Shown here: positions 1 to 64,000 of the stretch, piece after piece
Numbering within the stretch: position 1 is the first letter of the stretch
How the letters are laid out: each line of letters starts with the position of its first letter
Assembly (NCBI RefSeq): GCF_017848645.1
Contig: NZ_JAFEIF010000041.1
Span: 62,001-126,000, forward strand
Origin: Limnohabitans sp.
GTDB taxonomy: Bacteria > Pseudomonadota > Gammaproteobacteria > Burkholderiales > Burkholderiaceae_C
Direction: 5' to 3'
Length of the DNA: 64,000 bases
Program-made: the position numbers and the translations under genes
The notes under the pieces: generated by a model
What the model was told of the DNA's origin: nothing
Databases searched by the model: none
Seen by the model: only the letters and a program-made list of their open reading frames with translations

Positions 1-7
1 GCTGCGG

Positions 8-769
8 GTGGACGACGGTCCCGAACAGACCATCAGCTTGCAGGGCCCTCAGGGGCCAGCTGTGCTGGAGTTGGCTGGCCAGAGCGGCATCTCGACCCTG
101 GCCTTGCGGGTGGTGCAAGGCCCCTTGCGGGTGCAGGGCCTGGAGTGGCCGGTGGCCCCATCTGTGCGTTTGCAAATGGATGTGTTTGGCTATCCCGGGG
201 CCACGGTCGGGGGCTGGCGGCATGTGCGGCCGGAGTCGCTTGCGCCCTGGTGGCCCGAGCCGCCTTATGACCTGGTGGTGTTGGCTTTTGGCACCAACGA
301 GGGCAATGTCCAGCCCTTCAGTGCCCAGGCTTACCGGCAGATGCTGCAGGCCTCGGTGTCTCAGTGGCGGGCGGCGTTTCCCCAAACGGCCTGCTTGCTG
401 ATCGCGCCGGGCGACAGGGGCGTGTTGTTGCGGCGTTCACAAAAGGGGAGCATGTCCGCGCCCCGTGGCGCAGAAGCAGCCGCCCCCGATGTGCTGCGTT
501 TTACCCGCGTGCACGACGAGATTGGCCGCATTCAAAAGCAGGTGGCGCAGGCGAATGGCTGCCATGCCTGGAGCATGTTCGAGGCCATGGGCGGCGCAGG
601 CAGTGCTTACCGATGGGCGCGGCACAACCCGCCTCTGATGGCGCGGGACCTGATCCACTTCACCGTGCCCGGCTATCAGCGTTTGGCGCAGTTGATGGCG
701 CAAGATTTGGGCTGGGGCCCGGCCCTGTTTGACCCTTTGCCTTTGCCTTCGCCTGCGGCCAACCGTTGA
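8..769 (+). CDS. SGNH/GDSL-type hydrolase family protein (5' end may lie outside the window)
   Basis: ORF with LVVLAFGTNEGN block and C-terminal D-x-I-H-F-T-V-P-GYQRLA typical of SGNH hydrolases. Confidence 0.65.
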   Translation: MDDGPEQTISLQGPQGPAVLELAGQSGISTLALRVVQGPLRVQGLEWPVAPSVRLQMDVFGYPGATVGGWRHVRPESLAPWWPEPPYDLVVLAFGTNEGNVQPFSAQAYRQMLQASVSQWRAAFPQTACLLIAPGDRGVLLRRSQKGSMSAPRGAEAAAPDVLRFTRVHDEIGRIQKQVAQANGCHAWSMFEAMGGAGSAYRWARHNPPLMARDLIHFTVPGYQRLAQLMAQDLGWGPALFDPLPLPSPAANR

Positions 770-790
770 GTTTTGGCAGGCGGTGCGCGC

Positions 791-1552
791 TCAGCCCGTA
801 CGCGCAAAAAACACCACGCTCATCACCAAGCCGGTGCCGATCACCAGCCAGCGCACCCAGCGCACGGGCAGGCGTTTGGCCAGGCGGGCACCGGTCCAGC
901 CGCCCGCCGTGGCCAGCGCCATCATCCAAAGGGCCTGCGGCCAGACGATGGCTCCGGCCACCGCAAAGGCGGCCACCGACAGCAAAGACAGCACAAAGGA
1001 GTTGAGGTTTTTCAGGGCGTTGACGGTGTTGAGCCGGCTCTCACCCGTCAAGGTGTACAGCGCCATCAGCAAAATGCCCAAGCCGCCGTTGAAGTAGCCG
1101 CCATAAATGGCCACACCCATCAGGCCCGGCAGTCGCCAAGTGGGGTGGCCTTGCCCCGAATTGCGCCGGGCGAGCCAGGGGCCGGCCGCAAAGAGCGCCG
1201 TGGCCAGCAGCAGCAACCAGGGCACGAGGCCTGAGAACACCCGCGCCGGGGTGATTAGCAGCAGGCCTGCGCCGATCAAGCCGCCTGTTGCGGCAATCGC
1301 CACTTCGCGCTGCAGCAGGGCGCGGGGCAGGGTTTGCAGCTCCGAGCGAAACCCCAGCACACTGCCCAGGTAACCCGGGCTGACGGCCATGGCGCTGGTG
1401 GCATTGGCCGCCAAGGGCGGCACACCGGCAAAAACCAGGGCGGGAAAGGTGAGAAAACTACCGCCTCCGGCGATCGCATTGAGCACGCCCGCGGCGAAAG
1501 CGGCCGCGCCTGTGAGCAGCCACAGGGCTTCGGTGGGCAGATCGGGACTCAT
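791..1552 (-). CDS. TauE/SafE family sulfite exporter / permease
   Basis: Multi-TM ORF, AGVLNAIAGGGSFLTFPALVFAGVPPLAANATSA motif of TauE/SafE. Confidence 0.87.
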   Translation of the reverse strand: MSPDLPTEALWLLTGAAAFAAGVLNAIAGGGSFLTFPALVFAGVPPLAANATSAMAVSPGYLGSVLGFRSELQTLPRALLQREVAIAATGGLIGAGLLLITPARVFSGLVPWLLLLATALFAAGPWLARRNSGQGHPTWRLPGLMGVAIYGGYFNGGLGILLMALYTLTGESRLNTVNALKNLNSFVLSLLSVAAFAVAGAIVWPQALWMMALATAGGWTGARLAKRLPVRWVRWLVIGTGLVMSVVFFARTG

Positions 1553-2043
1553 GCTGACAGGGGGGGCAAATCGGCCACGGCCGGGTCGGTGTGGATCACC
1601 GCCAACGGGAAGCGTTGCCCGGCCAGGTGGTCTTCAATGCAGCGCAAAACCAGGGGGCTGCGGTGGCGCTCGGCGCTGGCGCGCACTTCTTCGGGGGTCA
1701 TCCAGAGGGTGCGCACGATGCCCTCGTCCAGGCTCAGATGGGGCTGCAGCTCGCCGATGTCGCCGCAAAAAGCCATGCGCACATAGGTGATGTCTTCGCC
1801 GGTTGCCGGGCGCTGAAAGCGTGAGAGGTAAATGCCCACCAAGGCAGTGGGCGTGAAGGGCTGGGCGGTTTCTTCCAGCGCTTCGCGGGCGCAGGCTTGT
1901 GCGGGCGATTCGCCCGGGTCCAGGTGACCTGCCGGGTTGTTCAGGCGCAAACCTTCTTGGGTGTGCTCTTCGATCAACAGGTAGCGGCCATCACGCTCGA
2001 TGATGGCGGCCACGGTGACATTGGGTTTCCAGCGTGTGTCCAT
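1549..2043 (-). CDS. NUDIX hydrolase
   Basis: Nudix box [23 protein letters not shown]; start [19 protein letters not shown]; overlaps the downstream gene by 4 bp. Confidence 0.9.
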
Positions 2044-2271
2044 GACAGGATTATCGGTGTCCCGACGGGCCAAAGCGCTTTGCCGCTGCATGGAGGCACC
2101 AAAAAGGTGCCTTCGGGTTCAGTTGGGCCAAAACATCAGCATCGACTGATATTTAGACTCTGCTGTCCCGCACAAGTTCGCAAAGGACTTGCTTTGGACT
2201 TGAATAGATTGACTTCGGTTAAGCTTTCGAATTGGCCGTATTTTTTTTGTGGATTGAGTGAGGAGACATTC

Positions 2272-3873
2272 ATGCAAACAGGCGACAACGCCCCCAAGCC
2301 CCAGCGCATTGGCGTACCCCGGGAAATTTTCCCTGGTGAAAAACGGGTGGCCACGGTCCCCGATGCGGTGACCAAGCTGGTCAAACTCGGCTTTGCCGTG
2401 GTGGTGGAGCAGGGCGCGGGCGAGCTCGCCGACCTGTCGGATGCTGCCTATGTCGAAGCCGGTGCCACGATTGCGCCGAATGCGGCGGCATTGTGGAGCG
2501 GCAGCGACATTGTCTTTAAAGTGCGTGCCCCCACACCCGACGAAGTGGCGCTGATGCACGAAGGCCAGACCTTGATTGGCTTTTTGTGGCCCGCCCAAAA
2601 CCCCGATTTGATGCAGCAGCTGGCGGCCAAAAAAGTCACGGCGCTGTCGATTGACGCACTGCCTCGCACGCTCAGCCGCGCCCAGAAGATGGACGCGCTG
2701 ACCTCGATGGCGGGTGTGAGCGGTTACCGCGCTGTGGTCGAGTCGGCCAATGCGTTTGGTCGCTTCTTCAACGGCCAGATCACGGCCGCGGGCAAAGTCC
2801 CTCCTGCCAAAGTGTTCATTGCTGGCGCCGGTGTGGCAGGTCTCGCCGCCATTGGCGCGGCCGCCAGCCTGGGCGCCATCGTGCGCGCCAACGACACCCG
2901 CGCTGAAGTGGCCGACCAGGTCGTGTCGCTCGGCGGTGAATTCGTCAAAGTGGATTACGAAGAAGAAGGCTCGGGCGGCGGCGGTTACGCCAAGGTCATG
3001 AGCGAAGGCTTCCAGGCCGCGCAGCGCGAGATGTACGCCAAGCAGGCCAAAGAGTGCGACATCATCATCACCACTGCGCTGATCCCCGGCAAACCCGCGC
3101 CCAAGCTGATCACCGCCGAGATGGTGCAAAGCATGAAGCCCGGCAGCGTGATCGTGGACATGGCCGCCGAGCAAGGCGGCAACTGCGAACTGACCGAGCC
3201 CGGCAAAGCCGTCGTCAAGCACGGTGTGACGATTGTGGGCTATACCGACCTGGCTTCGCGCATGGCGCGTCAGTCGTCCACACTGTACGGCACCAACTTG
3301 TTCCGCTTGACCGAAGAGCTGTGCAAGACCAAGGACGGCGTGATCAACGTCAACATGGAAGATGACGCGATCCGGGGCCTGACGGTCATCAAAAACGGTG
3401 AAATCACCTGGCCTGCCCCACCTCTGGTGGCCGCCCCCAAGCCCGCGCCCAAGCCCGCTGCCGCGCCTGCCGCCAAAAAAGGCCACGGCCACGGCGAGCC
3501 GTCGGGCCCCATGCCGGTGGGCCAGTTGCTGATCGTTTCGGCCGTCGCCGCTGTGCTGCTGGTGCTGGTGGGCGCGTATGCGCCAGCGGCCTTCCTGTCG
3601 CACTTCACGGTGTTTGTGTTGGCCTGCTTTGTGGGCTACATGGTGGTCTGGAACGTCAAGCCCGCTTTGCACACACCGCTCATGAGCGTGACCAACGCGA
3701 TCAGCTCCATCATCGCCATCGGCGCGCTGGTGCAGATCTCGCCTCTGGCTGCGGCCGGGCGTCCCAACACGCTGATCGGCATCCTGGCCGCTTTGGCGCT
3801 GGTGCTGACAGCCATCAACATGTTTGGCGGCTTTGCCGTCACCCAGCGCATGCTGGCCATGTTTCGCAAATAA
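2272..3873 (+). CDS. pntA: NAD(P) transhydrogenase subunit alpha (PntAA+PntAB fused form)
   Basis: [21 protein letters not shown]-terminus, Rossmann [19 protein letters not shown]-terminal TM domain; AGGAGA RBS upstream of ATG 2272. Confidence 0.97.
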
Positions 3874-3890
3874 GAAGAAGGAGACCCTGA

Positions 3891-5309
3891 ATGTCTGCAA
3901 GTCTGGCCACGGTCGCCTACATCGGCGCAACCATCCTATTCATCCTCAGCCTGGGTGGTTTGTCCAACCAGGAAACCGCACGGCGCGGCAACCTCTACGG
4001 CATGATCGGCATGAGCTTGGCCGTGCTGGCCACCATCTTTGGCCCGCAAGTCACTGCCGAAGGCATTCCCATGATCGTGGGCTCCGTGCTGGTGGGCGCG
4101 CTCATTGGTCTGTACGCTGCGCGCAAAGTGCAGATGACGCAAATGCCCGAACTCGTGGCGCTCATGCACAGCATGGTTGGCATGGCCGCAGCGCTGGTGG
4201 GTTACGCCACTTATGTGGATCCAGAAGCCTCCAAGAATTTGGAAGGTGCGGCGCACGCCATCCACGCGGGTGAAATTTACATCGGCATCTTCATCGGCGC
4301 GGTGACTTTCTCGGGTTCGGTCGCGGCATTTGGCAAGTTGTCCGGCCGCATCGGCGGCAGTCCTTTGTTGCTGCCCGCTCGCCACTGGCTGAACCTGGTG
4401 GGTTTGATCGCGGTGATTTACTTCGGTCGTGAGTTCATGAACGCCCAGACGGTGGAAGAGGGCATGCTGCCCTTGTTCATCATGACCGCCATCGCCTTGC
4501 TGTTCGGTATCCACATGGTCATGGCCATTGGTGGCGCCGACATGCCAGTGGTGGTGTCCATGCTCAACAGCTACTCCGGCTGGGCCGCAGCGGCCACCGG
4601 CTTCATGCTCTCCAATGACTTGCTGATCGTGATCGGCGCATTGGTGGGCTCGAGCGGCGCGATTTTGTCTTACATCATGTGCAATGCCATGAACCGCAGC
4701 TTCATCAGCGTGATCGCCGGTGGCTTTGGCACCACGGCCGCAGCGCCCAAGCCCACGGGCGAAGCGGCCGAGCCGCAAGGTGAAGTCAGCCCCATCTTGG
4801 CCGCCGAGACCGCCGAAATGTTGCGCGACGCCAAGAACGTGATCATCGTGCCGGGCTACGGCATGGCCGTGGCGCAAGCCCAGCACACGGTGTTTGAAAT
4901 CACCAAGACACTGCGAGACAAAGGTGTGAACGTGCGCTTTGGCATCCACCCCGTAGCGGGCCGCATGCCGGGCCACATGAACGTCTTGCTGGCCGAGGCC
5001 AAAGTGCCTTACGACATCGTGTTCGAGATGGACGAACTCAACGACGATTTCCCGGACACCGATGTGGCCATCGTCATTGGTGCCAACGACATCGTGAACC
5101 CGGCCGCGCAAGACGACCCGACCAGCCCGATTGCCGGCATGCCGGTGCTCGAAGTCTGGAAGGCCCGCACCAGCATTGTGATGAAGCGCTCCATGGCCAG
5201 CGGCTACGCAGGGGTGGACAACCCGCTGTTTTACAAAGAGAACAACCGCATGTTGTTTGGCGATGCGAAAAAGATGCTCGATGAGGTGTTGATGGCTTTG
5301 AAGGCTTAA
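3891..5309 (+). CDS. pntB: NAD(P) transhydrogenase subunit beta
   Basis: TM domain plus C-terminal [16 protein letters not shown]...[20 protein letters not shown]; adjacent to pntA. Confidence 0.97.
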
Positions 5310-5332
5310 GAACTCAACTCATTTTTGGACAC

Positions 5333-5363
5333 AAGGGGCGAGCCTTTTTCGCCCCTTTTTTTT
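5333..5363 (+). terminator. Rho-independent terminator after pntB
   Basis: aaggggcga-gccttt-ttcgcccctt followed by a T-run. Confidence 0.85.
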
Positions 5364-5436
5364 CGCGTAAACCCGAGGTTTTTAGCGTCAGTCAGGTGTC
5401 AGATTTACGGTAGACTGATTCGCAGGAGAACCCCAC

Positions 5437-7119
5437 ATGAACGTGAATCCCATTTGGCTCAAGAGTTACCCCGAAGGCGTCCCGGCCGACATCAATCCCG
5501 CCGCATACAGCTCTTTGGTGGGTTTGCTGGAAGACAGTTTTTCCAAGTATTCAGAACGCGCTGCCTACAGCTTCATGGGCAAGGAATTCAGCTTTGCCCA
5601 AACCGACCAGGACAGTTTGGCCATGGCGGCATACCTCCAATCATTGGGTTTGAGCAAGGGTGACCGCGTGGCCATCATGATGCCCAATGTGCCGCAGTAC
5701 CCGGTGGCGGTGGCCGCTGTGTTGCGTGCGGGTTTGGTGGTGGTCAACGTCAACCCGCTGTACACCGCCCGTGAACTGGAGCACCAGCTCAAGGATTCGG
5801 GCGCCAAGGCCATCGTGATCATCGAGAACTTTGCGGCCACGCTGGAAAAGTGCATCGCGCAAACCCCGGTGCAGCATGTGGTGTTGGCCGCCATGGGCGA
5901 CCGCTTGGGCCTGCTCAAGGGCAACTTGGTTAACTACGTGGTGCGCAACGTCAAGAAGATGGTGCCCGCCTTCCATTTGCCCAAGGCCATCCGTTACAAC
6001 GATGCCCTCTCCAATGGGCGTCAGCAAGCTTTTCGCAAGCCCGAGCTGTCGGCCGATGACATCGCGGTGCTGCAGTACACGGGCGGCACCACCGGCGTGT
6101 CCAAGGGCGCGGTGCTCCTGCACCGCAACGTGATTGCCAACGTGCTTCAGTCCGAGGCCTGGAACGAGCCCGTCATGAAGCGCATTCCGGCTGGCGAGCA
6201 GCCCACCAATGTGTGCGCATTGCCGCTGTACCACATCTTCGCCTTCACGGTGAACATGATGCTGGGCCTGCGCATGGGGGGCAAGACCATCCTGATCCCC
6301 AATCCGCGTGACTTGCCTGCGGTGCTCAAGGAGTTGTCCAAGCACACATTCCACAGCTTCCCTGCGGTGAACACCTTGTTCAACGGGCTGGCCAATCACC
6401 CGGATTTCGGCACCGTCAACTGGTCGAATTTGAAAGTGTCTTTGGGCGGCGGCACGGCCGTGACCCCCAACGTGGCCAAGCTCTGGCTGGAGAAAACAGG
6501 CTGCCCGATTTGCGAAGGTTATGGCTTGTCCGAAACCAGCCCGTCGGCCAGTTGCAACCCAACCACCAGCACCGAGTTCACCGGCACGATTGGCGTGCCG
6601 CTTCCTGGCACCTGGATGAAACTGCTGGACGACGATGGCCAAGAGGTGACCACCCCCGGTACACCTGGCGAGATTGCCATCAAAGGCCCGCAAGTGATGG
6701 CCGGTTACTGGCAGCGTCCGGACGAAACCGCCAAGGTCATGACCGCCGACGGCTACTTCAAGTCGGGCGATGTCGGCATCGTGGATGCGCGAGGCTATTT
6801 CAAGATCGTGGACCGCAAGAAGGACATGATCCTGGTCAGCGGTTTCAACGTCTACCCCAACGAGGTCGAAGAAGTCGCCTCGGCTTGCCCGGGTGTTTTG
6901 GAGTGCGCCGCCATTGGGGTGCCCGACGAGAAAACCGGCGAGACCGTCAAACTGGTGGTGGTGCGCAAAGATCCGGCACTGACCGAGGCGCAGATCATCG
7001 CCTACTGCCGCGAGAACATGACCGCGTACAAGCAGCCCCGCGTGATCGAGTTCCGCGACGAATTGCCCAAGACGCCGGTGGGTAAAATTTTGCGACGTGA
7101 ATTGCGCGCCAAGGCCTGA
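5437..7119 (+). CDS. fadD: Long-chain-fatty-acid--CoA ligase (AMP-binding)
   Basis: YTGGTTGVSKGA P-loop, GYGLSETSP, KDMILVSGFNVYPNEVE, PKTPVGKILRRELR. Confidence 0.9.
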   Translation: MNVNPIWLKSYPEGVPADINPAAYSSLVGLLEDSFSKYSERAAYSFMGKEFSFAQTDQDSLAMAAYLQSLGLSKGDRVAIMMPNVPQYPVAVAAVLRAGLVVVNVNPLYTARELEHQLKDSGAKAIVIIENFAATLEKCIAQTPVQHVVLAAMGDRLGLLKGNLVNYVVRNVKKMVPAFHLPKAIRYNDALSNGRQQAFRKPELSADDIAVLQYTGGTTGVSKGAVLLHRNVIANVLQSEAWNEPVMKRIPAGEQPTNVCALPLYHIFAFTVNMMLGLRMGGKTILIPNPRDLPAVLKELSKHTFHSFPAVNTLFNGLANHPDFGTVNWSNLKVSLGGGTAVTPNVAKLWLEKTGCPICEGYGLSETSPSASCNPTTSTEFTGTIGVPLPGTWMKLLDDDGQEVTTPGTPGEIAIKGPQVMAGYWQRPDETAKVMTADGYFKSGDVGIVDARGYFKIVDRKKDMILVSGFNVYPNEVEEVASACPGVLECAAIGVPDEKTGETVKLVVVRKDPALTEAQIIAYCRENMTAYKQPRVIEFRDELPKTPVGKILRRELRAKA

Positions 7120-7159
7120 TCGCAAAGCTGCGGGGCTGAAGCCCCGAACGCGGGCCTGC

Positions 7160-7194
7160 GGCCACCTGTTCCAAGGTGGCCGTTTTCTTTTTTG
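7160..7194 (+). terminator. Rho-independent terminator after fadD
   Basis: ggccacctgttccaaggtggcc hairpin followed by gttttctttttt. Confidence 0.8.
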
Positions 7195-7216
7195 CAGCAC
7201 ATCAGAGGGGTGATCC

Positions 7217-7978
7217 ATGGCAGTGATCGGCATCATGAGTGCCATGCACGAAGAACTGGCCGCCGTGTTGGCGGCGATGCCTGACGAGCAGCGCGTGCAG
7301 GTGGCAGGACGCGACTTTTGGGTGGGCCACTGGCAAGGCCACTCGGTGGTGGCGGTGCTCTCGCGCATTGGCAAAGTGGCTGCGGCCACCACGGCCACGG
7401 TGCTGCTGGAGCGCTTTGGAGTCAACAACTTGGTTTTCACGGGTGTGGCGGGCGGTCTGGGCTCTGGGGTGCGGGTGGGCGATGTGGTGGTGGCCGATGG
7501 CTTTGTGCAGCACGACCTGGATGTCTCGCCGCTGTTCCCCCGCTACGAAGTGCCCTTGTATGGGCTGGCCCGGTTTGACGCTCACCCTGCGCTTTTGGCG
7601 CAGCTCAGGGCGGCCAGTGGGCAGGTGCTGGCCGATGCCGCGCTGCACCTGGGCGCCGGCACCTTGGCCGAGTTTCAATTGAGTGCACCCCGGGTGCACC
7701 AGGGCCTGGTCATCAGTGGCGACCGTTTTGTCTCCACCTCTGCCGAAAGCCATGCGCTGCGCCAAGCGCTGCCCGAGGCCTTGGCGGTGGAGATGGAGGG
7801 TGCGGCGGTGGCGCAGGTCTGCCACGACTATGGCGTGCCCTTTGCGGCGGTGCGCACCATCTCGGACCGGGCAGATGACACGGCGCACACCGACTTTCGG
7901 CGCTTCATCCGCGAGGTGGCCAGCCGTTACAGCCTGGCGATTCTGTCGCAGTGGCTGAGCCAGCGCGCGCCGGACTGA
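7217..7978 (+). CDS. mtnN: 5'-methylthioadenosine/S-adenosylhomocysteine nucleosidase
   Basis: MAVIGIMSAMHEEL, GVAGGL, AVEMEGAAVAQVC, RTISDRADD motifs of Pfs/MtnN. Confidence 0.9.
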   Translation: MAVIGIMSAMHEELAAVLAAMPDEQRVQVAGRDFWVGHWQGHSVVAVLSRIGKVAAATTATVLLERFGVNNLVFTGVAGGLGSGVRVGDVVVADGFVQHDLDVSPLFPRYEVPLYGLARFDAHPALLAQLRAASGQVLADAALHLGAGTLAEFQLSAPRVHQGLVISGDRFVSTSAESHALRQALPEALAVEMEGAAVAQVCHDYGVPFAAVRTISDRADDTAHTDFRRFIREVASRYSLAILSQWLSQRAPD

Positions 7979-7987
7979 AGCTGTGCC

Positions 7988-8974
7988 TTATTTGAGCCAG
8001 CCCCGGCGGCGGAAGTACCACATGGGCACCACGGCGCTGGCGGCCATCAGCGCCAGGGCGTACGGATAGCCCCATTTTTGCGACAGCTCGGGCATGTACT
8101 GAAAGTTCATGCCGTACAGGCTGGCGATCAAGGTGGGCGGCAGCAAGGCCACGCTGGCCACCGAGAAGATCTTGATGATCTTGTTCTGGTTGATGTTGAT
8201 GAAACCCACGGTGGCGTCCATCAGGAAGTTGATCTTGTCGAACAAAAAAGCCGTGTGGGAGTCGAGCGAGTCAATATCACGCAAGATCTGGCGGGCTTCT
8301 TCGAATTGTTCGGCGTTGAGCATCTTGGAGCGCATCATGAAGCTCACGGCGCGGCGCGTGTCCATCACGTTGCGGCGAATGCGGCCGTTCAGGTCTTCCT
8401 GGCGGGCAATCGCGCCCAGCACCTCACCGGCCAGGGCGTCGGTCACATCACCCGACAACACTTTTTTGCCCGCCGTTTCCAGTTGGTCGTAAATGCCTTC
8501 GAGTGTGTCCGCCGAGTATTCGGCGTCAGCGTCAAAGAGCTTGAGCAGCACATCTTTGGCGTCTTCGATCAGGCCCGGGGCTCGGCGCGCGCGCATGCGC
8601 AGCAAGCGAAACACGGGCACGTCTTCGTCGTGGATGGAAAACAGCACGCCCTGGCTTTTCAGCTCGGCGTTGTGCTGGTTCAGGATGAAGGCGCAGCGCA
8701 CCGTGCGCGGCTCGTCTTCGTCGGCGATCAAAAAGTCAGAGCGGATGTGCAGTTCGCCGTTGTCTTCTTCGTAAAAACGGGCCGATTCCTCGATGTCCTC
8801 GTCCATCGCGTCTTCCGGGATGGACAGGCCGAAGTACTGCTTGATCCAGCGTTTTTCTTCGAGCGTGGGCGACTCCAGGTCAACCCAGATAGGCTGAAAG
8901 CGGGAAAGTTCTTCCAGTGACTCGATCTCTTCCTGGAAGAGGCGGCCATTGGCGAGTGTGAAGATGTTGAGCAT
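7988..8974 (-). CDS. corA: CorA family magnesium/cobalt transporter
   Basis: C-terminal YGMNFQYMPEL (GMN motif) with two TM helices. Confidence 0.92.
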   Translation of the reverse strand: MLNIFTLANGRLFQEEIESLEELSRFQPIWVDLESPTLEEKRWIKQYFGLSIPEDAMDEDIEESARFYEEDNGELHIRSDFLIADEDEPRTVRCAFILNQHNAELKSQGVLFSIHDEDVPVFRLLRMRARRAPGLIEDAKDVLLKLFDADAEYSADTLEGIYDQLETAGKKVLSGDVTDALAGEVLGAIARQEDLNGRIRRNVMDTRRAVSFMMRSKMLNAEQFEEARQILRDIDSLDSHTAFLFDKINFLMDATVGFININQNKIIKIFSVASVALLPPTLIASLYGMNFQYMPELSQKWGYPYALALMAASAVVPMWYFRRRGWLK

Positions 8975-9130
8975 GGCGAATCCGAAAAATGGCCAGGTGC
9001 CAAAAGTTCAAAGGGGCGGCGAAGGGGTTTTCTGCAGCTTTCGAACGATGGGCAGGGTGCTCAGCGCGTTCGAAAGCTACCGACTCGGGGTAGTTTCCAC
9101 GGCAATGTGTCTCCAGAATGAATCGGCGGA

Positions 9131-10369
9131 TTATCGCACCGGATGTGCCTGTGCGGGGGCCAGAAAAGACAGGATTTCGTCGGCGCGGGCCTGCACATCT
9201 GCTTGACCCAAAGCCATCAGCGCCGCGATGAAATCCGGCTCGAACAGCAAGTAACTGGCGAGGGCCGCGCCACTGCCGCGCAGGGCGCCCAAGCCTTCCA
9301 GCACCCGAAGGATGGGCCGGGGCAGGGTGTGGGCGTGCTCTTGCGCCAAGGCGTCGAGCGAGGCACTGGGCTGCAGGGTCAGCACCCGAACCGGGCGCAA
9401 GGGCAGGTCCGCGCGCACCGCCTCGGGCAGGCTGTCCAGGGCCTGGTTGATGCGGGTGATCTGCTCGACATCGGCCTCCAGCGTGTCGTGGAACACGCTG
9501 GCCATGGCGTGGCCAGCGATCGTGCCCAGCGAGGGGCGTCCCGCAGCGCGGGTGGGTGCCGCCAGGCTGGCCCTCTGGGGTTGGCTCACCCCGATGGCCA
9601 AGATCCGGTCCGCTCCAAGGTGCACGGCCGAGGACAAGGGCGAGATCTGGCGCATCGAGCCGTCTCCGAAAAACTCCATGCCGCCGTCGACCCACAAAGG
9701 GGTGGACGGGAAAATGAAGGGGATGGCGCTCGACGCCATCAGGTGCTCGATGGTGATGGGCTGCTGCTCGGCGCGGCGGCCCGGGCGGCTCCAGGGGATC
9801 GGCTGGCCGTCGCGGGTTTGGCAAAACGTCCAATGAATGCCACTGGAATAACTCGATGCGGTGACGGCCAGCGCCTGCAGCACGCCGCTTTGCAGGGCGG
9901 TGTCGATCTTCTCGAGGGCAATCGCCTGGTGCAAGGTGTTGACCAAGGCCAAGCTGTCCATCGCGGCGGCATGGGCGCGGGCTGAGCGCAGCAAACCCAC
10001 TGCAGTGGCCCAACGGCTGAACTTGTCCAGTGGGGTTTGGGGCAGGCGGTAAACCGCTTCGGTGCGGATGTGGGTCCAAAAATGCGCCAGATCGTTCAGC
10101 CCGGCCAGGCCCTCCATGGCCTTGCTGGCCAGAAAAGTGGCGTTCAAGGCCCCGGCCGAGGTGCCTGCCAGCACCTGAAAAGGAAAAGCTTGCGCGGGCC
10201 CCGCTGTGCGGCTCAGCAGTTGGCCAATCGCCTGCAGCGCGCCTGCTTGGTAGGCGGTGCGTGCGCCGCCGCCCATCAGAACCAGCCCCAGCACGGGGTG
10301 TGGATGCGGCGAACCGAGCGGTGCAAGGCGTGACATTGGCGGGGTGGGCGTCAAGGGGTCAATGGGCAT
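9131..10369 (-). CDS. Patatin-like phospholipase family protein
   Basis: LVLMGGGARTAYQAGALQAI and GTSAGALNA (GXSXG), later DGG motif; start chosen at MPIDPLTPTPPMSRLAPLG inside the longer ORF. Confidence 0.85.
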   Translation of the reverse strand: MPIDPLTPTPPMSRLAPLGSPHPHPVLGLVLMGGGARTAYQAGALQAIGQLLSRTAGPAQAFPFQVLAGTSAGALNATFLASKAMEGLAGLNDLAHFWTHIRTEAVYRLPQTPLDKFSRWATAVGLLRSARAHAAAMDSLALVNTLHQAIALEKIDTALQSGVLQALAVTASSYSSGIHWTFCQTRDGQPIPWSRPGRRAEQQPITIEHLMASSAIPFIFPSTPLWVDGGMEFFGDGSMRQISPLSSAVHLGADRILAIGVSQPQRASLAAPTRAAGRPSLGTIAGHAMASVFHDTLEADVEQITRINQALDSLPEAVRADLPLRPVRVLTLQPSASLDALAQEHAHTLPRPILRVLEGLGALRGSGAALASYLLFEPDFIAALMALGQADVQARADEILSFLAPAQAHPVR

Positions 10370-10435
10370 GTGAGCGTGAACAAAGGCTGCAAAGGCCGTG
10401 GGTGGTAGATTCAAACAATTCAACGGCATTGTTCC

Positions 10436-11659
10436 ATGACCCCACATTTGACCCCACGGCGCGAGCGCTGGCTGCTCCTTACGCTGGCCGGCATCCAGTT
10501 CACCCACATCCTCGATTTCATGATCATGATGCCGCTGGGGCCGCAGTTCACGGCCCTGTTCGGCATCAGCAACGCCCAGTTTGGGCTGTTGGTCTCGGCT
10601 TACACCTTGTCGGCGGGCTTTTCGGGTTTGATGGCGGCCACCTACATTGACCGTTTCAGTCGCAAGCAGCTGTTGCTCACCATGTACAGCCTGTTCGGGC
10701 TGGCCACCTTGGCTTGCGCCTTGGCGCCCGACTATGCGTGGTTGATGGTGGCGCGTGTGGCCGCAGGTTTGTTTGGCGGGGTCTTGTCGGCCCTGTCGCA
10801 GACCATCGTGGCCGATGTGATTCCTTTTGAGCGCCGGGGCCGCGCCATGAGTGTGGTGATGACCTCGTTTTCCGTGTCCACCGTGGCGGGCGTGCCGCTG
10901 GGCCTGTTTTTGGCAGCGCATTTCAACTGGCATGCGCCTTTTGTGGGCATCGCGGCGCTGGTGGGCCTGCTGGCGCTGGGGGCCTGGCAAACCTTGCCCC
11001 GGCTGGACGCGCACTTGCACCACCCCGAGCGGGTGAGTGTTTGGCGCGGGATCGGCCAGGTGCTGGCCGAGCCCAACCACCTCAAGGCGTTTGCCGTGTC
11101 GGGCCTGATGATGTTCGCAGCCTTCACGGTCATTCCTTACATCACCATTTACCTGCAGTCCAATGCGGGCATGCAAGCCTCTGAGGTGCCCTGGATCTAC
11201 CTGTGTGGCGGTGTGGCCACCTTGCTCACTGCGCGCTATTTTGGCCGCCTGACGGACCGGGTGGGCAAGGTCCGGATGTTCCAACGCCTGGCTTTGGCGG
11301 TGACCGTGCCCTTGATGGCCACCACCCTCTCGCAAGGCCTGCCCTTATGGGGTTTGCTGGCGATATCGACGCTGTTTTTTACCGTCATGAGTGGGCGCAT
11401 GATTCCCGGCATGGCAATGATTTCTTCGGCGGCCCTGCCCCGTTTGCGCGGCACCTTCATGACCCTGAACTCGGCCGTGCAGTCGGCCTCCATGGGCCTG
11501 GCCGCACTGGTGGCGGGGCTCATCATCGGGCGCGACGCGCAGGGGCAACTCACCTTGTATTGGGTGGCGGGCTTGTTGGGGGTGGTGGCCAGCTTGCTCA
11601 GCGTTTGGCTGGCCGGACATTTGCGCCTGCATGGGGCGCCTGCTCAAGTGGCGGGCTAG
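10436..11659 (+). CDS. MFS transporter
   Basis: 12-TM hydrophobic profile, major facilitator motifs (DRFSRKQLLL, GRLTDRVGKVRMF). Confidence 0.9.
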   Translation: MTPHLTPRRERWLLLTLAGIQFTHILDFMIMMPLGPQFTALFGISNAQFGLLVSAYTLSAGFSGLMAATYIDRFSRKQLLLTMYSLFGLATLACALAPDYAWLMVARVAAGLFGGVLSALSQTIVADVIPFERRGRAMSVVMTSFSVSTVAGVPLGLFLAAHFNWHAPFVGIAALVGLLALGAWQTLPRLDAHLHHPERVSVWRGIGQVLAEPNHLKAFAVSGLMMFAAFTVIPYITIYLQSNAGMQASEVPWIYLCGGVATLLTARYFGRLTDRVGKVRMFQRLALAVTVPLMATTLSQGLPLWGLLAISTLFFTVMSGRMIPGMAMISSAALPRLRGTFMTLNSAVQSASMGLAALVAGLIIGRDAQGQLTLYWVAGLLGVVASLLSVWLAGHLRLHGAPAQVAG

Positions 11660-11906
11660 ATGGGGCAGTTGCCAGGGCGCGTCCTGAGCGGCAAGACAGC
11701 AGGGTCATAACCCTGTTGCAAATCGGACGATAGCACCGAAATGGGGCTTTGGGGGCAAAAGCAGCGGACTTTACAGGTTTAGTTTTAGGCGTATTGCTTT
11801 TCCATTTCGGGGCGCGCATAGTGGGGTTGAACCATCCCTCAAAGGTGGTTTCAGAGTCCCGCCCCGGCGGGGCTTTCCCTACCCTGAATCTATGGAGGCG
11901 ACGATT

Positions 11907-12236
11907 ATGAATTTAACCATCAGCGGGCACCATTTGGAAGTGACCCCGGCTTTGCGCCAGTACGTCACGGGGAAACTTGATCGCATCACCCGGCATTTTG
12001 ACCAGGTGGTCGATGTGAAAGTGCTGCTGACCGTCGAAAAGCAGAAGGAAAAAGACAAGCGCCAACGCGCCGAATGCAACATCCACGTCAAAGGCAATGA
12101 CCTGTTTGCCGAAAGCGCCCATGAAGACCTGTACGCTGCGGTGGACGATCTGGTGGACAAACTCGATCGTCAGGTGGTCAAACACAAGGACCGCATCACC
12201 GACCACCACCACAGTGCGCCCAAGCGCATGATGTGA
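11907..12236 (+). CDS. hpf: Ribosome hibernation-promoting factor (HPF/YfiA family)
   Basis: [40 protein letters not shown] upstream; upstream of ptsN. Confidence 0.93.
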
Positions 12237-12259
12237 CCTCTCGACTTCTGTCCAGCCGA

Positions 12260-12283
12260 GGCCGCTGCAAGCGGCCTTTTTTT
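12260..12283 (+). terminator. Rho-independent terminator after hpf
   Basis: ggccgctgcaagcggcc followed by T7. Confidence 0.8.
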
Positions 12284-12380
12284 CGCGCCCTTGGCGCACA
12301 CCCTGGCCCGACTTCTCGCGACCCGGTCAGGCCAGGGACAAAGCCTGTTGGCGGATCGGGTGCATAATCCGGCCTCGACC

Positions 12381-12848
12381 ATGAACCGACTCTCATCCAT
12401 ATTGCCTGTTGCCCAAGTTCTTGTGGGGGTGGAAGCCACCAGCAAGAAACGCGCATTCGAAGAAGCCGGACTTCTCTTTGAGAATCTGCATGGCTTGTCG
12501 CGTGCCTTGGTCACCGACAGCCTGTTTGCTCGCGAGCGATTGGGCTCCACGGGCTTGGGCCACGGTGTGGCCATCCCGCACGGTCGCATCAAGGGCCTCA
12601 AAGCCCCGATGGCCGCCGTCTTTCAGCTGGCCCAGCCCATTGGTTTTGATGCGCCGGACGAGCAGCCTGTTAATTTGCTGATCTTTTTGCTGGTGCCCGA
12701 AGCGGCGACCCAAAAGCATCTGGAAATCCTGTCCGAGATCGCCGAGCTGCTCAGCGACACCGCTTTGCGCGAAAGCATCAAAAGCAGCACAGCCCAAGCG
12801 GGTCTGCACCAGTTGATTGCCCAATGGCAATCGGCCCAAACCGCCTGA
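12381..12848 (+). CDS. ptsN: PTS IIA-like nitrogen regulatory protein PtsN
   Basis: EIIA-Ntr fold: [27 protein letters not shown]. Confidence 0.93.
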
Positions 12849-12873
12849 CTCCCTTTTTCACAGCCTGCAGGCG

Positions 12874-13815
12874 ATGAAACCCTCCGTCATCAGTGCCGAT
12901 GTCCTTTTTGAGGACCACCGCCAACAACTCAGGTGGCAGTGGCAAGCGGGGCTGGGCGCTTCCGAGAGGCGCTTTGACGAGGTCGCTGTGCGCCAAGCCC
13001 GCTCTGGCGCTGACCTGGTGGGCTACCTCAATTACATCCATCCCTACCGCGTGCAGATTCTAGGGCCGCGCGAAGTCGCTTACCTCACGAATGGCACGCC
13101 GGACGACTGCTCGCGGCGCATTGCACGCATCGTGACGCTGGAGCCGCCGGTTCTGGTGCTGGCCGACGGCCAGACCGCGCCCGAGGCCTTGCTGGCCATG
13201 TGCGAGCGGGCGCAAATTCCGATGTTTGCCACCGAGCAGTCCTCTGCCTTCGTGATCGATGTGCTGCGTGCGTATTTGTCCAAACACTTTGCCGACCGCA
13301 CCACCATGCACGGCGTGTTCATGGACATTTTGGGCATGGGCGTGCTGATCACGGGTGAATCGGGTCTGGGCAAAAGCGAGCTGGGCCTGGAGTTGATCTC
13401 GCGTGGCAATGGCTTGGTGGCCGACGACGCGGTGGACCTGTACCGCATCAACCAGACCACCATCGAAGCGCGCTGCCCCGATTTGCTGCAAAACCTGCTG
13501 GAAGTGCGCGGCATTGGCCTTTTGGACATCCGCGCCATCTTTGGCGAGACGGCGGTGCGCCGCAAGATGCGGCTCAAACTCATCGTGCACCTGGTGCGCC
13601 GTGAAACATTGGAGCGCGATTACGAGCGCCTGCCCTCCGAGCCCTTGCGGCAAGACGTGCTGGGCATTCCGGTGCAAAAAGTGGTGATCCAGGTCATGGC
13701 CGGGCGCAACATCGCGGTGTTGGTGGAAGCGGCAGTGCGCAACACCATCTTGCAGATGCGCGGCATCGACACTTACCAGGATTTCATCGAGCGTCAGCGC
13801 CGCGCCATGGGCTGA
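12874..13815 (+). CDS. hprK: HPr kinase/phosphorylase
   Basis: Walker [16 protein letters not shown] and downstream [16 protein letters not shown] signature. Confidence 0.95.
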
Positions 13816-13834
13816 GGGCGGGGCAAGCGCTTTG

Positions 13835-14266
13835 TCAGCGGGCGTTGCGGTGCGGGCAGGGTTTTTGCGTGCAGTGCGCGTAAAGACTCAGGGCATGGTC
13901 GGCGATCACAAAACCCTTGGCCTGAGCCACAGCCTGTTGGCGTGATTCAATTTCTGCGTCATAAAACTCTTCCACCCGGCCGCAGTCCAGACACACCATG
14001 TGGTCGTGGTGCTGGCCCTCGTTGAGTTCGTACACTGCTTTGCCACTTTCGAAGTGGTTGCGGCTGAGGATGCCCGCTTGCTCGAACTGGGTCAGCACCC
14101 GGTAAACGGTGGCCAGGCCGATGTCGGCATTGTCCTTGAGCAGATGACGGAACACGTCTTCGGCCGTCATGTGGCGCATCGAACCGCTTTGGAAAACCTC
14201 CAGGATTTTCAGGCGCGGCAAGGTGGCTTTGAGGCCGTTGTTTTTCAGTTCGTCGATCTGGCTCAT
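13835..14266 (-). CDS. fur: Ferric uptake regulator Fur
   Basis: [43 protein letters not shown]; divergent from bamE. Confidence 0.93.
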
Positions 14267-14351
14267 GGGCTGTGAGGATGGGGTCGCCAGTGGCGGTCCT
14301 GCGGCAAGGCTGCCGCTACAATGACCTGATCATATCGGCACACCCTCAACC

Positions 14352-14915
14352 ATGACAGCTTCCCTGACTTTTCGTCTTACCGCCCAAGGCCTGGCAGCCC
14401 TCTTGCTGGGTGCGAGCCTGGCCGGTTGTGGCAACTTGTCCGGCTCCGTGAGCCGCGACACTTTCAAGCCCTTTGTGCCCGAGGTGGTGCAAGGCAATTT
14501 TGTCTCGAACGAGCAGCGCCAGGCCTTGCGTCCCGGCATGGCACGCGCCCAGGTGCGTGAAATCCTGGGCACGCCCTTGATCGCCAGTTTGTTCCATGCT
14601 GACCGTTGGGACTACGCCTTCAGCATCCAGCGTCAGGGCGTGGCCGCGCAAAACTTCAGGCTCACGGTTTACTTCAAGGGCGATGTGCTCGAACAAGTCG
14701 ACAGCGACGTTCTGCCCAGCGAGTCGGAGTTTGCCGGACGTCTGGTGCGGCCCCAGTCGGTGGGCAAACTGCCTCCCCTGCAAGCCAGTGAAGAAGAATT
14801 GAAGAAATTCACCCCGGCATCGACCCCTGCGGCCCGCGCCGAATCGACCTCAGCTGCCCCGGCGCCTGCGGCTTTGCCGCGCAGCTACCCACCTTTGGAG
14901 CCGGCCATCCGCTGA
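14352..14915 (+). CDS. bamE: Outer membrane protein assembly factor BamE (SmpA/OmlA)
   Basis: Lipobox LAGCG, GMARAQVREILGTPL..FHADRWDYAF. Confidence 0.92.
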   Translation: MTASLTFRLTAQGLAALLLGASLAGCGNLSGSVSRDTFKPFVPEVVQGNFVSNEQRQALRPGMARAQVREILGTPLIASLFHADRWDYAFSIQRQGVAAQNFRLTVYFKGDVLEQVDSDVLPSESEFAGRLVRPQSVGKLPPLQASEEELKKFTPASTPAARAESTSAAPAPAALPRSYPPLEPAIR

Positions 14916-14985
14916 ACATCCCGTGCTGGATGTCTCCTGACGTGATCCCAACGGCCGAGCCCTCAACATTTTGCCCATTCAAGAC

Positions 14986-15801
14986 ATGACCTCATCCCAC
15001 TTCTTGCCCATCACCGTCGCCGGCGCATCCGGCCGCATGGGGCACATGCTGATCGAAGCCATCTTGGCCACCGACGACTGCCGCCTCGCGGGTGCGCTGG
15101 ACATCGCGGCCAGCCCGGCGCTGGGGCAAGACGCGGGAGCGGCGATGGGCCGAGTGACGGGCACCACCGTCACCGCCGACTTGCGCGCAGGCCTGCAAGG
15201 CGCATCCTGCCTGATCGATTTCACCCGCCCAGAAGGCACGCTCGCCCACCTCCAGGTCTGCCGCGAACTGGGCGTCAAGGCGGTCATTGGCACCACGGGT
15301 TTCACCGATGCGCAAAAAGCCGAGATCGCCGAGATCGCCCGGGACATCGCCATCGTCATGGCCCCGAACATGAGTGTGGGCGTCAACGTCACCTTGAAAT
15401 TGCTGCAAATGGCCGCGCAAGCCATGTCCACGGGTTACGACATCGAGATCATCGAAGCCCACCACCGCCACAAGGTGGACGCGCCCTCGGGCACCGCCCT
15501 CAAGATGGGTGAAGTCATCGCCGAGGCGATTGGCCGCGACTTGAAAGACTGCGCCGTGTACGAGCGTTATGGCCACACTGGCGAGCGCGATCCGTCCACC
15601 ATCGGTTTTTCGACCATTCGCGGCGGCGACATTGTGGGCGACCACACGGTGCTGTTTGCAGGGATCGGCGAGCGCATCGAGGTCACGCACAAATCTTCCA
15701 GCCGGTCGACCTATGCACAAGGGAGTTTGCGGGCCGTGCGCTTTTTGGCCACTCAGCCGCGTGGCCTGTTTGACATGTTCGACGTGCTGAACCTGCGCTG
15801 A
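14986..15801 (+). CDS. dapB: 4-hydroxy-tetrahydrodipicolinate reductase
   Basis: [15 protein letters not shown] and [23 protein letters not shown]. Confidence 0.96.
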
Positions 15802-15829
15802 CGCGCCCCCCCCCACCCGAAAGCCGCCC

Positions 15830-16474
15830 ATGAGCCTGAACGACTTCCTGCTGCACAGCGATGTCGTCAGCCGCGTGCTGGCGCTCATGCTGCTGGCCTT
15901 GTCGGTGAGCAGCTGGGTGGTGATCGCCTGGAAATGGCGTTTGCTCTCGCGTGTCACGCAAGACGTGCCGCGCAGCGTGGCCGCTTTTTGGCAAGCCGCG
16001 GGCTTTGACGATGCCCGCCAGCGCGTGGCCCAGTTTGACCGCGAAGCCTGTGTGCTGCCCTTGCTCGATGCCACCTTGCTGCCCTTGGGCGGCACTTTGG
16101 CCTCGGCGGGCCAGCGCCACCACCAACTCACCCGTGTGCTGCGCGAGGCCATGCAATCGGTGCTGCGCCGCTTGCAATGGGGGCAGGTGCTGCTGGCCAC
16201 GGCCGGCTCCACATCGCCCTTTATTGGTTTGCTGGGCACGGTTTGGGGTATTTTTAATGCCTTGAGTGGCATGGCCGAGGGTGGCCCCATTCGCATCGAA
16301 CAAATTGCCGGGCCTGTGGGCGAAGCCCTGGTCATGACCGCTGCCGGTCTGGCGGTGGCGATTCCGGCGGTGCTGGGCTACAACCTGCTGGGGCGGCGTA
16401 TTGGCCAGATCGAGGCTGAGCTCGAAGGCTTTGCCCACGATCTGCGCGCCTTGCTCGCCGGCCCCCGGGACTGA
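15830..16474 (+). CDS. exbB: MotA/TolQ/ExbB proton channel family protein
   Basis: ATAGSTSPFIGLLGTVWGIFNAL ... ALVMTAAGLAVAIPAVLGYN. Confidence 0.9.
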   Translation: MSLNDFLLHSDVVSRVLALMLLALSVSSWVVIAWKWRLLSRVTQDVPRSVAAFWQAAGFDDARQRVAQFDREACVLPLLDATLLPLGGTLASAGQRHHQLTRVLREAMQSVLRRLQWGQVLLATAGSTSPFIGLLGTVWGIFNALSGMAEGGPIRIEQIAGPVGEALVMTAAGLAVAIPAVLGYNLLGRRIGQIEAELEGFAHDLRALLAGPRD

Positions 16475-16480
16475 GCGGTC

Positions 16481-16900
16481 ATGGCTTTTGGACGCCTGCC
16501 CAGCCGCCCAGCCGAAGCGCCCATGAGCGAGATCAACGTCACACCCCTGGTGGACGTGATGCTGGTGTTGCTGGTCATCTTCATCCTGACCGCCCCCCTG
16601 ATGACCAGCGCCATTCGCCTGGACCTGCCCCAAAGCGAAGGCGGGGAATCGGGTGCCGCCCCCCAGGCCGTGGTTCTGGTGGTCGATGCGCAAGGCCGCT
16701 GGTTCCTGAACGACCAACCGATGGCCGAAAACGCCTTGCGCGAGCAACTGACCCAAGCTGCCCGCCGCAACCCGCTGACCGAGCTGGAGCTGCGTGCCGA
16801 TGCCTCTGTGCCCTATGGCCGGGTGGTCGAAGCCATGGGCTTGGCCCAAAAAGCCGGTTTGAGCCGAATCGGCTTTGTGGCCGAGGTGGTTTCGCCCTGA
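16481..16900 (+). CDS. exbD: ExbD/TolR family biopolymer transporter
   Basis: MSEINVTPLVDVMLVLLVIFILTAP. Confidence 0.9.
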   Translation: MAFGRLPSRPAEAPMSEINVTPLVDVMLVLLVIFILTAPLMTSAIRLDLPQSEGGESGAAPQAVVLVVDAQGRWFLNDQPMAENALREQLTQAARRNPLTELELRADASVPYGRVVEAMGLAQKAGLSRIGFVAEVVSP

Positions 16901-16981
16901 AGTCGCCCCCCGTCCGAGCGGCTGTGGCCTTGCCGCGCCTTCGCCAGGCCAGGGCCCGCCCAGCCCCTACAATTTAGCCCT

Positions 16982-19669
16982 ATGCAAGACAAGTACAACC
17001 ACCTCGAAGTCGAACCCGCTGCGCAGTCCCGCTGGACCGCCCGCGATGCCTACCGCGTCACCGAAGACGCCAGCAAAAAGAAGTTCTACGCCTGCTCCAT
17101 GCTGCCTTACCCCAGCGGCAAGCTGCACATGGGCCATGTGCGCAACTACACCATCAACGACATGCTCACGCGCAGCCTGCGCATGAAGGGCTTCAACGTC
17201 TTGATGCCCATGGGCTGGGACGCGTTTGGCCTGCCCGCCGAAAACGCCGCTTTGAAGAATGGTGTGCCCCCGGCCAAATGGACGTACGAAAACATCGCGT
17301 ACATGAAAAAGCAGATGCAGGCCATGGGCCTGGCCATCGACTGGTCACGCGAAGTCGCCACCTGCGACCCGACCTATTACAAGTGGAACCAGTGGCTGTT
17401 CTTGAAGATGCTGGAAAAAGGCATCGCCTACCGCAAGACCCAGGTCGTCAACTGGGACCCGGTGGACCAGACCGTGCTGGCCAACGAGCAAGTCATCGAT
17501 GGCAAAGGCTGGCGCACGGGCGCTCCGGTTGAAAAGCGCGAGATCCCCGGTTACTACTTGAACATCACCGCTTACGCGCAAGAGCTGCTGGACCATGTGC
17601 AGATCGGCAATGAGAAAGCCACGCTGAACGGCTGGCCTGACAAAGTGCGCCTGATGCAGGAAAACTGGATTGGCAAGAGTGAAGGCGTGCGCTTTGCCTT
17701 CACCCATGACATCAAAGGTGCAGATGGTCAGCTGATTGGCGACGGCAAGATGTACGTCTTCACCACCCGCGCCGACACCATCATGGGTGTGACCTTTTGT
17801 GCTGTGGCTGCAGAACATCCGCTGGCACTGCACGCTGCTGCATCGAACCCCGCGTTGGCGGCCTTCCTCGAAGAATGCAAAACCGGCGGCACGACCGAGG
17901 CCGAAATGGCCACGCAAGAGAAAAAGGGCATGGCCACGGGCCTGTTCGTCACGCATCCCTTGACCGGCGCGCAGGTCGAGGTCTGGGTGGGCAATTACGT
18001 GCTGATGTCTTACGGCGACGGCGCGGTGATGGGTGTGCCTGCACACGACGAGCGTGACTTTGCGTTTGCCCTCAAGTACCAGTTGCCGATCCGTCAGGTG
18101 GTGTCGGTCAAGGATCAGGCCTTTGATGCCACGGTTTGGCAAGATTGGTACGGCGACAAGCAAAGCTGCGTGTGCATCAACTCCGGCGAACTCGACGGCT
18201 TGAACCAAAAAGCCGCCGTCACCAAGGTTGCCGAGCTGCTCGCCGCCAAAGGCTTGGGCGAGAAGAAAACCACTTGGCGTTTGCGCGACTGGGGCGTGAG
18301 CCGCCAGCGCTACTGGGGTACGCCGATCCCGATCATCCATTGCGATGAGCATGGCGCGGTGCCGGTGCCTGAAAAAGACCTGCCCGTGGTGCTGCCGCAA
18401 GACTGCATCCCTGATGGTTCGGGCAACCCGCTGCACAAGCACGAAGGCTTCCATGCGGGCGTGACCTGCCCTGTGTGCGGCAAAGCGGCCCGCCGCGAGA
18501 CCGACACCATGGACACCTTCGTGGATTCGTCCTGGTATTTCATGCGCTATTGCGATCCCAAGAATGACCAAGCCATGGTCGCCGATGGTGCCGATTACTG
18601 GATGCCGATGGATCAATACATTGGCGGCATCGAGCACGCGATCCTGCACCTCTTGTACGCTCGCTTTTGGACCAAGGTCATGCGCGACCTGGGTTTGGTC
18701 AAGGTGGACGAGCCCTTCAGCAAATTGCTCACGCAGGGCATGGTGCTCAACCACATCTACTCGCGCCGCACCGCCAAAGGCGGCAAGGATTACTTCTGGC
18801 CGCACGACGTGGAGCATGTGCTCGACGAGACCGGCAAAGTGGTGGGCGCCAAGCTCAAGAACGAAGCCGACAGCGGTGATGGCCGCTTGCCCGTGGGCAC
18901 GCCAATAGATTACGAGGGCGTGGGCACCATGTCCAAGTCCAAGAACAATGGCGTGGACCCGCAGGACCTGATCGAGCGCTACGGCGCCGACACGGCGCGC
19001 CTGTACACCATGTTCACCGCGCCACCCGAAGTCACGCTGGAGTGGAACGACTCGGCCGTGGAAGGCAGCTACCGCTTTTTGCGCCGCGTGTGGAACTTCG
19101 CGTTCAAGCACCACGAGCTGCTGCGCTCGGCCACGGGTCAGGACCTGAGCCAGGCCGCTTTGGGGGATGCCGCCAAAGCACTGCGCCGCGAGATGCACCT
19201 GGTGCTCAAGCAAGTGGGTTACGACTACGAGCGCATGCAATACAACACGGTGGTGTCCGGTTGCATGAAGCTGCTGAATGCGCTGGAAGACTTCAAGCAC
19301 GACGGCAGCCCGGGCGACACCGCCGCCCTGTGTGAAGGCGTCTCGATTTTGATGCGCATGCTCTACCCCGCTTGCCCGCACATCACCGACGAAATCTGGC
19401 AGCAACTGGGTTTTGCCCAAGCGGCAGGCGAGTTGCTCGACGCGCCTTGGCCCAGCGTGGACGAGTCGGCTCTGGAGCGAGACCAGATCGAGCTGATGCT
19501 GCAAATCAACGGCAAGCTGCGCGGGTCCATCCTCGTGCCCGCCAGCGCCGACAAGGCCCAGATCGAAGCCGCTGCCTTGGCCCATGAAGCGCTTGTCAAG
19601 CAGGCCGCAGGTGCCGCGCCCAAAAAGGTGATTGTGGTGCCTGGCCGTCTGGTCAACGTGGTGCTGTGA
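16982..19669 (+). CDS. leuS: Leucyl-tRNA synthetase
   Basis: [19 protein letters not shown] (HIGH-like) and [24 protein letters not shown] (KMSKS). Confidence 0.98.
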
Positions 19670-19711
19670 GCCCACGGCCCGATGTCCGCTCACGCCGATG
19701 ATCGCCCTGTG

Positions 19712-20248
19712 ATGAACACCTCACGCCGCCGTTTTGGCCTGTTGCTCGGTGCCGGCCCAATGCTGGCCGGTTTGTCGGCCTGCGGCTTTCAGTTGCGCAG
19801 CGCGGGCGATTACCCCTTCAAGACGCTGTTCGCCAATTTTTCGACCAACTCGCCTCTGGGCGTCGAGTTGCGCCGCAACCTGCTGGGCACAGGCCGCATC
19901 ACGCTGCTGACCGAGCCCGCACAAATGGCCACCGCCGATGCGGTGCTGGACATTCTGAGCGAAGAGCGCCAGCAGGCGGTGGTGGGTGTGAACGCTTCTG
20001 GCCAGGTGCGCGAGCTGCAATTGCGCTTGCGCGTGCGCTTTCGTTTGCGCACACCCCAAGGCCAGGTGCTGATCGAGCCGGTCGAGCTGTCCCAGCAACG
20101 CGACCTGAGTTTCACCGAAACCGCAGCCCTGTCCAAGGAAATCGAACAAGCCACCATGTACCGCGACATGCAGACCGACATCGTGCAGCAGATCATGCGG
20201 CGGCTGTCGGCGGTCAAGCCCCGGCCCGCGGCGACGGCCAAACCCTGA
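19712..20248 (+). CDS. lptE: LPS-assembly lipoprotein LptE
   Basis: Lipobox GLSACGFQLRSAG; position between leuS and holA. Confidence 0.9.
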   Translation: MNTSRRRFGLLLGAGPMLAGLSACGFQLRSAGDYPFKTLFANFSTNSPLGVELRRNLLGTGRITLLTEPAQMATADAVLDILSEERQQAVVGVNASGQVRELQLRLRVRFRLRTPQGQVLIEPVELSQQRDLSFTETAALSKEIEQATMYRDMQTDIVQQIMRRLSAVKPRPAATAKP

Positions 20249-20256
20249 GCCGCGCC

Positions 20257-21309
20257 ATGCAACTGGCCCTGCCCCAGCTCGGTGCGCACCTGCAAAAAGG
20301 CCTGCGCAGCCTGTACATCCTGCACGGCGACGAGCCCCTGATGCAGCAAGAGGCGGCCGACGCCATCCGCGCCAGCGCCCGCGCGCAGGGCTACACCGAG
20401 CGCAGTGTGCACACCGTCTCCGGGGCCCATTTCGATTGGAGCGAGGTGCTGGCCGCAGGCGGCTCGCTGAGCCTGTTTGCCGACAAGCAAATCGTCGAAG
20501 TGCGCATCCCTTCAGGTAAACCGGGAAAAGAAGGCAGCACCGCCATTCAGCAATTGGTGGCCTCGGCCCAAGGCAACGACAGCACCTTGACCTTGGTCTT
20601 GCTGCCGCGCCTGGATGCGGCCACCCGCAAAGGGGCCTGGTTTGGCGCGCTCGAAAACGGTGGCGTGTCCATCCAGATCGATCCGGTTGATCGAAACGCC
20701 TTGCCCCAGTGGATCGCCCAGCGCCTGCAAATGCAGGGCCAAAGCGTGGCCGCAGGCGAAGAGGGGCAGCGCACGCTGCAGTTTTTTGCCGACCGTGTGG
20801 AAGGCAACTTGCTGGCCGCACACCAGGAAATCCAGAAGCTGGGGCTGCTCTACCCAGCAGGCGAACTCAGCCAGGCGCAGGTCGAGTCGGCCGTGGTGAA
20901 TGTGGCCCGCTACGACGTGTTCAAGCTCTCCGAATCGGTCTTGTCGGGCCAGGTGGCCCGGGTGCAGCGCATGCTCGACGGCCTGCAGGCCGAGGGCGAG
21001 GCCGCGGTGCTGGTGCACTACACCATCGCAGAAGACATCCGCGCCATGAAGCGCGTGAAAGACGCCATGACCGCTGGCAAGCCCCTGCCCATGGCGCTGC
21101 GCGAGCAGCGCGTCTGGGGCCCGCGTGAACGTTTGTTCGAGCGCGTGCTGCCCCGCATGAGCGAAGCCCGCCTGAACGGCTTGCTGCAAGCGGCCCACCA
21201 GGTGGACGGCATCGTCAAAGGCTTGAAAGTGCCCGATTGGCCCACCGACCCCTGGCAGGCGCTGCAACGCCTGGCCGTGCGATTTTCGCGTTTTTGCAAC
21301 GTGCGCTGA
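20257..21309 (+). CDS. holA: DNA polymerase III subunit delta
   Basis: [39 protein letters not shown]. Confidence 0.93.
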
Positions 21310-21338
21310 GTGGCAGGTGCATCTGCGAAAATGCAGGC

Positions 21339-22619
21339 ATGACTGAATTGAACACCGCTGAACACATGCACAGCCTGGGCCAGCAGGCCAAAACGGCCTC
21401 GGCCCTGATGGCCAAAGCCTCGGCCGCCACCAAAAACAAGGCTTTGCGCCATCTGGCCGCCTTGTTGCGTGCCAACACCGACGCTTTGCAGCTGGACAAC
21501 GCCAAAGACCTGGAACGCGCCCGCGCCGCTGGTTTGGCCGAGCCGATGGTGGATCGCCTGAAATTGACCCCCCAAGTGCTCGAAACCTGCGCCCAGGGCT
21601 GCGAGCAGTTGGCCGCCATGCCCGATGTCATTGGCGAAATCATCGGCATGAAGCAGGTGCCCAGCGGCATCCGCGTGGGCCAGATGCGGGTGCCGATTGG
21701 TGTGTTTGGCATGATTTTCGAGAGCCGCCCCAACGTGACCATTGAAGCGGCCAGCCTGTCCATCAAGAGCGGCAACGCCTGCATCCTGCGCGGTGGCTCC
21801 GAGGCGATTGACTCGAACAAGGCCTTGGCCAAGTTGGTTCAGCAAGCCCTGACCGAGAGCGGTCTGCCCGTCGATGCGGTGCAGCTGGTGCAAACCACCG
21901 ACCGTGCCGCCGTGGGGCAGCTCATCACCATGCCGCAGTTTGTGGACGTGGTCATCCCGCGTGGCGGCAAGGGCCTGATCGAGCGCATCAGTGCCGAGGC
22001 CAAAGTGCCCGTCATCAAACACCTGGATGGCAATTGCCACACCTATGTGGACGATCCCTGCGACATCGACATGGCCGTGAAAGTGGCCGACAACGCCAAA
22101 ACCCAAAAGTACAGCCCTTGCAACGCCAGTGAAAGCCTGTTGGTGGCACGGGGCGTGGCCGCTGAATTCCTGCCCAAAATCGGTGCGGTGTACGCGGGCA
22201 AAGGCGTGGAAATGCGTTGCTGCCCCAAGGCCAAGGCGATTTTGAGCCAGGTGGCCAAAGCCACGCTCAAGGACGCCACCGAGAAGGACTGGTTCGAGGA
22301 ATACCTTGCGCCCATCATCAGCATCAAGGTGGTCGAAGGGGTGGACGAGGCGATTGCCCACATCAACCACTACAGCAGCCACCACACCGACGCCATCCTG
22401 ACCCGCGACCACGTGCACGCCCAGCGCTTTTTGCGCGAAGTGGACTCGGCCAGCGTCATGGTCAATGCCAGCACCCGCTTTGCCGATGGTTTTGAGTACG
22501 GGCTGGGTGCCGAAATTGGCATCAGCACCGACAAATTCCACGCCCGTGGCCCGGTGGGCATCGAAGGCCTGACCTCGCTCAAGTACGTGGTGCTGGGCGA
22601 GGGCGAGGTGCGTGGCTGA
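21339..22619 (+). CDS. proA: Glutamate-5-semialdehyde dehydrogenase (gamma-glutamyl phosphate reductase)
   Basis: [39 protein letters not shown]. Confidence 0.96.
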
Positions 22620-22740
22620 GCGCCGCGCTCTCAGTGCTCAGGCGCACATGCGGCTGGCGCTGTGTCCGCTAGGCGCTTGCAATGGCGCTGACCGGCCCCA
22701 TATGATTTTTCTGTTTTGTCCCGTTTTTGCCCGATAAAGG

Positions 22741-24042
22741 ATGCCCATGGTTCCCCATCTCGTCACCGCCCTGACCGGCCCCATCAATGAGTTGGAGCAG
22801 CGCATCCTCGACTCCATGCCGGCCATTGAGCGCTGGTTCCGCCTGGAATGGATGGAGCACACGCCGCCCATTTACACCTCGGTCGATATCCGCAACGCGG
22901 GCTTCAAGCTCGCCCCGGTGGACACCAACCTCTACCCCGGCGGCTGGAACAACCTGACGCCCGAAATGCTGCCTTTGGCGGTGCAGGCCGCGCAGGCGGC
23001 CATCGAAAAGATCTGCCCCGAGGCCAAAAACCTGCTGATCATTCCCGAAAACCACACGCGCAACACCTTTTACCTGACCAATGTGGCGCAGCTGCAGCGT
23101 GTCTTCCACATGGCTGGGCTGAACGTGCGCTTGGGCTCGATCAACCCCGAGATCAAGGAAACCACGGTCATTGAGCTGCCCAACGGCGAGAGCGTGACGC
23201 TCGAGCCTGTGGTGCGCAGCCAGCACCGCCTGGGCCTCAAAGACTTCGACCCCTGCACCATCTTGCTCAACAACGACCTGTCAGCGGGTGCCCCGGGCAT
23301 TCTGGAAGAGCTGCACGAGCAGTTCTTGCTGCCGCCCCTGCACGCGGGCTGGAGCGTGCGCCGCAAGACCAAGCATTTCCAGAGCTATGAAGAAGTGGCC
23401 AAGCGCTTTGGCAAGCTGCTGGGCATTGACCCCTGGCTCATCAACCCGATGTTCAGCCAGTGCGGCGATGTGAACTTTGCCGAAGGCACGGGCATGGACT
23501 GCCTGCGCAGCAACGTGGACGCGCTGCTGACCAAGATCAAGCGCAAATACAAGGAATACGGCATCAACGAGAAGCCGTTTGTGGTGGTCAAAGCCGACAA
23601 CGGGACCTATGGCATGGGCATCATGACGGTGCGCGATGTGTCCGATCTGGACCAACTCAACCGCAAAACCCGCAACAAGATGAACGTCATCAAGGACGGC
23701 CAGACCGTCAACGATGTGATCATCCAGGAAGGCGTGCTGACCAACGAGCGCATCAACGACGCCGTGGCCGAGCCGGTGGTCTACATGATGGACCGCTATG
23801 TGGTGGGTGGTTTTTACCGGGTGCATGCCGAGCGCGGCGTGGACGAGAATCTGAACGCCCCGGGTGCGAGCTTTGTGCCTTTGGCCTTTGCCGACACGCC
23901 GCACCTGCCCCAGCCAGGCGTCAAACCCGGTGCCAGCGTGCCCAACCGCTTTTACATGTACGGCGTGATTGGCCGCCTGGCCATGCTGGCCGCCAGCTAT
24001 GAGCTCGAAGCCACCGACCCTGAGGCCGAGGTCTACGACTGA
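22741..24042 (+). CDS. gshA: Glutamate--cysteine ligase (proteobacterial GshA family)
   Basis: Full-length match by eye to the beta-proteobacterial glutamate-cysteine ligase type (VVKADNGTYGMGIMTVRD...). Confidence 0.88.
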   Translation: MPMVPHLVTALTGPINELEQRILDSMPAIERWFRLEWMEHTPPIYTSVDIRNAGFKLAPVDTNLYPGGWNNLTPEMLPLAVQAAQAAIEKICPEAKNLLIIPENHTRNTFYLTNVAQLQRVFHMAGLNVRLGSINPEIKETTVIELPNGESVTLEPVVRSQHRLGLKDFDPCTILLNNDLSAGAPGILEELHEQFLLPPLHAGWSVRRKTKHFQSYEEVAKRFGKLLGIDPWLINPMFSQCGDVNFAEGTGMDCLRSNVDALLTKIKRKYKEYGINEKPFVVVKADNGTYGMGIMTVRDVSDLDQLNRKTRNKMNVIKDGQTVNDVIIQEGVLTNERINDAVAEPVVYMMDRYVVGGFYRVHAERGVDENLNAPGASFVPLAFADTPHLPQPGVKPGASVPNRFYMYGVIGRLAMLAASYELEATDPEAEVYD

Positions 24043-24114
24043 AGTTGTTGCGCTGCAACAATATCGCCAAATGGGCGGTGACATCGGCTTGAAATCGGGC
24101 GCAAAATAGTCTTC

Positions 24115-26022
24115 TTGTTTTCATCCGGCTTGACCCGCGTCAGGTCACAGCCTGTGTCTTCCTCCCGTTCTACTCTTGCTGCATTGACCTTGGGCGCCAT
24201 CGGCGTCGTGTATGGCGACATCGGCACCAGCGTGCTGTACGCCATGAAAGAGGTGTTTGGCTCCGGCCATGTGCCTTTCACACCCGACAACGTCTACGGC
24301 ATTCTTTCCATCTTTTTCTGGACCCTGACCACCATCGTGTCGGTCAAGTACGTGGTGCTGGTGCTGCGCGCCGACAACCACGGCGAGGGCGGGCTGGTGG
24401 CCATGCTGGCGCTGGCCTCGCAATCGGTCAAAGACCGGCCACAGCTGCGCAAGGTGTTGCTGATCGTGGGCATCTTTGGCACCTGCCTGTTTTATGGCGA
24501 TGGGGTGATCACCCCGGCCATTTCGGTGCTGTCGGCCGTCGAAGGCCTGGAGGTCATCTCCCCCGCTTTCAAGAAATACGTGATTCCGCTCACGCTGGTG
24601 ATCCTTTTTGGCCTGTTTTGGGTCCAAAAACGCGGCACGGCAGGCATCGGCAAGTTCTTTGGCCCCATCACCCTGGTCTGGTTTGCCACCATCGCGGTGC
24701 TGGGCGTGTCACACATCGCGCACCACCCCGAAATTTTGCTGGCCATCAGCCCGCACTACGCGTTGGGCTTCATGTGGAACGAGCCGGGCACCACCTTCAT
24801 CATTTTGGGTGCGGTGGTCTTGTGCGTCACGGGTGGCGAAGCGCTGTATGCCGACATGGGGCACTTTGGCAAAAAGCCCATCCGCCTGGCCTGGTTCAGT
24901 GTGGTCATGCCTTGCCTGACCTTGAACTATTTTGGCCAGGGCGCGTTGCTCTTGGCTGAACCCGAGGCCGTGAAAAACCCCTTCTTCATGATGGCCCCCG
25001 ACTGGGCCTTGCTGCCGCTGGTGGGCCTGGCGACCATGGCCACAGTGATCGCATCACAAGCCTTGATTTCCGGCGCGTTCAGCGTGACCAAACAGGTCAT
25101 TCAGCTGGGTTATCTGCCGCGCCTGCAGGTGCTGCACACCAGCGAGACCGACACGGGCCAGGTGTACATGCCTTTTGTGAACTGGGGCTTGTTTGTGGCC
25201 ATCGTGCTGGCGGTGGTCATGTTCAAGTCGTCGAGCAACCTGGCTGCCGCTTACGGCATTGCGGTGTGCACCGACATGCTGATCACCACGGTGCTCACCT
25301 TCTTTGTGATCCGCTACGCCTGGAAGCTGCCGCTGGCTCTGTGCATCGGTGCCACCGGTTTTTTCTTTGTGGTCGATCTGGCCTTTTGGGCGTCCAACCT
25401 GCTCAAGCTGTTCGAAGGCGGTTGGTTCCCGCTCTTGATCGGTGCAGCGGTGTTCACCCTGATGCTGACCTGGCACGACGGTCGCCGCTTGCTCAACGAC
25501 TCTTTGCGCTCGGACGCCTTGCGCCTGACGGATTTCCTGGAGGCGGTGTTCATTTCGCCGCCCACACGGGTAGAGGGCACGGCGGTGTTCCTCACGGCCG
25601 AGACGGGCGCGGTGCCCAACGCCTTGCTGCACAACTTGAAGCACAACAAAGTGCTGCACGAACGCAACCTGTTTGTCACCGTGCGCAGCCACGAGGTGCC
25701 GCGCATCGACGCCCAAGAGCGTCTGGATGTGACACCGCTGGGGCATGACTGCTGGCAAGTCATCGTGAACTACGGCTTCAAGGACAACCCCGATTTGCCG
25801 ACCGCCTTGACCAAAATCCAGGGCGAGGGCTACAAGCTGGACCCGATGACGACCAGCTACTTCCTCTCACGCGACATCGTGATCCCCACCATCGGCGGCG
25901 GCATGGCCCCCTGGCGCGAAAAACTCTTTGCCCAGATGCACCACAACGCCAGCGGCGCGGCCGCGTTTTTGAACCTGCCCACCAATGCGGTGGTCGAGTT
26001 GGGCTCGAAAATCGAAATCTGA
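24115..26022 (+). CDS. kup: Low-affinity potassium transporter Kup
   Basis: [43 protein letters not shown]. Confidence 0.95.
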
Positions 26023-26028
26023 GGCTCC

Positions 26029-26613
26029 GTGCGCACCACCCATTTGCTCTACCTGCATGGCTTCAGGTCGTCGCCGCAGTCGGCCAAGGCCCAAATCATG
26101 GCCCAGCGGGTGCAGGCCTTGCAGCCCGCTGTCACTTGGTGGTGTCCGCAGCTGCCCGCTTCGCCCGCACAAGCCATGGACCTGTTGCTGCAGGGCACGG
26201 TCGCCTGGCCGCGCGGGCAGATGGCGGTCATGGGGTCTTCGCTCGGGGGCTTTTATGCGGCATGGCTGTCGGCGCACCTGGGTGTTCCTGCGGTGCTGAT
26301 CAACCCGGCCGTGCATCCTTCGCGCGATCTGGCGCGGTACATCGGCGAGCACCCGGTCTGGCAAGACCCGGCGCAAAGCATCTTTTTTGAGCCGGCTTAT
26401 GTGCAAGAGCTGATGCGGCTAGAAAGTCAGCCCTTGCCAACCCGGCCTGCCACGCTGGCCTTGATTGCCAAGGGCGACGAGGTGCTGGACTGGCGTGAAA
26501 TGCTGGCCCGGCACCAGGCTGGGCAAGTGCGCCTGATCGAGGGCAGTGACCACGCCCTGAGCGATTTTGAAGACCACTTGCCGCAAATCCTTGAATTTCT
26601 GCAGCTGGCGTGA
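26029..26613 (+). CDS. YqiA/YcfP-type alpha/beta-fold esterase
   Basis: LLYLHGFRSSPQSAKA, GSSLGGFYAAWL (GXSXG); GTG start. Confidence 0.87.
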   Translation: MRTTHLLYLHGFRSSPQSAKAQIMAQRVQALQPAVTWWCPQLPASPAQAMDLLLQGTVAWPRGQMAVMGSSLGGFYAAWLSAHLGVPAVLINPAVHPSRDLARYIGEHPVWQDPAQSIFFEPAYVQELMRLESQPLPTRPATLALIAKGDEVLDWREMLARHQAGQVRLIEGSDHALSDFEDHLPQILEFLQLA

Positions 26614-26657
26614 AGCCCGGCGGGCCGAATGGCCGGGTGGCGTGGGAAAATCCCGCC

Positions 26658-28721
26658 ATGTACGTATTATTTGAAGATGCCGGCAAATTCATGGCCGGTC
26701 GGATCATGTCCGAAGCCGAGGCCTCTGCGCAGGTCGAACTCGACTCCGGTAAACGGGTCAAGGTCAAATCGGCCCACATGCTGCTCAGGTTCGACAAACC
26801 GGCCCCGGCCGCTTTGTTGCTCGATGCCGCCGCATTGAGCCAAAGCATCGAGCTGGAGCTGGCCTACGAGTGCGCCCCGGACGAAGAGTTCGGCTTTGGC
26901 GATCTGGCACAAGACTATTTCAGCGCCAACGCCAGCACCACCGAGCAGGTGGCGGCTTTGCTGCGCCTGCACGAAGCGCCGCATTACTTCCGCCGGGGGG
27001 GTGCCAAGGGGCGTTTTCGCAAAGCCCCGGCCGAAATCGTGCAGCAGGCCTTGCTGGCCATCGAGAAGAAAAAGCAGGTTCAGGCCCAGATTGAGGTCTG
27101 GTCGGCCGATCTGGTGGCCGGCACTTGCCCCGATCCGATCCGCGAGCAGCTCTACAAAATCCTGTTTCGCCCCGACAAGAACACGCCCGAATACAAAGCC
27201 GTGGTCGAGGCCAGCAAAAGCAGCCAGACCGCGCCTTTGGACCTGCTGCAAAACGCGGGCGCCATCGCCTCGCCCTGGGATTTCCATTGGCAGCGTTTCC
27301 TGTTTGACCTCTTCCCCAAGGGCACGGGCTTTCCCCCTTTGCAAGCGCCTGCCATCACCGACGACTTGCCACTGGCGCCGGTGCAGGCCTTTTCGATTGA
27401 CGACTCTCACACCACCGAAATCGACGACGCCCTGTCGCTGCAGGGTTTGGGCACGGGCACGGTCACCGTGGGCATCCACATTGCCGCACCTGGCCTGGCC
27501 CTGAGCCCTGGCAGCGCCATCGACCAGCTGGGCCGCGCCCGACTGTCCACCGTCTACATGCCCGGTTACAAAATCACCATGCTGCCCGACAGCGTGGTGC
27601 AGGCCTACACCCTGATCGAAGGGCGCGACTGCCCGGCGGTGTCGCTGTATGTGACTTTCAGCGAAGACACGCTGGAGGTGCAAAGCGCCGAGACGCGCCT
27701 GGAGCGCGTGCCGATTTTGGTCAACCTGCGCCATGACCAACTGGATGACCGCATCACCCGCGAATGGCTGGAGGGCGAAGACCAGAGCGACCACGCCGAT
27801 GTGCCGGTGAGCCGCGACACCTTGGCTTTTTACTGGCGTCTGGCGCAAACCCTGAAAGCGCGGCGCGAAGTGGTGCGCGGCAAGCCCGAAAACTTCAACC
27901 GCCCGGACTACAGCTTCAAGCTCGAGCGTGAGAGCAATGACTTGCCGCCCACGGGCGACGAGACGGTGGTGATCGGCACCCGCCAGCGCGGCGCGCCGCT
28001 CGATTTGATGGTGGCCGAGGCCATGATTTTGGCCAACAGCACCTGGGGCCAGTGGATGGCCCAGCTGGGTGTGCCCGGCATTTACCGCAGCCAGGCCAGT
28101 CTGGCGCCCGGCGTCAAGGTGCGCATGGGCACCAAGGCGCTGCCGCATGCCGGTATTGGTGTGCCCAGCTACGCCTGGAGCACCTCGCCGCTGCGCCGCT
28201 ACACCGACCTGGTCAACCAATGGCAGATCATCGCTTGTGCCAAGCATGGCGCCACGGCCGCATTGGCCGCGCCTTTCAAACCCAAAGACGCCGAGTTGTT
28301 TTCCATCATCAGCGGCTTCGATGCCGCCTACAGCGCTTACAACGGCGTGCAGTCGAGCATGGAGCGTTACTGGACGCTGCGCCATGTGCAGCAGCGCAGC
28401 ATCGAGGAGCTGGACGCCAGCCTGGTCAAGGAAATGGGCGGCGGCACCTGGCTGGTGCGTGCCGACACCTTGCCGCTGATGTTCAGCGTCATGGGTGCGC
28501 ACAACCTGCCGCGCGGTGCGCGCGTGCGCGTCAAGCTGGCCGATGTGGACCTGATGGCACTGGATGTGCGTGGCACCGTCATCGCGCACCTGGACGCCGA
28601 AGGCCAGGGCGCTGGCACGGATGAGGCCGAACAAGAGGCCGAGGATGAGGACAACCTGCCTGCGGGCCCGGTGACCATCGCGGTGGACCTGAACGACAGC
28701 ACGCCCCCCCATGCGCCCTGA
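26658..28721 (+). CDS. RNase II/VacB-family exoribonuclease
   Basis: FSIDDSHTTEIDDALSL catalytic acidic cluster and SYAWSTSPLRRYTDLVNQWQ. Confidence 0.92.
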   Translation: MYVLFEDAGKFMAGRIMSEAEASAQVELDSGKRVKVKSAHMLLRFDKPAPAALLLDAAALSQSIELELAYECAPDEEFGFGDLAQDYFSANASTTEQVAALLRLHEAPHYFRRGGAKGRFRKAPAEIVQQALLAIEKKKQVQAQIEVWSADLVAGTCPDPIREQLYKILFRPDKNTPEYKAVVEASKSSQTAPLDLLQNAGAIASPWDFHWQRFLFDLFPKGTGFPPLQAPAITDDLPLAPVQAFSIDDSHTTEIDDALSLQGLGTGTVTVGIHIAAPGLALSPGSAIDQLGRARLSTVYMPGYKITMLPDSVVQAYTLIEGRDCPAVSLYVTFSEDTLEVQSAETRLERVPILVNLRHDQLDDRITREWLEGEDQSDHADVPVSRDTLAFYWRLAQTLKARREVVRGKPENFNRPDYSFKLERESNDLPPTGDETVVIGTRQRGAPLDLMVAEAMILANSTWGQWMAQLGVPGIYRSQASLAPGVKVRMGTKALPHAGIGVPSYAWSTSPLRRYTDLVNQWQIIACAKHGATAALAAPFKPKDAELFSIISGFDAAYSAYNGVQSSMERYWTLRHVQQRSIEELDASLVKEMGGGTWLVRADTLPLMFSVMGAHNLPRGARVRVKLADVDLMALDVRGTVIAHLDAEGQGAGTDEAEQEAEDEDNLPAGPVTIAVDLNDSTPPHAP

Positions 28722-29640
28722 AAAAAAACCACCGCCAGCCAAGGCGGCCCAACCGATGGCAGGCCGTTTGCAACAGACCTCCCACCGGGGCCTGAAATGG
28801 GCATTGGGCTTGTCCGTGGCCGTTCACGCGGGTTTGGTCGGTTTCCGGTTTGCGGCACCTGAGGCCTACAACCGTGTGTTTCAGGACACCCCGCTGGAAG
28901 TGATGTTGGTCAATGCGCGCAGCCAGGAGCGCCCCCAGGAAGCCCAGGCCTTGGCGCAGGTCCGTCTGGCTGGCGGCGGCGAGGTGCCCGAAGTGCGCAT
29001 TTCCAGCTCGCCCTTGCCGCCCGCGATGAACGCCGATCCGGGCATGGACATCAGCGCAGCCCAGAAAAAAATCGAAGTGCTCAAATTGCAGCAAATGCGT
29101 TTGCTGACCCAACTCAAGGATGAGTTGGCCGTGCTCACCCGGGAGAATGCGGGCGACAAAACCGACAGCCCCGATCGCGAGGCCAAGGTGCAACGTCAGC
29201 AGCAACTGGCCCGCCAGTTGGCGCAAATCGAGCAGCGCGTGGACCAAACCCAAGGGGCGGCTCGCAAGCGCTACATCAGCCCCGCCACGCAAGAGGTGGT
29301 GTATGCGATTTACTACGACAAAATGCGCCGCACCATCGAGTACCAGGGCACCTTGAACTTCCCCGAGGCGGCAGGTGAAAAGCTCTATGGTCAACTGACC
29401 ATGGTGATCACGGTGGACAGCCGGGGGCAGTTGCTCAGCACCGAGGTGGCCCGCTCGTCGGGCAATAAGTTGCTCGACGAGCGCGCGGTGGCCATCGTGC
29501 GCAATGCAGCACCGTTTGGCAACTTCAACCGAAAAATGCGGGCCCAGGCCGATCAAATCGTGGTGGTCTCGCGTTTCAACTTCTCGCGGGACGACACATT
29601 GGGCACCCGCATGTTGGCTTCCGAGCCCGCCAAGCCGTGA
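28711..29640 (+). CDS. TonB C-terminal domain / energy transducer TonB family protein
   Basis: N-terminal TM anchor, coiled coil, C-terminal GQLTMVITVDSRGQLLSTEVARSSGNKLLDERAVAIVRNAAPFG. Confidence 0.85.
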   Translation: MRPEKKPPPAKAAQPMAGRLQQTSHRGLKWALGLSVAVHAGLVGFRFAAPEAYNRVFQDTPLEVMLVNARSQERPQEAQALAQVRLAGGGEVPEVRISSSPLPPAMNADPGMDISAAQKKIEVLKLQQMRLLTQLKDELAVLTRENAGDKTDSPDREAKVQRQQQLARQLAQIEQRVDQTQGAARKRYISPATQEVVYAIYYDKMRRTIEYQGTLNFPEAAGEKLYGQLTMVITVDSRGQLLSTEVARSSGNKLLDERAVAIVRNAAPFGNFNRKMRAQADQIVVVSRFNFSRDDTLGTRMLASEPAKP

Positions 29641-29674
29641 GTGGGTCCATGGCTTGCCCCATCAAGGCTGCTGC

Positions 29675-30409
29675 ATGATGCGCGCTTGGGGACGCTGGTT
29701 GCTCTTGCTGGTGCTGGCCGTTGTGGCTTTGCAGCTGTTTTTTGCCCTGCGCATCGTGGCCATGAACTGGATTGCGCCCGAGTCCACCAGCTTCCAGCGC
29801 TCGCAAGCCTGGCAAATTCTCAAGCAGCAAGGCCAATTGCCTTGGCGGCAGGAATCCGTGGCGATCAAAGCCATGTCCACCAGTTTGCAACGCGCCGTGA
29901 TCGCTTCAGAAGACGCCGCCTTCACCCAGCACCATGGCATCTGGTGGCAGTCGCTGGAAAAAGCCTGGGAGAAAAATGCCCGGGCCAAAGCGCAAGCCGA
30001 AAAACGCGCCCAGCGTCAACCGGACAAACCTGTGGACGTGAAAATCGTGGGCGGCTCCACCATCACCCAGCAGCTGGCCAAAAACCTGTTTTTGTCGGGT
30101 GAGCGCACGCTGCTGCGCAAGGGCCAGGAGATGGTGTTGGCCCTGACGCTGGAGGCCTTGCTCAGCAAAGAGCGGATTTTGGAGATCTACCTCAACAGCG
30201 TGGAGTGGGGCGAGGGCGTGTTCGGTGCCGAGGCGGCGGCGCAGCACTACTTTCGCAAAAGCGCGGCCCGGCTGAACGCTTGGGAGGCCGCGCGCCTGGC
30301 GGTCATGCTGCCGCGCCCGCGTTATTTTGAAAAGCTGGCGCAATCGGCCTACCTGGCGCGGCGCGCCGAGACCATCATGGCCCGCATGAACGATGTGGTG
30401 CTGCCATGA
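29675..30409 (+). CDS. mtgA: Monofunctional biosynthetic peptidoglycan transglycosylase
   Basis: GT51 motifs [60 protein letters not shown]. Confidence 0.94.
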
Positions 30410-30984
30410 GCCTGAGCACCCCGGCGCCTGCCAGCATCCGCATCCTGGGCATCGACCCGGGCTTGCAAACCACCGGCTTTGGCGTGATCGAGATCACCGG
30501 CTCACGCCTGCAGTACGTGGCCAGCGGCGTGATCGAGACCACGCGCAGCGAGATGGGCAACCTGCCTGCCCGGCTGAAAATCATCTACGACGGCGTGCGT
30601 GAAATCACCGCGCGTTACCAGCCCGATGTGGCCTCGGTCGAGATCGTGTTCGTCAACGTCAACCCGCAAGCGACATTGCTGCTGGGCCAGGCCCGGGGCT
30701 GCGCCGTCACGGCCTTGGTGTCGTGCGACTTGCCGGTGGCCGAGTACACCGCTTTGCAAATGAAGCAATCGGTCACCGGCCATGGCCGAGCGGCCAAATC
30801 GCAAATTCAGGAAATGGTCAAGCGTTTGCTGCAGTTGCCGGTGCTGCCCCGGCAAGACGCGGCCGATGCGTTGGGCATGGCCATCACCCACGCGCATGCC
30901 AGCCCCTCGATGAACAAGCTGGCTGCGCAAGGCGTGCTCAGCCGCAAAACCCACGGCATGTTCCGCAGCGGGCGCAGCCACTGA
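30406..30984 (+). CDS. ruvC: Holliday junction resolvase RuvC
   Basis: [17 protein letters not shown] and C-terminal [15 protein letters not shown]. Confidence 0.96.
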
Positions 30985-30994
30985 CGGCCTTCGA

Positions 30995-31855
30995 TCAGTT
31001 GGGGGTATAGGCCAGGCGCACGTAAATCGGCGCAAAGGCCTCGGCCTGGGTGATCTCGATCAGGGTTTCCTTGGCCAGCTCCAGCAAGGCGATGAAGGTG
31101 ACCACCAGCACTGGCACACCCAGACTCGGGTCGAACAGGTGTTCAAACTCCACAAACTTGCGCCCTTGCAGGTGCTTGAGCACGATGCTCATGTGCTCGC
31201 GCACGCTGAGCTCTTCGCGGCTGATCTTGTGGTGCTGCACCAGGTTGGCGCGCTTCAAAATGTCGCGCCAGGCCGATTGCAGCTCGTCCATGCTGACCTC
31301 GGGAAAGCGCGGTTGCAGGCTTTGCTCGATGTACACCTGGGCCTGCAGAAAGTCGCGGCCGTATTGCGGGATCACATTCAGCTGCATCGAGGCCAGCTTC
31401 ATCTGCTCGTATTCGAGCAGGCGGCGCACCAGCTCGGCGCGCGGGTCTTCGGCCTCTTCGCCCTCGGCCACTTTTTTCGGGGGCAGCAGCATGCGCGACT
31501 TGATCTCGATCAGCATGGCCGCCATGAGCAGGTATTCGGCCGCCAGCTCCAGGTTGCGCTGGCGGATTTCTTCCACATAGCTCAGGTACTGGCGCGTCAC
31601 GCCCGCCATGGGGATGTCGAGAATGTTGAAGTTCTGCTTGCGGATGAGGTACAGCAGCAAGTCCAGTGGGCCTTCGAAGGCCTCCAGAAACACCTCCAGC
31701 GCATCCGGCGGGATGTACAGGTCGCTGGGCATGGCAAACAGCGGCTCGCCATACAAACGCGCCAAAGCCACCTGGTCCACCACCGCAGGCATGGCTGCGC
31801 TGGCCGAGGCTTCTGGCAGCTGCAGGGGTTCGGGCTGGGGCGGCGTGGTGCTCAC
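30995..31855 (-). CDS. scpA: Segregation and condensation protein A
   Basis: FEGPLDLLLYLIRKQNFNILDIPMAGVTRQYL. Confidence 0.94.
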   Translation of the reverse strand: MSTTPPQPEPLQLPEASASAAMPAVVDQVALARLYGEPLFAMPSDLYIPPDALEVFLEAFEGPLDLLLYLIRKQNFNILDIPMAGVTRQYLSYVEEIRQRNLELAAEYLLMAAMLIEIKSRMLLPPKKVAEGEEAEDPRAELVRRLLEYEQMKLASMQLNVIPQYGRDFLQAQVYIEQSLQPRFPEVSMDELQSAWRDILKRANLVQHHKISREELSVREHMSIVLKHLQGRKFVEFEHLFDPSLGVPVLVVTFIALLELAKETLIEITQAEAFAPIYVRLAYTPN

Positions 31856-31938
31856 GGGGTGTCTGGACCTGAAAAGTCGGGCAGAAAAAAGGGCAGGATA
31901 GAAGTCAGGAGAGGGGTCAGGGCTGGAGCCAGTGCCGC

Positions 31939-32142
31939 TCAGGCCTTGGTTTGGTAGACGTAGGGCTTTTGCGCCACGCGGCCTTGCTTGAATTCGGCCT
32001 GGATGTCGCGGTCAATCGGTTTGTCCCACAGCAGTCCACGGCCTTGGCGCTGTTCGGATTCGAGCTCGGGGCGCTGGGCCTTGAGCTGGTCAATGAACTG
32101 GGTCGTGTCGGAGCTGTAATCGGGGCGGCGAAAAATGGACAT
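31939..32142 (-). CDS. DUF3460 family protein (67 aa)
   Basis: MSIFRRPDYSSDTTQFIDQLKAQRPELESEQRQGRGLLWDKP; adjacent to scpA. Confidence 0.85.
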   Translation of the reverse strand: MSIFRRPDYSSDTTQFIDQLKAQRPELESEQRQGRGLLWDKPIDRDIQAEFKQGRVAQKPYVYQTKA

Positions 32143-32219
32143 GGTGGGCAATCTGTGCGGGGCATTAACAAAGGGTTTTGGCAGCCCCAGAAGACCACCA
32201 AAACCTGATTGGCACCATT

Positions 32220-33899
32220 TTAACGGGCCGGGTCTGCGCTCAGGCTGACGGCCAGGGCCAGGCTGCTGTTCAGGTCGGGCTGCAGATGCTCTTTGACATG
32301 TTCCAGCAGGCCACTGCGCTGGGCCATGTCCAGCGGCTGGTGCGTCAGGCCGCACACGATCAGCTGCACCTGTTTCTTGCGGCAGGTCTCGATCAGGTTC
32401 ATCAGTGCGTCCGCGCCCGAGGAGTCGATGTAGATCACGTTTTTCAGGTCCAGCACCAGCGTGGGCGTGCTGATTTTGTCCTCGATGGCCTCGACCAGCT
32501 TCACGGCCCCGAAAAACAGCGCACCGTACAGGCGCCAGGCCTGCACCCGGTGCTCGAAACCGGCCAGACCCGGCTGCTCGATACGTGTCACGCCCTCGCA
32601 GCGTGTCAAGCTGGAGATGCGGTAGATGAAAGTCAGGCAGGCTGCGATCAGCCCGACCTCGACCGCCACCGTCAGGTCAAACACCACGGTGAGGAAAAAC
32701 ACCGCCAGCAAGGTGATGCGGTAGGGCATGCGGTACTGGCGCAGGTGCATGAATTCGCGCCATTCACCCATGTTCCAGGCCACAAACATCAAGATCGCTG
32801 CCAGCGCGGCCAGCGGAATGTGCCCGGCCAGGGGCGCAGCCACCAGCACCACGGCCAGCAAGGTCAGCGCATGCACCATGCCCGAAATCGGGGTGGTGCC
32901 GCCGCTTTTGATGTTGGTCACCGTGCGGGCAATGGTGCCGGTGGCGGGCATGCCGCCAAAAAACGGCGTGACGAAGTTGGCCACGCCTTGCGCCATCAGC
33001 TCCTGGTTGGGGTTGTGGCGGTCGCCGATCATGCCGTCGGCAATGCGGGCGCACAACAGCGATTCAATCGCCCCCAACAGCGTCAAGGTCAAGGTCGGCA
33101 TGAGCAAAAAGCGGGCGCTGTCCCAGCTGAACTCGGGCCAGGCAAAGCCGGGCAAGGACGAGGGGATGCCGCCAAACTTGCTGCCAATCGTCTCCACGGG
33201 CAGGCTCAGCAGCCAGGTGACCAAGGTGGCAAACACCAGCGCCACAATCGAGCCGGGCACCATGCTGACCCAGCCGTACCGCGTGTCCATCAAGCGGCGG
33301 CTCATGCGCAACCAACCCACCACCAAGGACAAGGACGCCAAGGCCAACAGCAAGGCGGCCAGGTTGGCCGTGTGCAGGTTCAGCCACAGGGTGTTCAGGA
33401 TGCCAAAGAAATCGGCCGGCATGGTGGCCACTTTCAGGCCCAGCAAATCCTTGATTTGTGACAGCATGATCAGCACTGCGATGCCGTTGGTGAAACCGAT
33501 CACCACCGCCACCGGGATGAAGCGTATCAGCGTGCCCAGACGGAACAAGCCCATCAAAAACAGCAGCACGCCCGACATGGCGGTGGCCAAGATCAGGTTG
33601 GCCAGGCCATAGCGCTCGACGATGCCGTAGACGATCACGATGAAGGCCCCGGCTGGTCCACCGATTTGCACCCGGCTGCCGCCGAGCGCCGAGATCAGAA
33701 AACCCGCAATGATGGCGGTGAACAGACCCGCCTCGGGTTTGAGGCCGGAGGCGATGGCAAAGGCCATGGCCAGTGGCAGGGCCACCACCCCGACTGTGAG
33801 GCCTGCGCCCACGTCTTGGGTCAAGCGCTCACGGTTGTAGCCGTGCAGGCTGTCGAGCAAACGGGGACGAAACAAATGCGTGGCCTGCATCCAGTTCAT
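32220..33899 (-). CDS. SulP family inorganic anion transporter with STAS domain
   Basis: TVGVVALPLAMAFAIASGLKPEAGLFTAIIAGFLISALGGS; C-terminal STAS VIYIDSSGADAL. Confidence 0.93.
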   Translation of the reverse strand: MNWMQATHLFRPRLLDSLHGYNRERLTQDVGAGLTVGVVALPLAMAFAIASGLKPEAGLFTAIIAGFLISALGGSRVQIGGPAGAFIVIVYGIVERYGLANLILATAMSGVLLFLMGLFRLGTLIRFIPVAVVIGFTNGIAVLIMLSQIKDLLGLKVATMPADFFGILNTLWLNLHTANLAALLLALASLSLVVGWLRMSRRLMDTRYGWVSMVPGSIVALVFATLVTWLLSLPVETIGSKFGGIPSSLPGFAWPEFSWDSARFLLMPTLTLTLLGAIESLLCARIADGMIGDRHNPNQELMAQGVANFVTPFFGGMPATGTIARTVTNIKSGGTTPISGMVHALTLLAVVLVAAPLAGHIPLAALAAILMFVAWNMGEWREFMHLRQYRMPYRITLLAVFFLTVVFDLTVAVEVGLIAACLTFIYRISSLTRCEGVTRIEQPGLAGFEHRVQAWRLYGALFFGAVKLVEAIEDKISTPTLVLDLKNVIYIDSSGADALMNLIETCRKKQVQLIVCGLTHQPLDMAQRSGLLEHVKEHLQPDLNSSLALAVSLSADPAR

Positions 33900-33929
33900 G
33901 GGTGTCTTGTATTTGTTTTTCTGAACAAA

Positions 33930-34667
33930 TTATGCGGCATGCTTGCGCAGGTCGGTCAACAAGGGGCGCAGGCATAAAACCCAGAGCAGGGCCGCCAAAG
34001 GCACCGTGGTGATGTAACCCCAGTACTTGAAACCCAGCGCCCCCGTCAGCCCGCCCAGAAAAAAGCCCAGCACCAGGGCCAACTGCACCCGCAGGCGTTG
34101 GCGGTTGGCTCGCACGGGGGAGCCGGGCTGGCTGCGGTTCATGTACACAAGTTTGCCCAGCTCGATGCCCAGGTCCGTCACCAGCCCGGTGATGTGGGTG
34201 GTGCGGATTTCGGCTTTGGAAATTTTGGTGATGACCGCGTTTTGCAGGCCCATGATGAAGCACAACAGGACCACTGTGACCGGCACAAACAGCTGCGACC
34301 AGGCCGCAATGGCCGCCCCAAACAGCCCAAACACCAGCAAGGCCCCGGATTCGAGCAGCAACGGCAAGCTGTAGCTGCTGCGCAGCTGCTGGCGCAAGCC
34401 CCAGTTGACCAGCACGGCAGTGCACATGGCCCCGGCCACAAAGGCCATCAAGCAAACGATGCCTGCCAGCGCGAGGGCGATGTTGCCCAATACCAGATCA
34501 TCGGCCACCGAGGACACGATGCCGGTCATGTGCGAGGTGTAGCTGCCCACCGCCAAAAAACCGCCTGCGTTGGTGGCCCCGGCCACAAAGGTCAGCACCA
34601 AGCCCAGCCGCAGATTGGCCTCAGGGCTTCGCTGCACATCGGTCCATCCGTGGATCAGGGGGAACAT
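33930..34667 (-). CDS. YoaK family protein (DUF1275)
   Basis: FVAGATNAGGFLAVGSYTSHMTGIVSSVADDL, MGLQNAVITKIS. Confidence 0.9.
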   Translation of the reverse strand: MFPLIHGWTDVQRSPEANLRLGLVLTFVAGATNAGGFLAVGSYTSHMTGIVSSVADDLVLGNIALALAGIVCLMAFVAGAMCTAVLVNWGLRQQLRSSYSLPLLLESGALLVFGLFGAAIAAWSQLFVPVTVVLLCFIMGLQNAVITKISKAEIRTTHITGLVTDLGIELGKLVYMNRSQPGSPVRANRQRLRVQLALVLGFFLGGLTGALGFKYWGYITTVPLAALLWVLCLRPLLTDLRKHAA

Positions 34668-34693
34668 GTGCAGTGTGCTCGTGTGCGGCTATT

Positions 34694-36787
34694 TCAGTGG
34701 ATGCGCATGCCGGGTTGGGCACCCGGCCAGGGCTGCAGCACGTAAATGCCCGCGTCCGCCTTGTCGTCGGCATGGCTGGCGGCCAGCACCATGCCCTCCG
34801 ACACACCAAACTTCATCTTGCGCGGCGCCAGGTTGGCCACCATCACGGTCAGCTTACCGATCAGGTCTTCGGGCTTGTACATGCTGGCGATGCCACTGAA
34901 CACGTTGCGCATGCGGCCTTCGCCCACGTCCAGCGTCAGGCGCAGCAGCTTGACCGAGCCTTCGACCGGTTCGCAGTTCACGATCTGGGCAATGCGCAGG
35001 TCCACTTTGGCGAAGTCGTCGATGGAGATGGTGGGGGCGATCTCCTCGCCGCCAGGGATGAGCTTGTCTTCGACCACGGCGGGCTGCTCGAACAGGGCTT
35101 CGAGTTGTTCGGGCGTGACGCGCTGCATCAGGTGCTGGTAGGCGTTGATGGTGTGGCCCGCGCCCAGCAGCTGTTGTGCTTGTGCAAAGGTGAAGGGCGC
35201 GACGTTCAAGAAGGCCTCGACTTGCGCCGCCAAGGCCGGCAGCACGGGCTTGAGTTGCAGGCTGAGCAAGCGGAAGGCTTCGATGCAGGTGCTGCACACG
35301 TCGTGCAAGCGGGCGTCTTGGCCTTCTTGTTTGGCCAGGTCCCAAGGTTTGTTTTGGTCCACATAGCTGTTGACCTTGTCGGTCAGCAGCATGATTTCGC
35401 GCAGCGCTTTGGCGTATTCGCGTTCGTCGTAAAGCGCGGCAATGGTCGGCGCAGCGGCTTGCAAGGTCGTCAGCAAGGCTTGGCCGTCGGCGCTCACGGG
35501 GCCGAGTTGGCCGCCAAAGCGCTTGGCGATGAAGCCGGCCGAGCGCGAGGCGATGTTCACAAACTTGCCGATCAGGTCGGAGTTGACCCGCGCCATGAAG
35601 TCTTCGGCGTTGAAGTCGATGTCTTCGTTGCGGGCCGAGAGTTTGGCCGCCAGGTAGTAGCGCAGCCACTCGGGGTTCATGCCCAGGCTCAGGTACTTGA
35701 GCGGGTCCAGGCCCGTGCCGCGGCTCTTGCTCATTTTCTCGCCGTTGTTCACGGTGAGGAAGCCGTGAACGAACACGCTGTTGGGCGTTTTGCGGCCACT
35801 GAAATGCAGCATGGCCGGCCAGAACAGCGTGTGGAAGGTGACGATGTCTTTGCCGATGAAGTGGTACTGCTCCAGCGCGGGGTTGGCCATGTAGGCGTTG
35901 TAGTCTTCCCCGCGCTTGTCCAGCAGGTTTTTCAGGGACGCCAGGTAGCCCACAGGCGCGTCGAGCCAGACATAAAAGTACTTGCCCGGCGCGTCGGGGA
36001 TTTCGATGCCGAAGTAGGGCGCGTCGCGCGAGATGTCCCAGTCGCCCAGGCCTTCGCTGGTCGTGCCGTCGGGGTTGGTGCGCACCGAAAACCACTCTTT
36101 GACCTTGTTGGCCACCTCGGGCTGCAGCTTGCCGTCTTGGGTCCACTGGCTCAAAAAGTCGACGCAGCGCGGGTCGGACAGCTTGAAAAAGAAGTGCTCC
36201 GAGGTTTTCAGCTCCGGCTTGGCACCCGACAGGGCCGAAAACGGGTTGATCAGGTCGGTGGGCGCGTAGACCGCGCCGCAGCTCTCGCAGTTGTCGCCAT
36301 ACTGGTCTTTGGCGTGGCACTTGGGGCACTCGCCTTTGATGAAACGGTCCGGCAAAAACATGTTCTTTTGCGGGTCAAAGAACTGCTCGACCGAGCGGAC
36401 CTCGATCAGCGAGCCGCCATCGGCCGCCGAAATGTCGCGCAGGTCACGGTAAATCTGGCGGGCCAACTCGTGGTTTTCTGGCGCATCAGTGCTGTGCCAG
36501 TTGTCAAACTGGATATGAAAGCCGTCTAGATAGGGCTTGCGGCCGGCCGCGATGTCGGCCACGAACTGCTGGGGCGTTTTGCCCGCCTTTTCGGCGGCGA
36601 TCATGATGGGCGCGCCGTGCGTGTCGTCGGCGCCCACAAAATTGACCTGACTGCCCTGCATGCGCTGGAAACGCACCCAGATGTCGGCCTGGATGTATTC
36701 CATGATGTGGCCGATGTGGAAGTTGCCGTTGGCGTAAGGCAGGGCGGTGGTGACAAAAAGCTGGCGGGGCGCGTTGGGGGCAGACAT
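34694..36787 (-). CDS. metG: Methionyl-tRNA synthetase with C-terminal tRNA-binding domain
   Basis: [25 protein letters not shown], zinc knuckle, [10 protein letters not shown]-terminal [21 protein letters not shown]. Confidence 0.98.
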
Positions 36788-36872
36788 GGGGCAAAACCTT
36801 CAAGACAAGGGGGCGATTTTATAGGGAGGACCCCCTGTGGGCTGGCCATCGGCTCTGCGACAATCCCAATTT

Positions 36873-37610
36873 ATGAATCACAACCCCTTTTGGACGCCCG
36901 AGGAAGTTGAATTTCTGGACCAATTTTTGTTCAGGGATGACGCTCCAGAACATTGCATGGACGTGACCATGCTCGATGGTTACCTGACTGCGGTGGTTTC
37001 TGGCCCTGAACTGATCATGCCCAGCGAGATGCTGCGCTGGGTCTGGGACACCGAAAACGGGCAAGAAGGCGCTCATTTCAAAGACCAGGCCGAAGCCGAA
37101 AAGGTCATGGGGCTGATCATGAAGCAATGGAACGCCATTGCACAAACATTGACCGAGTTGCCCGAGCTTTATGAGCCTCAAATTTACGAGCGTGAATTGG
37201 ACGATGGAACCCATGTGCCGATCATTGATGAGTGGTGCATGGGCTACCACCACGGCATCAGCATTGGTGGTAAAGCTTGGGACACCTTAATGCTGGAACA
37301 ACCAGAACTGCTGAGCACGGTGCTGTTGTATGGTTCTCCAGATGGCTGGGCTGCCTTGGAGCGCTTGAATCAGGACGATTCCGAACACCAATCCGCAGCG
37401 GACGGCTTGGGCGACACAGTCCGCCAAGTGCACGCTTATTGGCTGGTCCAACGCAGACAACAAAAAGTCAGCGGCCAAGTGCAGAGCCCCATTCGTGGCG
37501 CCAACACCCCGCTCCAGCCCGTGCGGCGCGATGGCCCTAAGCTGGGTCGAAATGATCCCTGCCACTGCGGCAGCGGACGCAAGTACAAGCACTGTCACGG
37601 GGCGAATTGA
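36873..37610 (+). CDS. UPF0149/YecA-like protein with C-terminal SEC-C zinc motif
   Basis: [35 protein letters not shown] and C-terminal [19 protein letters not shown]. Confidence 0.85.
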
Positions 37611-37640
37611 GCGATTGCCTGAACGCACGGAAGGAAAGAC

Positions 37641-39035
37641 ATGCACCACCTCATCAACTTCAAAAATTTCTCGGATGCCCAGATTGAGTTGTTAAACCCA
37701 GTGACATTGCTCATTGGGCGCAACGGGGCCGGCAAGAGCAATGTGATTGAAGGCGTAGAGCTCTTAGCCGAATTGGCGCAAGGGCGGTCCTTGCATGAAA
37801 TCAGCGACGTGGGTCGCGGCGGAGGCAGCACATTTGAAATTCGGGGGGGGTTGAGGAATTGCCCTCGAAGAGAGCATGCGGGTTATGACCCGATCAATGA
37901 ATTGATAGATCCTGGGCAACTGACATTGAAGTTCACCGCGCATGTCAAAGGTCTGCCTGTCGAGTACACCATCAGTGTCGCCGCAGGCAATTCACCTCAC
38001 ATCGTTGAAGAGAGACTGATTTGGGGCGAGCGAACGCTTTTTGCAACAGCGGGACGATTTACCCGTGAAAGTGACGACATCATTCAGGTCCAATTTGATA
38101 ATTTCGCAAAGGGTAGCAAGAAGCCCATCCGTGCATTGACGGCGCAGGTTTCAACTTTGTCGCGGTATGAAACATTGCCGACATCCAATAACAAGACGTC
38201 GGATCAAGCTTTGTTCGTAGTGAATGGCATCCGTAACCATTTAAAACATGCCTATGTTTTCGATCCGCACCCCAAGCGCATGCGTGACTACGAAAACATT
38301 GGCCAAACCCAGCTTTTCCGTGACGGGGCAAATTTGGCTTCGGTGCTTTATGGTTTGAAGCTATTGGCTGATACGGATGTTTCACCAGAAGATTTGAAAA
38401 AGAATCCTATGGTGTCAGTTGTTCGGCAACACAATGCGAGAGCATCATTCGATTTGATTTTGCAGAGAATTCGGCAATTGCCAGAGGACTCTTTCACGGA
38501 TTTTGTTTTCGAAAAAACCAGTTTGGGCGAGGTCGGTTTGGGTTTTCGATACAGCGATCAATCGGTGCTCAGTTCGCGCCAAATGTCAGACGGCACATTG
38601 CGAGCCTTGGCCATCTTGACGGCCTTGGAAACTGTGCCAACAGGCTCACGTTTGGTTGTTGAAGAAATTGACAATGGCATCCACCCAGCCCGCGTAAAGG
38701 TGCTCATGGACGCTGTCTGGGAGACCGCAGAGCGTCGCAAGCTCAATGTATTGGCCACCACACACAACCCCGCCACCCTTGATCAACTCAGTGATGAGCA
38801 AATCAAATCGGTGGTGTTGTGCTTCTATGACCCCGCTGTGGGCGCATCCCGGTTGCTCCCTATTCCAGACCTCCCGGCTTCTGAGTCAATGCTGGAGCAA
38901 GGGCGTTTGGGGGAGTTGATGACCCAGCAGGTGCTGGAAAAACACGTGCAACCGGGCTTTGCTGAACAGCGAGCCGAGCGCGGATTGCAATGGCTCCAAA
39001 AAATTCAAGAGGCCAACAGAAAGTTTGTGCTGTGA
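37641..39035 (+). CDS. AAA family ATPase (ABC/SMC-like, AAA_21 type)
   Basis: LIGRNGAGKSNVIEGVELLAELA (Walker A), SSRQMSDGTLRALAILTAL (signature), LVVEEIDNGIHPARV (Walker B), TTHNPATLDQL. Confidence 0.88.
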   Translation: MHHLINFKNFSDAQIELLNPVTLLIGRNGAGKSNVIEGVELLAELAQGRSLHEISDVGRGGGSTFEIRGGLRNCPRREHAGYDPINELIDPGQLTLKFTAHVKGLPVEYTISVAAGNSPHIVEERLIWGERTLFATAGRFTRESDDIIQVQFDNFAKGSKKPIRALTAQVSTLSRYETLPTSNNKTSDQALFVVNGIRNHLKHAYVFDPHPKRMRDYENIGQTQLFRDGANLASVLYGLKLLADTDVSPEDLKKNPMVSVVRQHNARASFDLILQRIRQLPEDSFTDFVFEKTSLGEVGLGFRYSDQSVLSSRQMSDGTLRALAILTALETVPTGSRLVVEEIDNGIHPARVKVLMDAVWETAERRKLNVLATTHNPATLDQLSDEQIKSVVLCFYDPAVGASRLLPIPDLPASESMLEQGRLGELMTQQVLEKHVQPGFAEQRAERGLQWLQKIQEANRKFVL

Positions 39036-39592
39036 GCAAGCAGGCCAAATCCAATCCATCGGTGAGTGTTGTGCGCTTGATTGTGGTGGACACTTCTTAT
39101 TTGTTAGAACTGTTTCAAGTGCCCGATTGCAGCAGTGATCGCGCTTACGTCCCGATTTTTCAACGGTTTGAAAATGCCCGACGTATGACCGATCAGTTGC
39201 AGGTGCCTTTGCCTGTTTTGTTTGAGTTGGGTAACCATGTCGCAGATGTGAAAAATGGACAAGAGAGAAGACGCTTGTCCGCCATGTTGGTGGAGACCGT
39301 AGACATCTGGCTCTCGGGCGAAACACCTTTGACGATTGTCTCGTCCATGAACGATGCCAGAACCGTTCAGGACTTCCGTGATGCGGTCACGGGATTGACC
39401 CAAGAATTTAAAACCTTGGCCCCTGATCGCCAAGGTTTGACCAATGCGGCCATTGCACTGGAAGCCAAAAAATTGCGTGACAAGCACAAAAACAGCTCAT
39501 TGAAAACATACCTGGTTCACATCTGGACCACCGACAAAAAATTAAAAGCACTTGAACCCGACGCCGAGGCCAATGCCTTCGTTGGTGTTTGA
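39032..39592 (+). CDS. PIN-like domain protein (putative nuclease), GTGA overlap with the upstream ATPase
   Basis: LIVVDTSYLLELF N-terminal Asp motif, conserved FELGNHVADVK, C-terminal IWTTDKKLKALEPDA; GTG 39032 overlaps the ATPase stop at 39033-39035. Confidence 0.65.
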   Translation: MSKQAKSNPSVSVVRLIVVDTSYLLELFQVPDCSSDRAYVPIFQRFENARRMTDQLQVPLPVLFELGNHVADVKNGQERRRLSAMLVETVDIWLSGETPLTIVSSMNDARTVQDFRDAVTGLTQEFKTLAPDRQGLTNAAIALEAKKLRDKHKNSSLKTYLVHIWTTDKKLKALEPDAEANAFVGV

Positions 39593-39613
39593 TGCTGTGC
39601 TGAAAGAAAACCT

Positions 39614-41515
39614 ATGCCCGAAATCGTCTTCAAAGGCAAAGAATATGTGTACAACCACCACCTGACAGTGCCTTATCGGCCGCTGGTGGTGGACAAGGCC
39701 AAAGGGATCGGGCCGGGGGACTTGAACAGCAGCCTGGTCATTCACGGGGACAACCTGCACGCGCTCAAGGCCTTGCTGCCGCGCTATGCGGGCAAGGTGG
39801 ATTTGGTGTTCATTGACCCGCCTTACAACACCGGCAACGAGGGCTGGTGCTACAGCGACGGGGTGAACAGCCCCATCATGAAAGAGTGGCTGAGCACCAA
39901 CCCGGTGGACGGCGAGGACATGCTGCGGCACGACAAGTGGCTGTGCATGATGTGGCCGCGTCTGGTTCTGCTGCGTGAGCTGATGGCGGACAACGGCTCG
40001 ATCTGGATCACGCTGGATGACAACGAGGTGCACCACGCCCGTGACATGCTGGACGAAATTTTGGGTGCTGATAATTTTGTGGCGACTTGCATTTGGCAGA
40101 AGAATTACGCCCCCAAGGGAACAGCTCAGTTTTTCAGCGAAGACCATGACTATGTACTGGTCTATGCCAAAGACAAGAAGATTTGGCGGCCGAATTTGTT
40201 GGAACGCACCGAGGACATGGATGCTCGCTATTCCAATGCCGATAACGACAAGAATGGCCCTTGGAAGTCGAGCGATTTGTCGGCTCGTAACTTTTACAGC
40301 GAAGGCACTTACTCGATTGTTTGCCCAAGCGGGCGGGTGATTGATGGCCCCCCGCCGGGAAATTACTGGCGCGTCAAAGAATCTAAATTCAAAGAAATGG
40401 ACGCTGAAGGTCGTATTTGGTGGGGTGAGTTTGGAAACAATGTGCCATCTATCAAGCGTTATCTTTCCGAAGTCAAACAAGGCCGCACCCCCCAAACCCT
40501 CTGGTTTTACGATGAAGTCGGTCACACCCAAGACGCCAAGAAAACTCTGATCGAAATGGGCATGCTCAAGGGCGAAGAGTCCACCATCACGCCCAAGCCG
40601 GTGGCTTTGCTGGAGCGCATTTTGGAGCTGGCCAGCCATCCCGAATCCATCGTGCTCGACAGCTTTGCCGGCAGTGCCACCACCGCCCACGCCGTGCTCA
40701 AAGCTAACGCCAAAGACAACGGCAACCGCCAGTTCATTCTTGTGGAGGGCGAGGACTATGCCGATCGCCTGACCGCCGAGCGGGTGCGCCGCGCCATCCA
40801 GGGTTATGCCTGGGTGGGCACGCAGCGCGAAACGCTGCTGGAAGAAAAGATCAATTTCACCCAGTTCAAAAAAGCCGCCGACTGGTTGGCCAAGGTCGAG
40901 GCGATCAAACAGCGCGAGGGTTTTGTTGAGGAATCGACACAACTCACACTGCTGCGACCTGGGGCAGAAATTCAAATGGGCATCCCTATGCAAGATGCGA
41001 CATTGAAAAATACAGGTCAAAAGCGTTTTGACAAGATCAACGTGGAGCTGAAAGACGGCTTGCTGCGGGTGGAGGGCGAAAAGAAAGTCTCTGAACGCGC
41101 CGAAGGCCTGGGCGGCGAGTTCACCTATTGCACGCTGGGCGATCCGCTCAACATCGAGAAGATGCTGTCCGGCGAAAACTTGCCCGCGTTTGAGGCCTTG
41201 GGGGCCTGGCTGTTCCACACCGCCACGGGCGGCACCTTGCCACCCACCCCCAAAAAAGCCCCGCGCTTTTATCTGGGCGAGGCGGCCGATGCCCATGTTT
41301 GGCTGGTCTATGAGCCGAACCTGGCCTTCCTCAAGTCGACCGAGGCGGCGCTCAACCTGAGCCGGGCGCAGGCCTTTGCCCAGTGGGGCGCGGACAAGGG
41401 CGATGGCAAAAAACACCTGGTGTTTGCCCCGGCCAAGTATTTGAGCAACAAGCAATTGGCCGAGAACCGCATGGACTTTGCGGCGCTGCCCTTTGCTTTG
41501 CTCAGGGGGTGGTGA
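39614..41515 (+). CDS. mod: Site-specific DNA-methyltransferase, Type III Mod-like (beta-class)
   Basis: LVFIDPPYNTGNEG (DPPY catalytic motif), SIWITLDDNEVHHARDMLDEI, central target-recognition region, ESIVLDSFAGSATTAHAVL (AdoMet motif). Confidence 0.92.
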   Translation: MPEIVFKGKEYVYNHHLTVPYRPLVVDKAKGIGPGDLNSSLVIHGDNLHALKALLPRYAGKVDLVFIDPPYNTGNEGWCYSDGVNSPIMKEWLSTNPVDGEDMLRHDKWLCMMWPRLVLLRELMADNGSIWITLDDNEVHHARDMLDEILGADNFVATCIWQKNYAPKGTAQFFSEDHDYVLVYAKDKKIWRPNLLERTEDMDARYSNADNDKNGPWKSSDLSARNFYSEGTYSIVCPSGRVIDGPPPGNYWRVKESKFKEMDAEGRIWWGEFGNNVPSIKRYLSEVKQGRTPQTLWFYDEVGHTQDAKKTLIEMGMLKGEESTITPKPVALLERILELASHPESIVLDSFAGSATTAHAVLKANAKDNGNRQFILVEGEDYADRLTAERVRRAIQGYAWVGTQRETLLEEKINFTQFKKAADWLAKVEAIKQREGFVEESTQLTLLRPGAEIQMGIPMQDATLKNTGQKRFDKINVELKDGLLRVEGEKKVSERAEGLGGEFTYCTLGDPLNIEKMLSGENLPAFEALGAWLFHTATGGTLPPTPKKAPRFYLGEAADAHVWLVYEPNLAFLKSTEAALNLSRAQAFAQWGADKGDGKKHLVFAPAKYLSNKQLAENRMDFAALPFALLRGW

Positions 41516-41516
41516 A

Positions 41517-41915
41517 ATGGCTTTTTCTCAGAGTACGAAGCTGCAGTTAGACAAGTTTACGCAAGCCCTGGCGACGCTGAAAGAAACGGCTCAGGACAGT
41601 GAAGACCGCAAGACACGCGATTCGCTGTTGCTGCGCTTTGTCTACACGTTTGAAATGGCTTGGCAAGCCATGCGGGCCGTGCTGCAGGACAAGGGGGATG
41701 TGGAAACCCCGAGGGTGGCGTTTGCCGCGTTGGAGACGGCATTCAAGATGCGCTACATCACTGATGAGTCCTTGTGGGATCGCTTGCGCAAAGGGCGCAA
41801 TGGGGTGAGCCATGCCTACGACGAAGACATGGCCATCGGCCTGGCCGCCATGGTGCGCTTGGATGCCATCCCGGAGTTCGAGCGTGTGCTGGCGCATCTG
41901 CAGGCGCAAGCATGA
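41517..41915 (+). CDS. HEPN-fold protein of the HepT / HI0074 'nucleotidyltransferase substrate-binding' type
   Basis: LQLDKFTQALATLKET..RDSLLLRFVYTFEMAWQAMRAVL, RNGVSHAY = RX4HXY motif (41796-41819); partner MNT domain starts in the overlapping ATGA. Confidence 0.85.
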   Translation: MAFSQSTKLQLDKFTQALATLKETAQDSEDRKTRDSLLLRFVYTFEMAWQAMRAVLQDKGDVETPRVAFAALETAFKMRYITDESLWDRLRKGRNGVSHAYDEDMAIGLAAMVRLDAIPEFERVLAHLQAQA

Positions 41916-44900
41916 CGGCCGTGGTTTCCAATGCGGTGATCGACTTTGGCTTGGGGCCGGAACTCACGCTGCAACTGCATGAGGTGTTTGGACGCTTTGT
42001 GGGGTTGGAGCGCGTGTGGGTGTATGGATCGCGCGCCCGGGGCGACCATCGCCCGGCGTCGGACATTGATCTGATGGCGGATGCGCCCGATTGGAGCGCA
42101 CAGGACTTCACCGCGCTTTGGGCGGCTGTGGACGATTTGCGTTCGCTCAGAGGCATTGATTTGAGCCATTGGCAATCGACTTTGAGCGATGGCTTCAGGC
42201 AGCAGGTGGAAAAAGACCGGCAGGTCTTTTGGCAGCCGCGCCGAGCCGCGGTGAGCTTGCCCCGTGCACTGGGGTTTGACGATCTGAAAGACTTTCAGGC
42301 CAAGTCACTGCTCAAGCTCGATGCCTATTTGGCCGAGTTGCGCAGCGCCCGCGCCGATTCTGATCAGGCTTTGGCGGCCATGGCGCAGGTCAAGGCCATG
42401 GAGAAGATGAGCGATGCCAAGCAGTCCCTGGCCGATTTCCCCAAGTCGGCTTGGCAGGCCTTGCACGACGCGCGTGCTTTGCCAGAGGCCTATGCCGAGC
42501 GCCCGCATTCCAGCCGCTTTGACGGGGCTGGCCGGGCCATTCCGAATGTATGCCTGAAGGTGCCCACGGGCGGCGGCAAGACGCTGCTGGCTGCGGCCAG
42601 CGTGGGAAAGGTGTTTGAGGGGTATTTGCGCCGGTCTACCGGCCTGGTGCTGTGGGTGGTGCCCAACGAGGCGATTTACCGCCAGACCCTCAAGACGCTG
42701 TCCAATCGCGACCACCCTTACCGGCAAATGCTCAACGTGGTCGGGGCAGGGCGGGTGAAGATTTTGGAGAAAGACTCGCCGCTGTCGCGCCTGGATGTGG
42801 AAAGCCACTTGTGCGTGATGGTGCTGATGCTGGCTTCGGCGGCGCGGCAGTCCAAGGAGACGCTGCGATTTTTCCGGGACCGGGGCAATGTGCAGGGCTT
42901 TTTGCCGTTCGAGGACGACATCGAGGCCCATTGGGCCTTGCTGGCCGATGTGCCCAACCTGGATGTGTATGGCAGTGTTTGGGCTGACGGATCGGGCAAG
43001 GATTCGGGCGGTATGCAGGCGCGCCAAAAGGGCAGCATTGTCAAAAGCTCGTTGGGCAATGTGATGCGGCTTGTGCGCCCGATGGTGGTGATTGACGAAG
43101 GGCACCACGGCTACACCGACAACGCTTTGCGCACCATTGACGGGTTCAACCCGTCCTTCATGCTGGAGTTGTCGGCCACGCCGCGTGTGGTAGAGGCGGG
43201 CGCGTCAGGCAGCAAAGCGGCGGGTGCGGTGTCGGGTTCCAACATTTTGGTGGACGTGCGCGGCACCGATCTGGATGCCGCCGAGATGATCAAGCTGCCC
43301 ATTCATGTGGACGTGCGCGCTTGGGCCGACTGGCAAAGCTGCTTATCGGCCAGCGTGGACCAACTCAATGCGCTGGCCCGACAGGCCGAGGTGCTGCAGG
43401 GCGAGACGGCGCGCTACATTCGGCCGATTTTGCTGGTGCAGGTGGAGCGCACGGGCAAGGACCAGATCGATTCAGGCTTCATCCATGCCCAGCATGTGCG
43501 CGAGTTTTTGGCGCAGATGGGCTTTGCCGAGACCCAAATTCGCGAAAAAACCAGCGACAAGGACGAATTGGGCGACGAGGATTTGCTCTCGCCCACCTCG
43601 CAGGTGCGGGTGATCATCACCAAGCAGGCCTTGCAAGAGGGCTGGGATTGCCCCTTTGCCTATGTGCTGTGTTCGCTGGCAGCCAGCAAGGGCAAGCGGG
43701 CGCTCACGCAATTGGTGGGGCGGATTTTGCGGCTGCCCCATGTGGCCAAAACGGGGCATGAAGCGCTGGACGCTTGTTATGTGTTTTGCCATGACATTCA
43801 GACCGGCGAGGTGGTCAAGGCCATCAAGCAGTCGCTGGAGACTGAAGGCATGGGCGACTTGGCCATGGCGGTGCGCGGCAATGGTGGTTCGGGGCCGGAT
43901 GCCCCGCAGGTGCGCCAATTGACGCGGCGCGAGGGACTGGCGCATTTGCGTTTGTTTTTGCCCACCGTGACATGGGCCGAGCCTGGCCAGCCCCGGCGCA
44001 AGCTGGTGTACGAGAGCGATGTGCTGGCCCGCGTGCCCTGGCAAGACCTGAACCCCGATACCTTGGCGGTGGGCTGGAAACCCAGTCAGTCGCTGCGCAT
44101 GTCGGGCAGCGAGGCCCGCTTGATGGTGGATTTGACGGTGTTGCAAGACGTGCAGGCTCCGTTGCGCCGGGCGCGCAGCGATTCGGCCGAAGCCCTGACT
44201 TTGGACCGTGGGCAGCTGGTACGGGCTTTGGTCGATATTGCCCCCAATCCCTGGCTGGTGTGGGGCTGGGTCGATGCGGTGGTGCAGCGCTGTTTGCAGA
44301 CCTGGGCCGAATCGGCGGTGGCAGCGTCGGCGGCCACGTTGATTGAGCGGTTGCGGGTTGAGCTGCAGGCCTGGCGTGACGAGATGGCACAGCAGGTGTT
44401 TGAGGGGTTGACGGCACAAGGGCGCATCGAGTTTCGTTTGCGGGCGGATGCCACCGATTACGAATTGCCCAGCCACGACGAATGGCTGCAAACCGGCAAG
44501 GCCCACAAGCTCACCCGCAGCGATGGTTTGACCGATGTACAAAAGAGTCTGCTTGTGCCTGCCTTGCAAACGCCCGATATGAATGACTTTGAGGCGGCTT
44601 TTGCAGGCTATCTGGACGAGCAGGCCGCCTTGCGCTGGTGGCACCGCAATGTGGCCAAAACCCAATACGGCTTGCAAGGCTGGCGCAGGCACAAGGTTTA
44701 CCCAGACTTCGTGTTCGGCTTTTTGAGCGAGGGCAACGAAGCCCGCCTGGTGCTCATGGAAACCAAGGGCCTGCACCTGGACAACGAGGACACGGACTAC
44801 AAACAAGCGCTTTTGGACCGGCTGACAGAGGCTTTTTGCGATGAACGCTTTGCGCAGGCGGGTGACTTGGCGCTGGAACAAGATGGCCGCACGCAACTCG

Positions 44901-44968
44901 AATGCGGCTTAGTTTTTGACCGCGCATGGCGTGCGGACATCGACCGACGCTTTTTTGGGCACAACTGA
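41912..44968 (+). CDS. res: Fusion protein: N-terminal MNT-type nucleotidyltransferase domain plus Type III restriction Res subunit (DEAD-like helicase plus PD-(D/E)XK nuclease)
   Basis: One uninterrupted 1018-aa frame: GSRARGDHRPASDID (GSX10DXD, 42026-42070); Res part PTGGGKT (42563-42583), DEGHH (43094-43108), LSATP, and C-terminal YPDFVFGF..LVLMETKG. Confidence 0.9.
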   Translation: MTAVVSNAVIDFGLGPELTLQLHEVFGRFVGLERVWVYGSRARGDHRPASDIDLMADAPDWSAQDFTALWAAVDDLRSLRGIDLSHWQSTLSDGFRQQVEKDRQVFWQPRRAAVSLPRALGFDDLKDFQAKSLLKLDAYLAELRSARADSDQALAAMAQVKAMEKMSDAKQSLADFPKSAWQALHDARALPEAYAERPHSSRFDGAGRAIPNVCLKVPTGGGKTLLAAASVGKVFEGYLRRSTGLVLWVVPNEAIYRQTLKTLSNRDHPYRQMLNVVGAGRVKILEKDSPLSRLDVESHLCVMVLMLASAARQSKETLRFFRDRGNVQGFLPFEDDIEAHWALLADVPNLDVYGSVWADGSGKDSGGMQARQKGSIVKSSLGNVMRLVRPMVVIDEGHHGYTDNALRTIDGFNPSFMLELSATPRVVEAGASGSKAAGAVSGSNILVDVRGTDLDAAEMIKLPIHVDVRAWADWQSCLSASVDQLNALARQAEVLQGETARYIRPILLVQVERTGKDQIDSGFIHAQHVREFLAQMGFAETQIREKTSDKDELGDEDLLSPTSQVRVIITKQALQEGWDCPFAYVLCSLAASKGKRALTQLVGRILRLPHVAKTGHEALDACYVFCHDIQTGEVVKAIKQSLETEGMGDLAMAVRGNGGSGPDAPQVRQLTRREGLAHLRLFLPTVTWAEPGQPRRKLVYESDVLARVPWQDLNPDTLAVGWKPSQSLRMSGSEARLMVDLTVLQDVQAPLRRARSDSAEALTLDRGQLVRALVDIAPNPWLVWGWVDAVVQRCLQTWAESAVAASAATLIERLRVELQAWRDEMAQQVFEGLTAQGRIEFRLRADATDYELPSHDEWLQTGKAHKLTRSDGLTDVQKSLLVPALQTPDMNDFEAAFAGYLDEQAALRWWHRNVAKTQYGLQGWRRHKVYPDFVFGFLSEGNEARLVLMETKGLHLDNEDTDYKQALLDRLTEAFCDERFAQAGDLALEQDGRTQLECGLVFDRAWRADIDRRFFGHN

Positions 44969-45011
44969 AGCCCGTTAGACTTCAAACCAATTTTTTTCAA
45001 TAAAGAGACCC

Positions 45012-46100
45012 ATGGCGACCACCGAACAACTCCTCCAAGCCCTGCAAGCCGTCATTGACCCGAACACGGGCAAAGATTTTGTTTCCACCAAAACCCTGAA
45101 AAACCTGCAAGTCGAAGGCGGCGATGTCGCCTTTGACGTGGAGCTGGGCTACCCGGCCAAGAGCCAGATTCCCGGCATTCGCCAGGCCTTGATTGCCGCC
45201 GCCAAAGGCGTGGCGGGTGTGTTCAACGTGTCGGCCAACGTGACCAGCAAGATCACGGCGCACGCCGCCCAGCGCGGTGTGGCCCTGCTGCCGCAGGTCA
45301 AAAACATCGTGGCTGTGGCCTCCGGCAAGGGTGGCGTGGGCAAAAGCACCACCGCCGTGAACCTGGCCCTGGCGCTGGCGGCCGAGGGGGCCAAAGTGGG
45401 CCTGCTGGACGCCGACATTTACGGCCCCAGCCAGCCCATGATGATGGGCATCGAAGGCCGCCCCGAGAGCGAAGACGGCCAGACCATGGAGCCGCTGGAG
45501 AACTACGGCGTGCAAGTCATGTCGATTGGCTTCCTGGTCAACGCCGACGAAGCCATGATCTGGCGCGGCCCCATGGCCACCCAGGCGCTGGAGCAGCTGC
45601 TGCGCCAGACCAACTGGAAAGAACTCGACTATTTGATCGTGGACATGCCCCCGGGCACGGGCGACATCCAGCTGACGCTGAGCCAGCGCGTGCCCATGAC
45701 GGGCGCGGTGATCGTGACCACCCCGCAGGACATTGCCCTCTTGGACGCCAAAAAAGGCGTGAAGATGTTCGAGAAAGTCGGCGTGCCGATTTTGGGCTTG
45801 GTCGAAAACATGGCGGTGCATGTGTGCACCAATTGCGGCCATGTCGAGCACATCTTTGGCGCTGACGGCGGCAAGAAAATGGCCGCTGAATACGGCATGG
45901 ATTACCTCGGCGCACTGCCGCTGGACATGCAAATTCGCCTGCAGGCCGACAGCGGCAAGCCCACCGTGGTCTACGACCCCGACGGCGAAGTGGCCCAGAT
46001 TTACAAAGCGGTAGCCCGCCAGGTGGCGGTCAAGATCGCGGCCAAGGCCAAAGACTTCTCGTCCAAGTTCCCGACCATCAAGGTCAGCAAGGACACCTGA
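45012..46100 (+). CDS. apbC: Iron-sulfur cluster carrier protein ApbC/Mrp
   Basis: VASGKGGVGKSTTAVNLALALAAEGAKVGLLDADIYGPSQPMMMG, CTNCGHVEHIFG. Confidence 0.96.
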   Translation: MATTEQLLQALQAVIDPNTGKDFVSTKTLKNLQVEGGDVAFDVELGYPAKSQIPGIRQALIAAAKGVAGVFNVSANVTSKITAHAAQRGVALLPQVKNIVAVASGKGGVGKSTTAVNLALALAAEGAKVGLLDADIYGPSQPMMMGIEGRPESEDGQTMEPLENYGVQVMSIGFLVNADEAMIWRGPMATQALEQLLRQTNWKELDYLIVDMPPGTGDIQLTLSQRVPMTGAVIVTTPQDIALLDAKKGVKMFEKVGVPILGLVENMAVHVCTNCGHVEHIFGADGGKKMAAEYGMDYLGALPLDMQIRLQADSGKPTVVYDPDGEVAQIYKAVARQVAVKIAAKAKDFSSKFPTIKVSKDT

Positions 46101-46109
46101 GCGCCAAGT

Positions 46110-46146
46110 CACGGCCGCCCGGCCAGGCAGCCGGGCGGGCCGTGAA
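46110..46146. other. GC-rich hairpin downstream of apbC, possible transcript end or REP-like structure
   Basis: tcacggc-cgcccggc / caggca / gccgggcgggccgtga near-perfect inverted repeat, no T-run. Confidence 0.6.
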
Positions 46147-46226
46147 CCCTGGGTTTCTTGGGATACCCACTGTAAAGAGTCCATAGGTATTCGTTGTTAT
46201 CATGCGTCCAGTATCAAAGGCGTCAT

Positions 46227-48650
46227 GTGAAATACCTCCTTTTACCCATTTTTTGGATTCGTCAAACGCTTCAGCGCTGGCCTTTGTGGTGGCTGGGCCT
46301 CCTTTTGGCGGGCGTTTGCCTGTGGGTGGTGCTCTACACCTACCAGGCCAGCGAGCGTATGGTGCGCCAATACGCCACCGAAAGTGCGCAGGCCCATGCC
46401 GTGAGCCTCACGCAATTTCGCAATTTCTACACCGATCAGATCGTGCCCCGCGCCATGGAGGCGGGCGTGCATGTGACGCACGACTATAAAAATCGGAAAA
46501 ATACACTGCCTTTGCCTGCCACCTTGACGCTGGATTTGGGGCATTACCTGTCCAAGGTGGATGGCGGCACCCAGGTGCGGCTGTACAGCGAAAAGCCCTT
46601 CCCTTGGCGCGTGCAAGAGCGTCAACTCGATGACTTTCAACGCCAGGCCCTGCAGCATCTGAAAGAAAAGCCGGATGTGCCTTTTGTGCGCGAGGAGATC
46701 CTCAACGGCGAGCGGGTATTGCGCTACGCCCAAGCCGACCGCATGACGCTGCGCTGCGTGGCCTGCCACAACAGTTACCCCAGCTCACCCCGCACCGACT
46801 GGAAAACCGGCGATGTGCGTGGCGCCCTGGAGGTGGTGCTGCCCGTCTCGCAGTGGCAAACCACCAGCACTGGCATCCTCAACCGCACCTTTGTGGTCCT
46901 GTTGGCGGTGCTCTTTTTGGGTCTGCTGCTGGTGTGGTGGACGGTGCGGCGATTCCGCCAGGCCTTGCTCACGTCGCGCAAATTGTCGACCGAGCGGCGT
47001 GCGGCGATTGAGCAGCTGAGCGAAGAAATCAACGAGCGCAAGCAAATAGAGCGGCAAATGCGCTTGAGCGAAAGCAAGTTGCAAAGCATTTTCAAGTCGG
47101 TGCCCGAGGCCATTGTGGTGGCCGATGCCCAAGGTTTGATCGTGCAGTGCAATGCCGCCACCGAGGCCATCTTCGGTTACACCTCCGAGGAGCTCAACGG
47201 CCAGAAACTGGACATGCTGATGGGACCCGAGGATGGGGGGCGGCATGACGATTACATGCAGACCTACCAACGCACGGGTGAAAAGAAGATCATCAACCAG
47301 CCGCGCGTGCTCCATGGTCGTCGCAAAGATGGCCAATTGTTCTCGCTGCGCCTGACCATCAGCGAGATGCGGGTGGACGAGGAGGTGCATTTTGTCGGGG
47401 TGATGCAGGACTTCACGGCCATTGAAAATGCCCAGCGGATGCTCATCGAGGCCAAGGAAAAGGCAGAGCAGGACAACCGCATGCGCGGTGAATTCCTGGC
47501 CAACATGAGCCATGAAATCCGCACCCCCATGAACGGCATCGTGGGCATGACCGAACTGGCCATGGACACCCAGGACAAGGCGGCGCAAAAGGAATACCTG
47601 ACTCTGGCGCGCGACTCGGCCAACCACTTGCTGCACATCATCAACCAGATTCTGGATTTTTCGAAAATCGAAGCCCAGGCGTTGGAGCTGGAGCTGCTCA
47701 AGGTCAGTCCGGGTCAATTGATCCACGACACCAGCCGTTCCCTGGAGCAGTTGGCCCGTGTCAAGGGCATCGATCTGCAGGTGGACATTTCAGCGGCGGT
47801 GCCCGAATGGGCCTGGATGGATCCGGTGCGCATGCGCCAGGTCTTGACCAACCTGATTGGCAATGCCATCAAGTTCACCGAAGTCGGTGCGGTCACCGTG
47901 GCCGCGCAAGCCGTGCCCGGCCAGGACGCGGACCACTGCGTGTTGCGCATCAGCATCACCGACACAGGCATTGGTTTTGATCCGTCTCGCACGGCGGCGC
48001 TGTTCAGCCCCTTCACCCAAGGCGATGGCTCGGTCACGCGCTCGTTCGGGGGCACGGGCCTGGGCCTGGCCATCACCCGTCGACTGGTGCATTTGATGGG
48101 CGGTGAAATCAGCGCCAACGGGCAGCCCGACCTGGGCGCTTGCTTCACAGTGACCTTGCCGGTCGAAAAAACCAGTTTGGATGCCGACGACCAAAGCGCA
48201 GCATCTGGCCAGACCTCGGACCTGAGTTTGAGCCCGGTTTACCAAAAACCGATCTCGGTGTTGCTCGTGGAGGACCACGACATCAACCGCAAGCTGGCCG
48301 AGATCATGCTGCAGCGCATGGGTTACCGTTACGTCTCTGCCTGTGATGGTTTGCAGGCGCTGGATGTGCTGGAGAAAGACCGATTCGACGTGGTCCTGAT
48401 GGACGTGATGATGCCGGTCATGGATGGCATCACCGCCCTCAAGCTGCTGCGTGAGCGGGAGGCTGAACAAGGCCGAAGAACCCGCGTCCTCATGGTCACG
48501 GCCCACGCCATGACCGGTGACCGTGAGCGTTTCCTGGGGGCGGGGGCGGACGGCTATGTGTCCAAGCCCATGTCACAGGCGGCGTTGCAAAAGGAAATTG
48601 AGCGGGTGCTGAATGTGCCCCATGCTGCTGAGGGCGACGCACCGAACTGA
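46227..48650 (+). CDS. Hybrid sensor histidine kinase: TM, DUF3365/Tll0287-like sensor with CxxCH, PAS, HisKA, HATPase, REC
   Basis: LRCVACHNSYP, PAS PEAIVVADAQGLIVQCNAATEAIFGYTSEEL, MSHEIRTPMNGIVGM, GGTGLGLAITRRLV, REC VLLVEDHDINRKLAE..VVLMDVMMPVMDGI; GTG start proposed. Confidence 0.88.
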   Translation: MKYLLLPIFWIRQTLQRWPLWWLGLLLAGVCLWVVLYTYQASERMVRQYATESAQAHAVSLTQFRNFYTDQIVPRAMEAGVHVTHDYKNRKNTLPLPATLTLDLGHYLSKVDGGTQVRLYSEKPFPWRVQERQLDDFQRQALQHLKEKPDVPFVREEILNGERVLRYAQADRMTLRCVACHNSYPSSPRTDWKTGDVRGALEVVLPVSQWQTTSTGILNRTFVVLLAVLFLGLLLVWWTVRRFRQALLTSRKLSTERRAAIEQLSEEINERKQIERQMRLSESKLQSIFKSVPEAIVVADAQGLIVQCNAATEAIFGYTSEELNGQKLDMLMGPEDGGRHDDYMQTYQRTGEKKIINQPRVLHGRRKDGQLFSLRLTISEMRVDEEVHFVGVMQDFTAIENAQRMLIEAKEKAEQDNRMRGEFLANMSHEIRTPMNGIVGMTELAMDTQDKAAQKEYLTLARDSANHLLHIINQILDFSKIEAQALELELLKVSPGQLIHDTSRSLEQLARVKGIDLQVDISAAVPEWAWMDPVRMRQVLTNLIGNAIKFTEVGAVTVAAQAVPGQDADHCVLRISITDTGIGFDPSRTAALFSPFTQGDGSVTRSFGGTGLGLAITRRLVHLMGGEISANGQPDLGACFTVTLPVEKTSLDADDQSAASGQTSDLSLSPVYQKPISVLLVEDHDINRKLAEIMLQRMGYRYVSACDGLQALDVLEKDRFDVVLMDVMMPVMDGITALKLLREREAEQGRRTRVLMVTAHAMTGDRERFLGAGADGYVSKPMSQAALQKEIERVLNVPHAAEGDAPN

Positions 48651-48671
48651 TTTTTGGTTGGCTGATGAGGG

Positions 48672-48699
48672 CCCCCAGCGCAAGACAGCGCTGAGGGGG
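48672..48699. terminator. Hairpin between convergent genes, possible bidirectional terminator
   Basis: cccccagcgc-aagaca-gcgctgaggggg inverted repeat between convergent ORFs; no clear T-run. Confidence 0.4.
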
Positions 48700-48720
48700 A
48701 TTCGCTGATGCTTGGCGGCG

Positions 48721-50430
48721 TCAGCTTTTTTGGCCGGCCCGCATGAGTTGACCCGGCAAAGCGCCAGTGGCTTGCTGGTTTTCAAAGATGGGCTGGCCAG
48801 CCACCAAGGTGGCGATGTAGCCATCGCAGCGCTGGGTCAGGCGCCGCCCGCCTGCGGGCAGGTCGTACACCATTTCGGGGGCGTACAGGCGCAGTTTGTC
48901 GTAGTCGATGATGTTGATGTCGGCTTTCTTGCCCACTTGCAGTGTGCCCCGGTCCTGCATGCCGTAGAGGCGGGCCGTGTCATGTGTCTGGCGCTTGACC
49001 ATGGCTTCCACGCTGAATGTGCCGCCCCGGGTGCGCGAACGGCTCCAGTGCGTCAACATGAAGGTGGGCATGCTCACGTCGCAGATGTAGTTGCAGTGCG
49101 CGCCGCCATCCGACAGGCTGTTGACGGTCACATCGGTCTGCAGCCATTCTTGCAGGTGGTCCAGATTGCCGTAGGAGTAGTTGAAGCTCGGGTAATAGAG
49201 CATGGCCATGCCATCGCGTTCCATCATCAGGTCATAGACGATTTCCAGGCCGCTGCGGCCCTGGGCTTGCATCATGGCCTGCACGCTTTCGCTGGCTTCG
49301 GGCTCGTAGTCCGGGTTGTCGGCCAGGCGGTAGATTTTGTGGAAGTTGCCAAACATGGTGCGCATGCGCTCGTCGGTGCGCAGGCGTTCGCCGGTCAGGA
49401 TGGACTGGCGTACTTCAGGCTGGCGCAGCCGTGCGATGCGCTCGGGCCAGGGCAGCTTGGCGATCTCCAGATAGACCGGGCTCACGATGAAGGGGTGCAA
49501 GCTGCTGTGCCACGAAAACAGCAGGCCCACAGGGCGGCCGCAGATGCCGCCATACAGGGGGATGTCTTGTTGGTGGGCGTCTTTCAGGGTGCCCAGAATC
49601 TCTTTCCACAAATCGGGTGCCGGGTCGGTTTGCTGCAAGTTAAAGAGCACGGGCAGCTTGTTTTTGAGGGCCAGATTGCGCATCCACGGAATCTCGTGGT
49701 GCATGGAGATGTGGTTGGACGTCATCTGAAACACGCCGTGACCCACCTCGCCCAGCACTTGGCCCAGGGTGGAAATTTCTTCGCCCGTGGCAAAGGTGCC
49801 TGGCGGGTATTTGCGCTGGTCGTATTTGTGCAAAAAGGTGCGTGAGGTGGAAAAACCAAACGCGCCAGCCTTGAGCGCCTCGCGCACAATGGCGCACATC
49901 TCGAACAGGTCGTCCGGTGTGGTCTCATCGTGCTGGATGCCGCGTTCGCCCATCACATAGGCCCGCACGGCCGAGTGGGGGATTTGCGTGGCGATGTCCA
50001 GGGCCTTGGGGCGGCGTGCCAGGGCATCCATGTATTCGGGAAAGCTTTCCCAATCCCACTGGATGCCTTCGGACAGCACCGCACCGGGGATGTCCTCCAC
50101 GCCCTCCATGACCGAGATCAGCCAGTCGCGCTTGTCGGGCTTGACCGGGGCAAAGCCCATGCCGCAGTTGCCCATGACCACGCTGGTCACGCCGTGCGCC
50201 GTGGAGGGTGAGAGGTAGGGGTCCCAGGTGGCCTGGCCGTCGTAGTGGGTGTGGATGTCGATCCAGCCGGGTGTGACCAGGGCGCCTTGGGCGTCGAGGG
50301 TGCGGCGGGCTGGGCCTGCCTTGCCACCCACCTGGCTGATGACGCCTTGGTCGATGGCGATGTCGCCTGCTTGGGCGGGTGCGCCGGTGCCGTCAATGAG
50401 GCTGCCGCCGCGAATCACGAGATCGTGCAT
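48721..50430 (-). CDS. N-acyl-D-amino-acid deacylase / amidohydrolase family protein
   Basis: HDLVIRGGSLIDGTGAPAQAGDIAI, VTPGWIDIHTHYDGQATWDP. Confidence 0.88.
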   Translation of the reverse strand: MHDLVIRGGSLIDGTGAPAQAGDIAIDQGVISQVGGKAGPARRTLDAQGALVTPGWIDIHTHYDGQATWDPYLSPSTAHGVTSVVMGNCGMGFAPVKPDKRDWLISVMEGVEDIPGAVLSEGIQWDWESFPEYMDALARRPKALDIATQIPHSAVRAYVMGERGIQHDETTPDDLFEMCAIVREALKAGAFGFSTSRTFLHKYDQRKYPPGTFATGEEISTLGQVLGEVGHGVFQMTSNHISMHHEIPWMRNLALKNKLPVLFNLQQTDPAPDLWKEILGTLKDAHQQDIPLYGGICGRPVGLLFSWHSSLHPFIVSPVYLEIAKLPWPERIARLRQPEVRQSILTGERLRTDERMRTMFGNFHKIYRLADNPDYEPEASESVQAMMQAQGRSGLEIVYDLMMERDGMAMLYYPSFNYSYGNLDHLQEWLQTDVTVNSLSDGGAHCNYICDVSMPTFMLTHWSRSRTRGGTFSVEAMVKRQTHDTARLYGMQDRGTLQVGKKADINIIDYDKLRLYAPEMVYDLPAGGRRLTQRCDGYIATLVAGQPIFENQQATGALPGQLMRAGQKS

Positions 50431-50461
50431 GGGGAAATTCCTGTGGTGATGGGGGAGAAGT

Positions 50462-51475
50462 TCAGTCGAGCTTGAGGTTCAGGCGTTTGATGACGGCACC
50501 CCAGCGTTCGTGGTCGCGCTTGACGATGCGGGCAAACTCTTCAGGTCCAGCACCGCTGACTTCATTGCCCTGGGTGGTGATCATTTGGCTCACCTCGGTC
50601 GATTTCAAGGCGCGGCCCATGGCGTCAGAGACTTTTTTGGCCAGGGCAGGCGACATGTTGCCAGGGGCAAAAAAGCCCTGCCAGCCCACAATGTCGATGC
50701 CCTCCACCCCAGCCTCGGTCATGGTGGGCAAGTCGGGCAGGACACTCAAGCGCTTGTCGGCAGCAACCGCCAGGAGCTTGAATCGACCCGCCTTGGCGCC
50801 CTCCACAGCGGTGGCGGTGCCGTCAAAGTAAAACTGCACATCGCCTGCCATCAGGGCCCGTGTGGCGTCTGGCGTGCCTTTGTAGGGCACATGCACCATC
50901 TGGGTGTTGCTGCGCATCATCAGCATTTCGGCATTCAGGTGCGAGGTCGAGCCCTGGCTGAAGGAGGCGAAGTTGAGTTTGCCAGGGTTGCTGCGTGCAA
51001 AGTTGAGCATGTCGCGCACCGAGTTGAAGGGCGACTCCTTGTTGACCACCAGCACTGTGGCGGAGCGGGCCACTTGGGTGATGGGCGTGAAGTCCTTGAA
51101 CGGGTCGTAGGGCAGTTTGCTGTACAGATGCGGGTTCTGGGTGTGGGTGACCACGATGGTGTACAGCAGGGTGTGACCGTCGTTGGCCGCGCGTGCCACG
51201 TCCTGTGCACCGATCAGCGTTCCCGCGCCGGGCTTGTTGTCCACGACAAAGTTGCCGCCGGTGTCTTCGCTCAATTTGCGCGCAATCGTGCGGGCCAGCC
51301 CATCAGAACCAGAGCCGGCAGGGAACGGCACCACGATGCGCACGGGTTTGCCGGGTGTGGGCCACTGAGGCTCCTGTGCCATGGCCGGTGCACTGCTCAC
51401 GCCCCAGGCCAAGAGCATCAGGGCCGTCAATTGCCGGCGAACTGGTTGCAGCGATTCGTTCTTGCGAAAGTTCAT
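50462..51475 (-). CDS. Bug-type (TctC) periplasmic tripartite tricarboxylate transporter substrate-binding protein
   Basis: Signal peptide plus PVRIVVPFPAGSGSDGLARTIARKLSE, NKPGAGTLIGAQDVARAANDGHTLL. Confidence 0.92.
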   Translation of the reverse strand: MNFRKNESLQPVRRQLTALMLLAWGVSSAPAMAQEPQWPTPGKPVRIVVPFPAGSGSDGLARTIARKLSEDTGGNFVVDNKPGAGTLIGAQDVARAANDGHTLLYTIVVTHTQNPHLYSKLPYDPFKDFTPITQVARSATVLVVNKESPFNSVRDMLNFARSNPGKLNFASFSQGSTSHLNAEMLMMRSNTQMVHVPYKGTPDATRALMAGDVQFYFDGTATAVEGAKAGRFKLLAVAADKRLSVLPDLPTMTEAGVEGIDIVGWQGFFAPGNMSPALAKKVSDAMGRALKSTEVSQMITTQGNEVSGAGPEEFARIVKRDHERWGAVIKRLNLKLD

Positions 51476-51625
51476 TTTTGTCTCCTGTTGTGGTGGTGGG
51501 ATGGCTGGCCAAGGACGCCGTGATCAAAGCCGTGGGCTGTCACCTGCAGCGCATCAAAGCTCAGCTTAGAGGCTTGCAGTGTTAAAAACAATTGCAAAAT
51601 AATATGAAGCAATTGACTATTTTTT

Positions 51626-52552
51626 ATGTTGAACCTCAAACGCTTGGAACACCTGGTCGTCATCGCGCAAGAGCATTCGTTCTTGAAGGCTGCCCAGCGC
51701 TTGCACCTGACACCCCCGGCGCTGACCCGCAGCATCCAGACGCTGGAGAGCACTTTAGGTCTGGCGTTGCTCAACCGATCCCATGAGGGGGTCAGCCTCA
51801 CCGATGCGGGCCAGCTCGTGGTGCAGCGGGCCAACCGTCTTTTGGGGGATGCGCAGAACCTCAAAAATGAAGCAGACCAGTTGCGCGGCGTGCAGACCGG
51901 GCAGGTGAACTTCGGGGTCGGGGTTTTTCCGGCTGCGGCTTTTTTGACGGGGGTCTTGATCCACCAGGCCCGCGAGCGTCCGGGGCTCAAAGTCCAGGTG
52001 GACATTGGCAGCTGGCAGAGGTTGTTGGGCAAGCTCGAACGCCATGAACTCGATTTTGTGGTGGCCCTGACCCAGAGCTTGCCGCCGCCGCAGGATTTTC
52101 AGATTCAAGCCTTGCCCAGCCAGCGGTTTGCTTTTTTTGTCCGAACGGGGCATCCCTTGTTGGCGATGGGCGCGGTCAGGCAGTTGGCGGCTTTTCGGAC
52201 CTATGGTTTGATGGGGCCCCAGCTGCCGCGCAAGGCCCAGGAAAACCTGTGCGCTTTGTACGGCATCGAGGATGTGCAGGCCTTGCCCATGGCGCTGGTT
52301 TGTGACGAGATCCATGTGCTGCAAGCCGTGGTGGCTGCCAGTGACCATGTGTTGCTGGCCACGCACGAGGGCATGCACAGCTGTCTGACACAAGGGCGTG
52401 TGCAGGTCTTGCGCCACGTGCAGTACGCACAGGCCCAGCCAGTCGGTATTTCTGTGGTTCACCACCGCCAGCGCAGCTTGTCCCCGGCGGCGGCCTGGTT
52501 TGTCGAGTTGATCGGCCAGTCTCTGAGCGGTCAGTGGCCGCCTGAGGGCTAG
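51626..52552 (+). CDS. LysR family transcriptional regulator
   Basis: MLNLKRLEHLVVIAQEHSFLKAAQRLHLTPPALTRSIQTLE HTH; divergent from the Bug gene. Confidence 0.93.
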   Translation: MLNLKRLEHLVVIAQEHSFLKAAQRLHLTPPALTRSIQTLESTLGLALLNRSHEGVSLTDAGQLVVQRANRLLGDAQNLKNEADQLRGVQTGQVNFGVGVFPAAAFLTGVLIHQARERPGLKVQVDIGSWQRLLGKLERHELDFVVALTQSLPPPQDFQIQALPSQRFAFFVRTGHPLLAMGAVRQLAAFRTYGLMGPQLPRKAQENLCALYGIEDVQALPMALVCDEIHVLQAVVAASDHVLLATHEGMHSCLTQGRVQVLRHVQYAQAQPVGISVVHHRQRSLSPAAAWFVELIGQSLSGQWPPEG

Positions 52553-52593
52553 CCCGCCCGATCAGACTTGCGCGGTGGTGCGCCCGGGCCCCA

Positions 52594-53514
52594 TCAGGGT
52601 GCGGCCTTGGGCAGGATGCCCGGCCTGAAATTGACCAGCAAGGCCAGCAAAGTCAGCAAGATGCCCGCCCACTGCCAAGCGGTGATGACCTCTTGCAAGG
52701 CGAAAGCCCCTGCAGCCAGGCCGACCACCGGCACCCCCAGGCTCAAAGGCGCCACCTGGTTGGCCGGGTGGCGTTTGAGCAGACCTGTCCACAAGGCGTA
52801 AGCGATCACGGTGGCAAACCAGCCCAGGTACAGCACACTGGCCCAGCTGAGCCAGCTCACTTGCGCCAGGTGCGCCCAGCTCAAAGGCGGGTCCAGTTGC
52901 CAGCTCAGCAGCATGAAGGGCAGGATGGGCAAGGCCGAACTCCACACCACAAAGGCCACCGGGTCCAGGCTTTGGCCTGGTTTGCAGGCCTGCTGGGCTT
53001 GGCGTGCGACGATGTTGGACGCAGCCCACATGGCCGCAGCAGCCAGGTTCAGGGCCAGTCCCGCCCAGGTCACGCCCACCGATGAGCCCGCCAGGATGCC
53101 CAAACCAAAGCAGGTCAGCGCCAGGCCCCCCAGGCCCAGGCTGTACCTTTGGTGGCGGGCCAGTTTTTCTTGCAACAGGACCAGGCCGAACAGCGCCGTG
53201 AAAAACACCTGGGTTTGCATCAGCACCGAGGCCAGCGATGCGGTCATGCCCACCTTGAGCGCCAGGAACAGCAAGCCGAACTGCCCCAAGCCCTGGCACA
53301 AGCCATACAACACCACCCACTGCCAAGGGATGGCAGGCGGGCGGATGAGCAGCAGCAGTGTCAAAGCAGCCGCCATGTAACGACCAGCGCCCAGCTGCAA
53401 AGGCGTGAAGTCTTGCAGGCCGAACTTCATGGCCACAAAGTTGGTGCCCCATATGGCGATCACGCCCAAGGCTGCGAGGTAGTCTTTGGATGTGAAGGGT
53501 GAAGCAGAACTCAT
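52594..53514 (-). CDS. EamA/DMT family transporter
   Basis: Ten-TM EamA profile, IWGTNFVAMKFGLQDFTPLQLGAGRY. Confidence 0.88.
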   Translation of the reverse strand: MSSASPFTSKDYLAALGVIAIWGTNFVAMKFGLQDFTPLQLGAGRYMAAALTLLLLIRPPAIPWQWVVLYGLCQGLGQFGLLFLALKVGMTASLASVLMQTQVFFTALFGLVLLQEKLARHQRYSLGLGGLALTCFGLGILAGSSVGVTWAGLALNLAAAAMWAASNIVARQAQQACKPGQSLDPVAFVVWSSALPILPFMLLSWQLDPPLSWAHLAQVSWLSWASVLYLGWFATVIAYALWTGLLKRHPANQVAPLSLGVPVVGLAAGAFALQEVITAWQWAGILLTLLALLVNFRPGILPKAAP

Positions 53515-53643
53515 GCGGGCAGGTGTCTCGAAAAACCAGGCTCGCAGCCGTGTGAGAGCCAAAAAAAGCCACGGTGTGCTGAACGTGGCATCGCATGATA
53601 AGGACACGTCTGCCCAAGACCTGAGCCTTGGGCGACGCCCGCC

Positions 53644-55209
53644 TCAGGGTGCGTTCTTTTCCAGATCGCGCAAGCGAAAGCGCTGGATCTTGCCCGTGGC
53701 GGTCTTGGGCAACTCGGCCACAAACTCGATGAAACGCGGGTACTTGTAGGGGGCCAGGCGCTCCTTCACGAACGCCTTGACCTCGTCTTGTGTCAGGCTC
53801 TGGCCCGCCTTCAGCACGATGAAGGCTTTGGTCTTGGTCAGGCCGTCGGTGTCTTCCTTGCCGATCACGGCGGCTTCAAGAACAGCGGGGTGTTGCACCA
53901 GCGTGGACTCGACCTCAAAAGGCGATACGTAAATGCCGCTGACCTTGAGCATGTCGTCGTTGCGGCCCGCGTAGGTGTAGTAGCCGTCGGCATCACGCGT
54001 GTATTTGTCGCCGCTTTTGGTCCAGACGCCCTGGAAGGTGTCGCGGGTTTTCTCGCGGTTGTTCCAGTACATCAGGGCGCTGCTGGGGCCCTGGATGTAC
54101 AGATCGCCAATCTCGTCGTGGCCAGTGACCACGCTGCCATCTTCGTTGCGCAGCTGCACTTCGTAGCCGGGTACTGCTTTGCCGGTGGTGCCGTAACGCA
54201 CGTCGCCCGGGCGGTTGGACAAGAAGACATGCAGCATTTCGGTCGAGCCAATGCCGTCGATGATGTCGCAGCCAAAGTGCGCAGACCAGCGCTCGGCAAT
54301 GTCGCGGGGCAGTGCCTCGCCCGCTGACGAACACAAGCGCAAGGCCACTTGGCTTTTGGCAGGTAACTCAGGGTTGGCCAGCATGCCGCCGTAGCCGGTG
54401 GGCGCACCATAAAACACGGTGGGCTGATGCTGAACCAGGCGTTTGAAGGTGGCTTGTGGGGTGGGGCGCTCGGCCATCAGCACCACCGTGGCCCCCACAC
54501 TCAGCGGGAAAGTGAGCGCGTTGCCCAGGCCGTAGGCAAAGAACAGCTTGGCAGCCGAGAACACGGTGTCGCTTTCTTGCAGGTTCAGCACCCCTTGGCC
54601 ATACAGCTCGGCTGTCCAATACAAGTTGCCCTGGCTGTGCACGGTGCCCTTGGGTTTGCCGGTGGAGCCCGACGAATACAGCCAAAAAGCCGGTTCATCG
54701 GCCAGTGTTTGCGCGGGCAGCACCGGGGTGTTTTGCGCCACAAAGTCGGCCATGTTGAATTGGCCCTGTGCCAATGCTGTGCTTGGGCGTGAAACGACCA
54801 CTTGGCGCACTTCTGTTTTGACCAGATCCATGGCCGCTTGCAGCGTGGGCAGCAAGGCCCCCGAGACCAGTGCGGCTTGCGCCCGGCTGTTGCTCAGCAT
54901 GAAGGCATAGTCTTCGGCCGTCAGCAAGGTGTTCACGGCCACAGGTACCACGCCCGCATAGAGCGATCCCAAAAAGGCCACCACCCAATCGCTGCTGTCT
55001 TGCATGAGCAGCAGCACGCGCTCTTCGCGCCGGATGCCCATGGCCTGCAGGCCACCTGCAAAGCGGCGGATCTGCTCGGTCAGTTCGCCATAGGTCAATG
55101 TGCCCACATCGTCGATCAGGGCGGTTTTGGCTGCGCGCCCGGCGTTGGTGGCGATCAGGTGTTGGGCAAAGTTGAAGTCGGTGCTGGGGGCGGTCACAGT
55201 GCGTGTCAT
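53644..55209 (-). CDS. Benzoate--CoA ligase family protein
   Basis: WLYSSGSTGKPKGTVHSQGNLYW, GIGSTEMLHVFLSNRPGDVRYGTTGKAVPGYEVQLR; adjacent to boxD. Confidence 0.92.
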   Translation of the reverse strand: MTRTVTAPSTDFNFAQHLIATNAGRAAKTALIDDVGTLTYGELTEQIRRFAGGLQAMGIRREERVLLLMQDSSDWVVAFLGSLYAGVVPVAVNTLLTAEDYAFMLSNSRAQAALVSGALLPTLQAAMDLVKTEVRQVVVSRPSTALAQGQFNMADFVAQNTPVLPAQTLADEPAFWLYSSGSTGKPKGTVHSQGNLYWTAELYGQGVLNLQESDTVFSAAKLFFAYGLGNALTFPLSVGATVVLMAERPTPQATFKRLVQHQPTVFYGAPTGYGGMLANPELPAKSQVALRLCSSAGEALPRDIAERWSAHFGCDIIDGIGSTEMLHVFLSNRPGDVRYGTTGKAVPGYEVQLRNEDGSVVTGHDEIGDLYIQGPSSALMYWNNREKTRDTFQGVWTKSGDKYTRDADGYYTYAGRNDDMLKVSGIYVSPFEVESTLVQHPAVLEAAVIGKEDTDGLTKTKAFIVLKAGQSLTQDEVKAFVKERLAPYKYPRFIEFVAELPKTATGKIQRFRLRDLEKNAP

Positions 55210-55267
55210 GTTTTGTCTCCTCGGGATGTCCAGTCGGTGCAGATGTAATTTTGCGTGTCAGGTTTTT

Positions 55268-55334
55268 GTGGGAGGTCGCCCCTGCGACCGAATGTGGGTT
55301 TCATCAGCATTCGGCCGCAGGGGTGGTCTCCTAC
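55268..55334. repeat. REP-like imperfect inverted repeat between boxD and the benzoate-CoA ligase gene
   Basis: gtgggaggtcgcccctgcgaccgaatgt / gggtttcatca / gcattcggccgcaggggtggtctcctac; ~28-bp arms with a few mismatches. Confidence 0.7.
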
Positions 55335-55338
55335 AGGG

Positions 55339-56910
55339 TCACAGGGGCAAGGCTGCGCCTTGAGCCGCCAGCGCATCCAGCGCCAGTGAGCTGCCCTGCA
55401 CCGCTGTGCGGCGGTGGTAGAAGTTGAGTGCCCGCAGGCCCCCCAGCTCTTCGCCGCCTCCAGCGCGGCCGGGTCCGCCGTGCAGGCTCATGGGCATCAC
55501 GTTGCCGTGGCCACTGTGCAGGGCGGCCACGTCGGGCGAAATCGCATGCACCCGGCCGTGGCTGCTGGCCAGCTCGACCGAAGCTTGTGCGGTGAAGGCC
55601 GGGTCTTCGCTGTAAACCGAGCACACCAGCGAGCCTTCGCCGCGGCGGATCATGGCGTAAGCCTCTTCGATGCTGTCGTAAGGCATCAGGGTGGATACGG
55701 GGCCAAACACCTCGACCGCGTGCAGCACTTGGGCGCTCATGGGCGACTCGGTGCCCAGCAATACCGGGGCCACACAAGCGCTCGATGCGTCGGCGTCCAC
55801 CAGACCCGCTCCGCTGCCGTCAAACAGCACGGTGGCTTCGGTTTTGAGCTGGGCCAGCCCTGCCAGCACGCTGGCTTTTTGTTCCTGGCTCACCAGTGCG
55901 CCCATGCGCACGGCCTCGTTGCGCGGGTTGCCCACGGTGGTTTTGGAGAGCTTGGCCCCGATGGCCAGTGCGGCGGCTTTGTAAAGCGAGCGGGGCACAA
56001 AAACGCGGCGAATCGCGGTGCACTTTTGGCCCGACTTGACGGTCATTTCGCGCGCCACTTCAGCCACCAGCAGCTTGAAGGCTTCGCTGTCGGCTGTGGC
56101 GGTGGGCGAAAGAAGGGCGCTGTTGAGGCTGTCGGCTTCGATGTTGCAACGCACCGACAGCTCGGTCACTGCGCGGTGGCTGCGGATGATTTGGCCGGTC
56201 TCGGCCGAGCCGGTGAAGCTCACCACGTCAAAGGCCTGCAGTTGGTCCATCAGGCCTGCGGACGAGCCGCAAATCACCGACAAAGCGCCCACGGGCAGCA
56301 CGCCCGCGTCGACCACGTCTTTGACCATGCGCTGGGTCAGCCAGGCGGTGGCCGTGGCGGGTTTGATGATGACCGGCACCCCCGAAAGCAGGGCGGGTGC
56401 GGCTTTTTCCCACAAGCCCCAGCTGGGGAAGTTGAAGGCGTTGATGAACAGCGCCACGCCGCGTGTGGGCACTTGAATGTGCTGGGTCTGGAAAGCCGGG
56501 TCCTTCGCCATGCGGATGCGCTGGCCGTCCAGCAGCAGCGTCGCATCGCCCAGGGCAGCGCCTTGTTTGGCGTAGTAGCCCAAGGTGAAGATGGCACCGT
56601 CGATGTCCACGCCCGAGTCTTTGGCCACGGTACCGCTGTTGGCGGTGGCAATCTCGTAGTACGCATCGCGGTTGGCCTGCAGCACTTCCACGATTTCGGT
56701 GAGCAATGCAGCGCGCTGGCCGTAGCTCAAGGCGCGCAGGGCCGCGCCGCCTTGTTCGCGGGCAAAGGCAAAGCCTTCTGCCAGGTCGATGCCGCTGCTG
56801 GACACGCGGGCCAGTTCGGTGCCCAGCACAGGGTCAAACAGGGGCGTGCCTGCGCCCGTGCCGGTTTGCCAGCGGCCTGCGAAAAAGTTGGGGAGCAAAG
56901 CAGTGGTCAT
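55339..56910 (-). CDS. boxD: 3,4-dehydroadipyl-CoA semialdehyde dehydrogenase (BoxD)
   Basis: Aldehyde dehydrogenase of PaaZ-N type (ALRALSYGQRAALLTEIVEVLQANRDAYYEIATANSGTVAKDSGVDIDGAIFTLGYYAKQG) inside the box cluster. Confidence 0.88.
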   Translation of the reverse strand: MTTALLPNFFAGRWQTGTGAGTPLFDPVLGTELARVSSSGIDLAEGFAFAREQGGAALRALSYGQRAALLTEIVEVLQANRDAYYEIATANSGTVAKDSGVDIDGAIFTLGYYAKQGAALGDATLLLDGQRIRMAKDPAFQTQHIQVPTRGVALFINAFNFPSWGLWEKAAPALLSGVPVIIKPATATAWLTQRMVKDVVDAGVLPVGALSVICGSSAGLMDQLQAFDVVSFTGSAETGQIIRSHRAVTELSVRCNIEADSLNSALLSPTATADSEAFKLLVAEVAREMTVKSGQKCTAIRRVFVPRSLYKAAALAIGAKLSKTTVGNPRNEAVRMGALVSQEQKASVLAGLAQLKTEATVLFDGSGAGLVDADASSACVAPVLLGTESPMSAQVLHAVEVFGPVSTLMPYDSIEEAYAMIRRGEGSLVCSVYSEDPAFTAQASVELASSHGRVHAISPDVAALHSGHGNVMPMSLHGGPGRAGGGEELGGLRALNFYHRRTAVQGSSLALDALAAQGAALPL

Positions 56911-57021
56911 GTGAGAGTTCTTTTCGGGTGTGCCCGGGGGCGCTGTGTGGGTGTTGACATGCCGTGACATGCAACAAAAAACTGTTCCGAGGGTTCAGTT
57001 GGCGGTATAAACACGGGTTGA

Positions 57022-57061
57022 TGCATTATTTTGCGTGTTTGAGAGTATGCAATAAAGTGCA
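57022..57061. promoter_or_regulatory. Candidate BoxR operator, three TGCA boxes in the boxD-boxR divergent promoter
   Basis: TGCA at 57022, 57048 and 57058 (TGCATTATTTTGCG..TATGCAATAAAGTGCA); BzdR/BoxR-type regulators are known to bind TGCA repeats. Confidence 0.6.
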
Positions 57062-57118
57062 TGTTTTGGGCTTGTTGAAATTAAAGGGTTTTCCCTAGGT
57101 TTTGGATGAAAGTTGAGC

Positions 57119-58042
57119 ATGGCAGCACAAGAAGAATCGGTGCAGGTGGAGACAAACACGTCAGAGGCCGACAGCAAGCGCAGTCCGTTTCTGGAATCGC
57201 TGGGCGAGCGCGTGCGCACGCTGCGCTCGCGCAAGGGCATGACGCGCCGCGCCGTGGCGGTGGCGGCCGACGTGTCTGAACGGCATCTGGCCAACCTCGA
57301 ATACGGCACGGGCAACGTGTCGGTGCTGGTGCTGCTGCAAGTGGCCCATGCTTTGCAATGCTCGCTGGCCGAGTTGTTGGGTGATGTGACCACCACCTCG
57401 CCCGAGTGGCTGTTGATCCGTGAGTTGCTGTCCAAGCGCAGCGAAGCCGATCTGCGCCGTGCCCGCGTGCAGCTGGGCGAGATGTTTGGCGAAGGTGGCA
57501 ATGCGCAAGAACGCAAGAACCGCATCGCCCTGATCGGTTTGCGTGGCGCTGGCAAAACCGCGCTGGGTCAGCGCCTGGCGGACGATTTGGGTTTTCCCTT
57601 CATTGAGCTGAGCCGTGAGATCGAGCAATTTGCCGGTTGCCAGATCAGCGAGATCCACAACCTCTATGGCGCCAACGCTTACCGCCGTTACGAGCGCCGT
57701 GCGCTCGAAGAGGCGATCCAGATTTACCCCGAAGTGGTCATCGCCACGCCGGGCGGCTTGGTGTCGGATTCGGCCAACTTCAATCTGCTGCTTTCGCACT
57801 GCACCACCGTGTGGTTACAAGCCGATGCCGCTGACCACATGGGTCGAGTAGCGGCGCAGGGGGACATGCGCCCGATGGCGGGTAGCCGCGAAGCCATGGA
57901 TGACCTCAAGCGCATTCTGGAAGGGCGAGCGGCCTTCTATTCCAAGGCGGACATGGCCATCAACACCAGTGGGCGGAATGAAGACCAGGCCTTTGCGGCC
58001 TTGAAGTCGTCGGTTCGCCAGCATTTGACCTTGCCGGTTTGA
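57119..58042 (+). CDS. boxR: BoxR/BzdR-type transcriptional regulator (HTH_XRE plus shikimate-kinase-like domain)
   Basis: LGERVRTLRSRKGMTRRAVAVAADVSERHLANLEYGTGNVS HTH, then IALIGLRGAGKTALGQRLADDLGFPFIELSREIEQ. Confidence 0.93.
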   Translation: MAAQEESVQVETNTSEADSKRSPFLESLGERVRTLRSRKGMTRRAVAVAADVSERHLANLEYGTGNVSVLVLLQVAHALQCSLAELLGDVTTTSPEWLLIRELLSKRSEADLRRARVQLGEMFGEGGNAQERKNRIALIGLRGAGKTALGQRLADDLGFPFIELSREIEQFAGCQISEIHNLYGANAYRRYERRALEEAIQIYPEVVIATPGGLVSDSANFNLLLSHCTTVWLQADAADHMGRVAAQGDMRPMAGSREAMDDLKRILEGRAAFYSKADMAINTSGRNEDQAFAALKSSVRQHLTLPV

Positions 58043-58057
58043 AGGGTGGAAGAAAAA

Positions 58058-58156
58058 TGCATTTCCTAGGGTAAATACCAGGTAAATGAATTAAAGTGCA
58101 TGTTGCAAGGTTGGTCAACCTGCAATAAAATTCAACGCAACATGCAGTGAAATGCA
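58058..58156. promoter_or_regulatory. Candidate BoxR operator cluster upstream of boxC, six TGCA boxes
   Basis: TGCA at 58058, 58097, 58104, 58121, 58143 and 58153. Confidence 0.6.
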
Positions 58157-58203
58157 TTTTTTGACCCTAATCAAGATCCACCTTCTTCAACGGAGACACC
58201 CAC

Positions 58204-59862
58204 ATGACGCAAGCTTTCCAGGTTGACTACCAAACCAACCCCTCGCAATACAAACACATCAACCTGGCCTTTGATGGCGAGATCGCGACCTTGTCGATCA
58301 ACATCAACGAAGACGCAGGCATTCGCCCTGGCTACAAACTCAAGCTCAACAGCTACGACTTGGGTGTGGACATCGAGTTGCACGACGCGCTGCAGCGCAT
58401 TCGTTTCGAGCATCCCGAAGTGCGTTCGGTGGTGGTGACCAGCTTGAAGGACCGCGTGTTCTGCTCTGGCGCCAACATCTTCATGCTGGGTGTGTCCACC
58501 CACGGCTGGAAAGTGAACTTTTGCAAGTTCACCAACGAAACCCGTAACGGCATCGAAGACTCCAGCAAGCACGACGGCCTGAAATTTGTCGCCGCTCTGA
58601 ATGGTGCTTGCGCTGGCGGCGGCTACGAGCTGGCCCTGGCTTGTGACGAGATTGTGTTGGTCGATGACCGCTCCAGCGCCGTGTCGCTGCCCGAAGTGCC
58701 TTTGCTGGGTGTGTTGCCCGGCACCGGTGGCCTGACCCGCGTGACCGACAAGCGCCATGTGCGCCACGACCTGGCCGACATCTTCTGCACCAGCGTCGAA
58801 GGTGTGCGCGGTCAAAAAGCCGTGGACTGGCGTCTGGTCGATGCGATCGCCAAGCCTGCTGTGTTCAAAGAAGCCGTGCAAACCCGTGCCAAAAAACTGG
58901 CCGCTGGCAGCATCCGCACCGCAGGTGTCAAAGGCGTGGAATTGACCCCGCTGAACCGCACCATCGCATCTGACGCCCTGACTTACACCAATGTCACCGT
59001 GGAGATCGACCGCGCCAAGCGCATCGCCACTTTCACCGTCAAAGCCCCTGCCACGGCCCAGCCCACTGACATCGCGGGCATCGAAGCCGCAGGCGTGAAC
59101 TGGTGGCCGCTGCAGATGGTGCGCGAACTGGACGACGCCATCTTGCACATGCGCACCAACGAACTCGACATCGGCACCTGGGTGCTCAAAACAGCGGGCG
59201 ACGCCGCTGCGGTCTTGGCTTCTGACGCAACCTTGCTGGCCCACAAAGACCACTGGTTGGTGCGTGAAACCATCGGCCACCTGCGCCGCACCCTGGCACG
59301 CATGGACGTGACCTCGCGCAGCCTGTTCGCCCTGATCGAAGAGGGGACATGTTTTGTCGGCACACTCGCCGAGCTGGCGTTCTGCGCCGACCGCGCCTAC
59401 ATGCTGGCGCTGCCGGACGATGCCGCCAAGGCCCCCAAGATCCAGCTGAACGAAATGAACTTCGGTTTCTTCCCCATGGTCAACGACCAGACCCGCTTGC
59501 AGCGCCGCTTCTACGAAGAAGTGCCCGCCATGGAAGCCGCGCGCGGCGCCATCGGCAAGGCCTTAGACGCCGATGCAGCCTTGGCTTTGGGTTTGGTCAC
59601 GGCTGCACCCGACGACATCGACTGGGCCGACGAGATCCGCCTGGCCTTGGAAGAGCGTTCGTCCATGTCGCCTGACGCCTTGACCGGTCTGGAAGCCAAC
59701 CTGCGTTTCGCTCAGCAAGAGAACATGCTGACCCGCATCTTCGGCCGCTTGACCGCCTGGCAGAACTGGATCTTCCAGCGCCCCAACGCTGTTGGCGAAA
59801 AAGGTGCCCTGAAGGTCTACGGCAAAGGCGAAAAAGTCAGCTTCGACCTGAACCGCGTTTGA
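58204..59862 (+). CDS. boxC: 2,3-epoxybenzoyl-CoA dihydrolase / benzoyl-CoA-dihydrodiol lyase BoxC
   Basis: Enoyl-CoA hydratase-like ORF of BoxC length; FCSGANIFMLGVSTHGWKVNFCKFTNETRNGIED; between boxR and boxB. Confidence 0.95.
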   Translation: MTQAFQVDYQTNPSQYKHINLAFDGEIATLSININEDAGIRPGYKLKLNSYDLGVDIELHDALQRIRFEHPEVRSVVVTSLKDRVFCSGANIFMLGVSTHGWKVNFCKFTNETRNGIEDSSKHDGLKFVAALNGACAGGGYELALACDEIVLVDDRSSAVSLPEVPLLGVLPGTGGLTRVTDKRHVRHDLADIFCTSVEGVRGQKAVDWRLVDAIAKPAVFKEAVQTRAKKLAAGSIRTAGVKGVELTPLNRTIASDALTYTNVTVEIDRAKRIATFTVKAPATAQPTDIAGIEAAGVNWWPLQMVRELDDAILHMRTNELDIGTWVLKTAGDAAAVLASDATLLAHKDHWLVRETIGHLRRTLARMDVTSRSLFALIEEGTCFVGTLAELAFCADRAYMLALPDDAAKAPKIQLNEMNFGFFPMVNDQTRLQRRFYEEVPAMEAARGAIGKALDADAALALGLVTAAPDDIDWADEIRLALEERSSMSPDALTGLEANLRFAQQENMLTRIFGRLTAWQNWIFQRPNAVGEKGALKVYGKGEKVSFDLNRV

Positions 59863-59952
59863 TGTTTTTGCGTTGTGCAGTGCGGTGCCCGGTGGTCCGC
59901 TCTGCAACCGAAATTTGACCCCACCGTTGCTTTTTCATTTCTGGAGACTCTC

Positions 59953-61380
59953 ATGTCCGGTATCAACTACAGCGAAAAAATCCCCAACAACGTCAACTTG
60001 TCGGAAGACCGCACGTTGCAACGCGCTTTGGAGCAGTGGCAGCCCAACTTCATCAACTGGTGGGACGACATGGGCCCCGAAGGCTCCACCGACATGGACG
60101 TCTACCTGCGCACAGCAGTGAGCGTGGACCCGCAAGGCTGGGCCCAGTTTGGTCACGTCAAGATGCGCGACTACCGTTGGGGCGTGTTCATGAACCCCGG
60201 CGAGCAAGACCGCAAGATCCACTTCGGTGACCACATCGGCGAGAAAGCCTGGCAAGACGTGCCTGGCGAACACCGCGCCAACCTGCGCCGCATCATCGTC
60301 ACGCAAGGCGACACCGAGCCAGCGTCTGTGGAGCAGCAACGTCACCTGGGCCTCACGGCCCCCAGCATGTACGACCTGCGCAACCTGTTCCAGATCAACG
60401 TCGAAGAAGGCCGCCACCTGTGGGCCATGGTGTACCTGTTGCACAAGTACTTTGGCAAAGACGGCCGTGAAGAAGCCGACGCTTTGCTCCAGCGCAACAG
60501 CGGCAACGAAGACAACCCCCGCATCCTGCAGGCCTTCAACGAGAAGACGCCTGACTGGTTGTCCTTCTTCATGTTCACGTACTTCACAGACCGTGACGGC
60601 AAGTTCCAGTTGTGCGCTTTGGCCGAGTCAGCTTTCGACCCGCTGGCCCGCACCACCAAGTTCATGCTGACCGAAGAAGCGCACCACATGTTCGTGGGCG
60701 AGTCCGGCGTGAGCCGCACCATCCAGCGCACGGTGGACGTGATGAACCAACTCAAAACCGACGACGTGGGCAAGCTGCGTGCAGCGGGCGTGATCGATTT
60801 GCCGACCATCCAGCGTTACATCAACTTCCACTTCTCGGTGACCATCGACTTGTTCGGTGCCGACGAGTCTTCCAATGCTGCCACCTTCTACAGCTCGGGC
60901 CTCAAGGGCCGTTACGAAGAGGGCAAGCGTGGCGATGACCACATCTTGAAGGGCAACAGCTACAAGATCTTGTCGGTCGAAGACGGCAAGTTGGTCGAAA
61001 AAGAAGTGCCGATGCTCAACGCTTTGAACGAAGTGCTGCGCGACGACTACATCACCGATTCCAAAGGCGGCATTGACCGTTGGAACCGCGTGATCACCAA
61101 GGCCGGTATTCCTTTCACCTTGACCGCGCCCCACAAGGCGTTCCACCGCAACATCGGTTCTTTGTCCGGCTCCAAGATCACGCCCGATGGCCGTGTGGTG
61201 ACCGACGCCGAGTGGATGGCCAAAGTGGGCGAGTGGTTGCCCACCAACGAAGACCGCGCTTATGTGGCCAGCCTGATGGGCCGTGTGGTGGAGCCCGGCA
61301 AGTTCGCCAACTGGATCGCGCCACCCGTCATGGGCATCAACCGTCAGCCTGTGGACTTTGATTACGTCCGCTTTAACTGA
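59953..61380 (+). CDS. boxB: Benzoyl-CoA 2,3-epoxidase subunit BoxB
   Basis: MSGINYSEKIPNNVNLSEDRTLQRALEQWQPNFINWWDDMGPEG; di-iron motifs (EEGRHLWAMVY, TEEAHHMFVGESG). Confidence 0.96.
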   Translation: MSGINYSEKIPNNVNLSEDRTLQRALEQWQPNFINWWDDMGPEGSTDMDVYLRTAVSVDPQGWAQFGHVKMRDYRWGVFMNPGEQDRKIHFGDHIGEKAWQDVPGEHRANLRRIIVTQGDTEPASVEQQRHLGLTAPSMYDLRNLFQINVEEGRHLWAMVYLLHKYFGKDGREEADALLQRNSGNEDNPRILQAFNEKTPDWLSFFMFTYFTDRDGKFQLCALAESAFDPLARTTKFMLTEEAHHMFVGESGVSRTIQRTVDVMNQLKTDDVGKLRAAGVIDLPTIQRYINFHFSVTIDLFGADESSNAATFYSSGLKGRYEEGKRGDDHILKGNSYKILSVEDGKLVEKEVPMLNALNEVLRDDYITDSKGGIDRWNRVITKAGIPFTLTAPHKAFHRNIGSLSGSKITPDGRVVTDAEWMAKVGEWLPTNEDRAYVASLMGRVVEPGKFANWIAPPVMGINRQPVDFDYVRFN

Positions 61381-61424
61381 TTGAGTCTCTGATTTGACTG
61401 CTGCCTCTGTTTTTACGGGGGGCG

Positions 61425-61502
61425 GCAGTTGACAGAGAAAGGGGCGGGTTCGTCATGCTGGTGTACCAGAAGTCCTCACCCGCCCCTTTCTCTGTCAACT
61501 GC
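61425..61502. repeat. Giant hairpin element H1 (25-bp perfect stem, 28-nt loop)
   Basis: gcagttgacagagaaaggggcgggt / TCGTCATGCTGGTGTACCAGAAGTCCTC / acccgcccctttctctgtcaactgc. Confidence 0.95.
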
Positions 61503-61582
61503 ATGGGGTTTGTTTTGCGTCCGGGTTGTCTTTGGATAACTGATGCGCTAGGTTGTTGAGTGGTCTGCCTTGAGTGGAGGCG

Positions 61583-61660
61583 GTCATTGAAAGGGCAAGG
61601 GGCGGGTTCCTCATACCAGGGTACCGAAAATCGTCACCCGCCCCTTGCCCTTTCAATGAC
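61583..61660. repeat. Giant hairpin element H2 (25-bp perfect stem, 28-nt loop)
   Basis: gtcattgaaagggcaaggggcgggt / TCCTCATACCAGGGTACCGAAAATCGTC / acccgccccttgccctttcaatgac. Confidence 0.95.
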
Positions 61661-61720
61661 ATGGGTGGGCTGAGCGATCAGGGTCCCTTAGACTCTGAGC
61701 GTTGAAGCAGGCACAGAGCG

Positions 61721-61792
61721 ACGGAATGGCTTGGGGCCGGGCACCGATTTTCCGGTACTCCGTATGAGGTGCCCGGCCCCAAGCCATACCGT
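61721..61792. repeat. Giant hairpin element H3, inverted relative to H2 (25-bp stem with one mismatch, 22-nt loop)
   Basis: acggaatggcttggggccgggcacc / GATTTTCCGGTACTCCGTATGA / ggtgcccggccccaagccataccgt; loop reverse complement CTCATACGGAGTACCGGAAAATCG resembles the H2 loop. Confidence 0.93.
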
Positions 61793-61848
61793 TGCGGACC
61801 ACGCAGACCCAAGACAGCAAACGACAAAACTGACAAGAGAGCCAAGAC

Positions 61849-63162
61849 ATGAGCACCGAAGCGACGCTGATCAAACAACACCTGATCGACCCGGAAATCT
61901 GCATCCGCTGCAACACCTGCGAAGCGATCTGCCCCGTGGGCGCCATCACCCACGACTCGCTCAACTACGTGGTCAAAGCCGACATCTGCAACGGCTGCAT
62001 GGACTGCATCTCGCCATGCCCGACAGGCTCGATTGACAACTGGCGCATGGTGCCCAAAGTCCGGGCTTACAGCATCGAAGAACAACTCAAGTGGGACGAA
62101 CTGCCAGCTGAGTTGAGTGCTGAAGAACTGGCCGCTGCAGGTGGGGGTGATGCCGCTGTCGCTGAACAAGAAGCGCAAGCCGCTGTGCAAGCTGCCGCCT
62201 CTTCTTCATCCGCCGCCAGCACCGCAGTGGCTTCGGGTTTCAACTCCGCCCAATTTGGCGCGACCATCCCCCCTTGGTCGGCCGCCCACGCCTACACCAA
62301 CCTGTATGGCCCCAAAGCCGCCGAGAAAACCATCACCGCCACCGTCACCGGCAACCTGCGCGTGACCGAAGTCGGCCAACAAGACGGCCAGAAAGACTAC
62401 GACACGCACCACATCGTGCTTGACTTCGGCGGCATGCCTTTCCCGGTGCTCGAAGGCCAGTCGATCGGCATCATCCCGCCTGGTGTGGATGCCAAAGGCA
62501 AGCCGCACCATGCCCGTCAGTATTCGATCGCCAGCCCCCGCAACGGCGAACGCCCGGGCCACAACAACCTGTCGCTGACCATCAAGCGCGTGCTCGAAGA
62601 CCACGACGGTCAACCCGTTCGCGGTGTTGGCTCCAACTACATGTGCGACCTGAAGGTGGGTGACAAGGTTCAGGTGATCGGGCCGTTTGGCGCGAGCTTC
62701 CTGATGCCCAACCACCCCAAGAGCAACATCATCATGATCTGCACCGGCACCGGTTCAGCCCCCATGCGCGCCATGACCGAATGGCGTCGCCGCTTGCGGG
62801 CCAGCGGCAAGTTCGAGGGTGGCAAACTGATGCTGTTCTTCGGTGCCCGCACGCCTGCCGAGTTGCCTTACTTTGGCCCGCTGAACAACTTGCCAAAGGA
62901 CTTCATCGACATCGAATTCGCCTTCTCGCGCGAAGTGGGCAAACCCAAACGTTATGTGCAGGACGCCATGCGCGACCGTGCGGCCGATATCGCGGCCCAG
63001 CTCAAGGACCCGAACACCTGTTTTTATGTGTGCGGCCTCAAAAGCATGGAAGAGGGCGTGGTGATGGCATTGCGCGACATCGCACAGAACGCCGGGCTCG
63101 ATTGGGATACCATCGGCGCGGCGCTGAAAAAAGAAGGCCGTTTGCACCTCGAAACCTACTGA
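61849..63162 (+). CDS. boxA: Benzoyl-CoA 2,3-epoxidase reductase subunit BoxA (ferredoxin plus FAD/NAD(P) reductase)
   Basis: Two 4Fe-4S motifs [16 protein letters not shown] and [19 protein letters not shown]; reductase domain [24 protein letters not shown]. Confidence 0.95.
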
Positions 63163-63168
63163 CCACGC

Positions 63169-64000
63169 ATGGCGAATACCACCCACATTGGCCTGGACCA
63201 AGTTCGCCAGCAACTGCGTCAACCCCGAACGCAGCTCAAAGGCCGTCAGGTCATGCCCGAGGCCCGCTCAGAGGTGCAGGCATTGATCGGCATGCCGCCT
63301 GCCGAAGGCCACCGCCGTGATCTGCTGATCGAGCACCTGCATGTGCTCAACGACCACTTTCATGGCCTGTTCGAGCGCCACATCGTGGCTCTGGCCGCCG
63401 AGATGCGCCTGCCTGTGGTGGAGGTGTTCGAGGTCGCATCGTTCTACCACCACTTCGACATCCTGAAAGACGACGCCACAGCCCCGCGCATCACTGTGCG
63501 GGTGTGTGACAGCCTGAGCTGCAGCTTGGCCGGCAGCGACAGCTTGTTGCGCCATTTGCAAAACGATCTGCTGGATGTGAAGGTGGTGCCTGTGCCTTGT
63601 CTGGGCCGCTGCGAGCAGGCACCTGCTGCGCAGGTGGGCCAGCAGGCGGTGGCACATGCCACCTCTGATGCGGTGGCGCAGCGCGTGGCCCAAAATCAGA
63701 CCGAACCGAACCCACTTCCCGACGCGATTCGGCTGGCGGCTTATCGGCAAGCGGGCGGTTACCAGTTGGCGCAGCAGATCGCAACGAGTTTGAAAGACCA
63801 CGAATCGGTCATCCAGTGCCTCGAATCTTCCGGCCTGCGCGGCCTGGGCGGCGCGGGTTTCCCGGCCGGGCGCAAATGGCGCATCGTGCGCAGTCAGCCC
63901 GGCCCACGCTTGATGGCGGTGAACATCGACGAGGGCGAGCCCGGCACCTTCAAGGACCGCACCGGCTTGGAGGCCGACCCGCACCGCTTCTTGGAAGGCG
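63169..64000 (+). CDS. NuoE/NuoF-type fused subunit of NAD-dependent formate dehydrogenase (FdsG-FdsB-like), truncated by window end
   Basis: Open frame from ATG 63169: NuoE-like LPVVEVFEVASFYHHF..VRVCDSLSCSLAGS..VPCLGRCEQAPAAQV, then NuoF-like GLRGLGGAGFPAGRKWRIVR..VNIDEGEPGTFKDR. Confidence 0.85.
   Translation, partial: MANTTHIGLDQVRQQLRQPRTQLKGRQVMPEARSEVQALIGMPPAEGHRRDLLIEHLHVLNDHFHGLFERHIVALAAEMRLPVVEVFEVASFYHHFDILKDDATAPRITVRVCDSLSCSLAGSDSLLRHLQNDLLDVKVVPVPCLGRCEQAPAAQVGQQAVAHATSDAVAQRVAQNQTEPNPLPDAIRLAAYRQAGGYQLAQQIATSLKDHESVIQCLESSGLRGLGGAGFPAGRKWRIVRSQPGPRLMAVNIDEGEPGTFKDRTGLEADPHRFLEG

Follow-up and report, generated by a model that had tools for sequence, protein, structure and literature searches.

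An MNT antitoxin-like domain fused to the Res subunit of a Type III restriction–modification system, beside a HEPN toxin-like gene

The window, a 64,000-nucleotide stretch of a Limnohabitans sp. contig, encodes a Type III restriction subunit (Res) that begins with a nucleotidyltransferase (MNT) domain. Why should a restriction enzyme carry such a domain? The sequence-only reading had described one unbroken open reading frame, with a complete MNT motif followed by Res-type helicase-nuclease motifs. It called for domain assignment, structure prediction and a search for other fusions with a constant HEPN neighbour. The genes are ordered mod, HEPN, MNT::Res (Table 1). Our answer, which we consider probable, is that a type VII toxin-antitoxin has been built into a Type III restriction–modification (R-M) operon. 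The N-terminal domain of Res would be the antitoxin, with addiction and possibly backup abortive infection as the result.

Table 1. Features of the operon and its surroundings, in window coordinates
Feature	Position	Strand	Details
Insert of 8.2 kb, divergent metG to mrp/apbC	36788..45011	.	Holds the whole operon and an AAA-ATPase/PDC-M07B pair
mod, Type III DNA methyltransferase	39614..41515	+	DPPY and FAGS motifs; Pfam N6_N4_Mtase 7.5e-35; PADLOC MTase_III 5.5e-192
HEPN gene, HI0074/NTase_sub_bind family	41517..41915	+	Predicted toxin and MNT substrate; PF08780 1.6e-18; TIGR01987 5.7e-20
RX4HXY motif of HEPN	41796..41819	+	RNGVSHAY; presumed RNase residues and AMP-receiving Tyr, from sequence
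MNT::Res fusion	41912..44968	+	1018 aa; ATG 41912, stop 44968
MNT nucleotidyltransferase domain	41912..42244	+	Predicted antitoxin; residues 1–111; Pfam Polbeta/NTP_transf_2; structure model
GSX10DXD catalytic motif	42026..42070	+	GSRARGDHRPASDID; residues 39–53; kept in 19/19 homologous fusions
Flexible linker	42242..42280	+	Residues 111–123; pLDDT < 50
Res helicase-nuclease	42281..44968	+	Residues 124–1018; Walker A, DEGH, SATP, PD..ExK; PDLC03653

The frame is open from ATG to stop. Hence, an intact MNT domain and a complete Type III Res subunit lie in one ORF, as the sequence-only reading had it. Pfam placed Polbeta (residues 23–106, E 1.6e-8), NTP_transf_2 (29–81, 1.8e-6) and ResIII (4.5e-12) on this ORF. 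The NCBIfam model MntA_antitoxin gave a sub-cutoff match (30.2 bits vs 60). PADLOC REase_III spans residues 124–992 (E 7e-186; also given as 7.4e-186). Each of the described helicase-nuclease motifs was located: Walker A (217–224), DEGHH (395–399), SATP (421–424) and PD..ExK, whose residues D932, E950 and K952 are invariant in Res alignments. EcoP15I Res (4ZCF_C) is the best fold match of the Res part and its sole sequence match in the PDB. The operon thus contains what defines a Type III R-M system: mod, an N6-methyltransferase, and res, an SF2 helicase with a C-terminal PD-(D/E)xK nuclease.

Three other explanations were rejected. The fusion is not a sequencing artefact, nor a frameshift joining two genes, because 19 species have the same in-frame fusion. 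Nor is the MNT domain a normal part of all Res proteins, since unfused homologues, usually encoded directly after mod, begin at the equivalent of residue ~124. Finally, no start codon near the MNT/Res junction is conserved across the fusion relatives, and one member (L048) has no start there at all. Hence, nothing in the sequences points to a separate Res protein made from an internal start.

By sequence, the fused MNT domain has all known catalytic residues; the GSX10DXD motif is complete, as claimed, and the third Asp is D83. Its structure model matches the crystal structure of the Legionella MNT antitoxin (8XEO) with an rmsd of 1.2 Å and a TM (target) of 0.92. HI0073 and the Legionella antitoxin are among its closest solved relatives. 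The HEPN gene encodes a stand-alone protein of 132 aa, and its end overlaps the fusion ATG by 4 nt (ATGA). The AF2 model of HEPN (pLDDT 91.9) matched the Legionella HEPN toxin (8YUF, 8XDJ and 8XEH) at TM 0.77–0.84, as well as HI0074 (1JOG), and superposes on the AMPylated Legionella toxin. Briefly, the pair has the features of class I HEPN/MNT modules: a PF01934 or PF08780 HEPN (PF08780 in the window) beside a PF01909 MNT, RX4HXY, GSX10DXD and folds like those of solved pairs. In class I pairs, changing GS to AT, DXD to EXE, or the Tyr impairs AMPylation and neutralisation (PMC7641770). The Legionella pair, which the window pair resembles in sequence as well as fold, comprises a toxin and a poly-AMPylating antitoxin (PMC11586414).

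Alternative partners for the window HEPN or MNT were also rejected: we found no second PF08780 HEPN in the genome, and of five other NTP_transf_2 matches, the two inspected (L216, L217) adjoin small genes. Read by eye, these are putative HEPN partners of those MNTs.

We propose the following mechanism. HEPN would be an RNase toxin, translated just ahead of MNT::Res and translationally coupled to it. The MNT domain would AMPylate the Tyr of RX4HXY, rendering HEPN harmless, so that the cell would need a continuous supply of MNT::Res. Upon operon loss, or if Res were broken down, sequestered or no longer produced (phage shut-off, anti-restriction), new HEPN would go unmodified, cleave RNA and stop growth. 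The gene arrangement suggests that disabling restriction could release the toxin in this way. Because AMPylation is covalent, inhibition of Res need not quickly free existing HEPN; release would depend on fresh HEPN that carries no AMP. The cell would thereby become addicted to the R-M system and might gain a backup abortive infection response. The catalytic residues, the solved relatives, HEPN adjacency and the co-variation described below firmly back the structural part of the sequence-only proposal; on its functional part, we infer the toxicity of HEPN, its AMPylation by MNT::Res and the trigger of release.

In the Legionella HEPN, Q44 and E47 form a Mg site essential for RNase activity, and RX4H is dispensable (PMC11586414). 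The window HEPN keeps RX4HXY and has L and V at the Q44/E47 positions, a site described for the Legionella protein and not part of the class I definition. Hence, the catalytic site of the window HEPN is uncertain. Absence of the Q/E site would fit a domesticated regulator. In that case, HEPN would be a harmless partner of the MNT domain, or its substrate-binding subunit, and restriction would be tuned through AMPylation of HEPN itself, Mod, Res or an invader component. Initially, HI0073/HI0074 were taken for a nucleotidyltransferase in two parts, one of which binds the substrate, and several MNT-linked HEPNs are argued to be domesticated (PMC3710099). We nevertheless consider this improbable. 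The RNase residues are usually gone from HEPNs that were domesticated by fusion to MNT (PMC3710099), whereas RX4HXY is kept in 18/19 fusion loci. Both Q and E are kept in 12 of the 19 HEPNs, and none of the 19 lacks both proposed active sites; the L047 HEPN, without the His of RX4HXY, still has Q/E. The co-variation and cassette exchange described below also resemble toxin/antitoxin specificity.

We found at least 19 MNT::Res fusions (19 species), in Burkholderiales and Lysobacteraceae. This is a lower bound, with G701, G773 and G788 taken as L100, L047 and L046 and counted once. The anticipated constant neighbour was present throughout: a PF08780-type HEPN gene lies directly upstream in 19/19. 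The acceptor Tyr, like GSX10DXD, is conserved in all 19. On the Res tree, the Type III fusion has a single origin, which means that descent alone could account for how often it is found. This accords with chance read-through, by which neighbouring genes were fused with no functional coupling. We think such an accident very improbable. The fusion has been retained by all sampled members of a deep clade, an internal start is not conserved, and MNT was independently fused to HsdS in Type I systems. Moreover, three of the closer comparisons gave dN/dS values of 0.06–0.17 for HEPN and MNT, and purifying selection is judged to act on both.

With Res divergence controlled, HEPN divergence correlated with MNT divergence (partial Mantel r 0.37, p 0.0004). 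In the same analysis, correlations of HEPN with Res (p 0.15) and MNT with Res (p 0.28) were not significant. As judged from these tests, HEPN and MNT change jointly and independently of Res. Three near-identical operons (L043, L051 and L202) share Res DNA that is about 90% identical. From the HEPN start to the MNT/Res junction, L051 is only 15–70% identical to the other two, and dS is 1.4–2.3 in this segment vs 0.35 in Res. High dS in the segment and low dS in Res means, on these divergence values, that the pair in L051 was swapped as a unit by allelic replacement, bounded by the HEPN start and the MNT/Res junction. This suggests that toxin/antitoxin specificity may itself be exchanged, as target recognition is. 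The flexible linker is the site where relatives exchange HEPN-MNT cassettes.

Among the congeners examined, most have metG and mrp side by side (gap < about 150 bp). The AAA/PDC-M07 pair was not seen in other fusion loci; hence, we treat it as a neighbour and rejected it as a system component. The operon is patchily distributed, occurring in 8/401 genomes of the family, scattered over species. A phage or plasmid origin was set aside, as we found no MNT::Res among viral-contig or plasmid relatives; a Type I version does sit on a plasmid. Unfused relatives have other toxin-antitoxin pairs at the same mod-res position (HicAB, DUF433/DUF5615 and PF05168-type MNT-HEPN). Such pairs, and a scattered operon within the metG-mrp insert, are consistent with pure addiction. 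On that reading, HEPN-MNT would stabilise a mobile R-M operon, and fusion would only tie Res deletion or frameshift to antitoxin loss, with no phage sensing. We regard this as unlikely. Addiction needs no fusion, as unfused HEPN-MNT pairs in Type I operons (L284, L288) illustrate. That fusion has happened repeatedly, with subunits in contact with phage DNA, hints at a role beyond linkage.

Seven loci encode hsdM, HEPN and MNT::HsdS, in that order, within Type I systems. An example is on Zymomonas mobilis plasmid pZMOB01 (WP_014466388/WP_014466389). Like the window operon, these loci have an upstream HEPN and an N-terminal GSX10DXD MNT on an R-M subunit. They differ in the partner of MNT: HsdS, the specificity subunit, from an unrelated kind of R-M system (Type I). 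We found no description of this arrangement in the literature searched. From sequence comparison, the Type I and Type III fusions are convergent, and the joining of antitoxin and R-M subunit arose at least twice. Since the Type I counterpart uses HsdS and not the nuclease subunit, guarding of the restriction nuclease may be too limited a description. More tentatively, unrelated restriction types (Type III Res, Type I HsdS) may have repeatedly captured HEPN-MNT, making the restriction enzyme the antidote in a covalent-modification dead-man's switch. If so, phage anti-restriction or system loss would lead to cell suicide, and exchangeable toxin/antitoxin cassettes would accompany exchangeable target-recognition domains. 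It would also account for a covalent type VII antitoxin being made dependent on the health of the immune system.

The sequence-only reading knew of no MNT-Res fusion, and the literature searched gave none. Type VII HEPN/MNT modules (HepT/MntA of Shewanella, PMC7641770; the Legionella pneumophila pair, PMC11586414; HI0074/HI0073) share families (PF08780 and NTP_transf_2), RX4HXY, GSX10DXD and folds with the window pair. However, their antitoxin is a small protein of its own, whereas that of the window forms the N-terminus of a Type III Res, and the window HEPN gene is upstream, within a mod-res operon. This order runs against that of usual MNT-HEPN dyads, where MNT is almost always 5' (PMC3710099). 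Mod and Res are complete, with all motifs, as in EcoP15I-like Type III systems. Unlike those, Res has an extra N-terminal MNT, and a HEPN gene separates mod and res. HEPN domains are also found fused to REase/helicase subunits or DUF499 ATPases, and not to methylases (PMC3710099, PMC12839542). There too, a toxin-related domain is on a restriction or helicase subunit, but it is the toxin that is fused; in the window, fusion involves the antitoxin, and the toxin is a separate protein. Finally, the HEPN anticodon nuclease PrrC is guarded by the Type Ic R-M system EcoprrI (PMC3710099). Both cases tie a HEPN-fold RNase to an R-M system, with backup suicide proposed once restriction is disabled. The likeness is in proposed logic only, as the window lacks the ABC-ATPase fused to a C-terminal HEPN that defines PrrC/RloC. 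PrrC (ABC-ATPase::HEPN) is kept inactive through R-M interaction, whereas restraint in the window is predicted to be enzymatic, through AMPylation by a Res domain. The HEPN family is different, and the system is Type III rather than Type Ic. The idea of a suicide RNase backing up R-M has so far rested largely on PrrC and gene neighbourhoods. In the operon described here, a covalent domain fusion provides the link, with known enzymatic antitoxin chemistry. Hence, "inhibit restriction, trigger toxin" is directly testable with point mutants in a three-gene operon.

The window operon has the order mod, HEPN, MNT::Res: a Type III methyltransferase gene, a predicted toxin gene, and a predicted nucleotidyltransferase antitoxin fused to a Type III restriction subunit. 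The HEPN gene overlaps the start of MNT::Res by 4 nt. As the sequence-only reading had claimed, one frame runs from the ATG at 41912 to the stop at 44968 without interruption, and Polbeta/NTP_transf_2 and REase_III both match this single ORF. The MNT catalytic motif, GSX10DXD, occupies fusion residues 39–53, with D83 as the third Asp. Walker A, DEGHH, SATP and a PDx(n)ExK nuclease site are all present in Res and conserved in Res alignments. The HEPN motif RX4HXY reads RNGVSHAY. The operon lies within an insert (window:36788–45011) that separates metG from mrp/apbC by 8.2 kb; in most of the congeners examined, these two genes stand next to each other, divergently oriented. This gap is also wider in L228 and L231, and we suggest that the interval is an insertion hotspot. 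Directly 5' of mod (window:37641–39592), PADLOC identifies a candidate defence pair, made up of an AAA_21 ATPase (PDC-M07A) and a protein of 200 aa whose start is PIN-like (PDC-M07B); no pair of this type was present in the other fusion loci.

Features of the window operon and of compared loci (L-numbers)
Feature	Position	Details
mod	window:39614–41515	directly 5' of HEPN gene
HEPN gene	window:41517–41915	132 aa, HI0074 family; PF08780 1.6e-18, TIGR01987 5.7e-20
MNT::Res	window:41912–44968	1018 aa
MNT domain (minimal nucleotidyltransferase)	fusion residues 1–111	Pfam Polbeta 1.6e-8, NTP_transf_2 1.8e-6
Type III restriction subunit part	fusion residues 124–992	PADLOC REase_III, E 7e-186
HicAB in mod-res gap	L067:2075–2508	
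DUF433/DUF5615 in mod-res gap	L056:7390–7994	
DUF433 in mod-res gap	L058:7780–7998	
MNT-HEPN, PF05168 type, in mod-res gap	L072:460–1180	
RhuM in mod-res gap	L060:6999–8090	
DUF4160/DUF2442 in mod-res gap	L068:3103–3627	
DUF4160/DUF2442 in mod-res gap	L077:274–815	by eye
Type I HEPN + MNT::HsdS	L248:5064–8715	
Type I HEPN + MNT::HsdS	L279:4046–6114	
Type I HEPN + MNT::HsdS	L280:2364–4348	
Type I HEPN + MNT::HsdS	L281:2278–4304	
Type I HEPN + MNT::HsdS	L282:3597–5427	
Type I HEPN + MNT::HsdS	L283:3783–6442	
Type I HEPN + MNT::HsdS	L289:3–1972	Zymomonas mobilis plasmid pZMOB01

MNT might have been a normal part of all Res proteins. Instead, unfused homologues, 36–49% identical to the fusion (alignments A1 and A2) and usually encoded right after mod, begin at the equivalent of residue ~124. 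Their start shows that MNT is an added domain. At least 12 further fusions came from a scan of GTDB-species contigs, nearly all being its best matches, and six more from whole-genome searches, giving at least 19 with the window's own. In one evenly drawn sample, 8 of 401 genomes of the window's family had the fusion, window included. The question of whether HEPN always accompanies the fusion was answered positively: a PF08780-type gene lies immediately upstream in 19/19. Directly before it is mod in 17; two extra genes intervene in L212, and the L213 contig begins just 5' of HEPN. The fusions form one clade on a Res-only tree (SH-aLRT 100, one change of state), so on this tree MNT::Res has a single origin, with later retention. 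L052, truncated before the MNT region, groups inside this clade.

GSX10DXD is invariant in the 19 fusions. RX4HXY occurs in 18/19 HEPNs and the acceptor Tyr in all. Together, the motifs define class I HEPN/MNT toxin-antitoxin pairs, with PF08780/PF01909 pairs explicitly among them; in Shewanella and an archaeon, AMPylation and neutralisation are impaired when GS, DXD or Tyr is mutated (PMC7641770). The pair looks intact. By sequence, the nearest solved proteins include the Legionella HEPN toxin, HI0074 and TTHA0048 for HEPN, and HI0073 and Legionella MNT for the MNT domain. The HEPN AlphaFold model (pLDDT 91.9) matches Legionella HEPN, AMPylated form included, at TM 0.77–0.84. In the fusion model (mean pLDDT 77), MNT scores about 90, most of Res is modelled with confidence, and linker 111–123 scores under 50. 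Foldseek ranked EcoP15I Res first and matched the Legionella MNT antitoxin 8XEO at 1.2 Å over 98 columns (TM 0.92 by target). Hence, the model indicates a separate antitoxin-like domain on a short flexible linker.

For the Legionella HEPN, RNase activity was assigned to a Q44/E47 site, and RX4H proved dispensable (PMC11586414). Of the 19 clade HEPNs, 12 keep both Q and E and three carry K/E; still other residues occur in the window, L046, L203 and L100. The window HEPN has RX4H without the Q/E site. L047 (7525–7962) is the reverse: its motif is RX4RXY, with the Mg-site Q/E and acceptor Tyr kept. None of the 19 lacks both. As a natural variant, the L047 protein could help to distinguish between the two proposed RNase active sites.

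Across the 19 loci, HEPN divergence tracks MNT divergence (Mantel r 0.37, p 0.0008), and still does so in a partial test that controls for Res (r 0.37, p 0.0004). No such correlation is seen for HEPN-Res (p 0.15) or MNT-Res (p 0.28). HEPN and MNT thus appear to move as a pair, and Res separately. In L043, L202 and L051, Res is 92–94% identical, and L043 and L202 share 96% (HEPN) and 94% (MNT). L051 DNA falls to 15–70% identity at the HEPN start (L043:5230), stays there as far as LKRFQ at the MNT/Res junction (L043:6029) and returns to about 90% beyond. Between L043 and L051, dS is 1.37 for HEPN and 2.34 for MNT versus 0.35 for Res. By these values, the cause is replacement by a distant allele rather than relaxed selection; the cassette closest to that of L051 is in L044 (HEPN 77%, MNT 62%). 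HEPN and MNT therefore change hands as a single cognate unit, whose extent crosses a gene/domain boundary. Purifying selection acts on both (dN/dS 0.06–0.17, three of the closer pairs). The trio's only other swapped block lies in mod (L043:3826–4430), a putative target-recognition region that differs among otherwise ~90% identical genes; we conclude that this is a domain swap.

In unfused relatives, the mod-res gap is often occupied by other genes, several being toxin-antitoxin pairs (Table). A DUF6978 + DUF1828/DUF1829 unit sits in the mod-HEPN gap of L212 (6351–7585, minus strand) and between mod and res of unfused L099 (6696–7933), the copy on which the Pfam calls were made. This unit is another exchangeable cargo. 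The mod-res position looks like a docking site for toxin-antitoxin or similar modules, one of which the fusion clade seems to have made permanent.

Seven Type I loci, traced from a stray match (L020) and five of them from one sample of 369 genomes, have the arrangement hsdM, HEPN (RX4HXY), MNT::HsdS, with MNT at the HsdS N-terminus. The hsdM gene falls in the examined stretch of five (downstream in L279) and was not seen in those of L282 and L289. On pZMOB01, WP_014466388 (HI0074-family) is followed by WP_014466389, annotated 'restriction endonuclease subunit S' and carrying an N-terminal MNT, then HsdR. Unfused hsdM-HEPN-MNT-hsdS occurs in L284 and Acetobacter ascendens (L288). Hence, fusions of MNT to restriction-modification (R-M) subunits have two or more origins, in R-M systems of unrelated types. 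Right after MNT::HsdS in L248 (8715–11066) is a 783-aa ATPase resembling, by eye, RloC/PrrC-type ABC proteins, possibly a second guard.

MNT fused to Res or HsdS was not found in the passages and searches of open-access journal papers covered, in agreement with the earlier statement that no such system was described. MNT::Res combines known kinds, type VII toxin-antitoxin and R-M. PMC3710099 lists restriction helicases and nucleases that carry a fused HEPN, as well as HEPN-MNT fusions and HEPN genes close to R-M operons; PMC12839542 lists HEPN-MNT near BREX. Unlike those restriction fusions, in which HEPN itself is fused, the window system joins the antitoxin rather than the toxin, and this makes it unusual.

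HEPN is a predicted RNase toxin. No second PF08780 HEPN was found elsewhere in the window's genome, and of five other NTP_transf_2 matches, the two inspected each have their own neighbouring HEPN-like gene; hence, MNT::Res is its predicted sole AMPylating antitoxin. AMPylation is a covalent modification, so HEPN made earlier would not be released by a sudden inhibition of Res. Newly made HEPN would be active upon operon loss or Res degradation, or if MNT synthesis were blocked, or the domain occluded, while HEPN was still made. Addiction is probably the minimum consequence. Backup abortive infection would be an attractive extension, in keeping both with PrrC/EcoprrI and with what PMC3710099 proposes in general.
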